DNA from: Rhodohalobacter sp. SW132
GTDB taxonomy: Bacteria; Bacteroidota; Rhodothermia; Balneolales; Balneolaceae
Length of the DNA: 64,000 nt
Assembly: GCF_003390325.1 (NCBI RefSeq)
Contig: NZ_QUOK01000010.1
Span: forward strand, 62,001-126,000
Reading direction: 5' to 3'
The position numbers and the translations under genes are program-made. Below, piece after piece: positions 1-64,000 of the stretch. Each line of letters begins with the position of its first letter. Position 1 is the stretch's first letter. The notes under the pieces are model-generated. The model was not told the DNA's origin and ran no database searches. It saw only the letters and a program-made list of their open reading frames with translations.

Positions 1-845
1 CTGGCTCTATTTTAGACAATATTGGAGAGGTGGGGAATCAGGGAATTGACGTAACGCTGAATACCGAAAATATTAATACGGGTAATTTCAGATGGGAGTC
101 AACTTTTATTTTTTCAACGTATAAGAATGAAATATTGGCACTCTATGGAAATGATGAAGATGATATTGATAACCGGTGGTTTATCGGGAATTCGTTGGGT
201 GTGGTTTATGATTATGAAAAAATTGGCATCTGGCAGGAAGATGAAATAGCTGCGAATGAACACTTAAATCATGATCCAACTGCACGCCCCGGTGACATTA
301 AGTTTGCTGATTTAGATGGAGATGGCCAGATAGATTCAGAAAATGACCGCAGAATACTGGGAAGCAGTCTGCCTAGCTGGACTGGTGGATTAACAAATAC
401 ATTTCACTACAGAAACTTTACACTAAATCTATTTTTAGAGACAGCTCAGGGGATACTTAGAAATAACTCTGATATCTACTATACCGATGAGGTGGGACGA
501 CGAAATATACCTGCTGACATGGGGTACTGGACATCTGAAAATGCAAGCAATGAATGGCCATCGTTGATTGCCTACCAAAACAACAAAGGATACGGGCATC
601 CCAAAGATGCCAGCTACCTAAGGATTAAAGATGTGCGCTTGAGTTATAACATTCCACAATCTCTTCTGCAAAGATACGGCATCCAAAACATGACTGTATA
701 TTTTGCCGGCAGAAATCTCTACACCTTTACCGATTGGCAAGGCTGGGATCCGGAAAGTAATCAGGCACCCAGGGGATCAGGTGATTGGACAGATAACTAT
801 CCATTAGTACGTACTCTTTCTTTCGGATTGAATATTTCTCTATAA
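1..845 (+). CDS. SusC/RagA-family TonB-linked outer-membrane receptor, C-terminal part
   Basis: The reading frame is open from the left edge (first full codon at base 3), so only about the last 280 residues are visible. They show the usual end of a SusC barrel: a GNQGIDVTL strand, an F-A-DLDGDG-like calcium/turn loop (here KFADLDGDGQID), a late SYLRIKDVRLSYN segment, and a closing strand with the typical terminal LSFGLNISL. SusC proteins are 22-strand TonB-dependent importers that take up oligosaccharides or peptides together with a SusD lid. The SusD gene follows 12 bases downstream, as is normal for such pairs. The plug domain and N-terminus lie outside the window, so the substrate cannot be inferred. 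Confidence 0.93.
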   Translation, partial: GSILDNIGEVGNQGIDVTLNTENINTGNFRWESTFIFSTYKNEILALYGNDEDDIDNRWFIGNSLGVVYDYEKIGIWQEDEIAANEHLNHDPTARPGDIKFADLDGDGQIDSENDRRILGSSLPSWTGGLTNTFHYRNFTLNLFLETAQGILRNNSDIYYTDEVGRRNIPADMGYWTSENASNEWPSLIAYQNNKGYGHPKDASYLRIKDVRLSYNIPQSLLQRYGIQNMTVYFAGRNLYTFTDWQGWDPESNQAPRGSGDWTDNYPLVRTLSFGLNISL

Positions 846-857
846 CTCAAAAAATTT

Positions 858-2471
858 ATGACTATGAAACGCCAATTAAGATATTTTGCAGTAGTTTCAG
901 TTTTACTGATGATGTTCGCCTCTTCTTGCAGCGATAATTTTTTAACTGAAACGGTTGAAGACCAGTACTCCACCGATATAACCGATAGAGAAAGCCTAAG
1001 GGCAGGCCTCATACTGATGTATGAAGCAACCAGTAATTTTTACTCTAAAGCAGACCAGCAGGGATGGCCCGCCTTGTGGAATGTAGGAACCGACGTTGCC
1101 TGGCCCATACAGGCGCAAGGTGTTGAGATTCCTTTTTACAGATATGACAATCTCACATCGGATAATTATGCCGCTTCGTGGATGTGGAATTGGGAATATG
1201 ACATCATAGAAAATGCCAATAATGTCATCAACAATATCGAAAATAATGGTATGGCTATCGAAGGGATGACAGAACAACTTCTGGCTGAATATAATGCGGA
1301 AGCTCGTTTCTTCAGGGCAAAAGCCTATGAAGAATTGGCCACTCTCTTTGGCGGGGTGCCGATTGTTACCGAACCCATTACCGAGCCTAAGTTTGATTTT
1401 GTTAGGGCTGATTTGGCAGAAGTAAATGCCCTGATAGAAGAAGATTTGCTATTTGCCGTTGAAAATTTACCTGATTTAGGTCAAACCGAACATGAGCAGA
1501 GAGTTAGCAATGCAGCTGCTAGCCAGTTGTTGGCCAAATCATACCTTCGAACAGGTAAATATGAAGAAGCTGAAGCACAAGCAGATCGGGTTATTAATAA
1601 CCCAAATATCTCGTTAGTTGACACAAGATATGGAGTGAAAGTTGATCAGCCTGGCGACCCATTTTCTGACATGTTCTGGAAAGGTAATATGCGCCGTTCG
1701 CAAGGCAATACAGAGGCAATCTGGGTTCTGGAGATGGAAAACCCATCTGATGTTCGGGGAGGAAGTACTGGTGCTCCGCAGCAACGAAGAGTTTGGCAAG
1801 GATCCTATCATAGCCGCAATGGCTTGATTCCTGCCGAAGATTTGGGAGGGCGTGGTATTGCAAGATTACGTCTGAATAACTGGGTATTGTATGACCTTTA
1901 TGATGATGATGACATGCGGAACTCAGAACACAACATCCTGAGACGGCATACATATAACGATCCAAATCATGAACTGTTCGGCGAACCTGTGCCATATGAA
2001 GGGCCCGACACTTTGTTTATCCTAACGCCTTATACCATGAAATGGAAACATTTCGACCCACGCGATACATTTGGCTGGGGTATGTGGAAGGATTTCATAT
2101 TGATGCGCCTGGGAGAAACATACCTGCTTAAAGCTGAAGCGCAGTTGATGCAAAATAACCCCGGTGGTGCAGCTGCCACTATCAATATATTGAGAGACAG
2201 AGCAAATGCACCTACGGTTTCAGCCGGTGATATCGATCTGGATTTTATCCTTGATGAACGCGCAAGAGAATTACTTGCCGAAGAAAATCGCCGCATGGAA
2301 TTAATGAGAACCAAGACATTAGTAGATCGGGTACATCTCAATTATGGAGCACCTGAAGGTTCGCGTGTTGAAGGTATCAGAGATGAAAACCTCTTATTTC
2401 CAATCCCGGTATCTGAAATCCGGCTCAATAGAGACGGTGATATGCCCCAAAATCCAGGGTATTCTAATTAG
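858..2471 (+). CDS. SusD/RagB-family nutrient-binding outer-membrane lipoprotein
   Basis: A 537-residue protein with a lipoprotein signal peptide: hydrophobic stretch, then MFASSCSDNF, with the lipidated Cys near residue 24. Family features include the N-terminal FLTETVEDQYSTD region, an A-ARFFRAKAYEELATLFGGVPIV helix block typical of SusD TPR units, the late FILDERARELLAEENRRMEL motif, and a C-terminal LLFPIPVSEIRLN...QNPGY ending that nearly all SusD proteins share. It forms the extracellular lid of the receptor encoded immediately upstream and binds the substrate before TonB-driven import. Either of two nearby ATGs (858 or 864) can be the start; the first is used here. Substrate unknown, because no degradative enzyme gene is next to it in the visible sequence. 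Confidence 0.95.
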   Translation: MTMKRQLRYFAVVSVLLMMFASSCSDNFLTETVEDQYSTDITDRESLRAGLILMYEATSNFYSKADQQGWPALWNVGTDVAWPIQAQGVEIPFYRYDNLTSDNYAASWMWNWEYDIIENANNVINNIENNGMAIEGMTEQLLAEYNAEARFFRAKAYEELATLFGGVPIVTEPITEPKFDFVRADLAEVNALIEEDLLFAVENLPDLGQTEHEQRVSNAAASQLLAKSYLRTGKYEEAEAQADRVINNPNISLVDTRYGVKVDQPGDPFSDMFWKGNMRRSQGNTEAIWVLEMENPSDVRGGSTGAPQQRRVWQGSYHSRNGLIPAEDLGGRGIARLRLNNWVLYDLYDDDDMRNSEHNILRRHTYNDPNHELFGEPVPYEGPDTLFILTPYTMKWKHFDPRDTFGWGMWKDFILMRLGETYLLKAEAQLMQNNPGGAAATINILRDRANAPTVSAGDIDLDFILDERARELLAEENRRMELMRTKTLVDRVHLNYGAPEGSRVEGIRDENLLFPIPVSEIRLNRDGDMPQNPGYSN

Positions 2472-2514
2472 ATTAGAAGCTCGATTAGAGTATAACTCAG
2501 TCTGTTTTCAGCTA

Positions 2515-2544
2515 AACCCGGCATATTGATCAATGTGCCGGGTT
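2515..2544 (+). terminator. hairpin after SusD, possible weak terminator
   Basis: AACCCGGCA pairs with TGCCGGGTT around a 12-base interior that is itself partly palindromic. It is followed by TATATATC rather than a clean T run. It lies about 45 bases after the SusD stop and may act together with the stronger hairpin at 2602. Confidence 0.45.
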
Positions 2545-2601
2545 TATATATCAATTCATGAAAACACAACTGCACAATACATTTGAAAAAAATACCAGTA
2601 A

Positions 2602-2626
2602 AAGCCCCGGAATCGGGGCTTTTTTA
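2602..2626 (+). terminator. Rho-independent terminator of the SusCD operon
   Basis: AAGCCCCG and CGGGGCTT form an 8-bp GC-rich stem with a 4-base GAAT loop, followed directly by a run of T. This is a textbook intrinsic terminator about 130 bases after the SusD stop codon. Confidence 0.85.
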
Positions 2627-2729
2627 ATTTAGGAGAACAAAACAATCTGAAACTCAAGACTTGATTTCGATTGTTAAATGATGAATATGAAAGTCCTCCT
2701 TTTCCTGTGGGGGAAATTTTCCCTCGTTA

Positions 2730-2940
2730 GAGGCTGTGAGAAAATTGGTTTCAAAAAATATGATGACAAAAATTGTTAGGATAGTTTACATTTTCTGTAC
2801 TCCAAGCCCTTCTTACTCACCCCCGGCCCCTCTCTAACGCGCCCTGGCGGGACTTGTCAGAGAGGGGAGCTTCGTAATAAATCTTTTTGTTTTAAAATTT
2901 TAATTAACCCGAATTTGTAATCGTATTTTTTCACAACCTC
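2730..2940. repeat. family A dispersed intergenic element, copy 1
   Basis: The left end GAGGCTGTGAGAAAAT (2730) and the right end ATTTTTTCACAACCTC (2925-2940) are inverted copies matching at 14 of 16 positions. The roughly 210-bp interior has no convincing gene but contains CCCCCGGCCCCT, GCGCCCTGGCGGGACTT and GAGGGGAGCTTC, which recur in the copy near 18.2-18.4 kb. Together with the copy near 42.1 kb this makes three elements with the same ends. Bases 2941-3105 show nothing else I can identify. Confidence 0.7.
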
Positions 2941-3105
2941 TTTAGGAGAGACTTCATCCCGAATGATTTGAAAAAAATAAAAACCGAACTGTGGTTAACA
3001 AGATCATTTTAGTTGCTGACAAGGTTTTCGGAAGAAGTAATATTTATAGACACCTCTACCATGATTTCAGGTTGACATTTATCGAAGATACCCGGATTGT
3101 TGGCT

Positions 3106-3705
3106 ATGCACTCAAAGCTCCTGCTTATTTTTGTGAAAAACCCGGTTGCCGGTGAAGTAAAAACACGCCTCGCCCGGGATGTGGGCAGTCTGAATGCCCT
3201 GCAGATCTACAAACAACTCCTGCGCTATACCCGGGAAGTTGCATCTGCTGCTGATGCCGACAGGCAGGTGTGGTACAGTTCAAAAATTGACCGCCGGGAT
3301 GCATGGAGCGAAGAGCAATTTCTGAAAAAATTACAGAAGGGCGACAATCTTGGGGAACGAATGTCGGAAGCATTTCGCCAGGGGTTTGAACAGGGATACC
3401 AAAAAATTGTAATTATTGGCAGTGATTGCGCGGAGCTCACGGCCGGACATCTTGAAAGGGCATATCAGGCGCTTGAAAACCGCGATGCGGCTATCGGGCC
3501 ATCCGAAGATGGGGGATATTATCTGCTGGGGCTCACATCATTTGAACCCGGTCTCTTTCGCGGAGTGGATTGGAGCACGAGTCATGTATTTCAGCAGACG
3601 CTGGAGAAGTTTGAAGCATTCAAAATGTCCTATGATGTGCTGGAAACTTTGAATGATATCGATACGGTGGATGATCTGAAAAGAAGTTCACTCGGGATTC
3701 AATGA
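3106..3705 (+). CDS. TIGR04282-type glycosyltransferase-like protein (rSAM/selenodomain-associated transferase 1)
   Basis: About 199 residues with a nucleotidyltransferase/GT-A-like fold of the DUF2064 family. Visible family marks are the N-terminal LLLIFVKNPVAGEVKTRLA (family signature K-x-P-x-x-G-x-VKTRLA), GDNLGERM, the IIGSDCAEL metal-binding-like motif, and GPSEDGGYYLLGL. The family is often paired with a TIGR04283 glycosyltransferase, as here with the gene 190 bases downstream, and in some genomes both sit beside radical-SAM arsenosugar or selenium genes. No such partner is present, so the product it makes is unknown. The frame can be extended 9 bases upstream to a TTG, but the ATG at 3106 is a better start. 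No clear ribosome-binding site. Confidence 0.85.
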   Translation: MHSKLLLIFVKNPVAGEVKTRLARDVGSLNALQIYKQLLRYTREVASAADADRQVWYSSKIDRRDAWSEEQFLKKLQKGDNLGERMSEAFRQGFEQGYQKIVIIGSDCAELTAGHLERAYQALENRDAAIGPSEDGGYYLLGLTSFEPGLFRGVDWSTSHVFQQTLEKFEAFKMSYDVLETLNDIDTVDDLKRSSLGIQ

Positions 3706-3745
3706 ATAAAAAGAGTGTTTTACCCGGAATATGGAATCATTTTAT

Positions 3746-3832
3746 AACCACGAGGGCACGAAAACACGAAGAATTCACGAAGTTTTTTCAATTCAACTAT
3801 CTAAATTCATTAACCTTTGTGCCGTAGTGGTT
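3746..3832. repeat. family B CACGAAG-rich palindromic element
   Basis: Starts AACCACGAGGGCACGAAAA, continues with further CACGAA units, and ends GTGCCGTAGTGGTT, which is complementary to its start. A related segment lies at about 42123-42226. The element is flanked by an 18-base direct repeat with one mismatch (AAGTTCACTCGRGATTCA at 3684 and at 3875). The left copy encodes the last codons of the upstream gene, and the right copy abuts the start of the downstream one. Confidence 0.55.
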
Positions 3833-3891
3833 CCGCGAATCGGATGACCATGATAAATTCCTGCAGAACCAAATAAGTTCACTCGAGATTC

Positions 3892-4596
3892 ATGGACCAG
3901 ATGAAGATTTCGGTTGTTATTCCCGTATTAAATGAAGAGGAAATGATTGGCGGGTTGATTCGTGAACTCCGGGTTCGGTCATCAACCCCTCTTCACGAAA
4001 TTATTGTTGTGGATGGCGGCAGCAGTGACTTGACAGTAAAGACAGCCGCGGCTGCAGGTGCCAAGGTGATCGGTTCGCCGGTCCGTGGTCGCGCTGCACA
4101 AATGAATGCAGGAGCCCGTGCCGCAAGCGGCGACATTCTTTATTTCCTTCACGCCGATACCTTGCCCCCGGCCCGATACGACCAGCTTATCCGTCACGCT
4201 CTTTCGGTACGTTCAAAAGCGGGCTGTTTCCGCCTCCGGTTTACCGGGAACCATCCGGCGCTGAGGTTCTATTCCTGGTTCACCCGGTTTAAAAGTACGT
4301 TATTCCGTTTTGGGGATCAGTCGTTATTTATTGAACGGCCGCTCTTTGAGAAAATTGGCGGGTTTGATGAGGGCCTCATCGTTATGGAGGATCAGGAGAT
4401 TGTGAGGCGGATCAGACAGAAAACCGATTTTAAAATTATTAAAGAGCCGGTCACCACATCCTCCCGAAAATATGAACAGGAAGGTGTGTACAGATTGCAG
4501 TTTATCTTCATGATTGTCTTTACGTTATACTACTTTGGAGCACGGCAGGAAACTCTTCTTCATCTCTACAAGACACTTATGAAACGGGTTCTGTAG
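3892..4596 (+). CDS. TIGR04283-type family 2 glycosyltransferase (rSAM/selenodomain-associated transferase 2)
   Basis: A 234-residue GT2 (GT-A fold) protein. It starts with ISVVIPVLNEEEMI, then has the IIVVDGGSSDLT nucleotide-binding segment, a GRAAQMNAGA motif characteristic of this subfamily, and FLHADTLPP containing the metal-binding D-x-D equivalent (HAD). The C-terminal part carries GDQSLFIER and GGFDEGLIVMEDQEIVRR, the acceptor/catalytic region of GT2 enzymes, and a hydrophobic stretch near residues 200-218 that may associate with the membrane. It is the usual partner of the TIGR04282 gene upstream. The sugar donor and acceptor cannot be read from the sequence. Confidence 0.88.
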   Translation: MDQMKISVVIPVLNEEEMIGGLIRELRVRSSTPLHEIIVVDGGSSDLTVKTAAAAGAKVIGSPVRGRAAQMNAGARAASGDILYFLHADTLPPARYDQLIRHALSVRSKAGCFRLRFTGNHPALRFYSWFTRFKSTLFRFGDQSLFIERPLFEKIGGFDEGLIVMEDQEIVRRIRQKTDFKIIKEPVTTSSRKYEQEGVYRLQFIFMIVFTLYYFGARQETLLHLYKTLMKRVL

Positions 4597-4691
4597 TATT
4601 ACGGTAATGTAAAATCAGGATGGGTAATGAGGAAATTAAGCATAATTTTTCGTAACCTTAGCGCCCGTAATTAATCACAATATTGCACTAT

Positions 4692-6782
4692 ATGGCATAT
4701 ATCCGATACGGATTATCTCTCGTTGTTTTCACGACTTTTCTTTTATTCACGGCTGCCGATTCTAAAGCTCAATTCATTTTTGAACGAACCGCTGTCGAAG
4801 TAAGTAATCTGGGCATATCGTACACGAACGTAGGTACGATTGGCCGGCCCAATGTACGTAACCAGCCGATCGGTCTGCCGAGTATGGCATATCCGAGAGA
4901 TTCGGGTACCGAGCATCTTTTTGAGGCGGGAATTTGGCTGGGTGCGATAGTTGACGGGCAGACACGTGTATCCACATCAGCCGTTACCAACCCGGCAGGG
5001 TATAGCACGGGTGCCGCCGGTTTTGAGTTTACCAATGACGGTACAGTGTTTAATCAGCTATCCACTCTTACCGATTCACCAGACTTTTCTCCCATTGCGG
5101 TCAGCCACCAGGATTTAATTACGCAGTTTACCGACCGTAACACTACCGTTAGCGGACAGCCGATCTCAGGGCATGAAAACCCGCTTTTTGCTGATATAAA
5201 CTTTGAAAGCTACAACTGGAATTTTGGTTTCACTGAAGCGCTCTCGATTGTAAAGTACGAGATTACAAATAACGGCTCATCTACCTGGAATAACTTCTAC
5301 TTTTCCATCTATTCCGATATGGTGGTACGAAATATCAACACCACAACCGAAACCGGGTCTGCATTTTTTAATAAAGGCGGCATGGGCTGGCTGGATGATC
5401 AGTACGCACTTTATGCGTTTGACCGGGGTTCGTTCGATCAGCCAAGGATCAATACTCATGCAGCAACCGTAATTCTCGGCTCCGAATACAGGGGTGTGGA
5501 ATTTCATCCCCGCCGGGCTGATGAAGTAGAGGCAGCCGGATTGCCTGTTCCAACCGTGAGTCCTGATTTTTGGCTTTTTGGTGCAGGAACCGGGGATTTA
5601 TCACGTCCAAATGGTGATTTAGAGCGATACAATAGAATGTCGACAACCTGGCCTTTGGAACAATACCGGCAAACTCTTCGCGAAGATGGCGCAAGTGCAG
5701 ACGGTAACTTTATTCAGCTGAATACGCTGGGGCCTGTACCGGAAGTAGAACCCGGAGAGACCATCACATTTTATGTCGCTTTTGTGGCCGCTGTGATGCC
5801 TAGCCAGTTTCAGAATATCATTCCGGGAAACCAGGGAAGCGCAGATGACATTGATAACCCTCAATCCAGGGAAAATCTGACGGAGAATATCGGGTGGGCT
5901 TATCGCCTGTTCGACGGGCAGGTGGATGAAGATGGTGAACGGACCCGATTCCTGGTTCCTGAGCCGCCTGACACACCAAACATGCGGGTGGAGCTGGATG
6001 CAGGAATCACAAGTATTTACTGGGATGACCGGGCAGAGTTTTCAGTTGATCCTGTAACCGGCGAGGAAGATTTTGCCGGGTATCGCCTCTACAGAACACA
6101 GATTGGGGATGATCTGAGAGGAACCATTTCAACGAACGCGCAAATGCTCCGTGAATGGGATGTACCCGGAGATGGCCGCGGGTTCAACACCGGTTTTGAA
6201 GAGGTAAGACTGGATCAGCCCGTCACTTTTCCTGATGATCCTGTAGAATATCGTTACCGGTTTGATCTGCCGGGTATGCTGAGCGGGTGGCAGTATTTGC
6301 TGTCCGTTACCGCTTTTGACAGGGGGGATGAGCGAACTCCGCCGCTGGAAACCAGTATCAATGCCAATGCAGTACGTGTGTTTCCGGGTACAGCCGTAAA
6401 TGAAAATTTTTCAAGTAGTTCTTCTGAAAACAAGGTTGGCGTTTATCCCAACCCATATCGGGTAAACGCAGCATGGGACGGGGGAACCTCTCTTAGCCGG
6501 AAGCTTCACTTTTTTAACCTGCCAAGCCGGGCTGACATTCGAATTTATACGCTTGCAGGCGAAATTGTAGCCGAGTTAAACCACGAATCTGATACCTACC
6601 AGGGGGATACCCGCTGGTTCCGTGAACTGAGCAGCAGCAACAGGGTGATGTCAGGAGGAGAACACGCCTGGGATCTGCTGAGTGAAGCGAATCAGAACCT
6701 TGCAACCGGCCTTTATCTCTTCACCGTTCAGGATCGTGACTCCGGGGAAGTGCAGCGGGGCAGGTTCGCAATTATTAAATAG
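4692..6782 (+). CDS. large secreted protein with C-terminal FlgD-like/sorting domain
   Basis: About 696 residues. An N-terminal signal peptide (hydrophobic residues 6-20, then ADSKAQ) is followed by a long beta-rich body of unrecognised function: YPRDSGTEHLFEAGIWLGA near the start, and YNWNFGFTEALSIVKYEITN in the middle, as in exported beta-sandwich proteins. An FN3-like segment (FAGYRLYRTQIGDD) precedes the C-terminus. The last 90 residues, from VGVYPNPYRVNAAWDGG to GLYLFTVQDRDSGEV-RGRFAIIK, are a FlgD-Ig-like or type IX secretion-type sorting domain, suggesting export to the surface. A TTG lies 9 bases upstream, but ATG 4692 gives a clean signal peptide. First gene of the surface cluster; the next starts 42 bases on. 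Confidence 0.82.
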   Translation: MAYIRYGLSLVVFTTFLLFTAADSKAQFIFERTAVEVSNLGISYTNVGTIGRPNVRNQPIGLPSMAYPRDSGTEHLFEAGIWLGAIVDGQTRVSTSAVTNPAGYSTGAAGFEFTNDGTVFNQLSTLTDSPDFSPIAVSHQDLITQFTDRNTTVSGQPISGHENPLFADINFESYNWNFGFTEALSIVKYEITNNGSSTWNNFYFSIYSDMVVRNINTTTETGSAFFNKGGMGWLDDQYALYAFDRGSFDQPRINTHAATVILGSEYRGVEFHPRRADEVEAAGLPVPTVSPDFWLFGAGTGDLSRPNGDLERYNRMSTTWPLEQYRQTLREDGASADGNFIQLNTLGPVPEVEPGETITFYVAFVAAVMPSQFQNIIPGNQGSADDIDNPQSRENLTENIGWAYRLFDGQVDEDGERTRFLVPEPPDTPNMRVELDAGITSIYWDDRAEFSVDPVTGEEDFAGYRLYRTQIGDDLRGTISTNAQMLREWDVPGDGRGFNTGFEEVRLDQPVTFPDDPVEYRYRFDLPGMLSGWQYLLSVTAFDRGDERTPPLETSINANAVRVFPGTAVNENFSSSSSENKVGVYPNPYRVNAAWDGGTSLSRKLHFFNLPSRADIRIYTLAGEIVAELNHESDTYQGDTRWFRELSSSNRVMSGGEHAWDLLSEANQNLATGLYLFTVQDRDSGEVQRGRFAIIK

Positions 6783-6824
6783 TGTGTTTTTTCAATTACA
6801 ACAATTAAACAAAAAACCAGCAAT

Positions 6825-9296
6825 ATGAAACAACTTTACAAATTTGGTATCGTGCTCATTATGCTCTCGTTTGCGGCGGCAGATCTTCTGTATGCACAGC
6901 AAGAGGTAATGGTGCGTGATTTACATGAATACAGTTTCGACCTGCAGAGCCAGGCTGACCTGCCCGACCATCCACTGGTTGGGGAAGAAGTAACATTTGA
7001 CGCGGTGATTATATCCCACCCAAAAAACTCGGGTCTTGCATCCATTACAGATGCAGGTGTTCCGGGACGAATTCACGTATTCGTAACCGATGTAAATGCA
7101 GTTGCAGAGGGGGAAGAGGGAATGTCCATACAAATTGTAGTTGCAGGAGCGCAGCGTGAAACTTTGGAAGGACTTTTCAGGGGAGATGTAATCTCTGTGA
7201 CCGGTGAATTAACATTTTTTGGAAATGTATCACAGTTTAACGCTACTGATGTTGAACTGATCGGGAGCGTAAGCGATTCAGAATTTGAAGATCTATCCGG
7301 TCTGGTAGAGCCTGTTGTTTTGAGTTTAACAGAGCTGAATGAACTTTCAGAACAGGAAGGCGCACATCGATGGAGAGCTGATAATTATTCAAATTATATC
7401 AATCGATACGTGAAGTTTGAAGGACTTGAAGTGATCGATCGGATCATTGATGATACCGGAAGGCCATGGTTCATTCTTACAGATGGAAACACAATCATTA
7501 CGTCAAATGATACATCTTTGCGATTCCGTAATGACCGTGGAGTTGGATATGCTTACGACCCGGAATCAGGTGAAGGTTTAGGGTATAATTACAGAAGGCT
7601 TGCCGATGATTTAGACGGTCCTTTTGTACCACCAGCACCGGGTTCCATAGTTGATATTTCGGGCTTTGTTGTTGTAAACACTTTTGATCCAGGTAATTTT
7701 GATGAGTCGGCAGCCCAATCGACATTCAAAATTGCACCATGGGATGATGGTGTTATTTGGCAAAATGATGGTGATGATCCAAATGATCGATTGACTCCGC
7801 AAGATTGGCCAAACGACTTTGTAGTTCTTGGGTTTGCTCCCATTCTCCAGGATTTTACAGTTTCTCCGGATCAGGCTTTCAGCGATACCGAAGTAACAGT
7901 AAGTCTGGATGTGCTGCTTCCTGAGGATGATTACACGCTCGAAAGTGTTGAGATAGAGTACATGTCTTACAGCTACACCGAGGATGAGGGGGAGATGGTA
8001 ACCGCATCCATGGATGCCGCTGGCGGAGATACCTATACGTTCACATTTGATGAGCAGTCGGAATTTTCGACAGTTGATTTCCAAATTACGGCAACAGTTT
8101 CCACGCCAGAAGGTGTGTCTACTTCAGCGACTGAATCGGGTTCTTTCTTCGTAGAGAGCGGAACACAGACTTCTCCTGTTGTATTTCAACCGGGTGGCGG
8201 AACGTACATCAATCAGGTTACTGTAGAACTGTCTTCAGCTACTGAAGATGCGACAATCTATTACACTCTCGACGGCAGCGAGCCGGATGATGAATCATCT
8301 GTTTACTCCACTCCCCTTCAGATTACAGATCTCACAACCGTACGCGCATATGCTGTATCTGATGATCTGACTGACAGCCCTGAAAACTCTCGAACCTACG
8401 AAGTTAATTTGGTTGTTACTGAAGTTGCAAACCTATTCGATCTGCGTAATAGCCCGCGGGATGGCACTACATATATGTACACCGGTGAGGCTGTAGTGGT
8501 TTATGCCAGAAGCAGCCGGAACCAAAAGTACCTCATGGATGACAGCGGCGGTATCCTTATTGATGACCCCAATGGTGTGATTACATCATCTTATGGTATT
8601 GGTGATGTAATGAGCGGCCTGGCTGGTACCTTAGGTGCTTTTAACGGTATTGTCCAGTATGCTCCTGTACAAAACCCGGGTGATTCTGAAGAAACACGGG
8701 ATGTGATGCCTCTAGAGCTTGATCTGCATGAAGTAGACCTGAGCCAGCACGAATCTATGCTGGTACAAATTGACGGCGTTACCTTCCTCGATGCAGGGGA
8801 TACGTTCTCGGGTGGCTCTGACTATGATATCATCGGCGGAAATATTACAGCTGAAGACGCGGTTAACTTCCGAACCAATTTTGGCGAGGCGAATTATATC
8901 GGCCAGGAAATTCCTGATGGAGAAGTAACCCTCACAGCAATTGTAAGCGGGTTCAATGGAGCGCTTCAGTTGATCGCCCGGTCAGATGCGGACTTTGGCG
9001 GCGCTGTATCAAACGAACTGGATGTAAATCCATATGAATTTGCACTGGATCAAAACTATCCAAACCCCTTCAACCCGTCTACAAAAATCAATTATTCACT
9101 CGCAGAACGTGCTGATGTTCAGCTTGTAGTGTATGATATTCTTGGACGACGCGTAGCGAGCCTGGTTAATTCAGTACAGTCACCGGGCACCTACACAGTT
9201 GATTTTGACATGAGCCGATTTGCCAGCGGTACATATATTTACCGACTGGAAGCCGGTGATTTCGTATCCGTACGGAAGATGATGCTTATTAAATAA
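6825..9296 (+). CDS. secreted multidomain protein with OB-like and chitobiase C-terminal-like domains and a sorting domain
   Basis: An 823-residue exported protein with a signal peptide ending ADLLYAQQ. Residues about 45-150 and 180-310 look like nucleic-acid-binding OB-fold or DUF5689-type beta barrels (GDVISVTGELTFFG; IVDISGFVVV). A beta-sandwich follows, then a chitobiase/beta-hexosaminidase C-terminal-like module (TIYYTLDGSEPD with VRAYAVS). Another OB-like region (YMYTGEAVVVYARS ... QLIARSDADFG) comes after it. The C-terminus FALDQNYPNPFNPSTKINY ... GTYIYRLEAGDFVSVRKMMLIK is the sorting domain common in Rhodothermota and Balneolota. In other species such OB/sorting-domain proteins accompany secreted nucleases, but no nuclease motif is seen here. 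Ends at a strong terminator. Confidence 0.85.
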   Translation: MKQLYKFGIVLIMLSFAAADLLYAQQEVMVRDLHEYSFDLQSQADLPDHPLVGEEVTFDAVIISHPKNSGLASITDAGVPGRIHVFVTDVNAVAEGEEGMSIQIVVAGAQRETLEGLFRGDVISVTGELTFFGNVSQFNATDVELIGSVSDSEFEDLSGLVEPVVLSLTELNELSEQEGAHRWRADNYSNYINRYVKFEGLEVIDRIIDDTGRPWFILTDGNTIITSNDTSLRFRNDRGVGYAYDPESGEGLGYNYRRLADDLDGPFVPPAPGSIVDISGFVVVNTFDPGNFDESAAQSTFKIAPWDDGVIWQNDGDDPNDRLTPQDWPNDFVVLGFAPILQDFTVSPDQAFSDTEVTVSLDVLLPEDDYTLESVEIEYMSYSYTEDEGEMVTASMDAAGGDTYTFTFDEQSEFSTVDFQITATVSTPEGVSTSATESGSFFVESGTQTSPVVFQPGGGTYINQVTVELSSATEDATIYYTLDGSEPDDESSVYSTPLQITDLTTVRAYAVSDDLTDSPENSRTYEVNLVVTEVANLFDLRNSPRDGTTYMYTGEAVVVYARSSRNQKYLMDDSGGILIDDPNGVITSSYGIGDVMSGLAGTLGAFNGIVQYAPVQNPGDSEETRDVMPLELDLHEVDLSQHESMLVQIDGVTFLDAGDTFSGGSDYDIIGGNITAEDAVNFRTNFGEANYIGQEIPDGEVTLTAIVSGFNGALQLIARSDADFGGAVSNELDVNPYEFALDQNYPNPFNPSTKINYSLAERADVQLVVYDILGRRVASLVNSVQSPGTYTVDFDMSRFASGTYIYRLEAGDFVSVRKMMLIK

Positions 9297-9317
9297 CGAC
9301 GTTTCTATTGAAACAGG

Positions 9318-9345
9318 GAGAGTGCTGAAAGGCACTCTCTTTTTT
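9318..9345 (+). terminator. Rho-independent terminator
   Basis: GAGAGTGC / GCACTCTC 8-bp stem with loop TGAAAG and six T directly after. It lies 22 bases after the stop of the 823-residue secreted protein and separates it from the lipoprotein gene that follows. Confidence 0.9.
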
Positions 9346-9364
9346 ATTCCTCAGACAAGGTGTG

Positions 9365-10942
9365 ATGTACAAATACGCTGCAATTTTTACTCTTTTAGCC
9401 ATTTTGGCAATGACGGCCTGCGATTCAGGACTTGACGGGCAATTAAATGAAAATATTCCGCCTACTACGTCATTGACCGTTAACGAAATTAATCTGCCCG
9501 AAGGAGAACGGCTGGTCAGCCAGGTAAATATCTCCTGGTGGGGTGACGATCCCGACGGCTATGTTGTGGGATATGAATTTTTTATTGGTGATGTAACCAC
9601 AGCCGGAGAAGAAGAGTGGGTATATACCACAAGCAGTGACAGTACTTTTATTTTGCCAATCGAAGAGGGAGATGAAGACGCAGACGTTGAGTTTACCGTT
9701 CGCGCCATTGATAACGAAGGAGCACGAGACCCGGAGCCTCCAACGGTTATCTTCCCGATTACAAATTCTCCGCCGCAAATTGAGTTTAATAATTTTGAAA
9801 CCCCGCCGGATACCACCTACCGAATTGCCAGTTTTGGCTTTACGGCATCTGATCCGGATGGCGATGCCAATCTGAACCGAATTGAAATTGCTCTGAACGA
9901 TACTACCTCAGAGGGAGCATGGAAAGATATCGGCCTTGGATTAAACCTTGTTACTATTCAAATTGACGACACGGCAGATCCTGCAACAGCATCGATTCTG
10001 TTAGGGAGATCAGCCATTGAATCAAATTTTAACTTTGATACGGTTCATTTGAACGGAGAAAATGAATTTTTTATTCGCTCAATTGATAATGCTGCTGCCG
10101 TAAGTGAGACAGTATCTTATGAGTGGCATGTGAAAAGACAAACCTCGAATATTTTGTTTTTGAATGATTATCAGGGATCAAGCAGTGGAGATCGATTTGA
10201 TTTACATGCTAATCTACTTGCTGAAGTGGGAATCTCGCAGATAGATTACATTGATATTTCTGATGGTACGCCTACAGGCGGTCGTCGTGTTCCGTTCACA
10301 CAGGCACTGCCCGACCGGTCTCTTGCGTCTCCAACCACAAACCTGATGCTTGCTCAATGGGACCATATCTACTGGATTTCTGATAATCTGGACCGGAATA
10401 TTGGCTATGCCCTGGAGATGACACTGGATTTCTTTGATCAGGGCGGGACAATGTTTGTTAATATTCCTTCCAAATTTGTATCTGATCAAAATGTTCTGCT
10501 TCAATTTTTGCCTTTTGAACGGGTCGAGCCTGTTCCTGTCGGGGAGTCATCATTCATTATAAATTCTGGTGCAGAAATGCAGGCTTCTGATGGAACTGAA
10601 GACGCACCTCTTTTAAGATTTAGAAGGATCAGAACAGCAGAACATCCAATTGTTCCATTTGATGAAACGGTTCCACTGTACGAAGCGCCATTTCGGGTTC
10701 GGGGCGGGTTTCCTCCTACGACGAAAGATTATGATGGATCAAAACTAATTTCTGCTACAAATCCGGAGCAAAATCTGATTTACTTCGGCATTGATTTCGA
10801 TGAGTTTACAAATGAGGATAATTCAGATTGCCAGCCTTCAAGCCAGATAAACGAAGAGGATGAAAATGCACCGGCACCGTGTAGTGAAGTTGATTTACTT
10901 TTACAACAACTGGTTATCGATATCTTAGGATTTCAGCAATGA
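9365..10942 (+). CDS. putative lipoprotein with fibronectin/Ig-like repeats
   Basis: About 525 residues with a lipoprotein signal (LLAILAMTACDSG, lipid Cys near residue 19). Residues about 50-140 (ISWWGDDPDGYVVGYEFFIG ... FTVRAIDNEGARDPEP) and 150-260 (FGFTASDPDGDANLNRIEIAL) are two Ig/FN3-like modules with the D-PDG turn. The second half (ILFLNDYQGSSSGDRFDLHANLL, then DHIYWISDNLD) resembles a Rossmann-like or GATase-like domain, but I do not recognise a family for it. The frame extends 3 bases upstream to a GTG; ATG 9365 is preferred. It starts a tightly spaced run with the TonB receptor (13 bases downstream), so the two are probably co-transcribed and cooperate at the outer membrane. Function unknown. 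Confidence 0.78.
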   Translation: MYKYAAIFTLLAILAMTACDSGLDGQLNENIPPTTSLTVNEINLPEGERLVSQVNISWWGDDPDGYVVGYEFFIGDVTTAGEEEWVYTTSSDSTFILPIEEGDEDADVEFTVRAIDNEGARDPEPPTVIFPITNSPPQIEFNNFETPPDTTYRIASFGFTASDPDGDANLNRIEIALNDTTSEGAWKDIGLGLNLVTIQIDDTADPATASILLGRSAIESNFNFDTVHLNGENEFFIRSIDNAAAVSETVSYEWHVKRQTSNILFLNDYQGSSSGDRFDLHANLLAEVGISQIDYIDISDGTPTGGRRVPFTQALPDRSLASPTTNLMLAQWDHIYWISDNLDRNIGYALEMTLDFFDQGGTMFVNIPSKFVSDQNVLLQFLPFERVEPVPVGESSFIINSGAEMQASDGTEDAPLLRFRRIRTAEHPIVPFDETVPLYEAPFRVRGGFPPTTKDYDGSKLISATNPEQNLIYFGIDFDEFTNEDNSDCQPSSQINEEDENAPAPCSEVDLLLQQLVIDILGFQQ

Positions 10943-10955
10943 TAAACATTTAGTT

Positions 10956-13892
10956 ATGCGACAAACGCTACTATTATTTTCTCTACTCTTTATTTTTGGA
11001 TCAGCCGGCTATGCACAATCCGGAACCATTGCCGGTACGGTTATAGACCGTGACACCGGCGAACCACTGTTTGGAGTGAATATCCTTGTGAGGGGCACCA
11101 ACTTTGGTGCCGTAACCAATTTCGACGGTGAATACCAGATCCGCAACATCCGCCCCGGCGAATACAACCTGGAATTCAGGTATGTAGGCTACGAGCGCAC
11201 GCTGGTAACCGAAATTCGTGTGGAGGAGGGAGAAGAGACTGAATTAAACGTGGAGCTGGGCCAGCAGGCAATCTCCGCAGATGATGAAGTGATTGTTGTG
11301 GGGGAACGTCCCATTTTTGATGTTGAACAATCCTCAACCGGATCAACTTTCAGCAGGGAGCAGATCGCAGCGGCACCGATATCCCGTGTTGAAGAAGTGG
11401 TTGGGATGACAGCCGGAGTGGTTCGTGACCCAACCGGACTTTACATTCGCGGCGGCCGTGCAAATGAAACCGGCTATATTGTGGATGGAGTATCCGCCCA
11501 GGATCCGCTCGCAGGAACAGGGTTCGGACTCGATCTTGGATCTAACGCTTTCTCCAGTGTGGACGTTACCACCGGCGGTATGGATGTAGAACACGGTAAT
11601 GCAACATCAGGTGTTGTGAGCGTGCAGACGCAGGATGGCGGAGATGATTACGCCGGAAATTTCTCCCATATGCGGGATAATTTCGGCAGCATGACCGACA
11701 ACCCGGCAAACTTTTTTACCGATACTTTCGAATTCAATCTGGGCGGTCCCGAGCCGATCACATCGGATCTTTTACCGGCTCTCGGGCTTAATATTCCCGG
11801 GAACCTCTACTTTTTCATGACCGGTCAGGCGAGCATGACCAACGAGTTTATGCGCCGAACAGCCGACCAGGTGCAAACATCAATGATCGATAACGATTTT
11901 TGGTCGCCCCGGCAGGATAACCGCTGGAATGGCATGTTTAAGCTTACCTACCGGATGCGGCCCGGGATGAGACTTGAAGGAGCATATCAGCGATCACTCA
12001 CAATCAACCAGAATACCCGAATGCTGCAGATTGTCGGGGATGATGTGCAGATTCGTCCGGGTCACCAGTTCTTTTTTCAGAACAACCTGGATAATGCCAA
12101 TACGTATGCGCACGACAGTAAACTGGCTTATCTGAAATGGACGCACGCCTTATCATCGAATACATTATATGATGTTCAGGTCAGCCGGCTTTTCACACGC
12201 TTACGTGCTGATGCCAATGGGCGGAACTGGCGGCCGGACGCCGTGGATGGTGAGTTTGATGCCAGAAGCATTGTAGTATATCCTATTGAACCGTTTCCAG
12301 CAGGTGATAATTTTTCATACGTATTGCCCGGTCCCGGTTTTGCAAACAATGGCGGAATTGCCACACTCTGGCACGATCACTATGCTGAGGAGTACACCGT
12401 ACGAACCAACCTCACCCGCTATTTATTGGATGAAACGCATCGGCTGCGTTTCGGAGCCGAATTCAAATTTATGGAGTACCAGTGGATCGATATCACCCGG
12501 CCGTGGGTAGGCGCCCCGATCCAGATCGACGAAGATACGTTCTCTGAAACCAACCGGCTCGGAGCCTCATCCGATATCTGGAATGTGAGTCCGTCGCGCG
12601 GTGCATTTTATGTGAGTGACCGAATTCGTTATCTCGGGCTGATCGCCAACGTTGGAATGCGCCTGGAGTACTGGTTCCCCGGCTCTTATGTCGACAATTT
12701 TGTGGATGATCCGCTCTCCCCGATTCCAAATTCGATTCGTGAGGATTATAAAAACGATACATATAATTTCTTCGGCAATCGGTTTAAAATGAGGCTTTTG
12801 CCGAGAATTAACGTCTCGTTTCCTGTGCGGGAAAATATGGTGATGTATTTCAACTATTCACACAAATCAAAGCTTCCTCACCCGAGTTACGTCTATGCCG
12901 GGCTTGATCCGTTTTACCAGGATCGATCATTCCTGTCGGATCTTGGAAACCCGAATCTCGATCCCGAAGTGGATATTTCGTATGAAATCGGGTTCAGATA
13001 TCAGCTAACCTCCAATGACGCTCTGAACATCACGGCATTCTGGAGTGACAAATATGATTTTATCACCGCCGAGCGAATTATCGTAAGAGATGCCACCGGC
13101 CGGGATACGGAGCGATCCTTCCGGGTGAACGGAGATTTTGCCAGGGTTCGTGGTCTTGAAGCCTCATATCTGAAACGATACAGCCATTTTCTGTCTGGCT
13201 CGATTAACGCAACGTACTCAAGAGCAGAAGGATTGAGCTCTACTTCAAATGATGCGCTTTCCGATCTGATATCCGGCGGACAGGATATCGGCAATAATGT
13301 GGAAACTCCGCTCGCATGGGATCGCCCGATAGACATTAAAAGCAGCCTGATTTTCCGATGGGACCGTCCGAACAACCCGCTCTTTGGGTTGAGTCCGCTT
13401 AACCAGATGCAGCTCTATCTCTCAGGTTCTTATCGCAGCGGAATCCGGTATACGCCGATGGAATTCAGGGGGAATCAGCGAAACCCGGTAACGGGAGCTG
13501 AAGACTGGAGGCCGATTTATGAGCGCTCCGATGATCCGAGCGAAAGATTTTCTGCAGTAGGCGAACCGTGGATTATGTTTGATATGAATTTCCTGAAATG
13601 GTTTGAGGTGGGCAATACGCGGATAACTGCCAAGCTTGAAATCACCAACCTGTTGAACAACAGCAATGCTGCAATTATCAACCCGGTAACCGGGCAGGCG
13701 TATCGAACCGATTACCCCAGCAGCCAGGAAGATTTGATTGCGCTGAGAAACGACAGAAGCTTCGATGTTCCGGCCAACGTACGCGATCCGAGATACGTGG
13801 ATCCGCGCGACAATAACAGCCCGGCTTATCTGAACCCGGCAAATTTCCTGGAACAGCGCCACGTAATGTTCGGCCTTGAAATAAACTTTTGA
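10956..13892 (+). CDS. TonB-dependent receptor with N-terminal carboxypeptidase-like domain
   Basis: A 978-residue outer-membrane receptor. It has a signal peptide (SAGYAQ), then a CarboxypepD_reg-like domain at residues 22-110 (GTIAGTVIDRDTGEPLFGVN, FDGEYQIRNIRPGEYNLEF), a plug domain (VEEVVGMTAGVV, YIRGGRANETGYIVDGV) and a long barrel ending with RHVMFGLEINF, whose final aromatic residue is typical. Not a SusC: there is no SusD partner. It is flanked by an Ig-like lipoprotein upstream and a PorV-like protein and propeller lipoprotein downstream, all spaced by 12 or fewer bases or nearly so. This suggests one operon making an outer-membrane complex tied to the secreted sorting-domain proteins just upstream. 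Substrate unknown. Confidence 0.93.
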   Translation: MRQTLLLFSLLFIFGSAGYAQSGTIAGTVIDRDTGEPLFGVNILVRGTNFGAVTNFDGEYQIRNIRPGEYNLEFRYVGYERTLVTEIRVEEGEETELNVELGQQAISADDEVIVVGERPIFDVEQSSTGSTFSREQIAAAPISRVEEVVGMTAGVVRDPTGLYIRGGRANETGYIVDGVSAQDPLAGTGFGLDLGSNAFSSVDVTTGGMDVEHGNATSGVVSVQTQDGGDDYAGNFSHMRDNFGSMTDNPANFFTDTFEFNLGGPEPITSDLLPALGLNIPGNLYFFMTGQASMTNEFMRRTADQVQTSMIDNDFWSPRQDNRWNGMFKLTYRMRPGMRLEGAYQRSLTINQNTRMLQIVGDDVQIRPGHQFFFQNNLDNANTYAHDSKLAYLKWTHALSSNTLYDVQVSRLFTRLRADANGRNWRPDAVDGEFDARSIVVYPIEPFPAGDNFSYVLPGPGFANNGGIATLWHDHYAEEYTVRTNLTRYLLDETHRLRFGAEFKFMEYQWIDITRPWVGAPIQIDEDTFSETNRLGASSDIWNVSPSRGAFYVSDRIRYLGLIANVGMRLEYWFPGSYVDNFVDDPLSPIPNSIREDYKNDTYNFFGNRFKMRLLPRINVSFPVRENMVMYFNYSHKSKLPHPSYVYAGLDPFYQDRSFLSDLGNPNLDPEVDISYEIGFRYQLTSNDALNITAFWSDKYDFITAERIIVRDATGRDTERSFRVNGDFARVRGLEASYLKRYSHFLSGSINATYSRAEGLSSTSNDALSDLISGGQDIGNNVETPLAWDRPIDIKSSLIFRWDRPNNPLFGLSPLNQMQLYLSGSYRSGIRYTPMEFRGNQRNPVTGAEDWRPIYERSDDPSERFSAVGEPWIMFDMNFLKWFEVGNTRITAKLEITNLLNNSNAAIINPVTGQAYRTDYPSSQEDLIALRNDRSFDVPANVRDPRYVDPRDNNSPAYLNPANFLEQRHVMFGLEINF

Positions 13893-13903
13893 TAAAACTT
13901 AAG

Positions 13904-14929
13904 ATGTCATACATCAAATCAGTACATGTGATGTTTAAAAAAATTGTCCCATTTGCGTTGGTGGCTCTCTTTTTCGGAGCTGAATTTGCAGGTGCCCAAA
14001 GTATATTGCCCACTTTGGGTGATTCGCGTTCGGGCACATCAGGGTTTCAGTTTCTGAAAATTAACGTCGATGCCCGCTCTTCCGCTATGGGATCATCAAA
14101 TGTGGCTGATGCAGAAGATGCATCGTCACTGTACCTGAACCCGGCGCTTGCATCACGTATGGAGAACAGCCAGTTCTACCTGAGTCACACCGAATATTTT
14201 GCAGATATATCGCTGAACTACGCCAGTTATGTGCACAAATTTAATTCTGTGGCGATCGGCGGATCACTAATGTTTCTCGACTCCGGAGAGATGGATGAAA
14301 CAACGGAATTTAATCCCTTCGGAACCGGACGGACATTTCGGACCATTCACATGGCGGGCGCTCTTACGTTCTCACAGAGACTTACCAATTATTTCAGCTA
14401 CGGAGCTTCCGTTAAATACCTGGATGAGCGAATTGAAGAGATACAGACGCAAACCTTCGTTGTGGATATTGGCTTCTTCTACCAGGTAGCCGAAACCGGC
14501 CTCCGTTTTGCAATCGGCTTTAACAATTTTGGGTTTGATGCATCACCAACAGGTGAAACCACCCGGCCGACACTGGATGGGCCGGTAACAGAAACGAATT
14601 TTGAAGATATCTCACCTCCCACCATGTTTATGATCGGCGCGGCTTACGATGCTTATGAGTCAGAAAACTTTAACGTGCTGGTTACCGGTCAGGTGACCAA
14701 TCCTTCAGATAACGCCGAGCGCTTCAGCCTGGGTTCGGAATTGGGTTTTATCGACAAATTTTTTGTGAGAGCGGGATATGAGTTTGGCGTGGAAGAGGCG
14801 CTCTACCCCAGTGGCGGTATCGGTATTAAAGTACCGCTTTTAAATCGCGATTTTGCCGTAGACTATGGCTTCAGCACTCGTGACAGACTTGGCAGCCTTC
14901 ACCGTTTTGCACTGAAATTTAATATTTAG
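13904..14929 (+). CDS. PorV/PorQ-family outer-membrane barrel protein
   Basis: About 341 residues with a signal peptide (VPFALVALFFGAEFAGAQ) and the family hallmark GFQFLKINVDARSSAMGSSNVADAEDASSLYLNPAL near the N-terminus. That is the FadL-like segment shared by PorV and PorQ, which in type IX secretion shuttle or hold sorting-domain cargo at the outer membrane. The rest is amphipathic beta-strand sequence ending LHRFALKFNI. Two ATGs are possible, 13904 (12 bases after the receptor stop, used here) and 13931, which gives a shorter n-region. Its place between a TonB receptor and a propeller lipoprotein, just downstream of sorting-domain proteins, fits a dedicated surface-export or anchoring role (inference). 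Confidence 0.85.
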   Translation: MSYIKSVHVMFKKIVPFALVALFFGAEFAGAQSILPTLGDSRSGTSGFQFLKINVDARSSAMGSSNVADAEDASSLYLNPALASRMENSQFYLSHTEYFADISLNYASYVHKFNSVAIGGSLMFLDSGEMDETTEFNPFGTGRTFRTIHMAGALTFSQRLTNYFSYGASVKYLDERIEEIQTQTFVVDIGFFYQVAETGLRFAIGFNNFGFDASPTGETTRPTLDGPVTETNFEDISPPTMFMIGAAYDAYESENFNVLVTGQVTNPSDNAERFSLGSELGFIDKFFVRAGYEFGVEEALYPSGGIGIKVPLLNRDFAVDYGFSTRDRLGSLHRFALKFNI

Positions 14930-14940
14930 TACCCGGAAGT

Positions 14941-16221
14941 ATGTATAAAAAATTCGCATTACCTATACTGGCAACTGTTCTTATCGTAACCGGCTGTGAC
15001 CTATTAGGTTCAAAAGGGGACAGTATTACCGATGAAATTTTTGAGCAGGGGCGGCAGGATCCAAATGTGATTGTAGAAGAGATCGGATATGCCGCACTGG
15101 TTCCTTTTTGGGATGATTTTAATCAGCCAACTGATGTTTTCGTCGGATATGATGAATTGATTTATGTAACGGACAGCGAAGGCGTTCACGTTCTGGACAG
15201 GGCCGGCAGACTATACGATACCTATCCTCTCAGAGGAGCTGTATCAGTAACGCAGGATCGGCTGCTGAACGTTTATGTTGCTGCCCGGTATGATACCGTC
15301 ATTACAGCTGTCGACCCCGATATAACCTGGGATCTGCCCGCTGTGTATAAACTGCAGAACCTGAATACAAACGATCCGGTAGAAACCGTGGATGTGCTGA
15401 AGCACCCGTTCCGAAGGTTCGACAGCAGCCGTTCAAATACAACTCTCGAACGATTCAGGCTGAACCGGAACAGCCAGAACAACGATGAACTTGTCGAAAT
15501 TACAAGCGTTGCGGTGATGAGTAACAACGAAATTTATATTACGCGGCGCGGCCCGTCGAACTCATCAACAACTCCGTTTCCCGATAATACGGTGTTGATA
15601 TTTAATCACGAGACAGAAGCCGGCGAGCGTACCGGCAGAATGAGAAATGTAGGCCGAATTAACCTGAGGCCCAACGAACCGGCAAACTTTTTCAGCGGTA
15701 TCGATATTTCGGATATCACTACATTCATCGGCCCGCCGCAAAGAGATAACCCGCCGGACGATCGCGGGTTTATCATCACCCAGGGAAATCCGGACCGAAA
15801 TATTCCGTTTCGTACACTTTGGATTAACGCTGTAAACACACCTGATGGAATTGAATATCGCCAGAACTCATCACTCCAGGTGCGGGATACGACCCGGGCA
15901 GATTCGTTTCTGTACGATCAAAATAAATTCAAAAGTCCGAGCGGAGTCGCCTACTCAGCCGACGCCCGTTCCCACATTTTTGTAGTGGATGCTGAAACGG
16001 ATAGTCTGTACCAGTTTCAGTCGAACGGAATTGAGGGGATTAATCCGCCGGCTGGGTCGGATCTTGAAAAAGCTGTGAACGTATCCTTTGGAGGAACCGG
16101 CAATGGCCCGCGTGAATTTAACAACCCGGGCGGAGTGGCCTATTTTCAGCGAATCGTATATGTTGCGGATACAGGGAATAACCGAATTGCACGGTACCGG
16201 CTGAATATCGATTTTGAGTAA
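14941..16221 (+). CDS. NHL/6-bladed beta-propeller lipoprotein
   Basis: A 426-residue protein with a lipoprotein signal (VLIVTGCDLLGSK, lipid Cys near residue 19). The body shows NHL-like propeller repeats: FNQPTDVFVGYDELIYVTDSEGVHVLDRAGR early, FKSPSGVAYSADARSHIFVVDAETDSLYQFQ and FNNPGGVAYFQRIVYVADTGNNRIARY near the end, the last being a nearly perfect NHL blade. Such lipoproteins are usually surface or periplasmic interaction scaffolds. The gene starts 11 bases after the PorV-like gene and is the last of the surface cluster. No enzyme motif. Confidence 0.82.
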   Translation: MYKKFALPILATVLIVTGCDLLGSKGDSITDEIFEQGRQDPNVIVEEIGYAALVPFWDDFNQPTDVFVGYDELIYVTDSEGVHVLDRAGRLYDTYPLRGAVSVTQDRLLNVYVAARYDTVITAVDPDITWDLPAVYKLQNLNTNDPVETVDVLKHPFRRFDSSRSNTTLERFRLNRNSQNNDELVEITSVAVMSNNEIYITRRGPSNSSTTPFPDNTVLIFNHETEAGERTGRMRNVGRINLRPNEPANFFSGIDISDITTFIGPPQRDNPPDDRGFIITQGNPDRNIPFRTLWINAVNTPDGIEYRQNSSLQVRDTTRADSFLYDQNKFKSPSGVAYSADARSHIFVVDAETDSLYQFQSNGIEGINPPAGSDLEKAVNVSFGGTGNGPREFNNPGGVAYFQRIVYVADTGNNRIARYRLNIDFE

Positions 16222-16474
16222 AATTACATTCTTTCAGTATTATGCGGGTTCGCAGTTTCTTCCCAGAGATTGCGAATCCATTTTTATTCCCCTTCATTAC
16301 TGGTTCTGAGAAACGAGATTGCTTTGTTTGAATTCTCCTAACCCATGGCTTGATGGTACGACCGCACAGTAGCCTGATAATTCTTTGTCAGATTCTCAAA
16401 ACGAAATCCTATCTTCAGGTGTTGAAATCTCTTAAATAAACCGCGTGGCGGCATCATCACCATAAAAAACCATT

Positions 16475-18040
16475 TTGCTGAAAACTGATTTTCTTGTCAT
16501 CGGTTCCGGTATCGCCGGTCTTAGTTTTGCTGTAAAAGCAGCACTCGCTTTTCCCGAACAATCCCTGACGATCGTAACAAAAGATTCGCTGATCGAAAGC
16601 AACACCCGGTATGCCCAGGGCGGTATTGCAGTAGTTACCGACTTTCTGAACGACGATTTTGAAAAACATACACAGGATACCCTGGTTGCAGGCGATGGTC
16701 TGTGTGATGAAGAGATTGTAAAAATCGTGGTGGAAGAGGGCCCCGATCGTCTTCGGGAAATTGTGGATATGGGTGTTCAGTTTGATAAAAACCCTGATGG
16801 AGAGTATCGGCTTGGTGTGGAAGGTGCCCACTCGGCTAAACGGATTTTACACCACCAGGATATGACCGGTTACGAAATTCAGAGTTCGCTGGTAAAAAAA
16901 ATCCGGTCGCTGGATAATGTTCAGATTCTTGAACACCATTTTGCCGTTGACCTGATCACCCAGCACCATTTTGGTGAAAAAGTTACGCGCAGCCGGAAAG
17001 ATACCCGCTGTTTTGGTGCGTACATCATGGATTTGAAAAGCAACCGGGTGGAAAAAGTTTCGGCCGGGGCAACTGTGCTGGCATCCGGCGGGGCAGGACA
17101 GGTGTATGATCTGACAACAAACCCGCCTGTTGCCACCGGCGACGGCGTGGCGATGGCCTATCGCGCCAAAGCGGAAGTCCAGCAGATGCAGTTTATACAG
17201 TTTCACCCTACAGCACTGTACGGCAGTAAGGGTGCGCGGGCTTTTTTGATTTCCGAGGCTGTTCGGGGGTTTGGAGCTATTTTAAAAACAGCAGACGAAA
17301 AACCGTTCATGAAAAAATATGATGAGCGGGGATCCCTCGCCTCCCGCGATATCGTAGCGCGTGCGATCGATACCGAGATGAAAGCCCGCGGAAAAGAGCA
17401 CGTGTACCTCGATTGCCGCGATCTGGATATCGAGGCGTTTAAAACTCACTTTCCTACCATCTATGAAACTTGCCTGGAGTACGGTATTGATGTAGCCAGA
17501 GATATGATCCCGGTAGCCCCGGCGGCGCACTATATGTGCGGAGGCGTGAAAGCGGATGAGTGGGGGAGAAGTTCTATTGATCGTCTCTATTGCTGCGGCG
17601 AAGTAGCACAAACCGGTCTTCACGGGGCAAACCGCCTCGCTTCAAATTCACTCCTGGAAGCCCTGGTATTTGCCGATCGATGTTTTCGAGATCTTCAGAA
17701 AAAGTCTGGCGAACTTGAGGTCAGAGATGCCATTCCTGACTGGAAGACAGAGGGAACAACCGAACCAAAAGAGTGGGTGCTGATTAATCACAACCGGAAG
17801 GAAGTGAAGCGTCTGATGAACAATTATATTGGGATTGTGCGGTCTGATGAACGTCTGCGCCGTGCCGAAAAGCGCCTGAGAGTGATTCACGAAGAGACCG
17901 AGCAGCTCTATAAAACCACAACCCTTTCTCCGCAGCTCGGCGAACTCCGAAATATGATCAACGTATCCTGGCTGATCATCCGCCAGTCGAAGGAGCAGAA
18001 AGAAAACCGGGGCACGTTTTATAATATCGATTTGGCCTAA
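16475..18040 (+). CDS. nadB: L-aspartate oxidase
   Basis: A 521-residue flavoenzyme that oxidises L-aspartate to iminoaspartate, the first step of de novo NAD synthesis; NadA then uses the product. The N-terminus FLVIGSGIAGLSFAVKAAL is the FAD-binding Rossmann motif, followed by NTRYAQGGIAVV. FHPTALYG, the EAVRGFGA segment, APAAHYMCGG and LHGANRLASNSLLEALVF are hallmarks that separate NadB/fumarate-reductase flavoproteins from other oxidases. A C-terminal helical domain is present (RLRRAEKRL ... ELRNMINVSWLI). The only start that fits is TTG at 16475, since a TAA lies four codons upstream and there is no ATG before the FAD motif. nadC and nadA follow downstream on the same strand. Confidence 0.96.
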   Translation: MLKTDFLVIGSGIAGLSFAVKAALAFPEQSLTIVTKDSLIESNTRYAQGGIAVVTDFLNDDFEKHTQDTLVAGDGLCDEEIVKIVVEEGPDRLREIVDMGVQFDKNPDGEYRLGVEGAHSAKRILHHQDMTGYEIQSSLVKKIRSLDNVQILEHHFAVDLITQHHFGEKVTRSRKDTRCFGAYIMDLKSNRVEKVSAGATVLASGGAGQVYDLTTNPPVATGDGVAMAYRAKAEVQQMQFIQFHPTALYGSKGARAFLISEAVRGFGAILKTADEKPFMKKYDERGSLASRDIVARAIDTEMKARGKEHVYLDCRDLDIEAFKTHFPTIYETCLEYGIDVARDMIPVAPAAHYMCGGVKADEWGRSSIDRLYCCGEVAQTGLHGANRLASNSLLEALVFADRCFRDLQKKSGELEVRDAIPDWKTEGTTEPKEWVLINHNRKEVKRLMNNYIGIVRSDERLRRAEKRLRVIHEETEQLYKTTTLSPQLGELRNMINVSWLIIRQSKEQKENRGTFYNIDLA

Positions 18041-18071
18041 CCCTCCAAGGGTTTGGAACCCTTGGAGGGTT
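18039..18071. terminator. long perfect hairpin at the nadB stop codon
   Basis: AACCCTCCAAGGGTT and AACCCTTGGAGGGTT form a perfect 15-bp stem with a 3-base TGG loop. The stem starts inside the TAA stop codon of nadB. No T run follows (TGCAAAAGG), so it may be a transcript-end stabilising hairpin or a palindromic repeat unit rather than a classic terminator. Confidence 0.55.
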
Positions 18072-18130
18072 GCAAAAGGCACGTGATAGGTCGGGGAGAG
18101 GCTTTATACGTCAAGATGGATTATAACTAC

Positions 18131-18612
18131 GCGGACCCACCTCTGCGAAATCGCTGGACGCGATTGTCGCTGTCTCCTCCCCGGAGGAGAGGCTGTGAGA
18201 AAATTGTTTTCCAAAGAAAATGCACTTAAATAAATTAAGATTTCTGCCATTCTCACAGCTACCAGACTTTCTGACCCACCCCCGGCCCCTTCCGCCGGGA
18301 GTCGGACAGGCTCCTATCGCGCCCTGACGGGACTTGATATGGAGGGGAGCTTCAATACAAGTTTTGACACCTTAAAAAGTAAACAATGCCAACGAATGAG
18401 ATTGTAAATTCTCACAACCTCTCGAGAGGGGTCAGGAAAACGAAGCCTTTAGCGAGTTTTCAGGAGTGTGTTTGATGGGTGCCGGGATCGTGTTTGAGGG
18501 TTCGAAGCATGTTCTAAGCTGGCCGACCCACCTCTGACTCGTCGCTGTTTTGCCTGTGGCAATCGCTTTGGAGTCTGTCTCCTCCGGCGGAGGAGAGGCG
18601 CTTCAGGGGTGG
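18131..18612. repeat. composite palindromic repeat region with family A copy 2
   Basis: The stretch between nadB and the cysteine desulfurase gene holds repeats and no gene. From 18189 (GAGGCTGTGAGAAAAT) to 18422 (AAATTCTCACAACCTCT) is a family A element with the same interior blocks as the copy at 2730. Two related units flank it, near 18131-18190 and 18523-18612. Both begin GACCCACCTCTG, contain a TCGCTG...TGTCTCCTCC stretch, and run into CGGAGGAGAGGC. The second ends CAGGGGTGGGCCCGC, complementary to its own start. The second unit abuts the desulfurase stop at 18619. Confidence 0.6.
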
Positions 18613-18618
18613 GCCCGC

Positions 18619-19785
18619 CTACAACTTCACATGCTCCAGGTGCGATTTCAGTACGTTAGCCAGTACATCGGCTCCCTTTTCGATCTCCTGCAGAGTGGTG
18701 GAGGCATCAAATGAGAATCGGATAAACTGTTTTGCATCTTCATCATCGCGGCCCATCGCTACCATAGTGGCGGATGGTTTTTGTTCGTTCACCTGACACG
18801 CACTGCCGGTGGATATGCCAACTCCCTTCTGGCTGCACTGAAGCATTGCAAACTGCCCTTCCATTCCTTTTAAGCGAATGCCTGTGATGTAAGGAGAACA
18901 GTTGTCCGGATCACCTTCGATCATGATGGAATCACCGCAGGTTTCATTCAGAATATCGGTAAAACGCTCTTTCAGTTGGTGTACGTGGTGATAATCAGAT
19001 TCTCTCTTCTCAAGCTGTTCACGGGCGGCGGCGGCAAACGCAACAACTGCGGGGACATCTGCCGTACCGTGACGAAATCCGTGTTCCTGGTTCGTTTCCG
19101 GGATGAATGGTTCCCACTGCGCCTTTGGATTGATGTAAGCGGCCCCGATGCCTTTCGGCCCGTGAACTTTATGGCCGGAGATTGTGATACTGTCGAGCCC
19201 CCAATCAGCGGGTTTCAGCTCCAGTTTGCAGAAACTTTGAACGCAGTCACTGTGGAACGATGCGGGATGATTACTCAGCAGATCGCCGATCTCCTGCAGC
19301 GGGTTGATGGCGCCCGTTTCAGAATTTACATGCTGAATGGAAATCAGGGCTGTATCCGGGCGAAGTTCGTCTTTTAGTTCATCCAGGTTGATCGTTCCAT
19401 TTTCAAGACTTGAAATAAAGCTCACTTCAACTCCATGATGTTTCGCAAGCCAGGAAAAACTGTTTCGCACACAGCTGTGTTCAGCCATGGAGGTGATAAT
19501 ATGGGGAGTTACAGTTGATGAGAAGCTTTTTTTTGCCGCCATTGTAAGGCCGTAAATTGCAAGAAACGCCGCTTCACTCCCGCTTCCGGTAAAGTGGATT
19601 CCGTGATGGGGAACGCCAAGCAAATTGCCGAAAAGTTTGCGGGAGCTCTCCAGCGCACCAGAAGCATTAGATCCCGCATCATGAAGGCTGTTGGAATTCC
19701 CGAAAAAACGTGTGGCAGCCTGCTGGTAAGCGTTCAGGGCGGTTTGGCTCATCGGTGTGGTGGCAGCGTAATCAAGATAAATCAT
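18619..19785 (-). CDS. cysteine desulfurase (NifS/IscS-type)
   Basis: A 388-residue class V PLP enzyme that takes sulfur from L-cysteine as a persulfide for Fe-S cluster assembly. It begins MIYLDYAATTPMS, the family N-terminus. It has HVNSETGAINP, the PLP-lysine motif SGHKVHGPKG near residue 205, the FRHGTADVP motif, and the sulfur-carrying cysteine in GISTGSACQ near residue 330. The short loop around that Cys matches the group I (IscS/NifS) type. It sits on the minus strand between nadB and nadC. A nifS-like gene next to nad genes is also known in Bacillus, where it supplies the NadA [4Fe-4S] cluster, so that is the likely role here (inference). Confidence 0.93.
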   Translation of the reverse strand: MIYLDYAATTPMSQTALNAYQQAATRFFGNSNSLHDAGSNASGALESSRKLFGNLLGVPHHGIHFTGSGSEAAFLAIYGLTMAAKKSFSSTVTPHIITSMAEHSCVRNSFSWLAKHHGVEVSFISSLENGTINLDELKDELRPDTALISIQHVNSETGAINPLQEIGDLLSNHPASFHSDCVQSFCKLELKPADWGLDSITISGHKVHGPKGIGAAYINPKAQWEPFIPETNQEHGFRHGTADVPAVVAFAAAAREQLEKRESDYHHVHQLKERFTDILNETCGDSIMIEGDPDNCSPYITGIRLKGMEGQFAMLQCSQKGVGISTGSACQVNEQKPSATMVAMGRDDEDAKQFIRFSFDASTTLQEIEKGADVLANVLKSHLEHVKL

Positions 19786-19916
19786 TCATTCAAATCTAAG
19801 AGATTGAAAACTGGCGGTGGCGGTATCAGATTAACGATTCAGCAGTGTTTAACTCTGTTAAAATTTACGTAACTTTAGCGTAACTATCATTTTACAACTA
19901 GTCCGGCATTACTGCC

Positions 19917-20789
19917 TTGAAGAACACATCACATACAGATCTTCAGTTTCCCCGGTTAACGCTGCAAAACCTCCTGAAAACCGGTTTTGAGGAAGATTTA
20001 GGCTTTGGAGATATCAGCAGCGCTATTCTGCCTGATAAGCTTATCAAAGGTGAATTTATCGCAAAATCAGACGGCATCATTTCAGGTATCGATTCGATTT
20101 TGATAGGCTACCAAATTCTGGATGAAACTGTAGAAGTGCAGCACCTGGTATCTGATGGTGATTATGTTGAAGCGGGAGAATGCATCGCGAGGGTAGATGG
20201 GCCGGTCCGGGCGCTGCTGACCAGTGAGCGGGTAATCCTGAATATTTTGCAGCACCTGAGCGGCATCGCTACTAAAACGTTCAAAGCCGTAAAGGAGATG
20301 GGAGATACTTCAACCCGTATTTGTGATACCCGAAAAACATTGCCGGGTTTACGTGCTCTTCAAAAATATGCTGTACGTTGCGGGGGCGGATACAATCACC
20401 GGATGCGCCTGGATGACGGTGTGATGATTAAAGACAATCATATCGCCGCTGCCGGATCAATCACAAAAGCAATGGAGACCGCGCGAGGTCAAAATGGACT
20501 GATGGTTAAGATTGAAGTGGAGTGCGAAACGGAGGATCAGGTAAAAGAGGCGATAAAAGCCGGGGCTGATATCATTATGCTGGATAATCAGACACCGGAA
20601 AGTGCCGCTCAACTTTGTGCAATGATACCCGATAATATCATCGTGGAACTGAGTGGTGGAATGACCCCGGAAACCGTCGGGGAATTTAAGGATTGCGGCG
20701 CGCACTATATCTCCATGGGTTGTGTTACTCATTCGGTCACCGCGCTCGATATCAGTTTTGTGCTGACCGGCGCGATAAAAAATGTGTAG
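19917..20789 (+). CDS. nadC: nicotinate-nucleotide pyrophosphorylase (quinolinate phosphoribosyltransferase)
   Basis: A 290-residue enzyme converting quinolinate and PRPP to nicotinate mononucleotide. Family features are EEDLGFGDISSA near the start, ERVILNILQHLSGIAT, DTRKTLPGLR, GGGYNHRMRLDDGVMIKDNHI containing the active-site residues, EVECETEDQ, IIMLDNQTPE, and VELSGGMTPE near the end. These cover both the alpha/beta sandwich and the barrel. No in-frame ATG exists before the first conserved block, so the TTG at 19917 is taken as the start, as also for nadB. The region upstream is shared with the divergent desulfurase gene and contains TAACTTTAG at 19870, close to the Bacteroidota -7 promoter consensus. 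Confidence 0.95.
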   Translation: MKNTSHTDLQFPRLTLQNLLKTGFEEDLGFGDISSAILPDKLIKGEFIAKSDGIISGIDSILIGYQILDETVEVQHLVSDGDYVEAGECIARVDGPVRALLTSERVILNILQHLSGIATKTFKAVKEMGDTSTRICDTRKTLPGLRALQKYAVRCGGGYNHRMRLDDGVMIKDNHIAAAGSITKAMETARGQNGLMVKIEVECETEDQVKEAIKAGADIIMLDNQTPESAAQLCAMIPDNIIVELSGGMTPETVGEFKDCGAHYISMGCVTHSVTALDISFVLTGAIKNV

Positions 20790-20837
20790 TGATGAAAAGT
20801 TTGTATGTACAAATGTGAAATATGTAAATGAGCTATT

Positions 20838-20932
20838 CTCCCCTAACAAGGGGAGACACAGAGGGGTGTTCTTCGCACTGGTTAGCATTACCGCGTGTAC
20901 ATCCCCCTCAGTCCCCCTATTCTAAGGGGGAA
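20838..20932. repeat. family C-like palindromic element between nadC and nadA
   Basis: Begins with the hairpin CTCCCCTAACAAGGGGAG (20838-20855), followed by GAGGGGTGTTC, and ends with TCCCCCTATTCTAAGGGGGA. The same combination of a CTCCCC...GGGGAG hairpin with a GAGGGGTGT block recurs at 31.3, 33.7 and 34.5 kb. It sits in the 207-base gap between nadC and nadA and could act as an intercistronic hairpin. Confidence 0.5.
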
Positions 20933-20996
20933 TTATCGTCAATAATGAGTTTACAATTCACTAAAGATTATTATCCATTAACTCCACCAAACCAAC

Positions 20997-22109
20997 ATGG
21001 AAGCACTTGACTTCTTAGAAAAAGAGCAAACATTCACACTGCCTGAACGCTATAGCGTCCTCACTGAAGAGGAGATGAAGCAGCGTATACGGGAGATTAA
21101 AGCTACATTCGGCGATCAGCTGTTTATGCCGGGTCACCATTACCAGAAGGATGAGGTGATTGAGTTTGCCGACGCACGGGGCGATTCTCTGAAACTTGCG
21201 CAGATCTGTACGGAGATGGAAGCCGCGCGGTTTATCGTGTTTTGCGGTGTTCATTTTATGGCGGAAACGGCTGACATGCTCACGGAGGATCATCAAAAAG
21301 TGATTTTACCCGATATGCGTGCCGGCTGCTCGATGGCGGATATGGCAGACCTGGATCAGACCGAAAAAGGGTGGGCTGAGATGCAGGGCCGGTTTGGAGA
21401 CACCATCCTGCCACTGACCTATGTAAATTCTACCGCGGCGATAAAATCATTTGTAGGAAAGCATGGCGGCGCTACCGTAACCTCATCCAATGCAAAAAAG
21501 ATGCTGGAGTGGGCGTTTACTCAAAAGGATCGGATTCTGTTTCTGCCTGATCAGCACCTTGGCAGAAATACGGCGTTTGATCTTGGAATATCGCTGGATG
21601 AAATGGCGGTATGGGACCCTATTGGCCGACGGTTTGAGTATGAGGGCGAGGATTTGCAAAACGTGAAAGTGATTTTATGGAAAGGCCACTGCTCGGTCCA
21701 CGAGAAATTCAATATCAAACATATTGAAAACCTGCGAAAAAAAGATCCAGAGATGCAGATCCTGGTACATCCTGAGTGTACGTATGATGTGGTTCAGGCT
21801 TCTGATCTCGACGGGTCCACATCGTTTATTATCAATACGATCGAAAAGGCACCGGCCGGAAGTAAATGGGCCATTGGAACGGAGATGAACCTGGTGAACC
21901 GGCTGATCAAAGAAAATCCCGATAAAGAGATCGTGTCGCTCAATCCATTCTTGTGTCCGTGCCTGACCATGAACCGGATCGACCTGCCGCACCTGCTCTG
22001 GTCGCTTGAAATGCTGGAGAGCGGCGAGGTTGTCAATCATATCAAAGTTGAAGAAGAGGTGCGAAAATACGCTGTTCTTGCACTGAACAGGATGCTGGAG
22101 CGGTCGTAA
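20997..22109 (+). CDS. nadA: quinolinate synthase
   Basis: A 370-residue [4Fe-4S] enzyme that condenses iminoaspartate with dihydroxyacetone phosphate to quinolinate. It shows the three-fold NadA layout: [13 protein letters not shown] in domain 1, [12 protein letters not shown] and [13 protein letters not shown] with the first cluster cysteine, [16 protein letters not shown] and [12 protein letters not shown] in the middle, [11 protein letters not shown] with the second, and [15 protein letters not shown] near the C-terminus with the third. The C-P-C arrangement and the length match the longer Bacillus-like NadA subtype. Completes the nadB-nadC-nadA set; the cysteine desulfurase gene nearby probably supports its cluster. 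Confidence 0.96.
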
Positions 22110-22784
22110 TCCGGGTCAGGTGGTTTGGTTAAGGAGAGCTCCTGAATTGAGTTCGAGTTACACACGTTGAATATGCGGAGGTTTATGCTCCCCCTTGAGT
22201 GTCGGAATGTGATCCATGCGTTGTGGACAGATACTTCCGTTCTATTTCATTCTGTCGTCAGGATAATATGTAAATATCTTTTCAAAACCCCTTTGGCTCA
22301 TCTGACGGGTTCATCTTTCAAGCATCCTGCTCATGGTAAAGTCATAATTCAAATTGATTAGTTGTGTGTTGAAAAGGTGCAGCGGGTTGTGCCTTCATCG
22401 GTTAGAGGGAAATTATTATCATCCTTTTTCCGTATCACTTTTTTAGGTGGATAATAAATTGGAAAAGAATAAAAAACCGTGATAGTTTAGGGCAGATTTA
22501 ATTACATAAACATGTATCACTAAAAAAAATACGAGCTCCTTCATAGTCGTGATTTATCAAATAAAACGTTATTTGATGGATACATGTTTAAGTTCATTTT
22601 TGTATGCTTTTTAAAAATCGAGAGAATATTGAATAATTTTTTTGGAGCGGTTTTCGGTGGATGCATCAGAACTCGAGGCTTAGAAATAATTCAGGAATAT
22701 AATCCTGAGTTAACATCTGTTTCGTATGTTTCAGCAATAAAACATTCATTCAACTAAATTATCAATCCAATCCTCCTTCTTATT
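22110..22784. other. 675-base intergenic region without recognised gene
   Basis: No frame here shows protein-like composition or a recognisable motif; a 64-codon open frame at 22167 looks random. The right half is AT-rich and includes an ATAAAACGTTATTT-like palindrome (about 22560) and an ATGTATC/GATACATG inverted pair (22511 and 22579). It probably holds the promoter of the receptor gene at 22785. I saw no riboswitch or RNA gene. Confidence 0.4.
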
Positions 22785-25700
22785 ATGATTAAAAAGTGGC
22801 TTCTGTTTTTAACACCTATCCTATTTCTACCGATGCTCGTGTCGGCGCAGAGCGTCACGGGGGCAAATATAAACGGTACCGTCACAGATTCAGACGGTGA
22901 ATCACTCCCCGGAGCAACTGTAATTGCTGTTCATGAACCTTCGGGAACAGAGTATGGAACAACTACACGATCCGATGGCCGGTTTAATATCCGGAATGTT
23001 CGAATTGGGGGTCCATACACCATTCGCGTAACATTTATCGGGTTCCGATCTGCAGAGCAGGAAGATATTAACCTCGAACTTTCACAGGATTACAGGATCG
23101 ACTTTACGCTGGTTGATGAAACACTTGATCTCGGGGAGGTCTCCGTTACCGCCCAGAGGGATGCTGTAATCAGTGGTGACAGGAGCGGTGCCCGTTCACG
23201 CGTGAGCCGTGATCAGCTTGATGTGCTTCCCTCCATCAACCGGAGCATTCAGGATTATACGCGGCTGAGTCCGCAGGTAAGCGGCAGCAATATTGCAGGC
23301 CGCAGCGGCAGAAGAAACGCCATTCAAATTGACGGTGTGACATTTGATGACCGGTTTGGCCTGGGTTCAGATGCGATTCCTACAATTGGGAACCCGATCT
23401 CAATTGATGCCATCCAGGAGTTCCAGGTTGAGATTTCGCCTTTTGATGTAACCCAGGGGAACTTTACCGGCGGCGCAGTGAACGCTGTTACACGTTCAGG
23501 AACAAATACATTTTCAGGTTCTGTGTATGCATATGGAAGAAATCAAAACTTTATCAGTGAGCAGCTGGCAGGGGAATCCAACCCGATTGATGAATTTTCT
23601 GAATACCAGGTAGGTGCGCGTCTTGGCGGGCCCATCATAGAAAATGAGCTTTTCTTTTTTGTAAATGCTGAAGTGAAGCGTGAAAATTCTCCGCTCTTTA
23701 CGTTGAATGAGGCTAACTTCAACGGTAATGAATCAGAACTGCAGCAGATCACCGATATCACCCAGAATCAATATAGCTACAATCCTGGCGGTTTTGGAGA
23801 TCTGAGTGAGCGAACAGACGACTGGAAGATTTTTGCAAAACTCGATTGGAATATATCCAATGATCACCGTCTGACGTATCAGCAGAATCTGGTAAACGGG
23901 TACGATGACAGAGGAATTAGCCGTGGTAATTTTGCTTACTCACTTGGCAATCGCCAGTACAGGCAGCGCGGAAATCAGAGCAACTTCTCCGTACAGCTGA
24001 ACAGTTCCTGGAGTGATAATATCACATCAGAAGCAAAAGTAGCCTACACGAGACTACGCCAGGAAGCCGATTTTGGTGATAACCCGTTTCCAAGTGTCCG
24101 CGTCCAAACCCCAACCGGCGGTAACGTCGACTTTGGAGTTGAACGATTCAGGCACGCCAATGAGCTTGATCAGGACTACCTGGAACTGACTGCAAATGTG
24201 ACCTATTTCGTAGGTTCACACACGCTTACATTTGGCACCAACAACTACCTGAATCAATTCAGAAACCTGTTTATCCAGGATGCACTGGGTACCTATGAGT
24301 TCCAGAATCAATTTGATAACGATGGCAATCTAATTGAGAGCGGAATTGACCGTTTTGCCAGAGGAGCCCCGACTCGCTATCAATACAGCTATTCAACGGA
24401 TGAGAATCAATTTGGTACTCAGCCCGATGCAGATTGGGGATACAACACCTTTGCACTTTACGCGCAGGATGAATGGGCGGTAAATAATCAGCTAACACTG
24501 ACTCTCGGAGTTCGTGCTGATCTCACAGTATTTCCAGAGGATCCACCGAGTAACCAAACATTTGCACAGGATTTTTCAGGGTTTGACACCGGTAATGTGC
24601 CTGATCCGACTCTGCAGTTCAATCCGCGGTTCGGGTTTAACTGGAATGACGGCAGTACACAGGTTCGTGGCGGAGCCGGCCTTTTCTCAGGCGGTGAACC
24701 CGGCGTGTGGCTCTCCAATCAGTACAGTAATACGGGTGTAGATCTCGCAAGGTTGGATGTTCGGGATGATTTTGATTCCGGATTCTTTTCCGCTGATGTG
24801 AACAACCAGCCACGTCCCGGTGACGGAAGCGGCCTGGAACCGATCGAAACCACTGAGGTAAACATCACGGATCCTGACTTTAAAATTAACCAGATTTTCC
24901 GCGGCAACCTTGCCGTTGAACAGCGTCTGCCATGGAATCTTGTGGGTACTGTTGAATTTCTCTACAGCAACAACCTTCAGGATGTAACCTATCAGAATCT
25001 TAATCTGCCCGGAGCAAATCAAAATGTAACGGTAACGGACGGACGACCCTATTTTGGTGATGTTTCATTTAATGATGAGGGGAACCCCGTCTATTCGCAG
25101 CGCAGAGTGAGTGATAACTTCACGGATGTTCTTCTGCTCACCAATACAGATTTGGGATACCAGTGGAGCCTTACAACACAGCTCCGGAAAGAGTTTTCCG
25201 ACGGATGGTTTGCGGATGTCTCGTACACGTACGCTGACGGTAAATCAGTAAATGACGGAACATCAAGCCGTGCCATTTCCAACTGGCAGTTTAACGAAGT
25301 ACCGGGAGATCCGAACAATGCTCCGGCAGCACGTTCCATACATATCACACCACACAGGTTTCTTGCATCTGCATCGTACCAGATGACGTATGGTGGAAGA
25401 TATGCCACAACGTTCTCTCTGATTTATGAAGGAAGACAGGGGAACCCGTTGACGTACGCCTACTTTACCCAGCCGAACCAAAGTATAAACGGCGATTATC
25501 GCGGGTCTAATGACCTTGTGTACGTTCCGGCGAACGAAAACGATGTTATTCTTCGAAACACCACCTGGGAAGAGCTCGATAACTTCATTGAGAATAATGA
25601 TGCCCTTCGGGAAAACCGGGGGCAAATTGTTCCGAGAGGAGAGGGCAACCAGCCTTGGGTAAACCTGATTGATTTCAGGATTACGCAGAATATTCAGACC

Positions 25701-25991
25701 TTTGGCGGGCAATCACTGGAGCTCTCGCTCGATATTCTGAACTTTGGAAACCTGATAGGACGAATGATCGGCCAGGATACCTGGGGTGTGGAACGGTTTG
25801 CATCAAACGGTGTAGTGACTGAAATCACATTTGAAGGATTTGACGCCACCGAACAGGCCGACGGATCCGTTGAGCTGCAGCCAATCATAAGTTTCGATCC
25901 TGATCGTGTACCGAATAATATTGATCAGTTTACTCTTTCAAATACCAACTCCCGCTGGAGAGCACAGCTTGGGTTAAGGTATTCGTTTTGA
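22785..25991 (+). CDS. Oar-like TonB-dependent receptor
   Basis: A 1068-residue outer-membrane protein. It has a signal peptide (LVSAQS), a carboxypeptidase regulatory-like domain at residues 28-115 (GTVTDSDGESLPGATVIAVH, SDGRFNIRNVRIGGPYTIRV), a plug domain with QIDGVTFDDRFGLGSDAIPTIG and VEISPFDVTQGNFTGGAVNAVTRSGTN, then a barrel ending NSRWRAQLGLRYSF. The plug signature and the LDLGEVSV block match the Oar family (named after a Myxococcus developmental protein), whose members are implicated in uptake or in secretion of signals and proteases. It stands alone with its own terminator. Ligand unknown. Confidence 0.92.
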   Translation: MIKKWLLFLTPILFLPMLVSAQSVTGANINGTVTDSDGESLPGATVIAVHEPSGTEYGTTTRSDGRFNIRNVRIGGPYTIRVTFIGFRSAEQEDINLELSQDYRIDFTLVDETLDLGEVSVTAQRDAVISGDRSGARSRVSRDQLDVLPSINRSIQDYTRLSPQVSGSNIAGRSGRRNAIQIDGVTFDDRFGLGSDAIPTIGNPISIDAIQEFQVEISPFDVTQGNFTGGAVNAVTRSGTNTFSGSVYAYGRNQNFISEQLAGESNPIDEFSEYQVGARLGGPIIENELFFFVNAEVKRENSPLFTLNEANFNGNESELQQITDITQNQYSYNPGGFGDLSERTDDWKIFAKLDWNISNDHRLTYQQNLVNGYDDRGISRGNFAYSLGNRQYRQRGNQSNFSVQLNSSWSDNITSEAKVAYTRLRQEADFGDNPFPSVRVQTPTGGNVDFGVERFRHANELDQDYLELTANVTYFVGSHTLTFGTNNYLNQFRNLFIQDALGTYEFQNQFDNDGNLIESGIDRFARGAPTRYQYSYSTDENQFGTQPDADWGYNTFALYAQDEWAVNNQLTLTLGVRADLTVFPEDPPSNQTFAQDFSGFDTGNVPDPTLQFNPRFGFNWNDGSTQVRGGAGLFSGGEPGVWLSNQYSNTGVDLARLDVRDDFDSGFFSADVNNQPRPGDGSGLEPIETTEVNITDPDFKINQIFRGNLAVEQRLPWNLVGTVEFLYSNNLQDVTYQNLNLPGANQNVTVTDGRPYFGDVSFNDEGNPVYSQRRVSDNFTDVLLLTNTDLGYQWSLTTQLRKEFSDGWFADVSYTYADGKSVNDGTSSRAISNWQFNEVPGDPNNAPAARSIHITPHRFLASASYQMTYGGRYATTFSLIYEGRQGNPLTYAYFTQPNQSINGDYRGSNDLVYVPANENDVILRNTTWEELDNFIENNDALRENRGQIVPRGEGNQPWVNLIDFRITQNIQTFGGQSLELSLDILNFGNLIGRMIGQDTWGVERFASNGVVTEITFEGFDATEQADGSVELQPIISFDPDRVPNNIDQFTLSNTNSRWRAQLGLRYSF

Positions 25992-26034
25992 TCGACTCAT
26001 AAATCAGAAATAAATTAAATAGAACTGTACAGAG

Positions 26035-26061
26035 CGGCCGGTGAGAATCGGCCGTTTTTTT
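26035..26061 (+). terminator. Rho-independent terminator after the Oar-like receptor
   Basis: CGGCCG (26035-26040) pairs with CGGCCG (26049-26054) around GTGAGAAT, followed by seven T. Located 43 bases after the receptor stop codon. The rest of the gap up to 26296 shows nothing recognisable. Confidence 0.88.
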
Positions 26062-26296
26062 ATGCTCGAGGCATTGTATAGCAGCTATGTGGAGATTTTC
26101 CAATAAACAACCTGATGAGCAGTCATATTAGATGAACATTTACAGGAACCAGATTTCTGATGTGGTTGATTGGGTTATCATGTTAATTGCCAAAACTACA
26201 GACGCAGTAATGTGAGAAAACAGACAAGGAATTAATCCCTATCTTCTTATCCGATATGAAAACTATGACACGTACACCAGCAATTCTGAGATTTTT

Positions 26297-27553
26297 ATGA
26301 AAAAATATTTACCCTATCTGATACCATTTTCTGTTTTTTTAATCCTCGCCTTTACCAGCTGTGACCGACAGGCAAAACCAGCTAATAGCGACGGTACTCA
26401 AACCAATAAAGTCCTTTTGATCTCTTTCGATGGTTTTATGAATGAATATCTGGACCGAAACGAAACTCCGAATTTCGATCGCTTTATTTCCGGCGGGGTG
26501 ATGGCTGAACATATGATTCCCGTGTTCCCAACCAAAACATTCCCGAATCACTACTCTGTTGCCACCGGCTTGTATGTGGAAAATCACGGAATCATCTCCA
26601 ACAGTTTTCCGGATGACAGCCTTGGCGGCCGGTTTAGTTATGGTCCGCCTGAAGATAGCCCGAACGATGAGCGGTGGTGGGGCGGTGAGCCGATTTGGAC
26701 AACTGTTGAGCTGCAGGGAAAAACGTCTGCTACCATGTTCTGGCCCGGATCGGAAGCATCTATTCACGGAATTCAGCCCACTCGCTGGAAAGATTATGAC
26801 GGTTCTGTAGAAAACATTGCACGCATCGATACAGTGATGACCTGGCTCGATCCCGCTGGCGAAGTGAATGCCGATTTTGCAACGCTCTATTTTAGTGATG
26901 TGGATAGCCGCGGACATTCGTACGGCCCCAACTCTCCCGAAGTCGACGAGGCCGTTGTGGAAGCCGACAGGCTGCTGGGTTACCTGGTGGAAAAAATTGA
27001 GGAGGCCGGACTTACGGATCATATCAACATTCTTATCACTTCCGATCACGGGATGGCGGAGCTGTCGGATGATAAAATCATCTTCCTGGATGAAATGATT
27101 GATATGAACGACATTCGGGTCATTGACTGGACCCCGGTAGCGATGCTTCAGCCCGATGATGGGAAAAAGGATGAGATCTATCAAACCCTAAAAGAGAACG
27201 AAGAGAACTATCGCGTCTACAAAAAAGAGGAACTGCCTCGTGAATATCACTTCAGCAATCACTACCGTATTCCGGAGATTATTATGATTGCGGATGTATC
27301 CTACACCATCACGTCACGCTCATTTTACGAAAACCGCGGTATTGTTGCCGGCACACATGGTTATGATCACCAGGCTCCCGAGATGGCTACAATATTCTAC
27401 GCATCGGGCCCGGATATCAAAACCGGTGAAACCATCGCGCCCTTTCAATCCGTTCACCTCTACGAACTGATGGCGCACCTGCTGAATATGGAGCCTGCGG
27501 AGAATGACGGGGATTTGGAGGAGGTTATTCAGATATTAGATGATAGATTTTAG
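26297..27553 (+). CDS. NPP-family ectonucleotide pyrophosphatase/phosphodiesterase lipoprotein
   Basis: A 418-residue alkaline-phosphatase-superfamily hydrolase anchored as a lipoprotein (FLILAFTSCDRQ, lipid Cys near residue 23). The first metal Asp is in LLISFDGF. The catalytic threonine is Thr81 in PTKTFPNHYSVATG, a motif that separates NPP phosphodiesterases (Thr) from alkaline phosphatases (Ser). Further metal ligands are in YFSDVDSRGHSYGP, LITSDHGM and GTHGYDH. Such enzymes cleave nucleotide pyrophosphates or phosphodiesters in the periplasm or at the surface, probably for phosphate or nucleoside scavenging; the exact substrate is not readable. A 23S-type four-helix protein gene follows 41 bases downstream. 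Confidence 0.92.
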   Translation: MKKYLPYLIPFSVFLILAFTSCDRQAKPANSDGTQTNKVLLISFDGFMNEYLDRNETPNFDRFISGGVMAEHMIPVFPTKTFPNHYSVATGLYVENHGIISNSFPDDSLGGRFSYGPPEDSPNDERWWGGEPIWTTVELQGKTSATMFWPGSEASIHGIQPTRWKDYDGSVENIARIDTVMTWLDPAGEVNADFATLYFSDVDSRGHSYGPNSPEVDEAVVEADRLLGYLVEKIEEAGLTDHINILITSDHGMAELSDDKIIFLDEMIDMNDIRVIDWTPVAMLQPDDGKKDEIYQTLKENEENYRVYKKEELPREYHFSNHYRIPEIIMIADVSYTITSRSFYENRGIVAGTHGYDHQAPEMATIFYASGPDIKTGETIAPFQSVHLYELMAHLLNMEPAENDGDLEEVIQILDDRF

Positions 27554-27594
27554 ATAATAGATAAATGATGATTGATAAATAAACGGTTAATGAA

Positions 27595-27957
27595 ATGAAG
27601 ACTTTTAGAGATCTTAATGTTTATAAAAAATCATTCAAGCTTCATATAGAGATTCATGAACTGTCTATGACATTTCCGAAGTTTGAAATGTATGAATTAG
27701 GTTCGCAGATCAGGCGATCTTCAAATTCTGTACCCGCAAACATTGCTGAGGGATATAACAATCAACATACAAACATCTATTTGGAAGGTTTAAACCGTTC
27801 CATTGGTGAATCACAAGAGACGCAGCATCATCTTGGTGCAGCTTGTGAAAAGGGGTACATAAGCCACGATGAATTTGTTGAGATTGATGGCAGGTATACA
27901 GAATGCATAAAGATGTTGTTTGGTTTAAGAAAAGCTCTGCTAAATAAGCATAGGTAG
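27595..27957 (+). CDS. four-helix-bundle protein (TIGR02436, 23S rRNA intervening-sequence family)
   Basis: A 120-residue all-helical protein. The family pattern is clear: FRDLNVYKKSFKLHIEIHEL, then ELGSQIRRSSNSVPANIAEGY, then LNRSIGESQETQHHLGAACEKGYIS, and a final helix KMLFGLRKALL. Homologues were first found as ORFs inside intervening sequences of 23S rRNA, and also occur free-standing in diversity-generating retroelements (Avd). Neither an rRNA gene nor a reverse transcriptase is visible here. It is flanked upstream by an AT-rich GATAATAGATAAATGATGA-like stretch. The biological role of the free-standing form is unknown. Confidence 0.9.
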   Translation: MKTFRDLNVYKKSFKLHIEIHELSMTFPKFEMYELGSQIRRSSNSVPANIAEGYNNQHTNIYLEGLNRSIGESQETQHHLGAACEKGYISHDEFVEIDGRYTECIKMLFGLRKALLNKHR

Positions 27958-28128
27958 ATAATTCTCAATACTGTCCAAACAAATTTAAGGATCGATCTCA
28001 CTTTCATCTATGATCCATTATCTCTGATCTGTTGGTGGGTTATTTGTTTTTAAATTGCATCTTAATAGATTTTCAAATACAATAAGAACTTGGTTTTTTA
28101 CCGTTTAACTTTTTAACTGAATTTTTTC

Positions 28129-28467
28129 ATGGCGTACGTAGTAACTGAACCCTGTGTAAATTGTAAATATACAAACTGTGCGGCTGTCTGCCCGGTGGAC
28201 GCTTTTCGTGAAGGCCCCAACTTTTTAACGATTGATCCCCTTGAGTGTATCGATTGTGATGCCTGCGTTTCTGAATGTCCTGTGGAAGCGATCTTCCCGG
28301 ATGATGAAGTTCCTGAGGAGTGGGAGCATTATATCGAGTTAAATGAGCGGCTGGCAGAAAACTGGGAAGATAAAATTATTAATGAAACCCAGGATGCTCT
28401 GCCGGATGCCGACGATTGGGCTGAAAAAACCGACAAACTGGATCTGTTGATCGAAGAGTGGGATTAA
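28129..28467 (+). CDS. FdxA-type ferredoxin (7Fe-8S)
   Basis: A 112-residue acidic electron carrier. The N-terminal half carries two cluster motifs: PCVNCKYTNCAAVCPVDAF (spacing C-x2-C-x4-C-x3-CP) and CIDCDACVSECPVEAI (C-x2-C-x2-C-x3-CP). Together these are typical of FdxA ferredoxins with one [3Fe-4S] and one [4Fe-4S] cluster; the first motif has the irregular x4 spacing of that type. The C-terminal half is helical and acidic (EHYIELNERLAENWEDKI), as in long FdxA proteins. It lies 18 bases before folP, so the two are probably co-transcribed, though no direct metabolic link is evident. Confidence 0.93.
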   Translation: MAYVVTEPCVNCKYTNCAAVCPVDAFREGPNFLTIDPLECIDCDACVSECPVEAIFPDDEVPEEWEHYIELNERLAENWEDKIINETQDALPDADDWAEKTDKLDLLIEEWD

Positions 28468-28485
28468 TTTTCTTTCAGAACGTAT

Positions 28486-29358
28486 ATGCCTGAAAACCGA
28501 GAATCCCTGTCGTCACCAAAAAAATCGATCAGATGCAGAGGCAGGGATCTTGTGCTGGACACCCCGGTAGTGATGGGAATTCTCAACACTACACCGGATT
28601 CTTTTTCAGACGGCGGAAAATATACCAATATCAAAACTGCACTTCAGAGGGTAGGGGAGATGGCAGATGCAGGAGCCACCATCGTGGATATCGGCGGGGA
28701 ATCAACCCGTCCGGGATCAGAACCGGTTTCCATTGAAACTGAGCTCGATCGCACGATTCCTGTTATTTCAAAAATAGCGGATGTTTTTCCCGAACTTCTT
28801 ATCTCAATTGATACTACCAAGTACGAAGTTGCCGCCCGGGCGATTGAAGCCGGTGCACATATTCTGAATGATGTCAGCGGTTTGGAAAAAGAGCCCCGTT
28901 TCGCAGAACTGTGCTCGGGAACAGAAACGGCGTATATCTGTATGCATTCCCAGGGAAATCCCAAAACGATGCAGCAAAAACCATCCTATTCCGATGTGGT
29001 CGAAGAGATTTATCAATTTCTTCAGAAAAAACTTCAATTCCTTAAGGAAAAAGGAGTTGAATCCGTTATAATAGATCCGGGAATCGGATTTGGAAAAACA
29101 TTGCGGCATAACCTTGAACTCGTAGACAGGCTGCCCCGTTTTCTTGATCTTAATACACCAGTGATGATTGGCGCTTCAAGAAAATCTTCAATTGGAGAGA
29201 TTCTGGACGGCCGGGGTACAGATGGAAGACTTGCAGGCACTATTGCCCTGCATTATCACTGTCTGATTAACGGGGCATCGATCATCCGGGTTCATGATGT
29301 TCAGGAAGCCGCCGATTCCGTCAAAATATTTAATGCCGTTCAGTCGGTTTCAATTTAA
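28486..29358 (+). CDS. folP: dihydropteroate synthase
   Basis: A 290-residue TIM-barrel enzyme that condenses 6-hydroxymethyl-dihydropterin diphosphate with p-aminobenzoate in folate synthesis. Motifs are MGILNTTPDSFSDGGKY (signature 1, pterin diphosphate binding), ATIVDIGGESTRPG, ISIDTTKYEVA, ILNDVSG, IIDPGIGFGKT (signature 2), IGASRKSSIG and IIRVHDVQE near the end. All key residues are present. The gene ends 9 bases before cdaA; a folP-cdaA pair is common in Bacteroidota. Confidence 0.96.
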   Translation: MPENRESLSSPKKSIRCRGRDLVLDTPVVMGILNTTPDSFSDGGKYTNIKTALQRVGEMADAGATIVDIGGESTRPGSEPVSIETELDRTIPVISKIADVFPELLISIDTTKYEVAARAIEAGAHILNDVSGLEKEPRFAELCSGTETAYICMHSQGNPKTMQQKPSYSDVVEEIYQFLQKKLQFLKEKGVESVIIDPGIGFGKTLRHNLELVDRLPRFLDLNTPVMIGASRKSSIGEILDGRGTDGRLAGTIALHYHCLINGASIIRVHDVQEAADSVKIFNAVQSVSI

Positions 29359-29367
29359 ACAGAGCGA

Positions 29368-30183
29368 ATGTCAATCCCCATTGGTTTTTTAGAATTCGGT
29401 TTGCGCGACCTGCTGGAAACACTGGTTATCGCTACCGTTTTGTATTATCTCTACCGGTGGATCCGCGGAACGTTTGCAATTCAGGCAGCTGTCGGACTGC
29501 TGTTCATCATTTTAGTAAACCTGGTTGTGAGCCTGCTCGGCTTTACTACGCTAAACTTCATTCTCCGAAGTATTCTTGATGTAGGTGTGCTGGCGGTGTT
29601 CATTATTTTCCAGCCCGAAATTCGTAAGCTTCTCTATAGCCTGGGGCAAAATACCACGTTCGATCGGTTTGTTGGGAGATCCGGATCAGAAACCACTATT
29701 GACGAAGTAATTGACGCGGTTCGCAGTATGTCGCACTCCAAAACCGGTGCGCTGATTGTTTTCGCACGACGTTCATCGCTCCAGGATCTTGTGGATTTTG
29801 GAGTTAAGTTGGATTCTACCGTAAAATCGGAACTGCTGGAGACAATTTTTCAGAGAGACACTCCCCTTCACGATGGTGCCGTGGTGATAAGAAATAACCG
29901 GATTGTGGCGGCAAGCTGCTATCTGCCGATCTCCCAAAATCCAAATATCTCCTCCGTTTTCGGAACCCGGCATCGGGCGGCAGTGGGTGTAAGTGAAACC
30001 AATAACGTTTTTGTAATTGTGGTTTCCGAAGAGACCGGGCGAATCTCAGTCGCCCGAAACGGAGATCTCACCAGCGGGCTTTCTATTCAAAAACTCCGTT
30101 CCGAAATGGAAAAAGCACTGGGTATTGCCGATGCTGAAGATGTAGGATTCAGCTCCGACAAGGCAGATTTGGAGATGAAGTAG
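29368..30183 (+). CDS. cdaA: diadenylate cyclase (c-di-AMP synthase)
   Basis: A 271-residue membrane-bound enzyme making c-di-AMP from two ATP. Three N-terminal transmembrane helices (LLETLVIATVLYYLY; AAVGLLFIILVNLVVSLLGF; ILDVGVLAVFIIF) precede the DAC domain. The two hallmark motifs are intact: D169-G170-A171 in LHDGAVVI and R201-H202-R203 in GTRHRAAVG. The arrangement is that of CdaA (DacA), not DisA, since there is no DNA-binding part. c-di-AMP controls potassium and osmolyte balance and cell-wall homeostasis in other bacteria. No cdaR gene follows; the next gene is convergent and only 10 bases away. Confidence 0.96.
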   Translation: MSIPIGFLEFGLRDLLETLVIATVLYYLYRWIRGTFAIQAAVGLLFIILVNLVVSLLGFTTLNFILRSILDVGVLAVFIIFQPEIRKLLYSLGQNTTFDRFVGRSGSETTIDEVIDAVRSMSHSKTGALIVFARRSSLQDLVDFGVKLDSTVKSELLETIFQRDTPLHDGAVVIRNNRIVAASCYLPISQNPNISSVFGTRHRAAVGVSETNNVFVIVVSEETGRISVARNGDLTSGLSIQKLRSEMEKALGIADAEDVGFSSDKADLEMK

Positions 30184-30193
30184 GTATTAGACT

Positions 30194-31276
30194 TTATCTC
30201 TGCCTGTTATTCTTTTTTTTGACTTTCAAAAGTAATTCCGCCGCCGCAAACGAACTGATCTCTCCCGCATTCACCTTCTCCTCTATCTCCGCAAGCTTTT
30301 CTTTGATGGCGGGATTATTGTAAAACTCTGATGTCAGCTTCTGTCGTATCGTTTCGTGTATCCAATAGGCGGATTGATCTTTTCGCCGCTTTTGAAAATA
30401 ACTGTTTTCCTTTACGTGACTGATGTAAGATTGGATCTGTTCCTCCACTCCCTCAATACCGGTTCCTTCCAGTGCTGAGCAGGTAACCACCGGTGTTTTC
30501 CATTTTGATGGGGCCGGAGGAAAAAGGCTAAGCGCGTTTTTGTACTCTTGCCTGGCCCGCTCCGAAGCTTTCTTATTGTCTTCTTCAGCCTTGTTGATGG
30601 CGATCAAATCAGCCATCTCCATAATGCCTCGCTTGATTCCCTGCAGCTCATCTCCGGCACCGGCCAGCATCAGCAGCAGGAACATATCCACCATGTTGTG
30701 TACGGTGGTTTCAGACTGTCCCACACCTACGGTCTCAATGAAAATCGTAGTATACCCGGCCGCTTCGCAAAGCAGCATCGTCTCGCGGGATGTGCGGGCC
30801 ACACCGCCCAGTGTTCCGGAAGTAGGCGACGGACGTATATAGGCATTTTCGTTTGTAGATAGCGTTGCCATGCGTGTTTTGTCGCCCAGAATGCTGCCTT
30901 TAGTCCGCGTGCTGGTTGGGTCAATCGCCAGAACGGCAAGCTTTTCACCTTTCTCCAGAAACCGGTTACCAATCGCTTCAATGAAGGTGCTTTTTCCAAC
31001 GCCGGGAACTCCCGTAATACCAATTCGCACCGAATTGCCCGTTAGCGGCATCACCTCTTCTAAAACCTCCTGACCCAGTTTCCGGTATCCCGAGTTGGAG
31101 CTCTCAATCAGCGTAATTGCCTGCGACAAAATTGTCCGGTTTCCGTCTTTAATTCCCTCCACATACTCCTCCCTCGATTTCAGCGGCGTCCGTTTCGCCC
31201 TGAAATTGGGATTCACCGAATCGGAAACCTCCGATCCTTTATTGATAGAAAGTGATTTGTTGCTTGGTTTGGTCAT
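30194..31276 (-). CDS. meaB: methylmalonyl-CoA mutase-associated GTPase MeaB
   Basis: A 360-residue G3E-family GTPase that loads and protects the B12 cofactor of methylmalonyl-CoA mutase. It shows the Walker A motif GITGVPGVGKSTF, DPTSTRTKGSILGDKTRM (switch/Mg region), FIETVGVGQSE (Walker B), LIAINKAEEDN (base specificity N-K-x-E rather than NKxD, as in MeaB) and a C-terminal dimerisation helix. It lies downstream of mutB on the same strand with a 217-base gap filled by a palindromic repeat, and belongs functionally to the mutA-mutB set. Confidence 0.95.
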   Translation of the reverse strand: MTKPSNKSLSINKGSEVSDSVNPNFRAKRTPLKSREEYVEGIKDGNRTILSQAITLIESSNSGYRKLGQEVLEEVMPLTGNSVRIGITGVPGVGKSTFIEAIGNRFLEKGEKLAVLAIDPTSTRTKGSILGDKTRMATLSTNENAYIRPSPTSGTLGGVARTSRETMLLCEAAGYTTIFIETVGVGQSETTVHNMVDMFLLLMLAGAGDELQGIKRGIMEMADLIAINKAEEDNKKASERARQEYKNALSLFPPAPSKWKTPVVTCSALEGTGIEGVEEQIQSYISHVKENSYFQKRRKDQSAYWIHETIRQKLTSEFYNNPAIKEKLAEIEEKVNAGEISSFAAAELLLKVKKKNNRQR

Positions 31277-31306
31277 CTATTGGTCCCAAAATTTTCATCA
31301 ACAGCG

Positions 31307-31476
31307 AACACACCCCTGAAGGATCTCTGAACGAGATCATTCTGTCCCCTCTCAAGAGGGGATAGTATAGCTCTTGTCAAAATGAATGTCAGAAGTGACG
31401 GCTTCAAATCCCCTCTTGAGAGGGGAAATGTGAAGCTGAGTGCGCAAAGCGCGGCGAAGCAATCGAGGGGTGTGTT
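31307..31476. repeat. family C palindromic element between mutB and meaB
   Basis: AACACACCCCT at the left end is the reverse complement of AGGGGTGTGTT at the right end. Two internal hairpins, CCCCTCTCAAGAGGGG (31346) and CCCCTCTTGAGAGGGG (31410), are near copies of each other. The whole 170 bases can fold into one extended cruciform-like structure. It fills the gap between the mutB stop and the meaB start and could modulate read-through in this operon. Confidence 0.65.
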
Positions 31477-31493
31477 CATGCTTCGTGTCACCC

Positions 31494-33665
31494 TTAGTGC
31501 GCGTTGTGGTTAGCTTCCCCGATCAATATCCCCAATATCTTCTGTGCCGCATCCGAAATAACCGTTCCCGGCCCAAAGACAGCGGCAACGCCTTTGTCGT
31601 ATAGGTACTTATAATCCTGGTTGGGAATCACACCGCCCACAATTACCATGATATCTTCACGGCCCAGATTTTTGAGTTCATCAAGTACCTGGGGGACGAG
31701 GGTTTTGTGACCCGCAGCCAGGCTGGATACGCCCAGGATGTGAACGTCGTTTTCTACCGCCTGCTTTGCGGCTTCCTCCGGGGTTTGAAAGAGCGGGCCG
31801 ATATCGACATCAAAGCCGAGATCGGCGAAGCTGGTGGAGATCACTTTGGCGCCGCGGTCGTGGCCGTCCTGACCCATTTTGGCGACCATGATTCGGGGAC
31901 GGCGGCCTTCCTGTTCGGCAAATTGGTCCGCCAGTTCCTGTGCTTTCTTAAAAGATTCGTCACTGTCCATTTCAGATGAATACACACCGGATATCGATTT
32001 TATGGTTGCGGTATAACGCCCGAACACCTCTTCCATCGCGTCGGAAATTTCACCGAGTGTGGCGCGGTTTCGGGCAGCGTTAATAGCCAGTTCAAGCAGG
32101 TTTCCGTCACCAGATTCAGCCGCCTCAGTGATCATCTTCAGCGACTCTTTCACTGCTGTATCATCGCGTTCTGCTTTTAGCTTTTCAAGACGCTCAATCT
32201 GCGATTGCCGGACCCGCTCGTTGTCCACTTCAAGAATATCGATCGGATCTTCTTTTTCCAACCGGTATTTGTTTATTCCGACAATCACCTCTTTTTTGTT
32301 ATCGATCCGCGCCTGCTTGCGGGCGGCGGCTTCTTCAATCCGCATTTTCGGCACGCCACTTTCGATCGCTTTGGCCATACCGCCCAGTTCTTCCACTTCC
32401 TCAATACGCTCCCATGCTTTTCGGGCGATCTGGTCTGTTAAATATTCTACATAGTATGAACCGGCCCACGGATCTACCGCCTTTGTGATGCCTGTTTCTT
32501 CCTGCAGAAAAATCTGGGTGTTACGCGCAATTCGTGCAGAGAAATCCGACGGAAGCGCGATCGCTTCATCCAGGGCGTTAGTGTGGAGCGACTGCGTGTG
32601 CCCCAGCGTGGCCGCAAGCGCCTCGATGGTAGTCCGTGCAACGTTGTTGTAGGGATCCTGCTCGGTGAGGCTGTAGCCTGAAGTTTGACTGTGGGTCCGC
32701 AGCGAGAGGGACTTCGGGTTTTTGGGATCGAACTGTTTCATCAGCTTGGCCCAGAGCATCCGTCCGGCGCGCATTTTTGCAATCTCCATAAAGTGATTCA
32801 TCCCGATGCCCCAGAAAAAAGAGATGCGCGGGGTAAACTGGTCCACATCAAGACCGGTTTTGATGCCGGTTCGCACATATTCTACAGCATCGGCCAGCGT
32901 GTAGGCCAGCTCAATGTCTGCTGTGGCACCCGCTTCGTGCATGTGATAGCCGCTCACGCTGATGGAGTTAAACTTCGGCATCTTTTCGGATGTGAAGGCA
33001 AAAATATCCCCAATAATTCGCATGGATGGTTTTGGCGGATAGATATAGGTATTGCGAACCATGAATTCTTTCAGAATGTCGTTCTGAATGGTTCCGGACA
33101 GTTTCTCCGGCGGGACACCCTGCTCTTCAGCCGCCACAATGTAGAATGCCATCACCGGAATGACGGCCCCGTTCATCGTCATCGAAACCGACATTTCGTC
33201 CAGCGGGATCTGATCAAACAGCACCTTCATATCGAGAATTGAATCGATTGCAACGCCGGCTTTTCCCACATCACCGGTCACGCGCGGATGATCAGAATCG
33301 TAGCCGCGGTGGGTGGCCAGGTCGAACGCAATGGACAATCCTTTCTGGCCAGCGGCAAGATTTCGGCGATAAAAAGCATTTGATTCCTCAGCTGTAGAAA
33401 ACCCGGAATATTGTCGAATCGTCCACGGTCTCACTGCGTACATGGAGGAGTAAGGACCCCGAAGATATGGCGGAATTCCCGCAGCAAAATCGAGATGATG
33501 AAGATTTTCGATATCACTCTTTGCAAAGCGCTTTTTTACCGGGATCGATTCCGGGGTTTGCCAGGATTGATCTACCTTCCGGTTTTTACCGGTTGGACGT
33601 GAAGGGTGTCCATCATGAGTTGCTTCTGACACATAATCTAATTTGGAGAAATCGGGTCGGTTCAT
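31494..33665 (-). CDS. mutB: methylmalonyl-CoA mutase, large B12-binding subunit
   Basis: A 723-residue catalytic subunit converting succinyl-CoA and methylmalonyl-CoA with adenosylcobalamin. The N-terminal TIM barrel has the CoA-binding region ([67 protein letters not shown]). The C-terminal flavodoxin-like domain carries the B12 axial-ligand motif in [13 protein letters not shown] (D-x-H-x-x-G), with [16 protein letters not shown] and IVGGVIP. The length matches the usual large subunit. The partner mutA lies upstream but is separated by a toxin-antitoxin pair and two palindromic elements. Upstream of its ATG, only 34 bases away, begins a GATCTCCCC...GGGGAGATC hairpin. Confidence 0.97.
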
Positions 33666-33698
33666 TTCTTTGGAAAAAGTTGAATGATGGACTAAAAA

Positions 33699-33880
33699 GA
33701 TCTCCCCTTGAGGGGAGATCTTTCTGTTCGTTCAGAACAGAATGCGAGGGGTGTCCTCAGGTTTTGAAAGATGCGATAATCGAAGATAAGGAATCACTGG
33801 CTAAACTTCGTGTACACCCCTCACGTGTTTCGCTTTATGCTCAGACGATCTCCCCTGCACTTGCGTCCCGGGGAGGGGAT
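33699..33880. repeat. family C palindromic element upstream of mutB
   Basis: Begins with the near-perfect hairpin GATCTCCCCTTGAGGGGAGATC split as arms GATCTCCCC and GGGGAGATC (33699-33720). It then has GCGAGGGGTGTCC, and further on TACACCCCTCACGTG and a second hairpin (GATCTCCCCTGC ... CGGGGAGGGGAT). The blocks are those of the 31.3- and 34.5-kb elements in another order. It lies between the toxin stop codon and the mutB start. Confidence 0.6.
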
Positions 33881-33915
33881 ACTAATCTGTTTGTTCAGAT
33901 GATCAGGTTGAGCGA

Positions 33916-34212
33916 TTATAATTTCCCCCAATTCTTTGGATCTTTAAAGGTGTTTAATACAGATCGCACGATTATAGTCTTTTGTTTCTCGTTCACTGAA
34001 TAGTGAATCATATAAGGATAAATCTTCAAAGGGAGGCATCGAACATTATCATAACGTATTTGAAAGAATGGATTTTCACTCAATGTCACCAATCTATTAT
34101 TTAAATCATCTTCGAATTTCGAACCCAAACCGGGCTCATTTTCTTCATAATAGTCTATAGCCTCTTGAATATCATCAATAGCTCTCCTGTCTAAAAGAAT
34201 AGAAAAAGTCAT
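33916..34212 (-). CDS. RelE/ParE-family toxin
   Basis: About 98 residues of the RelE/ParE superfamily. It begins TFSILLDRRAIDDIQEAIDYYEEN, followed by PGLGSKFEDDLNNRLVTLSENP, and ends with the beta-sheet region YPYMIHYSVNEKQKTIIVRSVLNTFKDP. That is the family layout: two N-terminal helices, then a four-stranded sheet with basic residues. The ATG at 34212 overlaps the last base of the antitoxin stop, and a TTG 3 bases upstream is less likely. Members either cleave ribosome-bound mRNA (RelE) or poison gyrase (ParE); the sequence does not decide which. It sits inside the mutA-mutB region on the same strand. Confidence 0.87.
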   Translation of the reverse strand: MTFSILLDRRAIDDIQEAIDYYEENEPGLGSKFEDDLNNRLVTLSENPFFQIRYDNVRCLPLKIYPYMIHYSVNEKQKTIIVRSVLNTFKDPKNWGKL

Positions 34213-34421
34213 CAACTTTCAGACTTAAACATGAGTTGTTTTCTGGCTTCCTCCCAAGAGACTAAATCATCCTGATTTGCCGATCTTATTCGCTCTCTGA
34301 CGATCTCTTTATGCTCTTCGGGAATATCGGGTTCCTCAGATGATGTTAGTCCGAGCTGATTGATCAATTCAATCACGAAATCTACTTTATCGTCCGGTAC
34401 ATCGAGAGTTATTTTTTTCAT
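34212..34421 (-). CDS. antitoxin, addiction-module component family
   Basis: A 69-residue partner of the toxin gene that overlaps its end by one base (TGATG). It starts MKKITLDVPDDKVDFVIELINQLG. The C-terminal half has IPEEHKEIVRERIRSANQDD and SWEEARKQL, a pattern typical of short antitoxins that accompany RelE/ParE toxins. It would bind and neutralise the toxin through its C-terminal half and probably repress the promoter through the N-terminal half. The start ATG has an AT-rich region behind it with no obvious operator. Confidence 0.8.
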   Translation of the reverse strand: MKKITLDVPDDKVDFVIELINQLGLTSSEEPDIPEEHKEIVRERIRSANQDDLVSWEEARKQLMFKSES

Positions 34422-34509
34422 AGCATAAATTTTTAGTTTAATTACATTATGATAATAATAAACGGTTAAACATGAGACTTCATTTTACAATTTGAGTTAT
34501 TTGGTTTGT

Positions 34510-34633
34510 GAGGGGTGTTTTGTAATTCCGACTAAAGCCTGTATAAAAAATAAGATGTCGAAACGGAGTTCCGTAACACCCCTCAGAGTAAGCTCCGACC
34601 GAGCGGATCTTACTCATCTCCCCTTGAGGGGAG
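34510..34633. repeat. family C palindromic element overlapping the end of mutA
   Basis: The left end GAGGGGTGTT (34510) is complementary to AACACCCCTC in its middle (about 34575). The right part is the hairpin CTCCCCTTGAGGGGAG (34618-34633). Because the mutA stop codon is at 34610-34612, the last eight or so codons of mutA, reading SLPSRGDE, are supplied by this repeat. Confidence 0.65.
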
Positions 34634-36592
34634 ACTTATCTGAATCTCCTTCAACGTATTAAGCATATTACTCCCCGAGTATATAAAGAAATCAATACCG
34701 GTCTCCCGGAACTGATCAACATTATCTTTTGGATAGCCGGCCAGGATAAGTGTTGCTTCTCCGCCGAATGCAGCACAAAAATCAGGGACGAGTTCAGAAT
34801 ACTCATCATCGGAGCTACAGAGTACAAACATGTCTGAACTATTTGGGTTTAACTCGCCGGCCGCTTCATCCACGGAATCAAACCCGGTGTGACTTTTCAC
34901 CCGGAAGCCGGCGCATTCGAGATAGTTCTGGGAAAAGGAGGCGCGTGCTTTTCGAATTTTTTTGTTGCCAATGGGTATGAGCCGGACTGTGATCTCTCTA
35001 CCGCGCTCTTTCCTAATTTTTTGGGTACGCAGTCGCAATTCCTCAAATGGCACGGCTGCCCGATAGGGTTTCAGTGCCGGGTAGAGCTGTTTTTGGGGAT
35101 TTAGAAATGAATCCACAACATCACCAATAGTGGCTCCTTCACTGTATGCACTGCTGAGTGATTCAACCAGCCTTTCAGAATTGATCTCCGGGTTTTTTAA
35201 AGATTGATGAAGTGAATCCACAGGTGTACTTCGAAATAGTTCATCGGGAAGATCCTGTTCAGTATCGGCATAGTTATTCACCCCGGTCAGGACCAGCTTG
35301 CGGGTTGCCAGGGCTTCCTCTTTTGATTTTCTGGATCTGCCAACTTCGCCCTGAATAATTTTTGCTTCCACCGCTTTCTGATATCCGCCCTGCTTTTCAA
35401 TGAGTTGGAAAAACTTCCAGGCTTTTTTGGCGATTTCATCGGTCAGCACTTCGATGTAATAGGAGCCATCAGATGGATTTTCGACAGCTGAAAGGTGCAC
35501 TTCTTCATCCAGGATATGGCTCACATTTCGGGCGATCCGGTGGGAAAAGTCATCGGTCTGCTCAAAGTGGGTGTTGTATGGGTGAACGGTAATCCGTTTC
35601 GCCCCGCCTACAGCTGCCGCTGTGGCTTCCGTTGTGGCTCGCAGCATGTTGTTGTGCGGATCGGCAATCGCCTTGTTCCACTTCGATGTGGAAGCATGAA
35701 TCATCAGCGGCTCACGATTTTCAATCTCATAGCCATCCAGTACGCGATTCCAGAGCAACCGCACGGCCCTGAACTTCGCAATCTCGGGAAAGTAGAGGGA
35801 TCCGGCCGACAGATGCATCCAGAACTGTTTTGCGGCCTGTTCCCGCTTATTCTCAGGTATCCGGGCCAGGAACTCACTTCCAATCGACAGCACAATACCA
35901 AGTTCCTGGATGATAGTTGCTCCGCAGTTATGATAGAAGGCACCATCAGCCGCCAGCGTCTTAAATCCGGACTCGTCCGCCATCTGCCCGATGATCGAGT
36001 TCAACCTGCTCTCCTCAACCGGCAACCGCCCGTGATATGCCATATACGTAAACGGATCAAAAAGGAAGGAAAACTGGGGGGATGTCCCCTCGGAGTGCTG
36101 CATAAAAGCCTTCATCAACCCAAGTATCCCAACAGAACCCGCACCGGAATCAAAAACCACATCGGTTTTTTCGAGATCAATGTCATCCAAAAGTATCTTT
36201 AGATCCTCAAGATTTTGTAGGTGGGTTCCGGCAATATCTCCTCCAAGAACGCCTTCATCGGGTGAAATTGTAATAGTGAACCAGAGGGAATCGGCTCCGG
36301 AGTTGATCGCTTTTTTGGCCAATCTGTTTGCTTCAGCCGGATCCGGTTTGTCTATAACCTCACAGAACTGCCACTTGGCCGGGGTTTTGATCTCCACACC
36401 GTTTTTAAGGTGGGGGAGTTTTTCCAGATCCTCTTTACGATAAAAAGGCAGTGCTTCAATTCCTTCGATCGACTGCCATTTGAGTTTCTCTTTGTAATCT
36501 GCTCCTTTGAGATCTTTTGTGAGTACCTCTTCCCATTTCTCCGTTGATGTGGGTTCAAATTCGGCGAACAGGTTTTCTTCTTTATCTGACAT
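34610..36592 (-). CDS. mutA: methylmalonyl-CoA mutase, small subunit
   Basis: A 660-residue non-catalytic partner of MutB. It keeps the TIM-barrel and flavodoxin-like layout (ENLFAEFEPTSTEKWEEVLTKDLKG at the start; FDPFTYMAYHGRLP; MIHASTSKWNKAIADPHNNMLRATTEA in the middle). In the C-terminal domain the B12-ligand D-x-H-x-x-G motif is absent: the matching region reads ARASFSQNYLECAGF. That is normal for the small subunit. Its last residues SLPSRGDE come from an inserted palindromic repeat. First gene of the mutA, (antitoxin-toxin), mutB, meaB series on this strand. Confidence 0.94.
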   Translation of the reverse strand: MSDKEENLFAEFEPTSTEKWEEVLTKDLKGADYKEKLKWQSIEGIEALPFYRKEDLEKLPHLKNGVEIKTPAKWQFCEVIDKPDPAEANRLAKKAINSGADSLWFTITISPDEGVLGGDIAGTHLQNLEDLKILLDDIDLEKTDVVFDSGAGSVGILGLMKAFMQHSEGTSPQFSFLFDPFTYMAYHGRLPVEESRLNSIIGQMADESGFKTLAADGAFYHNCGATIIQELGIVLSIGSEFLARIPENKREQAAKQFWMHLSAGSLYFPEIAKFRAVRLLWNRVLDGYEIENREPLMIHASTSKWNKAIADPHNNMLRATTEATAAAVGGAKRITVHPYNTHFEQTDDFSHRIARNVSHILDEEVHLSAVENPSDGSYYIEVLTDEIAKKAWKFFQLIEKQGGYQKAVEAKIIQGEVGRSRKSKEEALATRKLVLTGVNNYADTEQDLPDELFRSTPVDSLHQSLKNPEINSERLVESLSSAYSEGATIGDVVDSFLNPQKQLYPALKPYRAAVPFEELRLRTQKIRKERGREITVRLIPIGNKKIRKARASFSQNYLECAGFRVKSHTGFDSVDEAAGELNPNSSDMFVLCSSDDEYSELVPDFCAAFGGEATLILAGYPKDNVDQFRETGIDFFIYSGSNMLNTLKEIQISLPSRGDE

Positions 36593-37105
36593 GAGTCACT
36601 GATTTTACTTTTTATGCTTCAACGAGTTAAAAGAATTTTCTCCTTCTGATGTATAAAATACAAATTATTGCTGCAGGGTTCGCAAAACTGAGATTGTTCT
36701 GTCAGAAAAGCATTTCTGTAATCATAGGTCGCTGTTATCCCGTTAGGATGAATGGAATAAAGTTTGTTTATACGTCATACCTCACTCCGATACGATATCT
36801 CCAATACTTGTGCGTACTCAAAATTCCGCCATCAGAAAATCGATATTTGTTTTGCAGATGGGAGATCGCGGATCAGAGTTGGCGATGATGCTGGTAGAAT
36901 TATGAGACTTAATAACACATCGTGACTCATTTTTCCAACGGGATCCTGTCGGGAGATGCAGCATCTCTTAAACAGGTTTATCACACCTCAGGCCCAATGG
37001 ATAGTGTTCCTAAGATTAGAATCCTTGGAAACACGTAACAAAATGTACCTAAACTCCTCTTGTACATGTAATGGCTGTTCAAATCCTTAATATTGATTCC
37101 ATGTC
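36593..37105. other. 513-base divergent intergenic region
   Basis: Separates mutA (minus strand) from the pilin-like operon (plus strand), so it should contain both promoters. No reliable gene. On the minus strand, 36765-36870 reads ...FSDGGILSTHKYWRYRIGVRYDV then stop, which resembles the last strand of an outer-membrane barrel. There is an in-frame stop about 34 codons upstream and no start, so at most it is a gene remnant. No hairpin terminator seen. Confidence 0.35.
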
Positions 37106-37522
37106 ATGTCAGATTATTCTGATATCATATTTCTGATGGGTGCCATCATCATGTTTTCTTTTCTCACGATGTCTGTTAACCGGACCATCCTGATGAACGA
37201 GATGAACAGAGTTGGACATCAGACCGATTACTACGCGCTTTCAGTAGCCCAGGAGACGATTGATGAGATTCGGTGGATTCGTTCAGAAAGTGCCTTGAAT
37301 CAAAAACTCAATGAATTTCCTAAAGTGATTGAGTACAGGGCCGATTCGGATCAGGCAGGATCAATTCCATTTACGGTTGATCTTTTTGAAACAACCGCTT
37401 CTATTGAAAACGACGACATTCGTTCGATAGAATTACGGATCGATGTGTCGAGTGATTTTGGAATCGGAGGAGAGGGCGGAAACCCGGTGCAGCTATTATT
37501 CACTAAATCATTTGTCAAATAG
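37106..37522 (+). CDS. small single-pass pilin-like protein, function unknown
   Basis: A 138-residue protein with an N-terminal hydrophobic helix (residues about 8-24, IIFLMGAIIMFSFLTMSV) that starts almost at the first residue. A polar helix follows (NEMNRVGHQTDYYALSVAQETIDEI), and then a beta-rich tail ending QLLFTKSFVK. This resembles the long N-terminal helix of type IV pilins and minor pseudopilins. A prepilin peptidase G-F/E cleavage site is not evident, so an atypical pilin or a helix-anchored periplasmic protein is equally possible. It is the first of at least four genes in a row. Confidence 0.6.
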   Translation: MSDYSDIIFLMGAIIMFSFLTMSVNRTILMNEMNRVGHQTDYYALSVAQETIDEIRWIRSESALNQKLNEFPKVIEYRADSDQAGSIPFTVDLFETTASIENDDIRSIELRIDVSSDFGIGGEGGNPVQLLFTKSFVK

Positions 37523-37537
37523 GATGGAGAACTAGGT

Positions 37538-38107
37538 ATGAATATTGGAATTACAATCAGTTATATCGTTGGCGGACTTCTTCTTATTTCCATACTGACG
37601 CTGAACAATACAGTGATGCAGGATTCATACAAGCAAACTGTAGAGATGACTGCCGGCACACAGGTGGATGAAATTCGCAGACTGGTGATGCACGATATGC
37701 AATTCCTGGCCTTTGGTACGAATAGTGAAATCCTGAATTTTAGTGAAAATCATCTTCGTTTCAGGTCAACGTTCAGAGGCCAAAATCGGGTCTTTAGCTG
37801 GCAATTACTGAATGCTCCATATAATGAAACCAGTAATCCCAACGACAGAGTATTGCAGAGAAACGGCCCGATGGATGACAAGCCGGGCAGCACAATGTCC
37901 AGGTATCCGGCAGTTCGATTTCAGGTCACAGCGTTTAGCGATGAGGATGGTCTGGTCGAGGCAACATCAAAAGAGCAGGTAAGAAGTATTTTGATCGAAG
38001 TTATTGTGGAATCTGCTGAGCCGGTTGGATCACACACAGATGGGTCCCCCCGGTACGCCCGAACCGGATGGAAAAAACTGTTCCTTCCTGATAATCTTAT
38101 GATATAA
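37538..38107 (+). CDS. second pilin-like membrane-anchored protein
   Basis: A 189-residue protein built like its upstream neighbour: N-terminal hydrophobic helix (ITISYIVGGLLLISILTLNN, residues 4-23), then a helix MQDSYKQTVEMTAGTQVDEIRRLVMHDM, then a beta-rich globular part (LRFRSTFRGQNRVFSWQLL; VRFQVTAFS) ending WKKLFLPDNLMI. The layout matches minor pilins/pseudopilins such as GspI/GspJ-like subunits in outline, but I see no family signature. The start is preceded by GGAGAAC, a fair ribosome-binding site 7 bases away. It lies 15 bases after the first gene, so it is co-transcribed. Confidence 0.6.
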   Translation: MNIGITISYIVGGLLLISILTLNNTVMQDSYKQTVEMTAGTQVDEIRRLVMHDMQFLAFGTNSEILNFSENHLRFRSTFRGQNRVFSWQLLNAPYNETSNPNDRVLQRNGPMDDKPGSTMSRYPAVRFQVTAFSDEDGLVEATSKEQVRSILIEVIVESAEPVGSHTDGSPRYARTGWKKLFLPDNLMI

Positions 38108-38139
38108 AAAACTAAAATCTTCACACAAACCACTCCATT

Positions 38140-39528
38140 ATGGGAAGAGGATTACTTATTCTCGTCAGCGGCATGTTTATTGTTGTAGGCATTGTTCAAA
38201 GTGGTATCAATAACCGGAATACACTGTTACCGGAGCGGGCGATGCACTACCAGGAAGAGCTTCATGCCACGAATGCGCTGAACAGCGCAATGGATTATGC
38301 ACTTCGCGAGATTATTCACGATCAAAGCTGGTCGGCAGGTTTGGCTGACGATAATTTTCTTGAAGCCTCGGTAAATATCACAGTTCATGGCCAGCATTCA
38401 CCGGACATACCTCCAAATAATATTCCTGTTTGGGATGAATATACGCTCCTGGTTCATGGAGTGGCTGAGTACGAAAATCAAATCGCTACATCAGAATTGT
38501 ATCTGCGAAAAGATTCCTTTTCAAAGTATTCCTATTTCACAGATTATGAACCCAGTAACATCTATTTCATCTGGTCTGATGAGCTTTCCGGCCCTGTTCA
38601 CTCCAACGGCCGATTTAATATTGCCGGTGATCCAACATTCTACGGAATGGTCACCAGTCCCGAGATGTGGCACGGATATGACGCAATGGAAAACGATCCT
38701 AATTTCTACGGGGGTGAAGATTTTAGCGCCGACCACAGGGATCCGCCCACACTTTTTTCGCTTGATGTGTTAAAAAATGATGCCTCATCCAACGGCCTCT
38801 CATTTGACAATGAAGTACGTCTTGAGTTTCTGGATGACGGTTCTCTGTTTGTTCGGGAAAAAACCGGGAACTGGTGGAGTAATGCCAGCGAATATACTGT
38901 GGATCTGTCGATGTACAACGGAGTGATTTCATCGTCTGAAAATATCTCTATGCACGGTACCATCTCCGGTCAGTATACCGTTCATTCTTCGGAGAATATC
39001 ACCATTACGGGAGATATCCGTTACAAAAAAGATCCGGCTGAGTTTTCCGATTCAAGTGATCTGCTCGGCATTGTAAGTGAAAAAGAAGTGATGATCGATA
39101 AAAATGCGCATCGTCACGAAGGAAATTCAAACCTGACCATCCAGGCATCGATCATGGCGCTTGATAAATCATTCAGTGCCGAAGATTATAACACAGGCGG
39201 CGGACGCGGAGATCTGAATCTTTTGGGCGGAATTGTCCAGCAGCAGCGGGGTCCTATGGGAACCTTCAGCGGCGGATCCATTCAGTCCGGATTCAACAAA
39301 CAGTACGAATATGATGAAAGGTTGCTGAACATGAACCCGCCAAGTTTTCCAAGAGAAAGTTTTTTCTCCATTGTACACTGGCTTACAAATACAGCGCCAA
39401 ATCTAACCGCAACACCAGGAAACGGAAACGGGAATGGAAATAACCAGGGGAACAGTGGCAATAATGGAAATGGCAACAATGGGAATAATGGAAACAATGG
39501 CAACGGGAATGGAAACCGTAATAACTGA
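38140..39528 (+). CDS. PilX-like membrane-anchored surface protein with Asn/Gly-rich tail
   Basis: A 462-residue protein. Residues 4-23 (GLLILVSGMFIVVGIVQSGI) form an N-terminal membrane helix, followed by a helix YQEELHATNALNSAMDYALREI as in PilX-type pilin-associated proteins. The central part, about residues 130-330, has parallel-beta-like repeats (GPVHSNGRFNIAGDPTFYGMVTSP; NGVISSSENISMHGTISGQYTVHSSENITITGDI), resembling the DUF4900-type region. The last 45 residues are low-complexity Asn and Gly encoded by GGAAAYGG-like codon repeats. The third and largest member of the operon; likely the exposed tip or adhesive component (inference). Confidence 0.68.
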   Translation: MGRGLLILVSGMFIVVGIVQSGINNRNTLLPERAMHYQEELHATNALNSAMDYALREIIHDQSWSAGLADDNFLEASVNITVHGQHSPDIPPNNIPVWDEYTLLVHGVAEYENQIATSELYLRKDSFSKYSYFTDYEPSNIYFIWSDELSGPVHSNGRFNIAGDPTFYGMVTSPEMWHGYDAMENDPNFYGGEDFSADHRDPPTLFSLDVLKNDASSNGLSFDNEVRLEFLDDGSLFVREKTGNWWSNASEYTVDLSMYNGVISSSENISMHGTISGQYTVHSSENITITGDIRYKKDPAEFSDSSDLLGIVSEKEVMIDKNAHRHEGNSNLTIQASIMALDKSFSAEDYNTGGGRGDLNLLGGIVQQQRGPMGTFSGGSIQSGFNKQYEYDERLLNMNPPSFPRESFFSIVHWLTNTAPNLTATPGNGNGNGNNQGNSGNNGNGNNGNNGNNGNGNGNRNN

Positions 39529-39552
39529 AACATCTAAAGAGGAGAAAGCAAG

Positions 39553-39945
39553 ATGAAAAAAATGATTTTAATTTGTGTAACTGGGCTTATGATTCAGGGA
39601 TTTGGCAGTTTATATGCCCAGTCTGAGATCACTTTCCAGGTAGATATCACTCACCTGCTTGACGGCAGTGAATTTGATGAAAACAGGGATCGCGTTGAGC
39701 TGATCGGTAACCGGAGCCCGCTTTCAGCGATTCAGCCCCAACAAATGAAGCCTGATGAAAATAACCCGAATCTGTTTAAGGTTTCTGTAACCTTTCCGGG
39801 GAGTCTGTCAGGGAATACACTTGAGTACCAATTTCGGGTGATGCTGAATAACCGCTACCGGAACGAAGATATTCCCCGATCTACGCGGATACCATCCGGC
39901 AATCAAACGCTCGATTCAATCTATTTCAATAGTTATGCGTGGTGA
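39553..39945 (+). CDS. small secreted protein with starch-binding-like beta-sandwich
   Basis: A 130-residue protein with a signal peptide (residues 1-22, ending SLYAQ) and a GAGGAGAAAG ribosome-binding site 5-10 bases before the ATG. The mature part reads ITFQVDITHLLDGSEFDENRDRVELIGNRSPLS, a pattern similar to the beginning of CBM20-like or E-set beta-sandwich modules. It then has NNPNLFKVSVTFPG and LEYQFRVMLNNRY. No catalytic site. The fourth gene of the pilin-like operon; carbohydrate binding would be a guess. Confidence 0.6.
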   Translation: MKKMILICVTGLMIQGFGSLYAQSEITFQVDITHLLDGSEFDENRDRVELIGNRSPLSAIQPQQMKPDENNPNLFKVSVTFPGSLSGNTLEYQFRVMLNNRYRNEDIPRSTRIPSGNQTLDSIYFNSYAW

Positions 39946-40096
39946 TATTGAAGGGCAGTTCTTTTACTATACTCACCTTTTCGAACTGGCCCGAATGAGT
40001 TTGGTGTGGGATAAACCGCACCGTCTGCCGGTTGAATTTTATAAGGCTGGGAAAAAATCGAGCATCAGTGTGAAGGAGCGGCTGTTTCGGTTTTGA
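39935..40096 (+). CDS. possible 53-residue protein overlapping the secreted protein gene
   Basis: An ATG inside the last codons of the secreted protein gene opens a 53-codon frame. It begins MRGDIEGQFFYYTHLFELAR, continues with WDKPHRLPVEFYKAGKKSS and ends KERLFRF before TGA. The composition is protein-like (balanced charged and aromatic residues, no long runs), and the overlap would give translational coupling. There is no recognised domain, no signal peptide and no membrane helix. The remaining gap to recN (40097-40323) shows nothing else. Could also be the remnant of a longer gene. Confidence 0.4.
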   Translation: MRGDIEGQFFYYTHLFELARMSLVWDKPHRLPVEFYKAGKKSSISVKERLFRF

Positions 40097-40323
40097 ACAG
40101 GGAATTGGGTGATGTGATAGAGTGAAGCGGGGAGGGAGTAATGCAGTGAGCAGTGCATCCCTTTCCGGTGTTTAAATAATTTTGTCTCAGGCCATCAATG
40201 GAGTTCTTTAAATTTGGGTATTGGTTTTATACCGTTTATGTTTTTTTCTGATGTGATCGCGATAAACTTTATTTTGTGATCATCTGTTTTGACGTTACTG
40301 CTAAAAAAGAACGACTCTGACTC

Positions 40324-42030
40324 ATGATTAAATCGATCTACATCAAAGATTTTGCGCTCATTGATGAACTGGACGTTCAGTTCGAACAAGGCCTGAATAT
40401 TATGACCGGCCAGACTGGTGCTGGTAAATCGATTATTATCGGTGCGCTGAATATGATTTTGGGTGAACGGGCGGATACGGATGTCATTCGTCAGGGTGCC
40501 GAAAAGGCGATTTCTGAGGCTACGATTGAAGTCGGGAAAAATGCATTTCTCCAGAAACTCCTAACAGATAACGCTGTGGATTACAGTGAAGAGCTGATAC
40601 TCCGGCGTGAAATTCGTCAGAAAGGAAGCCGTGCGTTTATTAACGATACGCCGGTGAACATCGCAGTGCTGAAACAGGTGGGCGATCAGCTTGTGGATCT
40701 GCACGGCCAGCACGATCACCAGCTGTTGCTGAAAGAGGAAAATCACATCGATATGATCGATCGTTTTGATTCTGTGGAGCCGGTGAAAAAGACGTATCGC
40801 ACCGAATACCGGAAAATGGCGGATCTGCAGAAAGAGCTCCGCGATCTGAAACGAAAAGAGCGCGAGCTGAAAGAGAAAACCGAGCTGTACCAGTTCCAGG
40901 TGAAGGAGCTGGAGGGCGCCGATTTGGATGCTTACGAAGAAGAGGAACTTGAATCGGAGATGAACCTTCTCGACAATGCGGAAGATCTGGATCAGAAAGC
41001 AGCCGCGATTTCAGAAATCGGGAACGGGGATGATATCAGCCTGATGGAGATGCTTAATACCATCAAACTTCACCTGGAAGATATGGCGCGGATTGAACCG
41101 GAGTTTGAAACCTATCTGAGCGAGGTGAATACGGCACGCATCAGCATACAGGAAGCGGTGAATTTTGCTGAACGGTATCGAAATACGATCGAGTTTAACC
41201 CGCAGCGGCTGGAGACACTAAGGCAAAGGCAGTCGGAACTGAATCGCCTTCAGAAAAAATATATGCGATCTATTCCTGAATTGATCAGCTACTATAACCA
41301 AGTTAAACGGGAGCTGAATGTCGCTGAAAATTTTGATCTCGAGATTGAGAAAATCGAGAAAAGAATCCGTGAGCAGGCCGGTCATTTGAAACAAAGTGCT
41401 GAGGCGCTTCACAATAAACGATTGGAAATCGGTGAACAGTTATCGACTGATATTGTAGCTACGCTCAGCCACCTGGGGATTCCAAACGGCCAGTTCCGCG
41501 TACATGTGGCGTGGCAATTTGCTGACAGCGGCTGGATTGAAATTGACGGCAGGCCCGTAGAGTGTTCAGCCGAAGGGTGTGATGATGTTCGGTTTTATAT
41601 CTCAACAAATAAAGGCGAAGAGCCAAAACCACTCGACAAAATTGCTTCAGGCGGGGAGGTGAGCCGGGTGATGCTTTCGCTGAAATCGATCCTGGCGCAG
41701 GAGCACCATCTGCCGGTTATGATATTTGATGAGATCGATACAGGTATCAGCGGTAATATTTCGGAAAAAGTTGGACGCGAAATGCGGAAATTATCCGAAT
41801 ATTGCCAGATTGTAGCGATCACCCATCAGCCGCAAATTGCAAGCCAGGCACACAAGCATTATCGCGTTGAAAAAATTGAACAGGAAGAGCGGACCATCAC
41901 GCGAATTACACCGCTGACGGAGGAGGAACATGTCCGGGAAGTTGCGAGCCTGATGAGCGGAGAGGAGATTACCGATGCGGCACTCAGCAGCGCCAAAGAG
42001 CTGATTGAACGTGGTGGTGTTAGGAATTGA
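40324..42030 (+). CDS. recN: DNA repair protein RecN
   Basis: A 568-residue SMC-like ATPase that acts on double-strand break ends in recombination repair. Walker A is G29-QTGAGK-S36 in IMTGQTGAGKSIIIGAL, preceded by IKDFALIDELDVQFEQGLN, the RecN N-terminus. DLHGQHDHQLLL is a family mark. The coiled coil runs over residues about 150-370, with LDNAEDLDQKAAA in the loop. LDKIASGGEVSRVMLSLK is the ABC signature and VMIFDEIDTGISG (D469, E470) is Walker B. AITHQPQIASQAHKHYRVEK ends the head. All parts are intact. It is the only gene of this strand before a repeat element and convergent genes. Confidence 0.97.
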   Translation: MIKSIYIKDFALIDELDVQFEQGLNIMTGQTGAGKSIIIGALNMILGERADTDVIRQGAEKAISEATIEVGKNAFLQKLLTDNAVDYSEELILRREIRQKGSRAFINDTPVNIAVLKQVGDQLVDLHGQHDHQLLLKEENHIDMIDRFDSVEPVKKTYRTEYRKMADLQKELRDLKRKERELKEKTELYQFQVKELEGADLDAYEEEELESEMNLLDNAEDLDQKAAAISEIGNGDDISLMEMLNTIKLHLEDMARIEPEFETYLSEVNTARISIQEAVNFAERYRNTIEFNPQRLETLRQRQSELNRLQKKYMRSIPELISYYNQVKRELNVAENFDLEIEKIEKRIREQAGHLKQSAEALHNKRLEIGEQLSTDIVATLSHLGIPNGQFRVHVAWQFADSGWIEIDGRPVECSAEGCDDVRFYISTNKGEEPKPLDKIASGGEVSRVMLSLKSILAQEHHLPVMIFDEIDTGISGNISEKVGREMRKLSEYCQIVAITHQPQIASQAHKHYRVEKIEQEERTITRITPLTEEEHVREVASLMSGEEITDAALSSAKELIERGGVRN

Positions 42031-42079
42031 GATCATTGGTGAACCATCGATTTTTCTCTGATAGACATCCCCCTTTTTA

Positions 42080-42269
42080 GAGGGTGTGAGGAAATACTTA
42101 ATAAAGATATCGGCCATTTATTTTTACCACGAAGACGCAAAGCCACGAGGGTACACGAAGTATAACAAAATCAAATTACTAGCTTTCGTGATTCTTCGTG
42201 TCATCGTGACTTCGTGGTTAAATAAAAGGACTTTTTTAAATGCTTGTGATTTATTTTCTCACAGCCTCT
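42080..42269. repeat. family A dispersed element, copy 3, with nested family B
   Basis: GAGGGTGTGAGGAAAT (42080) and ATTTTCTCACAGCCTC (42253) are inverted ends that match at 14 of 16 bases and agree with the copies at 2730 and 18189. Unlike those, the interior is a CACGAAG-rich palindrome: TTACCACGAAGACGC near 42121 pairs with GTGACTTCGTGGTTAA near 42216, related to the element at 3746. It lies between the convergent recN and barrel-protein genes. Confidence 0.7.
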
Positions 42270-42313
42270 CGAAGGGGGACTTTTAGGGGATAATTTAAGA
42301 ATTGAACTCAGGC

Positions 42314-42874
42314 CTAAAACACAAAACCCATTCCCAAATTGATTCTCTGGTAGGTGTGCGAGTTTTCAACGGTCCGACCTCCCCAGCTGTCAAACTGGTG
42401 AGCAGACCGGTCGCGGTTGTATCCCACGTTCAGATAAAAGCCCCAGCTTCTGCTGGTTTTGAACTGAAGGCCCAGTCCGGGATTCACGATCAAGCCTCCA
42501 TTATGGTTATCCATCACAACATCTGAATCTGATTTTATACTCCGGGTATAACCCATCCGGAAGAACATGTACGGGGATACATCGCCATCCTGAAATATAA
42601 CTGTCAGATCGGTGAAGATGGGAATCAGCCCAAGGGGATCGTTATAGGGCACATATCCAATTCCAAGTCCGGCCGAAACGAAAGGAGTAAAGCGGTAGCC
42701 ATTGATCGTATAAAACCGGGCCGTTGAGTGATCTGAGCTGAATAGAAGATCAGATCCGGTGCGATTAAAAAAGCCTGAATCGCTGTTTTCTCCGGCCGGA
42801 ACTGGTTGTTGAGAACAGACCAACACCGGCCAGAGGAGCAGAGCGAAAAGCAGAACGATTAATCGAGTTTTCAT
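42314..42874 (-). CDS. small outer-membrane beta-barrel protein
   Basis: A 186-residue protein with a signal peptide (LLLWPVLVCSQQ). The remainder consists of alternating strands: YRFTPFVSAGLGIGYVPY, VSPYMFFRMGYTRS, GGLIVNPGLGLQFKTSRSWGFYLNVGYNRD and the last strand YQRINLGMGFVF, which ends in Phe as barrel proteins do. It follows the LVIVD lipoprotein gene by 27 bases and is probably co-transcribed with it. No specific family. Confidence 0.75.
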   Translation of the reverse strand: MKTRLIVLLFALLLWPVLVCSQQPVPAGENSDSGFFNRTGSDLLFSSDHSTARFYTINGYRFTPFVSAGLGIGYVPYNDPLGLIPIFTDLTVIFQDGDVSPYMFFRMGYTRSIKSDSDVVMDNHNGGLIVNPGLGLQFKTSRSWGFYLNVGYNRDRSAHQFDSWGGRTVENSHTYQRINLGMGFVF

Positions 42875-42901
42875 TACAGGATATTCGATTCAGAAGTCAG
42901 G

Positions 42902-44230
42902 TCAGAGTGAGGGCTCGGTTTTGAAAACCGGTATGGTGCTCAGATGCTTCAGATTGTTGATGTCGCTGTAATCATACTGGATGATTCCATCATCGCCGGT
43001 TACCATCAAAACACCATCGTAAGGAATCACATCAAATGTTTTGATATCTTCGATATGGCGCAGCAATTTTACGTTATGCGGATCGCTGGCGTCCATGATC
43101 TTCAGTCCGTGATCTCCTTCGCTGATAAAAAGCTTACCGTTATCAATACCCAGTCCGTGCGGGTTGATCATCCCATACGATTTTACTTTCTTGGGGTTGG
43201 TAAGATCTTTCACATCCACCACATCGAGCTGATTTACACCCATGGGGCAGGCCTCGCTTTTCCGCAGCGTTACAAAAGCGTATTCACCTTCCACCACAAC
43301 CGGGTCGCAGGCGGTTGCGTGCCAGTAGACAGAGAGCGGCTCCGGATTGGATGGATTTGAAAGTGCGTAGATATACATCGCGTTGGCGGAGCCGATAAAA
43401 AGATTATCCTGGTACGGAAAGATTGTTTCGATCTGCCATCCCACATTTTGCTGACTCACTTTACTCGTGTTCCCGGAACCGAGACTGAACGCGGTGAGAC
43501 TCGTGTGATCTACGGCGTACAGATGATCTGATGTAATCGCAAAACGCGCCATCGAACCACCCACACCACCACCGGATGATTCACCCATGGATGCGCGGCT
43601 CGCATCAAAGCTGGCAGTTGTATTTACCCAGCCGGTGCCCCACCGTGTCGGCTGAGAATTGCAGTTTGATTCACAGATCTCCTCGCGCTCAACCTGTTTC
43701 CAGTCAACCACAAGGCCTTTGGAATCGTCAATAGACTGGGTTGTGAAACCGGGAGCAATTCGTGAAGCAGTATTGAAAACATCTTCAATCCGCTGCACAA
43801 GCTCTGGGGAACTCAAATCACTGATATCAAAGACCAACAGATCTTTCTGTGAATCGGCATACAGCAAAGTGCCATCCACAGCGATATCTTTATTGGCCGG
43901 GATATTAATAAACCCGACATTTTGCGGAGCAGAAGGATCATGGTTATCGATGATATGAACCCCTTTATTGACTTCATTCACAAAAAGATATCCGCCATAA
44001 AAATAGAATTTTCCGGGGTTGTTCAGATCACGCGACTCTTCCAGAGCCACAGAGTTCACAAACTCACTGTGAGTCATGTACACCGGTTCGAACTCTGTCC
44101 AGGTGACCGTCTGAACTTGTTTGTCGTTACAGGAAGTTAAAAAAAGCGGCAAGAAAATCAGAAGTAATGTCCCGATGATGAACTGAGACAACACAGGCTG
44201 GCGAAATGTGGATGTATCTCGTGTTTTCAT
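42902..44230 (-). CDS. LVIVD-repeat lipoprotein
   Basis: About 442 residues. A long n-region leads to the signal FIIGTLLLIFLPLFLTSCNDK with the lipid Cys. The body holds beta-propeller-like LVIVD repeats: GGYLFVNEVNKGVHIIDNHDPSAPQNVGFI, LLYADSQKDLLVFDISDLSSPELVQRI, YAFVTLRKSEACPMGVNQLDVVDVKDLTNPKKV and GKLFISEGDHGLKIMDASDPHNVKLL. These repeats occur in surface lipoproteins of Bacteroidota, and the biochemical role is unknown. The frame extends 9 bases upstream to a TTG; ATG 44230 is preferred. A barrel protein gene follows, suggesting a paired outer-membrane assembly. Confidence 0.85.
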   Translation of the reverse strand: MKTRDTSTFRQPVLSQFIIGTLLLIFLPLFLTSCNDKQVQTVTWTEFEPVYMTHSEFVNSVALEESRDLNNPGKFYFYGGYLFVNEVNKGVHIIDNHDPSAPQNVGFINIPANKDIAVDGTLLYADSQKDLLVFDISDLSSPELVQRIEDVFNTASRIAPGFTTQSIDDSKGLVVDWKQVEREEICESNCNSQPTRWGTGWVNTTASFDASRASMGESSGGGVGGSMARFAITSDHLYAVDHTSLTAFSLGSGNTSKVSQQNVGWQIETIFPYQDNLFIGSANAMYIYALSNPSNPEPLSVYWHATACDPVVVEGEYAFVTLRKSEACPMGVNQLDVVDVKDLTNPKKVKSYGMINPHGLGIDNGKLFISEGDHGLKIMDASDPHNVKLLRHIEDIKTFDVIPYDGVLMVTGDDGIIQYDYSDINNLKHLSTIPVFKTEPSL

Positions 44231-45094
44231 AATGTGCAAATTGAATTCAAGGTGTTGTTACTTCTATCTACACAGCTAAAATGGCGAGTACCTATTCGAT
44301 GTGGCGATTAATTTAACCGAATAGATTCAAACCCCGTCAAAATTGAAATCTATTACACTAAGCCCATCGATTGAGCCATAACTACCGCTGGGTGAGCCGC
44401 TTCGGTAGGAAAATCTGGGAGCATCAATACTTCATTTGAGTAAAACTTCTAATGAATAAAGGTGTAAGGTTTTTTAAGAATAATCATCTTACAAAATAGA
44501 ATAGGTCTTATTTTGCTTTTAAATATGATTAGACATTGCCGGAGTAAGAGAAAATTGGGTTGCTCAAATTTAGATTGAAAATGCAATTCAAAATAATTAC
44601 TAAAATTGAGGCGAGGTGAACACTGGGCTGGCGCCGCTATAGCTACATACGACTTTGTTGATTGTATGTGGATGGAATCCGAACTTTAGATCAAATACAA
44701 TGATTGGTAACTTAATTTTATTATTATTAATCATCTCATCAATCTATAATTATACACAAGTCTGAAAACATAGTATTGATGCCAAATATATTGATAAGCA
44801 ATTGCGATCAATATATACAGTAATACTTGTTATAAGCGTGATATTATTATGGAGAGTTTTTTGAAGTATGAGGAGATAGCTTGGCTGTAAGACGATTCGG
44901 CTATGTTAGCGGTTTACTTTCAGTGGCTGTTGACGCAGGTGTCAGAGATTCAACATTCATGTCAAAATTCATGCAGTCCATTAATCTTAAAGGATATGAA
45001 ATCCAAGGTTAATGAACTTCACTTTTTCGAGCAAATCCAATTCCCAGGTTCAACACCTCATATTGGGCTCACACGGTGGTAAAATATTTACGTG
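44231..45094. other. 864-base region with decayed gene fragments
   Basis: No intact gene. It holds two stretches resembling the 3' ends of its neighbours (see the pseudogene at 44361). Near 45011-45068 the minus strand reads QYEVLNLGIGFARKSEVH then stop, similar to the last strand of the barrel protein at 42314. The stretches between (44435-44900) are AT-rich and without protein-like composition. The bidirectional upstream position would suit promoters for the LVIVD gene at its left end. Confidence 0.45.
44361..44428 (-). pseudogene. fragment of the FAD/Fe-S oxidoreductase C-terminus
   Basis: On the minus strand this segment matches the end of the gene at 45095, which encodes NICAPGFSCRHQISDGVG followed by KKAAHPAVVVAKAMGL. 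The fragment reads IDAPRFSYR, lacks about 26 bases including the HQISDGVG codons, and resumes with GGCTCACCC. Nucleotide similarity is clear on both sides of the gap (GGTGAGCCGCTT and AGGAAAATCYGGGAGC). It is a degenerate partial duplicate 650 bases from the intact gene. Confidence 0.65.
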
Positions 45095-47956
45095 TCAGGC
45101 AAGCCCCATGGCTTTGGCGACAACCACCGCCGGGTGAGCCGCTTTTTTCCCAACGCCATCAGAGATCTGGTGGCGGCAGGAAAATCCGGGAGCGCAGATG
45201 TTGGCTTCTGAATTTAATTCGCGAAGAGCTGGAAAGAGAACCTGTTCGCCAACCTGCATGGAAACTTCATATTTATCTTTTTCATACCCAAAACTGCCGG
45301 CCATGCCGCAACATCCGGTTTTCAGCTCAATGGGATCAAAACCAAGCTGCCTGAAAGATTGAATCAGAGGATGATTGCCGACCAGCGCTTTTGTGTGGCA
45401 GTGGCCGTGTATATAAACTTTCCGGCCTTTTCCGACATCAAGAGCGTCCGAGGTCGCCAGCTCAGTAGCAAGAAACTCTTCCCAGAGAAAGGTGTGATCA
45501 GCAATTTTTTTAGCTTTGTCCAGGTCTTCCTCTCTGCAGAGATCGGTGTATTCGTCCCGGAGCGTTAAAATCTCACTCGGTTCAAGTCCCACAATCGGGA
45601 TATCCCGTTCCGCAAATGGGTAGTAATGGTTGATGTTCTCATGGCATATTTTTGAGGCTTCATCCAGTAAACCCTTGGAGATCTGCGGTCGTCCGGATGG
45701 TCGGATAAACGGGACCAGAACATCGTAGCCCAATGAATGTAGCACTTTAAGAGCCGCAATTGCGATTTCAGGTTCGTGGTAGTTGGTGAAAATATCAACC
45801 TGCAGGAGAACCTGCTTCGCACCGGGATGACTGAAGTCTGATCTGTTCTTCCTGTACCACGATTGAAATGTCTGCGAGGCAAACTCCGGGACATTCCGGC
45901 TTGGGTGGATGTTGAATAGTTTTTCGAACAACCACTTTGTCGGTTTTTGCTTGTTGATAAAATTTGTGACCGATGCGGTAAATGAAGCGAGCGGATAGAG
46001 TTTTTCAGGCTGACCAAAAAATCGTTCAGCTGAGGAGATACCATTTTTTTTGTGCCAGCCGTGCGTAAACTCCGCTTTCATTTTTGCCATATCCACATTA
46101 GCGGGACATTCACTTTTACACGCTTTGCAGCTCAGGCAGAGGCTTAGTGCATCCTTTAGTTCTTCCGATTCAAACGCGTCCATCTGCTTACCTGAGAAAA
46201 GCTGACGAAACAGGTTTGCCCGGCCGCGGGTATTATCTTTTTCCTCACGTGTGGCGTGGTAGGACGGACACATGGTGCCGCCGCTCTGCGCCAGTTTTCT
46301 GCATACACCGGCGCCGTTACAAAGTTCAATGGCGTTGCCGAATCCGCCGGCTTTGCGCCATTTGAACATTGTTGGAACGGCAGGCGGATTGTAATCGGGC
46401 GAAAACCGAAGATCGGTATCGATCGGTTTTGGGTCGAGGATTTTACCGGGATTGAACAGGTAGTTCGGGTCCCAGATCTCCTTCACGCGCCGGAGCAGCG
46501 GCATCATCTCGCTCCCCAAAACGGTTTCGATGTAAGGCGCCCGAGCGCGCCCATCGCCGTGTTCACCGGAGAGTGAGCCCCGATATTTTTTTACGATGTC
46601 GGCCACTTCTGCCGCCATCTGTTTCATGGTTTCGAGACCTTCGGGCGTTTTGGTGTTTACAACAGGGCGGAGGTGCAGCTCACCGACCGATGCGTGGGCA
46701 TAAAATACGCACGAAGAGTTGTGACGATCGAGCATCGCCTGGAAATCATCCACATAGTCGGGCAGATCCTCCACGCGAACGGCCGTATCTTCAACAAAAC
46801 TCGGGGATGGATTTTCATTACCAAGGCCCATAATCAACCCGAGTCCGGCTTTTCTGAGATCCCAGACGCGCCGGATTTCATCTTCATCCGAGAGATATGG
46901 ATGCGCATATCCAAAATTGAGTTCCCTCAGACGTTCGGCAAGTTTCGCCGAATGGGCTTCCAATTCATCCTGATTTTCACCCTCAAACTGTACAATGAGA
47001 ATACATTTTGGATCACCCTTCAGGAAAAACCGGTTTTTATTCTGTTCGATATTTCCTTTTGTGGCGTCCAGGATGATATCATCCACAAGCTCCACAGCTG
47101 CCGGCTGCCACTTCACAATTTCAACCGCAGCCTTCATCGCCTCGCGAAGTGAGCTGAACTGCGGAATCACAAGCGATCGGCAGGCGGGAAGGTCCACCAG
47201 GTTTAGTTTTGCGGATGCGGTCATCGCAAGAGTTCCTTCACTCCCGCACAGAAGTTCAGCCATGTTAAATGGCCGTCCGCCGGGGGTGAGTGGCGACATC
47301 TCGCACATCCGGTCGAGCGCATACCCGGTATTTCGGCGAATAATTTCCGGGTGAGGATAATGGTCCAGGATTTCATCTTTATGCTTTTTCAGAAGCTGCA
47401 GGATTTGCCTGTAAATACTCCCTTCGAAAGTCTGGAGGTTCAGTTTCTCCTCAAGTTCCTGATCTGACAGTTGTTTGAACAGAGCGGTTGAGCCGTCGCT
47501 TAGGACGGCTTCAATTTCGAGGATATGTTCACGGGTGGATCGGTGTTTGATCGAAAATGATCCGCACGAATTGTTCCCGATCATGCCGCCGATCATGCAC
47601 CGGTTGGTAGTCGCTGTGTCGGGGCCAAACTGAAGCTTATATTTTGCCGCTTCGCGATTCAGAGTGTCACGGATCACACCCGGCTGCACGTGTGCAACCT
47701 GACGCTTCGGATCGATTTCAAGGATTCCGGTCATGTGCCGCGAGCTGTCCATGATAATCCCCTCACCGGTGGTCTGGCCGGCCAGGCTGGTGCCTGCACT
47801 TCGGGCAGTGATCGAAAAGTTTCTCTTTGCAGCTTCTTTCACCAGCTGACGGATCTCATCAACCGAAGACGGAAAAGCTACACCGGAGGGGAGTTCTTCA
47901 TAAATGGAGGCGTCAGTTGCGTAAAGTCGGCGGGTGAGGGAATCGGTTTTAATCAT
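45095..47956 (-). CDS. FAD- and Fe-S-containing oxidoreductase (D-lactate/glycolate dehydrogenase type, GlcD-GlcF-like fusion)
   Basis: A 953-residue fusion. The N-terminal FAD_binding_4 domain (YATDASIYEELPSGVAFP; SITARSAGTSLAGQTTGEGI; MIGGMIGNNSCGSFSIKHRSTREH) resembles GlcD and DLD-II. The FAD-oxidase C-domain follows (FYAHASVGELHLRPVVNT; SGEHGDGRARAPYIE). An Fe-S part carries CNGAGVCRKL...GGTMCPSY and CLSCKACKSECPANVDM for two [4Fe-4S] clusters. Two CCG-like segments end the protein (VYIHGHCHTKALVG; LKTGCCGMAGSFGYEKD). It probably oxidises D-lactate or another 2-hydroxy acid and feeds electrons to the quinone pool at the inner membrane. The ATG at 47956 gives the usual short N-terminus. 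A decayed copy of its 3' end lies downstream. Confidence 0.9.
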   Translation of the reverse strand: MIKTDSLTRRLYATDASIYEELPSGVAFPSSVDEIRQLVKEAAKRNFSITARSAGTSLAGQTTGEGIIMDSSRHMTGILEIDPKRQVAHVQPGVIRDTLNREAAKYKLQFGPDTATTNRCMIGGMIGNNSCGSFSIKHRSTREHILEIEAVLSDGSTALFKQLSDQELEEKLNLQTFEGSIYRQILQLLKKHKDEILDHYPHPEIIRRNTGYALDRMCEMSPLTPGGRPFNMAELLCGSEGTLAMTASAKLNLVDLPACRSLVIPQFSSLREAMKAAVEIVKWQPAAVELVDDIILDATKGNIEQNKNRFFLKGDPKCILIVQFEGENQDELEAHSAKLAERLRELNFGYAHPYLSDEDEIRRVWDLRKAGLGLIMGLGNENPSPSFVEDTAVRVEDLPDYVDDFQAMLDRHNSSCVFYAHASVGELHLRPVVNTKTPEGLETMKQMAAEVADIVKKYRGSLSGEHGDGRARAPYIETVLGSEMMPLLRRVKEIWDPNYLFNPGKILDPKPIDTDLRFSPDYNPPAVPTMFKWRKAGGFGNAIELCNGAGVCRKLAQSGGTMCPSYHATREEKDNTRGRANLFRQLFSGKQMDAFESEELKDALSLCLSCKACKSECPANVDMAKMKAEFTHGWHKKNGISSAERFFGQPEKLYPLASFTASVTNFINKQKPTKWLFEKLFNIHPSRNVPEFASQTFQSWYRKNRSDFSHPGAKQVLLQVDIFTNYHEPEIAIAALKVLHSLGYDVLVPFIRPSGRPQISKGLLDEASKICHENINHYYPFAERDIPIVGLEPSEILTLRDEYTDLCREEDLDKAKKIADHTFLWEEFLATELATSDALDVGKGRKVYIHGHCHTKALVGNHPLIQSFRQLGFDPIELKTGCCGMAGSFGYEKDKYEVSMQVGEQVLFPALRELNSEANICAPGFSCRHQISDGVGKKAAHPAVVVAKAMGLA

Positions 47957-48195
47957 CCGGAAGGTAGAAATTTAACGGGTATGCAGTCACGAGAAACAGG
48001 TATTCGGCATACACCGAAACAGAAATTTAAAAATTAATATCATGTTGTTTCATCAGCCGTATAGTATACTAAAGATCTGTCGATTAATCTCTTTCACTTT
48101 TGAATAACTCCGAACAAATTATTCGAAATTGAGCTACAGTAAACCCTGTAAAAGATCACCGAACAATGCGGTTTAAAGATATGCAGACATAAAAA

Positions 48196-48233
48196 AAGCG
48201 GAGCATCCAGTATTAATCACTGAAGCTCCGCTT
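48196..48233 (-). terminator. terminator of sucC (minus strand)
   Basis: AAGCGGAGC (48196-48204) and GCTCCGCTT (48225-48233) form a 9-bp stem with a 20-base loop. In the minus-strand direction the stem is followed by a run of T (A7 on the plus strand at 48191-48197). It lies 32 bases past the sucC stop. The rest of 47957-48264 shows no gene. Confidence 0.8.
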
Positions 48234-48264
48234 AAATTGCAATCATGCAAACAGGCTGAAGTGA

Positions 48265-49473
48265 TCAGGCAGCAATCACTTTCGATACCGCATCCGCTGC
48301 CTCTTTAAGAAGCACGGCTGAGATGACGTTCAGGTCGCTGTTATCGATAATCTCTTTCGCCTCAACGGCGTTTGTACCCTGCAGACGCACGATAATCGGC
48401 ACATTCTCAACCTTCTTGGCAATTTCAGGATCTTTGATCGCTTCAATCACGCCGTTGGCAACGCGGTCACAGCGAACGATTCCGCCGAATATATTGATGA
48501 GGATCGCTTTTACGTTTTGGTCCTCAAGAATAATGCGGAAGCCGTTCTTCACGGTATCTACATTTGCACCGCCGCCAACATCAAGAAAATTGGCCGGATC
48601 GCCGCCGGAGAGTTTAATGATATCCATGGTAGCCATCGCCAGGCCGGCGCCGTTAACCATGCATCCCACATTTCCATCGAGCTTGATGTAGTTCAGTCCA
48701 TATTTTGATGCTTCCAGTTCAATGGGGTTTTCCTCGGATTCATCCCGAAGTTCAGCATATTTTTTCTGACGGAACATGGCGTTCTCATCGAATGTGAATT
48801 TGGCATCGAGGGCCATCACATCACCGTCGGGTGTGCGAACCAGCGGGTTGATTTCCACAAGACTGGCATCGGTCTCTTCATAACATTTGTAAAGAGCCAT
48901 GATGAACTTCACCGCTTTTTTGAATGCATCTCCTTCGAGACCAAGTGCAAATGCGAGACGGCGGGCCTGGTTGTGCTGCAGATCCATTCCGGGCTCTACC
49001 CACTCCTTAATAATTTTTTCGGGAGTTTCTTCTGCAACTTTTTCGATCTCAACACCGCCTTCGGTGGAGACCATAATCACATTTTTGCTGTTACCGCGGT
49101 CGAGCAGGATTCCAAGATAGTACTCCTGTGCGATATCTACGCCATCGGTTACATAAATGGTATTTACTTTCTGACCTTCATCACCGGTCTGGATGGTCAC
49201 CAACGTATCGCCGAGCAGATCTTCAGCCGCCTGTTTTACTTCATCGACGGTTTTGCAAAGAATCACCCCTTTGGCATTGTTGTTCTTGGTGCGGCCTTTA
49301 CCGCGTCCGCCGGCATGGATCATCGCTTTCACTACGAAAAGTGAAGATCCATTCTCTTTCATTTTTTTTGCTGCAGCAACGGCATCATCAACATTCTCGG
49401 CCGCTACACCATCGGGTACTGCTACCCCGTATTCACTTAAAATTTCTTTGGCTTGATACTCATGAATTTTCAT
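48265..49473 (-). CDS. sucC: succinate-CoA ligase (ADP-forming) beta subunit
   Basis: A 402-residue TCA-cycle enzyme subunit. It starts MKIHEYQAKEILSEYGVAVP, the standard SucC N-terminus. An ATP-grasp domain follows (VVKAMIHAGGRGKGR; VSTEGGVEIEKVAEETP; ASLVEINPLVRTPDGDVMALDAKFTFDENA). The C-terminal ligase-CoA part has NGAGLAMATMDIIKLSGGDPANFLDVGGGA, INIFGGIVRCDRVANGV and VRLQGTNAVEAKEII. The partner sucD is not in the window, so the two are not adjacent here, as in several Bacteroidota. It ends at a clear terminator. Succinyl-CoA links it functionally to the methylmalonyl-CoA mutase genes 12 kb away. Confidence 0.97.
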   Translation of the reverse strand: MKIHEYQAKEILSEYGVAVPDGVAAENVDDAVAAAKKMKENGSSLFVVKAMIHAGGRGKGRTKNNNAKGVILCKTVDEVKQAAEDLLGDTLVTIQTGDEGQKVNTIYVTDGVDIAQEYYLGILLDRGNSKNVIMVSTEGGVEIEKVAEETPEKIIKEWVEPGMDLQHNQARRLAFALGLEGDAFKKAVKFIMALYKCYEETDASLVEINPLVRTPDGDVMALDAKFTFDENAMFRQKKYAELRDESEENPIELEASKYGLNYIKLDGNVGCMVNGAGLAMATMDIIKLSGGDPANFLDVGGGANVDTVKNGFRIILEDQNVKAILINIFGGIVRCDRVANGVIEAIKDPEIAKKVENVPIIVRLQGTNAVEAKEIIDNSDLNVISAVLLKEAADAVSKVIAA

Positions 49474-49711
49474 AAATAACCGGTTTTCAACAAGATTTAG
49501 GGTTTCATTATTTCGGGTGTAATAATAGCCAAACTGGCAGGTAAAAAAAAGCTGAGAAGGGATTTGTTGGTTGGTAGGGCCGGGGGCAGGCCGATATTTA
49601 CAATCTTTATGACAGTAATTGGTTTTTTTGGGGGTGATGTGCTTTCTAATGCCGCTTTGATCAATTTTCAGAAAAAGTGTAAGGGCTGGCTCTAATTCAG
49701 ATCATATTATA

Positions 49712-49739
49712 AAAGTGAAAAGTGAAAAGTGAAAAGTGA
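49712..49739 (+). repeat. tandem repeat, four perfect units of AAAAGTG
   Basis: Four consecutive 7-base units directly precede the coding frame at 49754, whose first GTG codon (49736) is part of the last unit. Slippage here could change spacing or frame at the start of that gene. Confidence 0.85.
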
Positions 49740-49753
49740 AAAAAGAGAAAGTT

Positions 49754-50299
49754 ATGGCTGGAAAATATCGAAAAGAGAAAGAACTGAGCTATATATCCTT
49801 ACGAATCGTTGCAGGAATCCCTTTGTTCACGGAGATCAGGCTGATTCGGAAGATGAGCAACGGGCTGCGCTGGTGCTGTGACCGGCGAGGACTGCGAATC
49901 TACGAGTACGTAATTCTTCCCGATCGTATTCTATTGATGGGGAATGCAGCGTGGGGCACATTTGATGAGATTATTGAAAGCTTCAAGGCGTTTTCATCAA
50001 AAGCCGTGATGCAGGTATTAAGGGAAGGCCGACCGAGCTTGCACAGATCCTGGCTGATTCCGCTTCTTGAAGAGCATGGCAATACCGGAAGCCCGGCGGG
50101 GACCCTGATATGGAGCAGTGAAGATCATAAGCGGGTGGTGTATCAGCAGCATGATATCGACGCAACCGCAATGGCCATTCGGTATGCCCCGGTAAAACAG
50201 GGAATTGTGTCAAAAGAAAAATATTACCTGCACAGCAGTGCAAATCCTGCAAACCCACTGGAGGGATGGCAGGTGGCTGTGACCGATCGCGGGATTTAG
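49754..50299 (+). CDS. transposase-fold (Y1/HUH-like) protein without catalytic residues
   Basis: About 181 residues resembling REP-associated tyrosine transposases of the IS200 fold. YEYVILPDRILLMG stands where the family has Y-x-I-MP-N-H-x-H-L-L, ESFKAFSSKAVMQVL matches the conserved S-x-x-K helix, and IRYAPVKQGIVSKEKYYLHSSA matches YI-NPVKAGIV...Y-YSSA. The HUH metal histidines are replaced (DRILLM), and the region that should carry the nucleophilic Tyr reads SSEDHKRVVY. It is therefore probably not a working transposase but a domesticated or decaying copy. ATG 49754 is chosen; a GTG 18 bases upstream lies in the tandem repeat. No inverted ends of an insertion sequence are visible beside it. 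Confidence 0.7.
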   Translation: MAGKYRKEKELSYISLRIVAGIPLFTEIRLIRKMSNGLRWCCDRRGLRIYEYVILPDRILLMGNAAWGTFDEIIESFKAFSSKAVMQVLREGRPSLHRSWLIPLLEEHGNTGSPAGTLIWSSEDHKRVVYQQHDIDATAMAIRYAPVKQGIVSKEKYYLHSSANPANPLEGWQVAVTDRGI

Positions 50300-50341
50300 G
50301 GGGACGGAGGGAAATTCTATTTATTTGATATCTGAATTTAA

Positions 50342-51115
50342 TCAAATTCCCCTTTGGAGCCCGCGTTCTGTAAAACGCCAGTCTTCAACGGAAGCGTTGA
50401 TTTCGCGTTCAGTCCATTTCAATTCCGTTTTTCGATCTTCCCGCAAATCGTACATGGTCATCCGTGCGGGCGACCACAACTGATCGGATAGCTGTTCAAA
50501 ATCTTCAGCCTCAAGGCGCTTAATTTTCTCTCCCTCATCGTCGAAGTAGTGAATTTCAGAAAGGGTATACATTTCGCGATCGATTTTAAAAGTGACGGAA
50601 GAATACTGTTCAGAGTCAGGTTTGGAGGCGTGAACCAGGTAATAATTTTCGTGATTTTCCAGCCATTCAAATTCGTAATCCTCCGCTTGCTGATCCCCCA
50701 GATCCTCGTATGTAAAATCACTGCCCATAAAACGATCTCCCCTGTCTGATGAGCCGATGGTTTGAATTCTACCCACAGAAGGAAGATAAAGCCGCTGCGA
50801 GCTGCTTCCGTTCTCCCGGATGGTGAGAAATGCGGTTCCGCTTACGTTGCCGGGATTAGAAAATACGATAAGATTCCTGGAGATGTTTTCATCCGTAGAT
50901 GACCACATTTTCATTGTTCGGCTGCGTGTGCGTCCCCTCGGATCGGTAATGATCATCTCCAGGGTAGCCGTTTCAGTATTGATGGAGTTTCTTCGGTCTT
51001 CCACTTCTTCAAAAACTGATCTTGCTTCCGCTTCATCGGTAATGCGATCCTGTGCATGCAGACATGTTTCGTGAATCATCAAAAAAGCAAAAAGTGCTAT
51101 TAGGGCAGATTTCAT
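50342..51115 (-). CDS. LolA-like outer-membrane lipoprotein-sorting protein
   Basis: A 257-residue exported protein with a signal peptide (MIHETCLHAQ). The mature part fits the LolA-like beta family (outer membrane lipoprotein-sorting protein): MIITDPRGRTRSRTMKMWSS near the start, NVSGTAFLTIRENGSSSQRLYLPSVGRIQTIGSS, GSDFTYEDLGD, and WSPARMTMYDLREDRKTELKW near the end. The conserved GT-L-YLP-LGR-R-I-S--S-FMGSDF pattern is complete. It probably carries or senses lipids in the periplasm and differs from canonical LolA. In many genomes it stands next to an RND/MMPL-type exporter; none is adjacent here. Confidence 0.83.
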   Translation of the reverse strand: MKSALIALFAFLMIHETCLHAQDRITDEAEARSVFEEVEDRRNSINTETATLEMIITDPRGRTRSRTMKMWSSTDENISRNLIVFSNPGNVSGTAFLTIRENGSSSQRLYLPSVGRIQTIGSSDRGDRFMGSDFTYEDLGDQQAEDYEFEWLENHENYYLVHASKPDSEQYSSVTFKIDREMYTLSEIHYFDDEGEKIKRLEAEDFEQLSDQLWSPARMTMYDLREDRKTELKWTEREINASVEDWRFTERGLQRGI

Positions 51116-51215
51116 AAGAATAATTAGATTTAGCTTGATGAATGAAAACGCCGGGATTTAGGAGAGCGTTCACCGGATTTAAGGTGAGGTGAATTTTTGG
51201 GCCTTGAAATAAAAA

Positions 51216-51241
51216 TGGCCACACCCGTTAGGATGTGGCCA
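51216..51241. terminator. stable hairpin in the gap before the tRNA
   Basis: TGGCCACA and TGTGGCCA, extended by CC/GG, form a 10-bp stem with one internal mismatch and a 4-base loop. In the minus direction it is followed by ATTTTTATTT and could terminate transcripts coming from the right; on the plus strand no T run follows. The remainder of 51116-51591 has no gene; it presumably contains the tRNA promoter. Confidence 0.45.
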
Positions 51242-51591
51242 ATGTCAGGATCACTGAAAAAGTATGGAAACTCAATCAGAATCCTTAACCCCAATTAAAT
51301 ATACGGGAAATTATCAGTTGAATAAAGGGTTTGTTTGCGTTAAATAAATTATGGTGGATGGGTAAGATATTGGCCAACATATAGTAAGCCGTTCATTGTA
51401 AAGTAAACGGACATTGTATCATTCATCATGAGTGTTTTTTTGATATCTATTAAAAACCTGGACATTTAAGTTCAAGAACCGTGATGTAACCCGGCTTAAT
51501 CTATTTGAATGAATTGGGTTATTGTATCTGACAGAGAAAGCCCGTAGTTTTAAGGCTGTTTCGAGATTTCTAAAAACTCAACCACACAAAA

Positions 51592-51665
51592 GGGCCCATA
51601 GCTCAGTTGGTCAGAGCAGTCGACTCATAATCGATTGGTCGCAGGTTCAAGTCCTGCTGGGCCCA
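51592..51665 (+). tRNA. tRNA with CAU anticodon, best read as tRNA-Ile2
   Basis: The cloverleaf is complete: acceptor GGGCCCA/TGGGCCC, D-arm GCTC-AGTTGGTCA-GAGC, anticodon stem GTCGA/TCGAT with loop CTCATAA (anticodon CAU), variable loop, and T-arm GCAGG-TTCAAGT-CCTGC, discriminator A. CCA is not encoded. The segments CGACTCATAATCG and TTGGTCGC-GGTTCAAGTCC match E. coli tRNA-Ile2(CAU) better than elongator tRNA-Met, so C34 is probably modified to lysidine by TilS to read AUA. An integrase gene follows, so the 3' part of this tRNA is the probable attachment site. Confidence 0.93.
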
Positions 51666-51692
51666 CTTAATTCTACATTCTAATATTACTCG

Positions 51693-51729
51693 AAAAAAGC
51701 CCCTTAAATAATCTTTAAGGGGCTTTTTT
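51693..51729 (+). terminator. terminator after the tRNA
   Basis: A long stem, AAAAAAGCCCCTTAAA with TTTAAGGGGCTTTTTT, with a 5-base loop and T-rich 3' side. It begins 27 bases after the tRNA and is symmetric enough to work in both directions. Confidence 0.9.
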
Positions 51730-51803
51730 TATGATTTTTACTCATCTCACCAATATCTTCCCGAGTGAAAGATTTTCATTTTCCCGCACAAAACACGTAA
51801 TTA

Positions 51804-51824
51804 GTTGGTACAGCGGTTGGTACA
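51804..51824 (+). repeat. two GTTGGTACA direct repeats near the integrase
   Basis: GTTGGTACA occurs at 51804-51812 and 51816-51824, 12 bases apart, between the tRNA terminator and the integrase start. Position and form suit arm-type binding sites of the integrase or an operator for its expression. No other gene lies in 51730-51955. Confidence 0.45.
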
Positions 51825-51955
51825 TTTACCCATAGAACAATAGACTGGGTATAAACCTCCGCGTAATCTACACTTTGTCGATTGCAAAATTTAACTCACG
51901 ATGCATAGATGGTGAGATACCTTCATACAAACGATTTAACAGACAGATTATAATT

Positions 51956-53104
51956 ATGGCAAGTTTAAGAAAGCGAGGAGAAACCTATTACATACGGTTT
52001 TTTACTCACATTAATGATAAGCGTAAACAAAAAGCCTTAAGTCTTGGCACAGGTGTAAAGAGGGAAGCCGAGAAACTCCTGATCAAATATGAGGAGATGT
52101 TTGAAAGAGGAGAGATCGATCCGTTCAACGGATGGACTCCCAAAAAAGAAGTAGAGATAAAAAGAAAAAGCCTGAAAGGAAAGTATATGTCTCTCAAAGA
52201 TGCCTCACAACTGTTTGTGGAAAACAGAAGTCAGGCAAATCAGCAGACTAAAGATAATTACGAGAGACACCAGAATATGCTTCAGAAGGAGCTGGGGGCT
52301 ACTATGCCTGTAACCGAAATTACAGAGCAGGATCTTCGGGATTTTTGTTTTCGGGATGGCTTGGCGCCTGCTACACAAGCCAGTTATCTCAGACACTATA
52401 AAGTGTTCTTCCGCTGGCTGCATGAAAAAAAGATTGTAAAAGAGAACATCACGGATGGAATTAAGGCTTCAAAACCTCCTCAGAATATAAGCGTTAAAAC
52501 TATATCAAGGGAGCAACTGGACCTTCTATTTGAAAAATTTGATAAATTCAACGCGAGAAATGAAAAAGACGGATTCATTACCAAGCCACATCAAAAACGC
52601 CACTGGTTTAAGCCGATGATCAATACGTTTTACTACTGCGGGTTGCGGGCAAAAGAGGGCGTAAACCTAACGTGGGATGAGGTAGATCTCAAGAAGGGGT
52701 ATATCCGGGTCATCAATAAGAAAGGGGCGAATACCAAATCCGGAAAAGACCGGACGATTCCCATTCGAAAAGAGCTGAAACCGATACTTAAAAAGTGGTA
52801 TGCATTTCTTGGTAAACCGAAAGATGGCTACGTGTTTCCAAGTGCCACAGGCATGAACCGATTTCAAAAGATGAATCCCGGTTCGGTATCCCGTTCATTT
52901 AAAAAGTTTGTTCGTGAAGCTAAATTACCGGAGTCAATCACGCTTCACGGACTACGACATACTTGCGGTACTGATTTGCTTCGAATGGGCGTTCCAATTA
53001 ACCAGGTATCCTCCTTTTTAGGCCACTCCTCTGTGGAAGTAACCCAGATCTATGAACACCTTGATGAAACTGATTTAAAACGAACCTTAGACGCGATAGA
53101 ATGA
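51956..53104 (+). CDS. tyrosine-type site-specific integrase
   Basis: A 382-residue phage-type integrase. It begins MASLRKRGETYYIRFF, the N-terminal arm-binding domain. A core-binding SAM-like domain follows (SQLFVENRSQANQQTKDNYERH; ASYLRHYKVFFRWLHEKKIV), then the catalytic domain: R231 in YYCGLRAKEGVNL, K in NTKSGKDRTIPI, H331-GLR334-H335 in LHGLRHTCGTDLL, H357 in LGHSS, and the nucleophile Y366 in IYEHLDETD. All catalytic residues are present. The frame extends upstream to a TTG at 51875, but the ATG gives the normal N-terminus. It sits 290 bases after the tRNA and overlaps the next gene by four bases (ATGA). Confidence 0.96.
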   Translation: MASLRKRGETYYIRFFTHINDKRKQKALSLGTGVKREAEKLLIKYEEMFERGEIDPFNGWTPKKEVEIKRKSLKGKYMSLKDASQLFVENRSQANQQTKDNYERHQNMLQKELGATMPVTEITEQDLRDFCFRDGLAPATQASYLRHYKVFFRWLHEKKIVKENITDGIKASKPPQNISVKTISREQLDLLFEKFDKFNARNEKDGFITKPHQKRHWFKPMINTFYYCGLRAKEGVNLTWDEVDLKKGYIRVINKKGANTKSGKDRTIPIRKELKPILKKWYAFLGKPKDGYVFPSATGMNRFQKMNPGSVSRSFKKFVREAKLPESITLHGLRHTCGTDLLRMGVPINQVSSFLGHSSVEVTQIYEHLDETDLKRTLDAIE

Positions 53105-53844
53105 TGAGTAGACTTAATACGCCAAAAGGAATTTTTCTAGATTTACTTTATCTGGCCGAGACCGGAAGTGGTTTTGTGAAGCAAACCATTCCGGAATCAA
53201 TTTTTATTGATTATTTAAAATTATCCGGCAGATATGAACAACTGAAACAACAGGTCGGTAAAAATTTTGAGAGGATCACTAAAGATAGATTTCAAAAAGA
53301 ATATCCACCTGAAAGCTGGCCGCGTGTTGATAAAAAAATCGAAACGTTTAGCCGGAAACTGAATCAGTTTGATTACGATAATGATGTCATTTCAAACTAC
53401 CATCATTACGATGATGAGTATATTAAAAATGCATACCAATATTATTGCGACAAGACAGGGCATATCTACGGCAAGTCAATATCTGCAAAATCAATCTCAA
53501 ATAGAGATTCCATCAAAATGGTGAATATGATTGAAGCTATAGGAGGAGCCATACTATTAAGAGAAACTCTCCAGGAAGTTCAGGATCATTTGGAGTTTAA
53601 TGACATTTATTCTCCAATAGATGAGTTGCAAAAATTTGATAAGGTTGCTGACGCCTGTTGGAAGTTTTTCAACGACAACGAATCAATCACTCAAGAAGAG
53701 ATTTTATTTAGAATAAAGTTCAAGAGTTATTTTACGAACTATGCTCATTTACCCACTAAAGAAGCGAAAAAGAAAGCTTCGGAAGCTGCAAAACAGTGGT
53801 TCAGAGACGTTAAAAAGAGCAGCGGGATAGAAATTCCAAAGTAG
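53101..53844 (+). CDS. unknown protein translationally coupled to the integrase
   Basis: A 247-residue, charged, mostly helical cytoplasmic protein. It has no membrane segment, no signal peptide and no motif I recognise. The start ATG overlaps the integrase stop (ATGA), which implies coupled translation and a shared role; a second ATG three bases on is an alternative. Sequence marks are GIFLDLLYLAETGSGFVKQ, YDNDVISNYHHYDDEYIKNAYQYYCDK (many Tyr/His), and a Lys-rich end KEAKKKASEAAKQWFRDVKK. A role in controlling excision direction or in element maintenance is conceivable but only inferred from position. Confidence 0.75.
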   Translation: MMSRLNTPKGIFLDLLYLAETGSGFVKQTIPESIFIDYLKLSGRYEQLKQQVGKNFERITKDRFQKEYPPESWPRVDKKIETFSRKLNQFDYDNDVISNYHHYDDEYIKNAYQYYCDKTGHIYGKSISAKSISNRDSIKMVNMIEAIGGAILLRETLQEVQDHLEFNDIYSPIDELQKFDKVADACWKFFNDNESITQEEILFRIKFKSYFTNYAHLPTKEAKKKASEAAKQWFRDVKKSSGIEIPK

Positions 53845-53991
53845 TTCTGTCCTCGATCTGGATTCATAAATGTACTTCTGCTGATTTCTGGGATACTTCT
53901 GGGAAGACATGACCAGAGCAACGTGTTGAATCAAATTGCCTATCCGATGTAGCTTGTTAGTGAAACAAAATCACTAATTAATCCCAGTAAT

Positions 53992-54249
53992 ATGAGTAAC
54001 GAAACATTGGACCGAATAGAAACAAAATTAGATCTACTTCTCAATTCGAACAAGCACCGAATCAACGAGAAGAGATATATAACAGCTAAAGAAGTAGAAG
54101 ATCTGACCGGTTTAAATCACCGCACCATTCTTAACCGGTCAAACGTAGACGATCAGAATCCTCGCTTTATTCCCTCCATACAGTTTGGTGGTAGCCGCCG
54201 TAAATACTTTGAGCGAAAAGTGATCGAGAGAATCTTTCGCTTAAAATAG
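53992..54249 (+). CDS. small helix-turn-helix DNA-binding protein, excisionase/AlpA-like
   Basis: An 85-residue protein. An N-terminal helix (TLDRIETKLDLLLNSN) leads into a winged-helix segment KRYITAKEVEDLTGLNHRTILNRSN, typical of MerR-like/HTH_17 excisionase domains. The wing PSIQFGGSRRKYFERKVIERIF has the usual basic residues. Such proteins next to tyrosine integrases act as recombination directionality factors or repressors. The next frame begins 8 bases later. Confident on DNA binding, less on the exact role. Confidence 0.75.
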   Translation: MSNETLDRIETKLDLLLNSNKHRINEKRYITAKEVEDLTGLNHRTILNRSNVDDQNPRFIPSIQFGGSRRKYFERKVIERIFRLK

Positions 54250-54256
54250 ATCGAAA

Positions 54257-54480
54257 ATGTCTGAAAAAGAGATAGTTTTATATTTTAAGGCATTTCCGAA
54301 TCATATTATAGATGAGATACTGCCAGATATAGATGGAAGTTCATTTAAAATACTTATGCTTTTCATGAGAAATATAATCGGCTTTCAAAAATCGGTTGAC
54401 AAAATTGCCCTTTTCAGCTTGAGAAGCATACAGTGCTTTATAAAAAAACCGTAATAAAATCGCTGGAGCAAGGACTTTGA
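54257..54480 (+). pseudogene. frameshifted remnant of a phage O-like replication protein
   Basis: The first frame reads SSFKILMLFMRNIIGFQKSVDKIALF, the winged-helix opening of phage/plasmid replication proteins (S-x-x-K-V-L-x-x-I-x-R-x-T-x-G-W-x-K-x-x-D). It then runs into a stop after 65 codons. Shifting one base near 54411 restores QLEKHTVLYKKTVIKSLEQGL followed by TGA at 54478, which matches the expected continuation (LS-LEK-TGLSRKTV-KSL). So one frameshift and an early stop have broken the gene. The bases up to 54584 give no further recognisable protein. Confidence 0.6.
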
Positions 54481-54584
54481 TTAAAAATCTATCATAATGA
54501 AGTATCTATTTGGTGGGTGACATCATGCTGACACTCATTTGCAGTTTCTTTCTTGAAATGAAATGATCATTAAAAAAAGAGACG

Positions 54585-55667
54585 ATGTTGGCAAACGATA
54601 ATTTGGGGGTGAACTCCTCAACGCGCCTGGAACTGATGAGTATCACTGGCAAAAACTACGAAATGGGAATCAAGTTCCACATTTTTGTGAGGGGCCGAAT
54701 GCCCAGTTTAAAGGAGTTCCTTGTTGATAAAAAGGAAACGTGGAAAAAGATACGAAACAAGATAGAGACCAACTATCAATGGCTTCCGGAACATCACTTT
54801 ACATGGAGTGAAGTGAATCACCTGGGCCAGTCCCATAATCACTACGGCATTCATCTTAAAGGCGGTGTAACCATTTTCTGTACAGATACCACCCAACGAG
54901 TCAAGATGATATATGATTACAATTCCGACGATCAGCTTGTCGATGAATTGATCACAATGTTTAATAAACGAAAAGATAAACCGAAAAACCGTGTTGGCCT
55001 CATTCAGGCGAGTTGCGGAACGCTGAATGTAAAGTTCGTTGAGTATCGACCATACGAGCTTGAGATTACTCCTTTCCTTGGCGAGGAGATTGGCGCTTTA
55101 AAGCAGGAGATGCTGCAATCCTTCAAAGACGAAACGAAAAGTGGTTTATATCTCATCCATGGAAAGCCTGGAACAGGAAAGACGTCATTTCTGAAAGAGA
55201 TTCTTACCCAAACGGATAAGCAGGCTCTCTTTATCCCGCCGTCCATTGCGGGTGAGCTGGGTAATCCGAACCTGATTTCATTGCTTATGGATCATTCCGA
55301 CTCAATCATAATCATTGAAGATGCAGAAACGGTATTGATGACACGTGAAGCGGACAATTCTGATGCAGTTTCCAACCTGCTGAACTTGACAGACGGTTTC
55401 CCCTCCGATTTCCTGAACCTCAATATTATCTGCACCTTTAATACAGACATCCAGGACATCGATCCGGCTCTTCTTCGGAAAGGGAGGCTGAGGGGAATTC
55501 AGGTGTTTAAAGAATTAAGTATTGAACAAGCACAAAAGCTCGCCGATAATATAGGTTCCGGAATTACTATTGACAGAAAGATGACTGTTGCGGAGATTAG
55601 CAACGAAAGTTTCGTCAATTCTTATAAGCTAACAGGGAATGGAATCGGCTTTAACGGAAGCAAATAA
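54585..55667 (+). CDS. AAA+ ATPase of the island
   Basis: A 360-residue protein. Residues 1-170 form an N-terminal domain I do not recognise (KFHIFVRGRMPSLKEFLVDKK; HLGQSHNHYGIHLKGGVTIFC). The AAA+ module has Walker A G193-KPGTGK-T200, Walker B IIIIE245D246, sensor-1-like IICTFNTDIQDID and an arginine-finger-like LLRKGRLRGI. The C-terminus ends IGFNGSK after a MTVAEI motif, which looks like a natural end. The BCS1/Vps4-like core suggests remodelling of a protein or nucleic-acid complex. The acidic E-D in place of D-E in Walker B is seen in some relatives. No neighbour fixes its target. Confidence 0.8.
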   Translation: MLANDNLGVNSSTRLELMSITGKNYEMGIKFHIFVRGRMPSLKEFLVDKKETWKKIRNKIETNYQWLPEHHFTWSEVNHLGQSHNHYGIHLKGGVTIFCTDTTQRVKMIYDYNSDDQLVDELITMFNKRKDKPKNRVGLIQASCGTLNVKFVEYRPYELEITPFLGEEIGALKQEMLQSFKDETKSGLYLIHGKPGTGKTSFLKEILTQTDKQALFIPPSIAGELGNPNLISLLMDHSDSIIIIEDAETVLMTREADNSDAVSNLLNLTDGFPSDFLNLNIICTFNTDIQDIDPALLRKGRLRGIQVFKELSIEQAQKLADNIGSGITIDRKMTVAEISNESFVNSYKLTGNGIGFNGSK

Positions 55668-55676
55668 GATCTACGC

Positions 55677-56259
55677 ATGAAAGTACTAAAAGTACTTGAA
55701 ATTGGGGCTGTAGGTGGTAGCCTTGATTTTTACGCCATAACCAAGCAATCAAAAACATAATATGCAATCGGATCAAGCCACGACAAGAAGTACTGGACTG
55801 CTGAAGATATTCCGTGAGATTACTTAAAAAAATTATGACCCGTTTCTCTGGTACTGCCCAGTTAAAGTAAACCCCATTTACAAAAAAAAGCTGATCCCTG
55901 TACTGCTGAGCGAATATCAAGAATATTCCAAAGACCAGTTTATGAATCTTGAAACGGCGGAAGAGATACTTGGTAGATTTTTAAAAACTAACATACCAGA
56001 GAAATCATACATTCAGGATCACACCGGTTCAGAAAACCGAAACGTACAGCTACAAACGCTTTGGGGATAAACGGGTACTGGAATGGACCATGACTGAATA
56101 TGCAACAAACCTGAACTGCAGAAATGTATTGCCGGGATAGGATCATTTGAGGGATACACATTTGTCATTTGGGATGGAAATTCGGTTTTTTTAAGGGTAT
56201 TTCCGTTGGAGAGGTATGAAGTTGAAGCACTTGTAAACAGACAAATAATTAAGTTATGA
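55677..56259 (+). pseudogene. decayed gene or genes upstream of the nuclease-like gene
   Basis: Protein-like stretches occur in changing frames. 55677 starts MKVLKVLEIGAVGGSLDFYA and stops after 27 codons. 55828-56070 reads KNYDPFLWYCPVKVNPIYKK ... LIPVLLSEYQEYSK without a start. Around 56048-56100 another frame gives YSYKRFGDKRVLEWTMTEYA. The last 55 codons read KPELQKCIAGIGSFEGYTF ... VNRQIIKL and stop at 56259, overlapping the next gene's ATG. The first two parts resemble one small conserved-protein family (E-GGS near the N-terminus, P-x-x-VHP later). At least two frameshifts and internal stops are needed to join them. Confidence 0.55.
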
Positions 56260-57641
56260 GCAGAGAAGAACAGAAAAATAACCATCTAAACCTCTTTCAT
56301 TTCTATGGAGAAAAGGGAAACCAGTTTTTGGAAGATAATCTGACAAGAGGACTGGCAATTTGTTTAAAAAATGATCCCATTTTACTGGACCGTTTTTTGA
56401 GAACAATTATGAAGGGTTACTATGACGATCTTTTCAAAACGGAGGGTGAAAAAACGAACCTTATCATTAATGTTCAACAAAGAGCTGGTACTTTTGAAGG
56501 AATACAGACTGTTTTTGGAGTGCCGCTCACTACACAAGAGTTAGACTTTGAAACCGAAATTTCCCCAAAAGGAGTTGATAGCCCTATCACGGATCTCTCT
56601 ATACAAATTGGAGATCAATTAATACTGATTGAAGTTAAACGTACAGCGGAAGATTGCAGGAAACAGCTTCAAAACCAGATTGATGTGGTTTCAAAAGCAA
56701 ATGATGAAAATGTGAATGTAGAAGATGTTGGAACATTTTCATGGGGGGTGTTAATGGATCTTATTCGACATACATTGAAGTTTGAGAATGAAGTAAGTCA
56801 TAGGAGCATTTTCACAAGTGATTACTACGATTTTATCAAACGACAATTTCCATCATGGTTTGCTAATATCCCATTCAGAGAAATTTCTTTCCCAGATAAC
56901 ATTGAAGAGAGCCCTAAGGAAAAAGAACTGCTTGAAGTGCGGCTAAATTTGATCAAACAGGAGATTCTCAATATCTGGAACAAAAAGAGCAATGTAGATG
57001 ATGAGCTTGTTTTCAATAGAGCAAATATTCCTGTTCATGACTACAATTGGGTCGATGAAATCAATATTGAACCAAGTATTGATAAAGTAACGAGTGAAAA
57101 ATTTATATCCCTCAAAGTGTGGCCCGGAGATACAAAAACTCAGGGATATTCAATTTACAAAAAGGGGAAAACGTTTGAATGGCCACCCTATATCTTCAAT
57201 AAAAAGTATAAGTTTAGGATACAACCTTATTTGAAGTTTTCACACATGCAAGGTCTATGTTGGGTAAATACAAAAGACAAGACAAATCCCAAAACCCACA
57301 CCAAAGAGTTCTTTGATAGGTTTACCGGAAAATGGAAACGGGACAAACAAAAAGGTTGGATTAAAAATAAAGCCAGCTGGGATAAATTCGATCAGATTTT
57401 GGAAGAGGTGAATGATTCTGAGCATGATTGGAAAACAGCATCAAAGTTCAACAGTAGAATTGAAGAATCTCAACGAAGCTATTTCTATGTTTCAATAGGT
57501 TTTGCTGTAGAAGTGCGTATGCCATATGGTATCGCTCGGGAGTTGGACATTAATGGAGATGATAATCCCATCGTTGAAGAGCTCAAAAAGATTGCCGAAA
57601 CACTACTGGAAAAATTAAATGATCAATTTGCTGGATTATAA
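56256..57641 (+). CDS. putative PD-(D/E)XK nuclease of a defence island
   Basis: A 461-residue protein. The opening NLFHFYGEKGNQFLEDNLTRGLAICLKNDPILLDRFLR resembles several defence-island proteins with an N-terminal nuclease domain. D113 in SPITDLSIQIGDQ, then E126-V-K128 in LILIEVKRTAEDCRKQLQNQI, followed by the Gln, is the PD-(D/E)XK catalytic pattern on two adjacent strands. The C-terminal 250 residues (FISLKVWPGDTKTQGYSIYKK; SYFYVSIGFAVEVRMPYGI) contain no recognised domain. It begins inside the stop of the decayed gene upstream and lies 280 bases before hsdM. It may be a stand-alone restriction or abortive-infection effector (inference). Confidence 0.65.
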   Translation: MSREEQKNNHLNLFHFYGEKGNQFLEDNLTRGLAICLKNDPILLDRFLRTIMKGYYDDLFKTEGEKTNLIINVQQRAGTFEGIQTVFGVPLTTQELDFETEISPKGVDSPITDLSIQIGDQLILIEVKRTAEDCRKQLQNQIDVVSKANDENVNVEDVGTFSWGVLMDLIRHTLKFENEVSHRSIFTSDYYDFIKRQFPSWFANIPFREISFPDNIEESPKEKELLEVRLNLIKQEILNIWNKKSNVDDELVFNRANIPVHDYNWVDEINIEPSIDKVTSEKFISLKVWPGDTKTQGYSIYKKGKTFEWPPYIFNKKYKFRIQPYLKFSHMQGLCWVNTKDKTNPKTHTKEFFDRFTGKWKRDKQKGWIKNKASWDKFDQILEEVNDSEHDWKTASKFNSRIEESQRSYFYVSIGFAVEVRMPYGIARELDINGDDNPIVEELKKIAETLLEKLNDQFAGL

Positions 57642-57921
57642 TAATTATGAACCATTTTAGTGATGGTTTATACCCTTTCAATTTGATGCAGATCTGCTAT
57701 ATTAAATGGCAGAATCATCGGGAAAAATCATTTCAGATTACTATGAAGTAAGTTGGCGCTTACATTACTATCAAATTCGTCACTGGCGACTGATTTGAAA
57801 TTTTTAGGATACATAAAAAACCATCTGGTTTCGTGTTACTGAATTTTTTCAATTAAATTCACCCAAATATTCATTGAAGGGAAAAATTTTCTTCTATAAA
57901 GTATCATCTAAAAACTAATTA

Positions 57922-59766
57922 ATGCCACAACTTGAACACATTGAAGCTATTGAAAAACGGCTTTGGGAAGCAGCAGATAATTTAAGGGCAAATTCGGGAT
58001 ACGCTTCTAACGAATACTTTATCCCTGTGATGGGTCTCATCTTTCTCCGTCATGCTTATAGTCGGTTTCTGAAAGTGAAGGAAGAAATTGAGCCAACATT
58101 GCCTAGTCGTGGTGGGGTTAAAAGAGAATTACGAAAGGAAGACTTTTCTACCAAATCCGCCATTTTTCTTCGGGAGAAAGCCCAGTTTGATTATCTGATT
58201 AATCTGCCGGATGAGGCTGACCGAGTGAAGGCAGTCATTGAGGCAATGGAATCCATTGAAGAGGATTATGAAAGCCTTAAAGGTATTCTTCCAAAGCAGG
58301 AATATCAGGAGCTGGACAATGAGACTATGGGTGATCTTCTGAAAAAACTGAATCCGGATGAACTGAAAAAAGTTTCCGGGGATGTTTTTGGGAGGATTTA
58401 TGAATACTTCCTGACACAATTTGCAGATCAAAAAGCGCACGATGGCGGCGAATTCTTCACTCCAATTTCTCTGGTATCCTTCATTGCGCATGTTTTAGAC
58501 CCGAAAGGTGGAACTGTTTTAGATCCGGCTTGCGGTTCCGGTGGTATGTTTGTGCAAAGTGCACGATTGGTTGAGGAACACGGACAAAATCCTACCGAAA
58601 AACTTACTTTTCGCGGATTAGAGAAAAACGGGACTACTATTCAGTTAGCTAAAATGAATTTGACCGTGCATGGCTTGACTGGGGATATCCGAAAAGCAAT
58701 TACATACTATGAAGATCCACAGGAGTTATTGGGGAAAGCGGATTATGTAATGGCGAATCCGCCTTTTAATGTGGATGAGATTGATGCCAAAAAAGTGGAA
58801 ACGGACCCTCGCCTTCCATTTGGTCTGCCGGGTGTAAATAAGAATAAAAAAGTGAGTAACGGTAACTACGTATGGATGAGTTACTTTTATTCCTATTTAA
58901 ATGATCAGGGTAAAGCTGGTTTTGTGATGTCTTCTCAAGCGTCCAGTGCCAGTAATGATCAGGCAAAAGTCCGACAGAAAATGATTGAAACCGGTCACGT
59001 GGATATCATGGTTTCCATACGATCCAATTTCTTTTATACCCGTACGGTGCCGTGTGAACTTTGGTTCTTCAACAAGGCCAAACCGGAAGACATGCTGGAT
59101 AAGGTCTTAATGATTGATGCCCGAAGTGTATATCGTAAAGTTTCACGAAGTGTGAATGATTTTAGTCCCGAGCAGGAGAAGAACCTATTGGCTATTGTGT
59201 GGCTGTATCGTGGAGAAGAAGAGCGATATCTGGATTTACTGGATGAATACTGTGAGGCTTTGTTAGATGAAGCAGATACTTCTTTCAATTTAAAGACTGA
59301 AGAGAACGATGAATTGGAACCGGTAGCTGATTTTATGAATTCGCTTGAAGAGGGCTTTGGTAAAATTGACCCATTCCTGAACTCGCTGGATGAAAAAGTG
59401 TATCCTGATGAATTGGTGAAAGAATATGAGGAGGCCAAAAAGGCTTTCATGAAAGATCTAGTAAGCTTCAAGGAAGAGCTGAAAAAGGGACATAAAGCTT
59501 ACGCAGGATTGAGTAAAAATAACGATGAATTGGTCGCTTATATTGAAGGGCAAAAAGAGCTGGCTGAGCAAAGCCGTGGGTTAGTTAAACAGGCAGATTT
59601 GGTCTATAAACTGTTGCGCAGAGTGATGGGTGCTTGCAGTGAACTGGAGGAATCAAGTAAATCGGATGACTGGAATTCACGGGAAGTAAACAGTGCCCGA
59701 AGAAATGCCGATGACAGCCGAAAAGTATTGGTTAATCAACTCAAGCAAGTGCGGTATTTCTGGTAG
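57922..59766 (+). CDS. hsdM: type I restriction-modification system methyltransferase subunit, ended early by an amber codon
   Basis: 614 codons of HsdM, the N6-adenine methyltransferase of a type I system. It opens with HIEAIEKRLWEAADNLRANSGYASNEYF and the HsdM N-terminal bundle. The N6-MTase domain has motif I at D201-PACGSGGMF and motif IV N279-PPF in YVMANPPFNVDE, plus AHDGGEFFTPISLV before them. Translation stops at TAG (59764-59766) in VRYFW-stop, although the same frame continues for 90 codons with perfect family sequence. So the visible product lacks the C-terminal part that contacts HsdS. Either a nonsense mutation, a base-call error, or read-through. Confidence 0.93.
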   Translation: MPQLEHIEAIEKRLWEAADNLRANSGYASNEYFIPVMGLIFLRHAYSRFLKVKEEIEPTLPSRGGVKRELRKEDFSTKSAIFLREKAQFDYLINLPDEADRVKAVIEAMESIEEDYESLKGILPKQEYQELDNETMGDLLKKLNPDELKKVSGDVFGRIYEYFLTQFADQKAHDGGEFFTPISLVSFIAHVLDPKGGTVLDPACGSGGMFVQSARLVEEHGQNPTEKLTFRGLEKNGTTIQLAKMNLTVHGLTGDIRKAITYYEDPQELLGKADYVMANPPFNVDEIDAKKVETDPRLPFGLPGVNKNKKVSNGNYVWMSYFYSYLNDQGKAGFVMSSQASSASNDQAKVRQKMIETGHVDIMVSIRSNFFYTRTVPCELWFFNKAKPEDMLDKVLMIDARSVYRKVSRSVNDFSPEQEKNLLAIVWLYRGEEERYLDLLDEYCEALLDEADTSFNLKTEENDELEPVADFMNSLEEGFGKIDPFLNSLDEKVYPDELVKEYEEAKKAFMKDLVSFKEELKKGHKAYAGLSKNNDELVAYIEGQKELAEQSRGLVKQADLVYKLLRRVMGACSELEESSKSDDWNSREVNSARRNADDSRKVLVNQLKQVRYFW

Positions 59767-60036
59767 CAGGGCGATTGGCTCATTTCCCGCTTCCCTGATG
59801 GAAAGCTGGTGGATGTGGAAGGCTTGGTAAAGCTGGTGGACCGGAAAGAAATTGAAGAAAAAGACTGGAGTCTTACACCGGGGAGATATGTAGGTGTGGC
59901 TCCGGAGGAAGAAGACGAAGACTTCGATTTTGAGGAAGCCATGCGTGAAATTCACGTGGAGTTGGCAGATCTAAATAAAGAGTCCACAGAATTAGCAACC
60001 ACCATTCAAAAGAACTTTGAGGAGTTAGGGGTTTGA
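59767..60036 (+). pseudogene. hsdM: C-terminal remainder of hsdM after the in-frame amber stop
   Basis: In the same frame as hsdM, directly after TAG, the sequence reads QGDWLISRFPDGKLVDVEGL, then WSLTPGRYVGVAPEEEDEDF and EIHVELADLNKES, ending NFEELGV-stop. This is the standard HsdM C-terminus (R-Y-V-G-V-A motif and terminal coiled coil). No shift is needed; a single base change (TAG to AAG or CAG) would restore a 704-residue protein. A GTG at 59809 could in theory start a 75-residue fragment. Its stop overlaps the hsdS start. Confidence 0.88.
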
Positions 60037-61220
60037 GTTGGAAAAAAGTAAAATTAGCGGAGCTAGCAACACCCAAAGAAAAAGGAATAAAAGGAGGCCC
60101 ATTTGGTTCTAAATTGACTACAAAGGATTATGTAGATGATGGGATTCCTGTAATCAGAGGGAGTAATTTAAATGGAGGCAAGTATTTAGATGAGAGTGAG
60201 TTCGTTTATGTTACGGAAAGCAAATTTCATGAAGATCTTTTTAGTAATGTAGCTAATAAAGGAGACCTTCTTTTTACTCAAAGAGGCACATTAGGACAGG
60301 TCGCTATTATTCCTGAAACTTCTCAGTATCAAAATTATGTTATTTCTCAAAGCCAAATGAAGATGACTGTAGATGAAGATTTGGCGAATCCTTCATTTAT
60401 CTATTATTATTTCACCAGTAAAAAGGCCGTTAAAGAGATTGAAAATCTCACCATTAGTTCGGGAGTACCACATATTAATTTGGGCTTGTTAAGGTCTTTT
60501 AAATTAAACTTACCTTCACTTCAAGAACAGAATGAAATTGTTTCCGTCCTCTCTACTTACGACGAACTCATCCAAAACAACAAACGGCGGATTGATTTGT
60601 TGGAAAAATCGGCACAGCTTTTATATAAAGAGTGGTTTGTTCAGCTTCGTTTTCCCGGCCACGAGCATGCAAAGATTGTAGATGGTGTGCCGGAGGGGTG
60701 GGAGAAAAAGAAGATCAAAGATGTCATTATGAAAGTTAGAAAACCTAAGAAGGTTAAAAAGGGAGATTATCTAGATAAGGGTGAAATTCCGTGTATCGAT
60801 CAAGGGCAAGAATTTATAGGAGGCTATTTAAACGATAATAATGCTGCTATTCCAAGAAGTGATTTACCATTGGTCGTTTTTGGAGATCACTCGAGAACTT
60901 TGAAGTACGTTGATTTCACTTTTGCTCCTGGTGCTGATGGTACACAATTATTGAGAGTTAAAGGCAATTTGTTCTCAGATCAATATTTGTACTTCTTGTT
61001 GATGGCAGTTGATCTATCTAATTACTTCTATGCAAGACATTTTAAATTCCTGAAAGAAAAAGAGTTTCTACTACCCACTGTTTCCTTGAGAAAGCTATTC
61101 GAAGCTCAAGCCATTGACGTTCTTAAACAAATTGGCTTGTTAAGACAACATAATCAAAAATTAACGAGGGCTCGAGATTTGTTATTGTCAAAACTAATGA
61201 ATGGAGATATACCAGTATGA
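60033..61220 (+). CDS. hsdS: type I restriction system specificity subunit
   Basis: A 395-residue DNA-recognition subunit. TRD1 begins WKKVKLAELATPKEKGIKGG with GIPVIRGSNL. Central helical spacer: QNEIVSVLSTYDELIQNNKRRIDLLEKSAQLLYKEWF. TRD2 begins after PEGWEKKKIKDVIMKVR, and a second spacer RQHNQKLTRARDLLLSKLMNGDI closes the protein, so the two-half layout is complete. The TTG start overlaps the hsdM stop by three bases (TTGA) and is the only start consistent with the N-terminus. The ATGA at its end overlaps the next gene. Target sequence cannot be predicted. AT-rich, like its neighbours. Confidence 0.95.
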   Translation: MSWKKVKLAELATPKEKGIKGGPFGSKLTTKDYVDDGIPVIRGSNLNGGKYLDESEFVYVTESKFHEDLFSNVANKGDLLFTQRGTLGQVAIIPETSQYQNYVISQSQMKMTVDEDLANPSFIYYYFTSKKAVKEIENLTISSGVPHINLGLLRSFKLNLPSLQEQNEIVSVLSTYDELIQNNKRRIDLLEKSAQLLYKEWFVQLRFPGHEHAKIVDGVPEGWEKKKIKDVIMKVRKPKKVKKGDYLDKGEIPCIDQGQEFIGGYLNDNNAAIPRSDLPLVVFGDHSRTLKYVDFTFAPGADGTQLLRVKGNLFSDQYLYFLLMAVDLSNYFYARHFKFLKEKEFLLPTVSLRKLFEAQAIDVLKQIGLLRQHNQKLTRARDLLLSKLMNGDIPV

Positions 61221-63925
61221 GAAATCAAGAATTTAATAAGCGGGGTTCAAGTTGGAGAAAATGGGATCTACACGTCCATACTCCGATATCAATTGAACAA
61301 AATTACGGTGGTGATCAAGGCTGGGATAAGTATTTTGATGACTTAAGAAAATTACCGGAGGAAGTAGAAGTACTTGGAATCAATGATTACTTGTTCTTAG
61401 ATGGATATTGGAGAGTGAAGGAGGAATGGGAAGCCGGTAATTTGCCAAATATTAAATTATTGCTCCCAGTAGTTGAATTACGGTTAGATAAATTTGGAAA
61501 TTCAGGAGGAAGTTTAAGCAGAGCAAATTATCATGTCGTTTTTTCCAATGAAGTTGACTCTTCTATAGAACCTCAATTTTTAAATAATTTGGAGTCAACG
61601 GGGTATCAAATAGGCGATTACGAATGGGATAAGAGCCCTACTCGTGATGCAGTTGAAGAGTTGGGAAGAGAAATCAAAAATAGAGTACCTGATGGTGTTT
61701 TACCTCCAAACGGAAGTGATTTAAAAGTTGGTCACGACAATTTAAATATTACTCTTAAATCTATAAAAACAGCACTTAGCAAAAGTGATTTCAAGGGTAA
61801 GGCTCTCACAGCTGTCGGCCTTGTTGAATGGAAGGACATTAGATGGGAGGGGTCAGGTGCAGAGAAGAAATCACTAATTGATAAATGTGATTTTGTATTT
61901 ACCGCTTCACCAGATATTGAATCGTATAACAGATCTAAACAGTATTTAATTGATAACCAAGTAAACCCAAGGTTAATACATGCCAGTGATGCACATAATA
62001 ATTTAGATTCAACAGAATCAAATAAGCTTGGACATACTTACACATGGATTAAGTGTGATCCAACATTTGAAGGTTTAAAACAGTCAATTATTGAGTTTGA
62101 TACTCGAATTCGAATTTCTGAAAACAAACCAGTAGCCCCAGTAAATCAAATCGAAAAGGTAAGTTTTGATTTTCCACCTGAGACTGAATTAAAATCTAAA
62201 TCAGCAACTGATACCTTTTGTTTTAGAGGTAGTCATAAATTCTATTTTTCCCCATATTTTACCGCAATAATTGGAGGAAGAGGTTCAGGTAAAAGTACTT
62301 TGCTTAATCTAATTGCTGAAAAAATTAAACCTGGGAAAAGCAATTATTTCAAGCAAAAAGAGCTGATCCCTGATTCGGTAAACATTCAGGAATGTGTTGA
62401 TATTGACGGAGTAACTACACCTGAAAAAGTAGAATTTCTTGAACAGAACGAGATTGAGAAGTTTGCAGTAGACTATAAATCATTTACAGAAGCAATATAC
62501 CAACGCATATTTAAGTTGGATGATGAAAGTAAATTGGCAGAGATTGAATTTGAGGCCCATGAACTTCAAGATACTTACACTACTCATCGAAATAATTTAA
62601 AGAGAAAATCTGATTTAATAGAACAAAAGAAGAAAATTGAGTCTCAGTTATCTACCCAAAAAAGTATTGTAGAGTCCTTTACTGACGAAGAGTATGTAAA
62701 ATTAAATGATGACTTGAAAGAGTTGACTACTCTTAAACAATCTCTTGAGAGTAGTAAGAAAAGGTTCAATATTTTTAATGACAAGATAAAAGAGGCCTTG
62801 GCGAGTGTTACTGAAATCGAGAAAGAACCGGATGATTATAATGAGTTCGATTTAGTTTTCACTGAGTATTTGGAAGGAGTACAATCCTCAAAAGATTCAG
62901 CTGAAAGTAATGAATTATTAGCCAAGGGTGAGGCTAAAATTGATGGTCTTATTGAAAAAATTGCTGAGAAAAAACTAGCAATCGAGAAGTTCCTTGGCTC
63001 AAAGGGCCACACCTTGGAAAATTTAAAAGACATTAGTGGAGCTAATGAAAGGATCGCAAGTCTGGAGTCTGAGTTAAGAGAGGTTAGTCAATCTTTAGCT
63101 AGATTGGAAAGATTTACTTTGAATGAACCATATAAACGAGACCTAGTAGGTACTTTCAATGTAAATATAAATCAGGTTTTGGAGCCAATTAATGAAAAAT
63201 TAAATGTCCAAAATGACCAGGTAAAACCGATTAAAATTGAGTTCAATTTTGATGAAAGTCATTTTGTAAATGAGGCAAATAAATTTATTATCGAAAAGAT
63301 TAAAGAATTTTCTGAAGGCAAAATTAGAGAAGACCATATAGCCTCCAGGCTCGAAGGGGTTAATTTAAAGGAAATTGCTAATAAGGATGATTTATTAAGA
63401 GTAATTGCAGACGATGGAACAGTAACTTCTACTGCAATGAAAGATTATTTCAATAACTCCCTAAACTTTGAAATGCTAAGAGGTTTCATAGAATACGAGT
63501 TATTAAGACTTAAAAAGTATGGTCGTTTCAATATTTATTATGATGAACGACCACTAGAGAATAACTCTTTCGGGCAAAGGTGTACCGCAACACTCGTTAT
63601 TCTACTTTTACTGGGTAACACACCAATCATTATTGATGAACCGGAAGCACACCTTGACAGTAAATTAATTGCTGAATATCTGGTTGATTTGATAAAAGAG
63701 AAAAAATTAGAACGTCAGATCATATTTGCGACTCACAATGCCAACTTTGTAGTAAATGGAGATGCAGATTTAATACACTGCCTAAGAATTGATGATGTAT
63801 CAAAAGTAACTCATAGCGAGGATATTACAATTGAAGATGTGGGTAGCCGATCAAGTCTTTTGGCGTTAGAGGGTGGCAAAGAAGCATTTCAACGTCGTGA
63901 AGATAGATACGGGCTGAGAATATGA
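61217..63925 (+). CDS. PHP-domain plus SMC-like ATPase (TrlF-like) inside the type I operon
   Basis: A 902-residue protein with two parts. The N-terminal PHP metal-dependent phosphoesterase domain has H19-V-H21 in WDLHVHTP, VEVLGINDYLFLDGY, LLPVVELRLD, and H255-ASD258-AH260. From residue 340 it is an SMC/Rad50-like ATPase: Walker A G353-GRGSGK-S360, a long coiled coil about 440-640 (LKRKSDLIEQKKKIESQL; DLKELTTLKQSLESSKK), a signature-like NSFGQRCTA, Walker B PIIID807E808PEAHLD, and the H-loop FATHNANF. The name TrlF-like comes from memory of such PHP-ATPase proteins and is unverified. It sits between hsdS and hsdR with ATGA overlaps on both sides, so it belongs to this operon. Likely DNA- or nucleotide-cleaving effector or guard (inference). 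Confidence 0.85.
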   Translation: MRNQEFNKRGSSWRKWDLHVHTPISIEQNYGGDQGWDKYFDDLRKLPEEVEVLGINDYLFLDGYWRVKEEWEAGNLPNIKLLLPVVELRLDKFGNSGGSLSRANYHVVFSNEVDSSIEPQFLNNLESTGYQIGDYEWDKSPTRDAVEELGREIKNRVPDGVLPPNGSDLKVGHDNLNITLKSIKTALSKSDFKGKALTAVGLVEWKDIRWEGSGAEKKSLIDKCDFVFTASPDIESYNRSKQYLIDNQVNPRLIHASDAHNNLDSTESNKLGHTYTWIKCDPTFEGLKQSIIEFDTRIRISENKPVAPVNQIEKVSFDFPPETELKSKSATDTFCFRGSHKFYFSPYFTAIIGGRGSGKSTLLNLIAEKIKPGKSNYFKQKELIPDSVNIQECVDIDGVTTPEKVEFLEQNEIEKFAVDYKSFTEAIYQRIFKLDDESKLAEIEFEAHELQDTYTTHRNNLKRKSDLIEQKKKIESQLSTQKSIVESFTDEEYVKLNDDLKELTTLKQSLESSKKRFNIFNDKIKEALASVTEIEKEPDDYNEFDLVFTEYLEGVQSSKDSAESNELLAKGEAKIDGLIEKIAEKKLAIEKFLGSKGHTLENLKDISGANERIASLESELREVSQSLARLERFTLNEPYKRDLVGTFNVNINQVLEPINEKLNVQNDQVKPIKIEFNFDESHFVNEANKFIIEKIKEFSEGKIREDHIASRLEGVNLKEIANKDDLLRVIADDGTVTSTAMKDYFNNSLNFEMLRGFIEYELLRLKKYGRFNIYYDERPLENNSFGQRCTATLVILLLLGNTPIIIDEPEAHLDSKLIAEYLVDLIKEKKLERQIIFATHNANFVVNGDADLIHCLRIDDVSKVTHSEDITIEDVGSRSSLLALEGGKEAFQRREDRYGLRI

Positions 63926-64000
63926 GCTATACCGAAGACCAGTTAGTACAAAAAACCGTAGCGGACTACTTGGAAGAAGCCCTTAACTGGGAATCGGTGT
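63922..64000 (+). CDS. hsdR: start of type I restriction endonuclease subunit, truncated by the window edge
   Basis: Only 26 codons are visible: MSYTEDQLVQKTVADYLEEA and LNWESV. This matches the beginning of HsdR (R.EcoR124-like proteins start M-x-x-T-E-x-x-L-x-x-x-x-x-x-x-L-x-x-x-LGWE). The ATG overlaps the stop of the PHP/SMC gene (ATGA). The expected motor and nuclease domains lie outside the window. Confidence 0.75.
   Translation, partial: MSYTEDQLVQKTVADYLEEALNWESV

Follow-up and report, generated by a model that had tools for sequence, protein, structure and literature searches.

All type IV filaments are taken to share, and to be defined by, a leader that a dedicated peptidase removes (PMC4471445, of which part is available). 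MSH loci are without a peptidase gene, but MSH genomes encode one, as far as the accessible portion of the source goes (PMC6668835). Cytophaga hutchinsonii, a member of the Bacteroidetes, carries a T2SS-like cluster with a secretin, ATPase, platform and pilins, which includes an A24 peptidase and the T2S-G major pseudopilin (PMC5553014, in excerpt). For Melioribacter roseus (Ignavibacteria), pilT, pilQ, pilB and pilC have been reported, with no pilA or pilD in the available part of that account (PMC3534657).

The window analysed here is a 64,000-nucleotide stretch of the draft genome of Rhodohalobacter sp. SW132, and the locus of interest comprises four genes, A to D, together with putative machinery encoded elsewhere. 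Like T4aP, T2SS and MSH systems, the set includes an MshEN-domain ATPase, a PilC platform, a PilT-like ATPase, putative PilM/N/O-like proteins, a secretin and predicted pilin-fold subunits in I-J-K order; unlike them, it shows no class III signal peptide, no Gly at -1 and no detectable peptidase, and Glu5 is missing in A and in the major pilin. The GspI-GspJ-GspK tip complex of the T2SS has the same three-gene order, and B has the GspJ fold in its model, whereas C bears a modelled beta-solenoid in place of the helical insert of GspK, and A-B-C are leaderless (compared with the partial text of PMC6561018). ComZ of Thermus thermophilus (6QVI) resembles C in combining a GspK-like pilin domain with an ice-binding-protein-like beta-solenoid before the last strand (same source), but C is leaderless, belongs to a leaderless machine and comes with no DNA-binding data.

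Genes A to D and the predicted folds of their products

The four genes lie on the plus strand with 15–32 bases between their ORFs. A (37106..37522, 138 aa), B (37538..38107, 189 aa) and C (38140..39528, 462 aa) are putative leaderless pilins, and D (39553..39945, 130 aa) is a small secreted protein, supported by its ORF, by orthologues 3′ of C in relatives and by a signal peptide recognised by eye. The sequence-only reading of positions 37106–40096 had described three consecutive proteins that start with one hydrophobic helix and grow in size along the operon, followed by a small secreted product, and this description is accurate, the helix in A, B and C standing directly at the N-terminus. 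The region does contain four genes, but its end takes in a 53-codon frame (39935–40096) whose status as a gene could not be demonstrated. Conservation of the four-gene order, proposed as a check, was found in the sister genome L084, and the A-B-C-D type recurs in the relative L169. Amino acid identity with the L084 orthologues is 58, 65, 72 and 49% for A, B, C and D, with dN of 0.31, 0.26, 0.19 and 0.42 and dS of 1.75 (A) and 4.5 (C), B and D being saturated. These values mark A–D as selected proteins and not chance ORFs.

None of the window's proteins matched a Pfam pilin family, and Pfam, NCBIfam and PDB sequence searches were uninformative as to the family of A, B and D. Judged from sequence profiles, A (GspI/PilV kind; ORF and profile, no structure model) is homologous to PilV-type prepilins of other phyla: the A-family profile, made like that of B from leaderless sequences alone, matched 28 ORFs in canonical T4P loci, of which 27 bear the prepilin motif (best E 1.7e-7; reversed decoys best 0.07). 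The B-family profile likewise matched 11 prepilin ORFs in canonical loci (best E 4.9e-8; reversed decoys best 0.07), and the Pfam GspJ and PilW families gave no match up to E 1 among 39 B members. In its AlphaFold2 model (pLDDT 90.3), B (GspJ/PilW kind) forms a 55-residue single helix and then a beta domain, and is predicted to carry the fold of the minor pseudopilin GspJ, with Z of 9.0–10.4 against GspJ/EpsJ/XcpW and TTHA1219 and 5.3 for the next row.

The AlphaFold2 model of C (pLDDT 88.8), the putative tip pilin of GspK/PilX kind, matched the Thermus tip pilin ComZ (6qvi) with a Foldseek E of 5e-10 (VIA Z 16.1, rmsd 10.5), and the S. sanguinis PilA pilin matched model residues 31..419 (Z 9.4). 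Residues 124–393 (38509..39318, plus strand) form a beta-solenoid similar to ice-binding beta-solenoids (Z 13–15, rmsd ~3 over ~185 residues), so placed in the model that it interrupts the pilin fold before the last strand (410–418). As modelled, C is thus a ComZ-like pilin domain with an inserted solenoid; DNA binding has not been shown. A Gly/Asn-rich tail follows at residues 427–462 (39418..39525, plus strand; from sequence and alignment) and is missing in most orthologues. DUF4900 (PF16241) scored 23.1 bits in C, below the curated cut-off of 29.4, and was detected at E<=1 in 30 of 35 C-family members (best 5.9e-11). The lack of a pilin fold would have refuted the original idea, and for B and C pilin folds were found. 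Since the A and B profiles hit canonical prepilins and the models of B and C resemble GspJ and ComZ, A-B-C match GspI-J-K/PilV-W-X in both kind and order.

Machinery outside the window and the operon in relatives

Matches to PilB, PilC and a secretin were found on contigs C2 and C3 of the same genome and none in the window (contig C10). They comprise an assembly ATPase (T2SSE, 590 aa, 327 bits, cut-off 24.9), a PilC/GspF platform on a contig different from that of PilB (442 aa, 99.6 bits, cut-off 25.2) and a secretin of 622 aa whose tail is SPOR-like (102 bits, cut-off 27.5). The genome also encodes, outside the window, a PilT-like second ATPase and PilM/N-like and PilO-like proteins; the PilN (17.9 bits) and PilO (18.1 bits) matches are under the Pfam cut-offs, and their operon position fits. 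The sequence-only reading had noted that no prepilin peptidase, ATPase or secretin gene was near, which agrees with these locations; of the pilB, pilD and pilQ genes it proposed to seek, pilB and a secretin were recovered, but no A24 peptidase exceeded the cut-off.

Relatives show the order PilC-PilB-A-B-C-PilT-PilMN-PilO-PilQ. Of the 20 stretches examined, 11 (L167–L172, L174 and L176–L179) have A-B-C flanked by PilB and PilT, and in L169 a window-type A-B-C-D set lies within the pilus operon (C E 2e-74, D 9e-15). Across 97 genomes, C-type genes and PilB occurred together in 68 and were both missing from 26, with PilB alone in two and C alone in one; the Fisher p-value for these data takes no account of kinship. 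The ATPases of 36 leaderless loci form one side of a branch with support of 100/100. The folds of B and C, the A and B profiles, the machinery on other contigs and the triplet within the operon of relatives bear out the suggestion of a compact minor-pilin set working with distant pilus machinery. A-B-C are probably the GspI-GspJ-GspK/PilV-PilW-PilX minor pilins of a leaderless type IV filament whose machinery lies on other contigs, with assembly, export and function inferred.

Across the FCB group, relatives carry a leaderless major pilin (MGQQQLLL...) ahead of PilC. The major-pilin profile matches canonical major pilins from E 4.2e-6; MacB_PCD families, the best Pfam matches in two of four proteins tested, remained below cut-off and were given no weight. 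O-antigen ligase genes adjoin glycosylated pilins, and an O-antigen ligase (Wzy_C) was found between the major pilin and PilC in all four loci tested. This placement, together with the PilT-like second ATPase and the PilM/N/O-like arrangement of the operon, counts against a type II secretion-like pump with the triplet as its pseudopilus tip instead of a surface pilus. Such a pump is nonetheless a possibility we can only call unlikely, as T2SS GspJ ranks among the nearest matches of B and clusters of this type are known in Bacteroidetes such as Cytophaga, although the Cytophaga-type cluster includes a peptidase (PMC5553014, on its available text).

The major pilin was not located in the window's genome, where, as in G003, it is missing from the site adjoining PilC at which a relative has it. 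One could read the locus as what remains of a type IV pilus that has been lost, its major pilin and peptidase gone and the remaining genes decaying, much as the authors on Melioribacter roseus interpret their genome as an incomplete set (PMC3534657, partial text). We think this improbable, however, given that the genes are intact and under purifying selection (dN 0.19–0.42), that the triplet and PilB co-occur almost perfectly over the 97 genomes, and that the same leaderless form, with the major pilin adjoining PilC, recurs in several FCB phyla.

Absence of leader peptides and of a detectable peptidase

Clear prepilin cleavage sites had been reported missing, and this can now be put more sharply: A, B and C are each preceded by an in-frame stop, at a distance of 4, 6 and 9 codons respectively, which leaves 3, 5 and 8 codons between stop and start, with no start codon in the gap of A and a rare alternative (ATT) possible for C only. 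Going by these reading frames, a class III signal peptide (a 6–26 aa leader ending in Gly) is absent from A, B and C. The absence of a cleavage site is, moreover, the rule throughout the family as far as its sequences tell: with each ORF extended to its full possible length, the hydrophobic helix is reached within 8 residues in 87/91 A, 92/94 B and 85/87 C members, and no G-x4-E was found in the first 30 residues of any of the 91 A, 94 B and 87 C sequences. These sets were drawn from fetched loci that are phylogenetically uneven, after removal of exact duplicates and of ORFs outside the length limits, and the C set also excludes L107, L137, L142, L150 and L162 (truncated or without a pilin helix).

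Glu5 of the canonical hits aligns to residue 9 of A, residue 4 of B (9 of 11) and residue 8 of the major pilin (24 of 26), hence the start Met lies at about -4, +2 and -3 of the canonical register, respectively; for C the register was inconsistent between hits and none is claimed. Residue 6 of A is commonly D (37), Q (28) or E (21; n = 91). Its identification with Glu5, with Met at -1, was rejected because Glu5 aligns to residue 9 in 27/27 motif-bearing canonical hits (partly extrapolated). The 37 major pilins were picked via an N-terminal motif, so their first residues look conserved in part because of how the set was assembled.

Processing could still take place, if a peptidase or a start codon has escaped recognition. 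A pilin predictor missed ComZ itself, which lacks the motifs (PMC6561018, in the part available), and an acidic residue occupies the Glu5 column in 29/94 B and 2/91 A sequences. The short gaps upstream of A, B and C, the restriction of a rare start to C, the absence of Gly at -1 from 89/91 A sequences and the coding-like conservation between A and its sister-genome counterpart, which begins at the ATG of A (one pair), all argue the other way, and we hold this explanation to be slightly less credible than decay of a lost pilus.

No A24 peptidase was detected above cut-off in the window's own genome (PF01478 and PF06750, best E 0.087 and 0.098; draft, 98.06% complete), nor any canonical prepilin with an N_methyl match, such prepilins being present in 12 of the 97 genomes. 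A peptidase match occurred in seven of the 97, leaving 63 of the 70 PilB genomes without one, and six of the seven PF01478 genomes have a second, distinct T2SSE of about 390–400 aa (the exception is G037). Of the 27 named genomes that carry leaderless loci, 16 have a peptidase. L101, L103 and L122, three MAGs whose loci are of canonical type, also show no peptidase match, so absence from a draft genome is weak evidence. Five genomes (G002, G005, G013, G055 and G080) had an N_methyl match without a peptidase match, which may reflect an incomplete assembly or contigs of foreign origin. We take as established the genes, their homology, the folds of B and C as modelled, the operon linkage, the absence of leaders and the lack of a detectable peptidase.

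That A-B-C-D belongs to a chaperone-usher-like surface system and not to a type IV machine is the least credible reading. In its favour, among 24 distinct C loci for which 7 kb or more of downstream sequence was available, 10 have an usher-like outer membrane protein, a chaperone-like protein and DUF4402 proteins nearby, and PapD_N was matched weakly in 5/8 chaperones. The other 14, the window's among them, have no such usher alongside, and the pilin folds and the position of A-B-C-D within the pilus operon of L169 argue otherwise.

A proposed leaderless branch of type IV filaments

For the leaderless type IV filament that we favour, topology, assembly, export, filament formation, the ligand and the role of D are inferred. 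SRP/Sec would insert the N-terminal helix into the inner membrane and leave the globular domain on the periplasmic side; the mean N-terminal net charge of A is negative (-1.02), which does not speak for an N-inside topology. Being made without a leader, the pilins would therefore not need a prepilin peptidase. A, B and C may then associate as a tip complex with C uppermost, driven by PilB and PilC up through the secretin and followed, in relatives, by the leaderless major pilin. The solenoid of C would point outward and bind a surface, a polymer or DNA.

The sequence-only reading had named a candidate for an undescribed system. This holds in the sense of a known machine in a variant not yet described, because the cleavage site is missing family-wide, the genome has no detectable peptidase or canonical prepilin, and relatives have a leaderless major pilin. 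No description of leaderless pilins was found in the open-licence literature (most subscription papers and all preprints were outside the scope). We lean towards the view that an entire branch of type IV filaments has abandoned prepilin processing, with the peptidase lost wherever nothing else in the cell depends on it, major and minor pilins translated in a mature-like form, and the major pilin and A without Glu5. With similar reserve we would include in it the Balneolota, Rhodothermia relatives, Ignavibacteria, Kryptonia, Calditrichota, Electryonea and KSB1.

If so, neither cleavage nor the Glu5 contact is required for type IV filament assembly, and a working leaderless machine would show that cleavage, a free mature N-terminus and Glu5 are inessential for extracting pilins from the membrane. 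Leaderless pilins would also explain pilB, pilC, pilT and pilQ without pilA or pilD in Melioribacter roseus, as far as the available text describes its genome, and motif-based pilin finders would overlook such pili across the FCB group.

As for D, Sec would carry it out of the cytoplasm, and it may be attached to the tip or modify it. The window's own D did not match CBM_20, and a weak CBM_20 signal was present in three of 15 D-family members (best E 0.0089).

Pilin identity of the A, B and C proteins

The window's A, B and C genes lie on the forward strand at 37106–37522 (138 aa ORF), 37538–38107 (189 aa) and 38140–39528 (462 aa), and encode pilin-like proteins without a leader peptide; gene D (39553–39945, +, 130 aa ORF) encodes a small secreted protein. 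They are flanked by genes that, labelled from sequence alone, are methylmalonyl-CoA mutase-like on one side and recN-like on the other. The sequence-only reading extended the set over a 53-codon open frame 3' of D (39935–40096, +), for which there was no evidence of a gene. The closest named relatives of the window's genome (G000, in which the window is contig C10:62001–126000) are Balneolaceae, and a sister genome (G003, locus L084) also has the A-B-C-D set, with amino acid identities of 58, 65, 72 and 49%, dN of 0.31, 0.26, 0.19 and 0.42, and dS of 1.75 for A and 4.5 for C, saturated for B and D. Elsewhere in the window, overlapping small ORFs of 99 and 69 aa (33916–34421, −) look by eye like a ParE/RelE-type toxin and antitoxin.

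The family sets, all from leaderless loci, comprised 91 sequences of A, 94 of B and 87 of C. The A and B profiles, made solely from leaderless sequences, matched 28 and 11 ORFs, respectively, in canonical-pilin loci of other phyla (best E 1.7e-7 and 4.9e-8), and the prepilin motif was present in 27 of the 28 and in all 11; with reversed decoys the best value was 0.07 for A, and B gave no match. The AlphaFold2 model of B (39-sequence alignment, pLDDT 90.3) predicts a helix of 55 residues followed by a beta domain. Its top ten matches among solved structures were all pilins or pseudopilins (TTHA1219, GspJ/EpsJ/XcpW; Z 9.0–10.4, next match 5.3). Matches from Foldseek alone had weak E-values (0.015 at best). 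The C model (35 sequences, pLDDT 88.8) best matched ComZ (Foldseek 5e-10; Z 16.1, but rmsd 10.5 across two domains), with residues 124–393 resembling ice-binding beta-solenoids (Z 13–15, rmsd about 3) and residues 31–419 resembling the minor pilin PilA of S. sanguinis (Z 9.4). The ComZ paper (PMC6561018) places an ice-binding-protein-like solenoid between the final two strands of a GspK-like pilin domain and makes the case for a position at the tip; C shares this build of a pilin domain with an inserted beta-solenoid. On the profile matches, the B and C folds and the ComZ build, A-B-C therefore correspond to I-J-K, B and C by fold and A by sequence profile only, without a structure model. Secreted proteins of Calditrichaeota and others (L137, L142, L150, L162) carry the C-type solenoid region without the pilin helix.

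Absence of a leader and of a prepilin peptidase

In the window, in-frame stops lie 4, 6 and 9 codons upstream of the A, B and C starts, with no rare start codon in these intervals except an ATT before C, and nucleotide conservation of A with the sister genome starts at the ATG. Even in the longest possible ORF, the hydrophobic helix starts within residues 1–8 in 87/91 A, 92/94 B and 85/87 C sequences, and six of the eight exceptions have a second Met at the usual start position. In profile alignments the canonical Glu5 aligns with residue 9 of A and residue 4 of B, where an acidic residue is found in 2/91 A and 29/94 B sequences.

The window's genome gave no A24 prepilin peptidase match above the cut-off and no N_methyl match, the mark of canonical prepilins. 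Across 97 genomes, the peptidase domain (PF01478) was detected in seven and N_methyl in 12, and 63 of the 70 genomes with PilB lacked a peptidase match, including the single-contig assemblies G035, G066, G095 and G096. Among 27 named genomes with leaderless loci, the peptidase was absent from 11, among them four Balneolia, four Kryptonia and two Ignavibacteria; the 16 that have one include KSB1 and Calditrichota. All five genomes of the canonical control loci (L128, L133, L138, L143, L160) have a peptidase, as does that of L104; no peptidase was found in the genomes of L101, L103 and L122, which are canonical in type.

In about seven Balneolaceae a canonical type IV filament system is present as a second machine (for example L164 and L165, G043:C1:3258100–3297900), including PilD, N_methyl pilins and an ATPase and a secretin of its own. 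In G043, its PilB (389 aa, 464 bits) and secretin (156.8 bits) are close to the peptidase, and this PilB is on the canonical side of the ATPase tree. Such a system is a natural control within the same genomes as the leaderless machine.

A published review and a survey present the leader and peptidase of type IV filaments either as universal or as elements that different systems share (PMC4471445; PMC6668835). The window system is made of homologous parts but fails both features, and because these criteria are unmet it is, by the features tested, not a canonical type IV pilus. The nearest published case is M. roseus, with pilT, pilQ, pilB and pilC reported and pilA and pilD not found (PMC3534657). 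Our searches of open-licence literature turned up no account of leaderless pilins.

Machinery, major pilin and origin

Machinery genes of the window's genome lie on the reverse strand of contig C2 (L040): a PilB-like gene (15842–17611; T2SSE 327 bits, MshEN 28), a cNMP-binding protein, a PilT-like gene (13906–15162; 116 bits), a 580 aa PilM/N-like protein (PilN 17.9 bits) and a PilO-like protein (18.1 bits), both under the cut-off, and a secretin (102 bits) with a weak SPOR tail. PilC is on contig C3 (L180:8168–9493; 99.6 bits) and a second triplet, A'-B'-C', on contig C1 (L039:8751–11115). In relatives the genes run PilC-PilB-A-(cNMP)-B-C-PilT-PilMN-PilO-PilQ (for example L168, L176, L177, L178), and in G074 (L169) the PilB-PilT interval holds window-type genes (C, E 2e-74; D, 9e-15). 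C-type genes and PilB occur together in 68 of the 97 genomes and are both missing from 26; PilB occurs without C-type in two (G002, 74% complete; G071, a fragment match) and C-type without PilB in one (G029, 76% complete). Divergent copies of the entire leaderless operon were seen in L174 (G001:C205) and L178 (G051:C38); G001 also has an ordinary PilB, and ordinary and divergent PilB separate in the ATPase tree. PilB of Candidatus Chrysopegis kryptomonas (L119:6525–8312) is split between ORFs of 354 and 234 aa, through a frameshift or assembly error.

In relatives a leaderless major pilin, a protein of 121–161 aa starting MGQQQLLL, is encoded upstream of PilC and separated from it by at most one gene. 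A profile of 37 such proteins picks up canonical major pilins (GFTLIELLVV...), with E-values starting at 4.2e-6; Glu5 aligns to residue 8 in 24/26, and residue 8 is Leu in 37/37. The protein occurs in loci of Balneolota, the class-level relatives G094–G096, Ignavibacteria, Kryptonia, Calditrichota, Electryonea and KSB1. A Wzy_C O-antigen ligase gene lies between major pilin and PilC in all four loci tested (L206, L207, L211, L212), which suggests that the leaderless pilin is O-glycosylated. At this one site beside PilC, G000 and G003 have no MGQQQLLL gene, whereas G004, which has the same neighbours there, carries it.

A maximum-likelihood tree was built from 59 ATPases; in it a branch of length 1.51 (support 100/100) separates the 36 from leaderless loci from the 22 canonical ones and the single second-system ATPase. 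A single origin of the leaderless lineage is supported within this sample only, because canonical sampling was narrow (Actinomycetota, Omnitrophota).

Proposed working and neighbouring genes

The leaderless machine most likely works like a type IV pilus, its working being inferred. Pilins would enter the membrane by SRP/Sec insertion, A-B-C would form a tip trimer with C as cap, PilB acting on PilC would extend the filament, which would then pass through the secretin, and the PilT-like ATPase would retract it. The A N-terminus is negative (mean net charge −1.02, residues 1–8), a real doubt on simple N-inside insertion. By inference, C could serve in adhesion or DNA binding, and D might be a tip partner; a ComEC homologue about 5 kb from the A-B-C-D set in L050 is suggestive only as to the role of C.

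A conserved gene cluster lies downstream of A-B-C-D in nine loci (L043, L045, L047, L049, L053, L056, L058, L090, L095); it encodes DUF4402 proteins, a PapD-like chaperone and an usher-like outer membrane protein of 950–1240 aa, often with SPOR domains. The cluster adjoins 10 of 24 distinct C loci, PapD_N is weak in five of eight of its chaperones, and it is possibly an undescribed chaperone-usher type. Immediately upstream of A-B-C-D in G042 (L043:11561–16879) is a protein of 1773 aa that carries Invasin_D3 repeats together with a type IX secretion tail; giant proteins are also found upstream in L046, L049 and L058.
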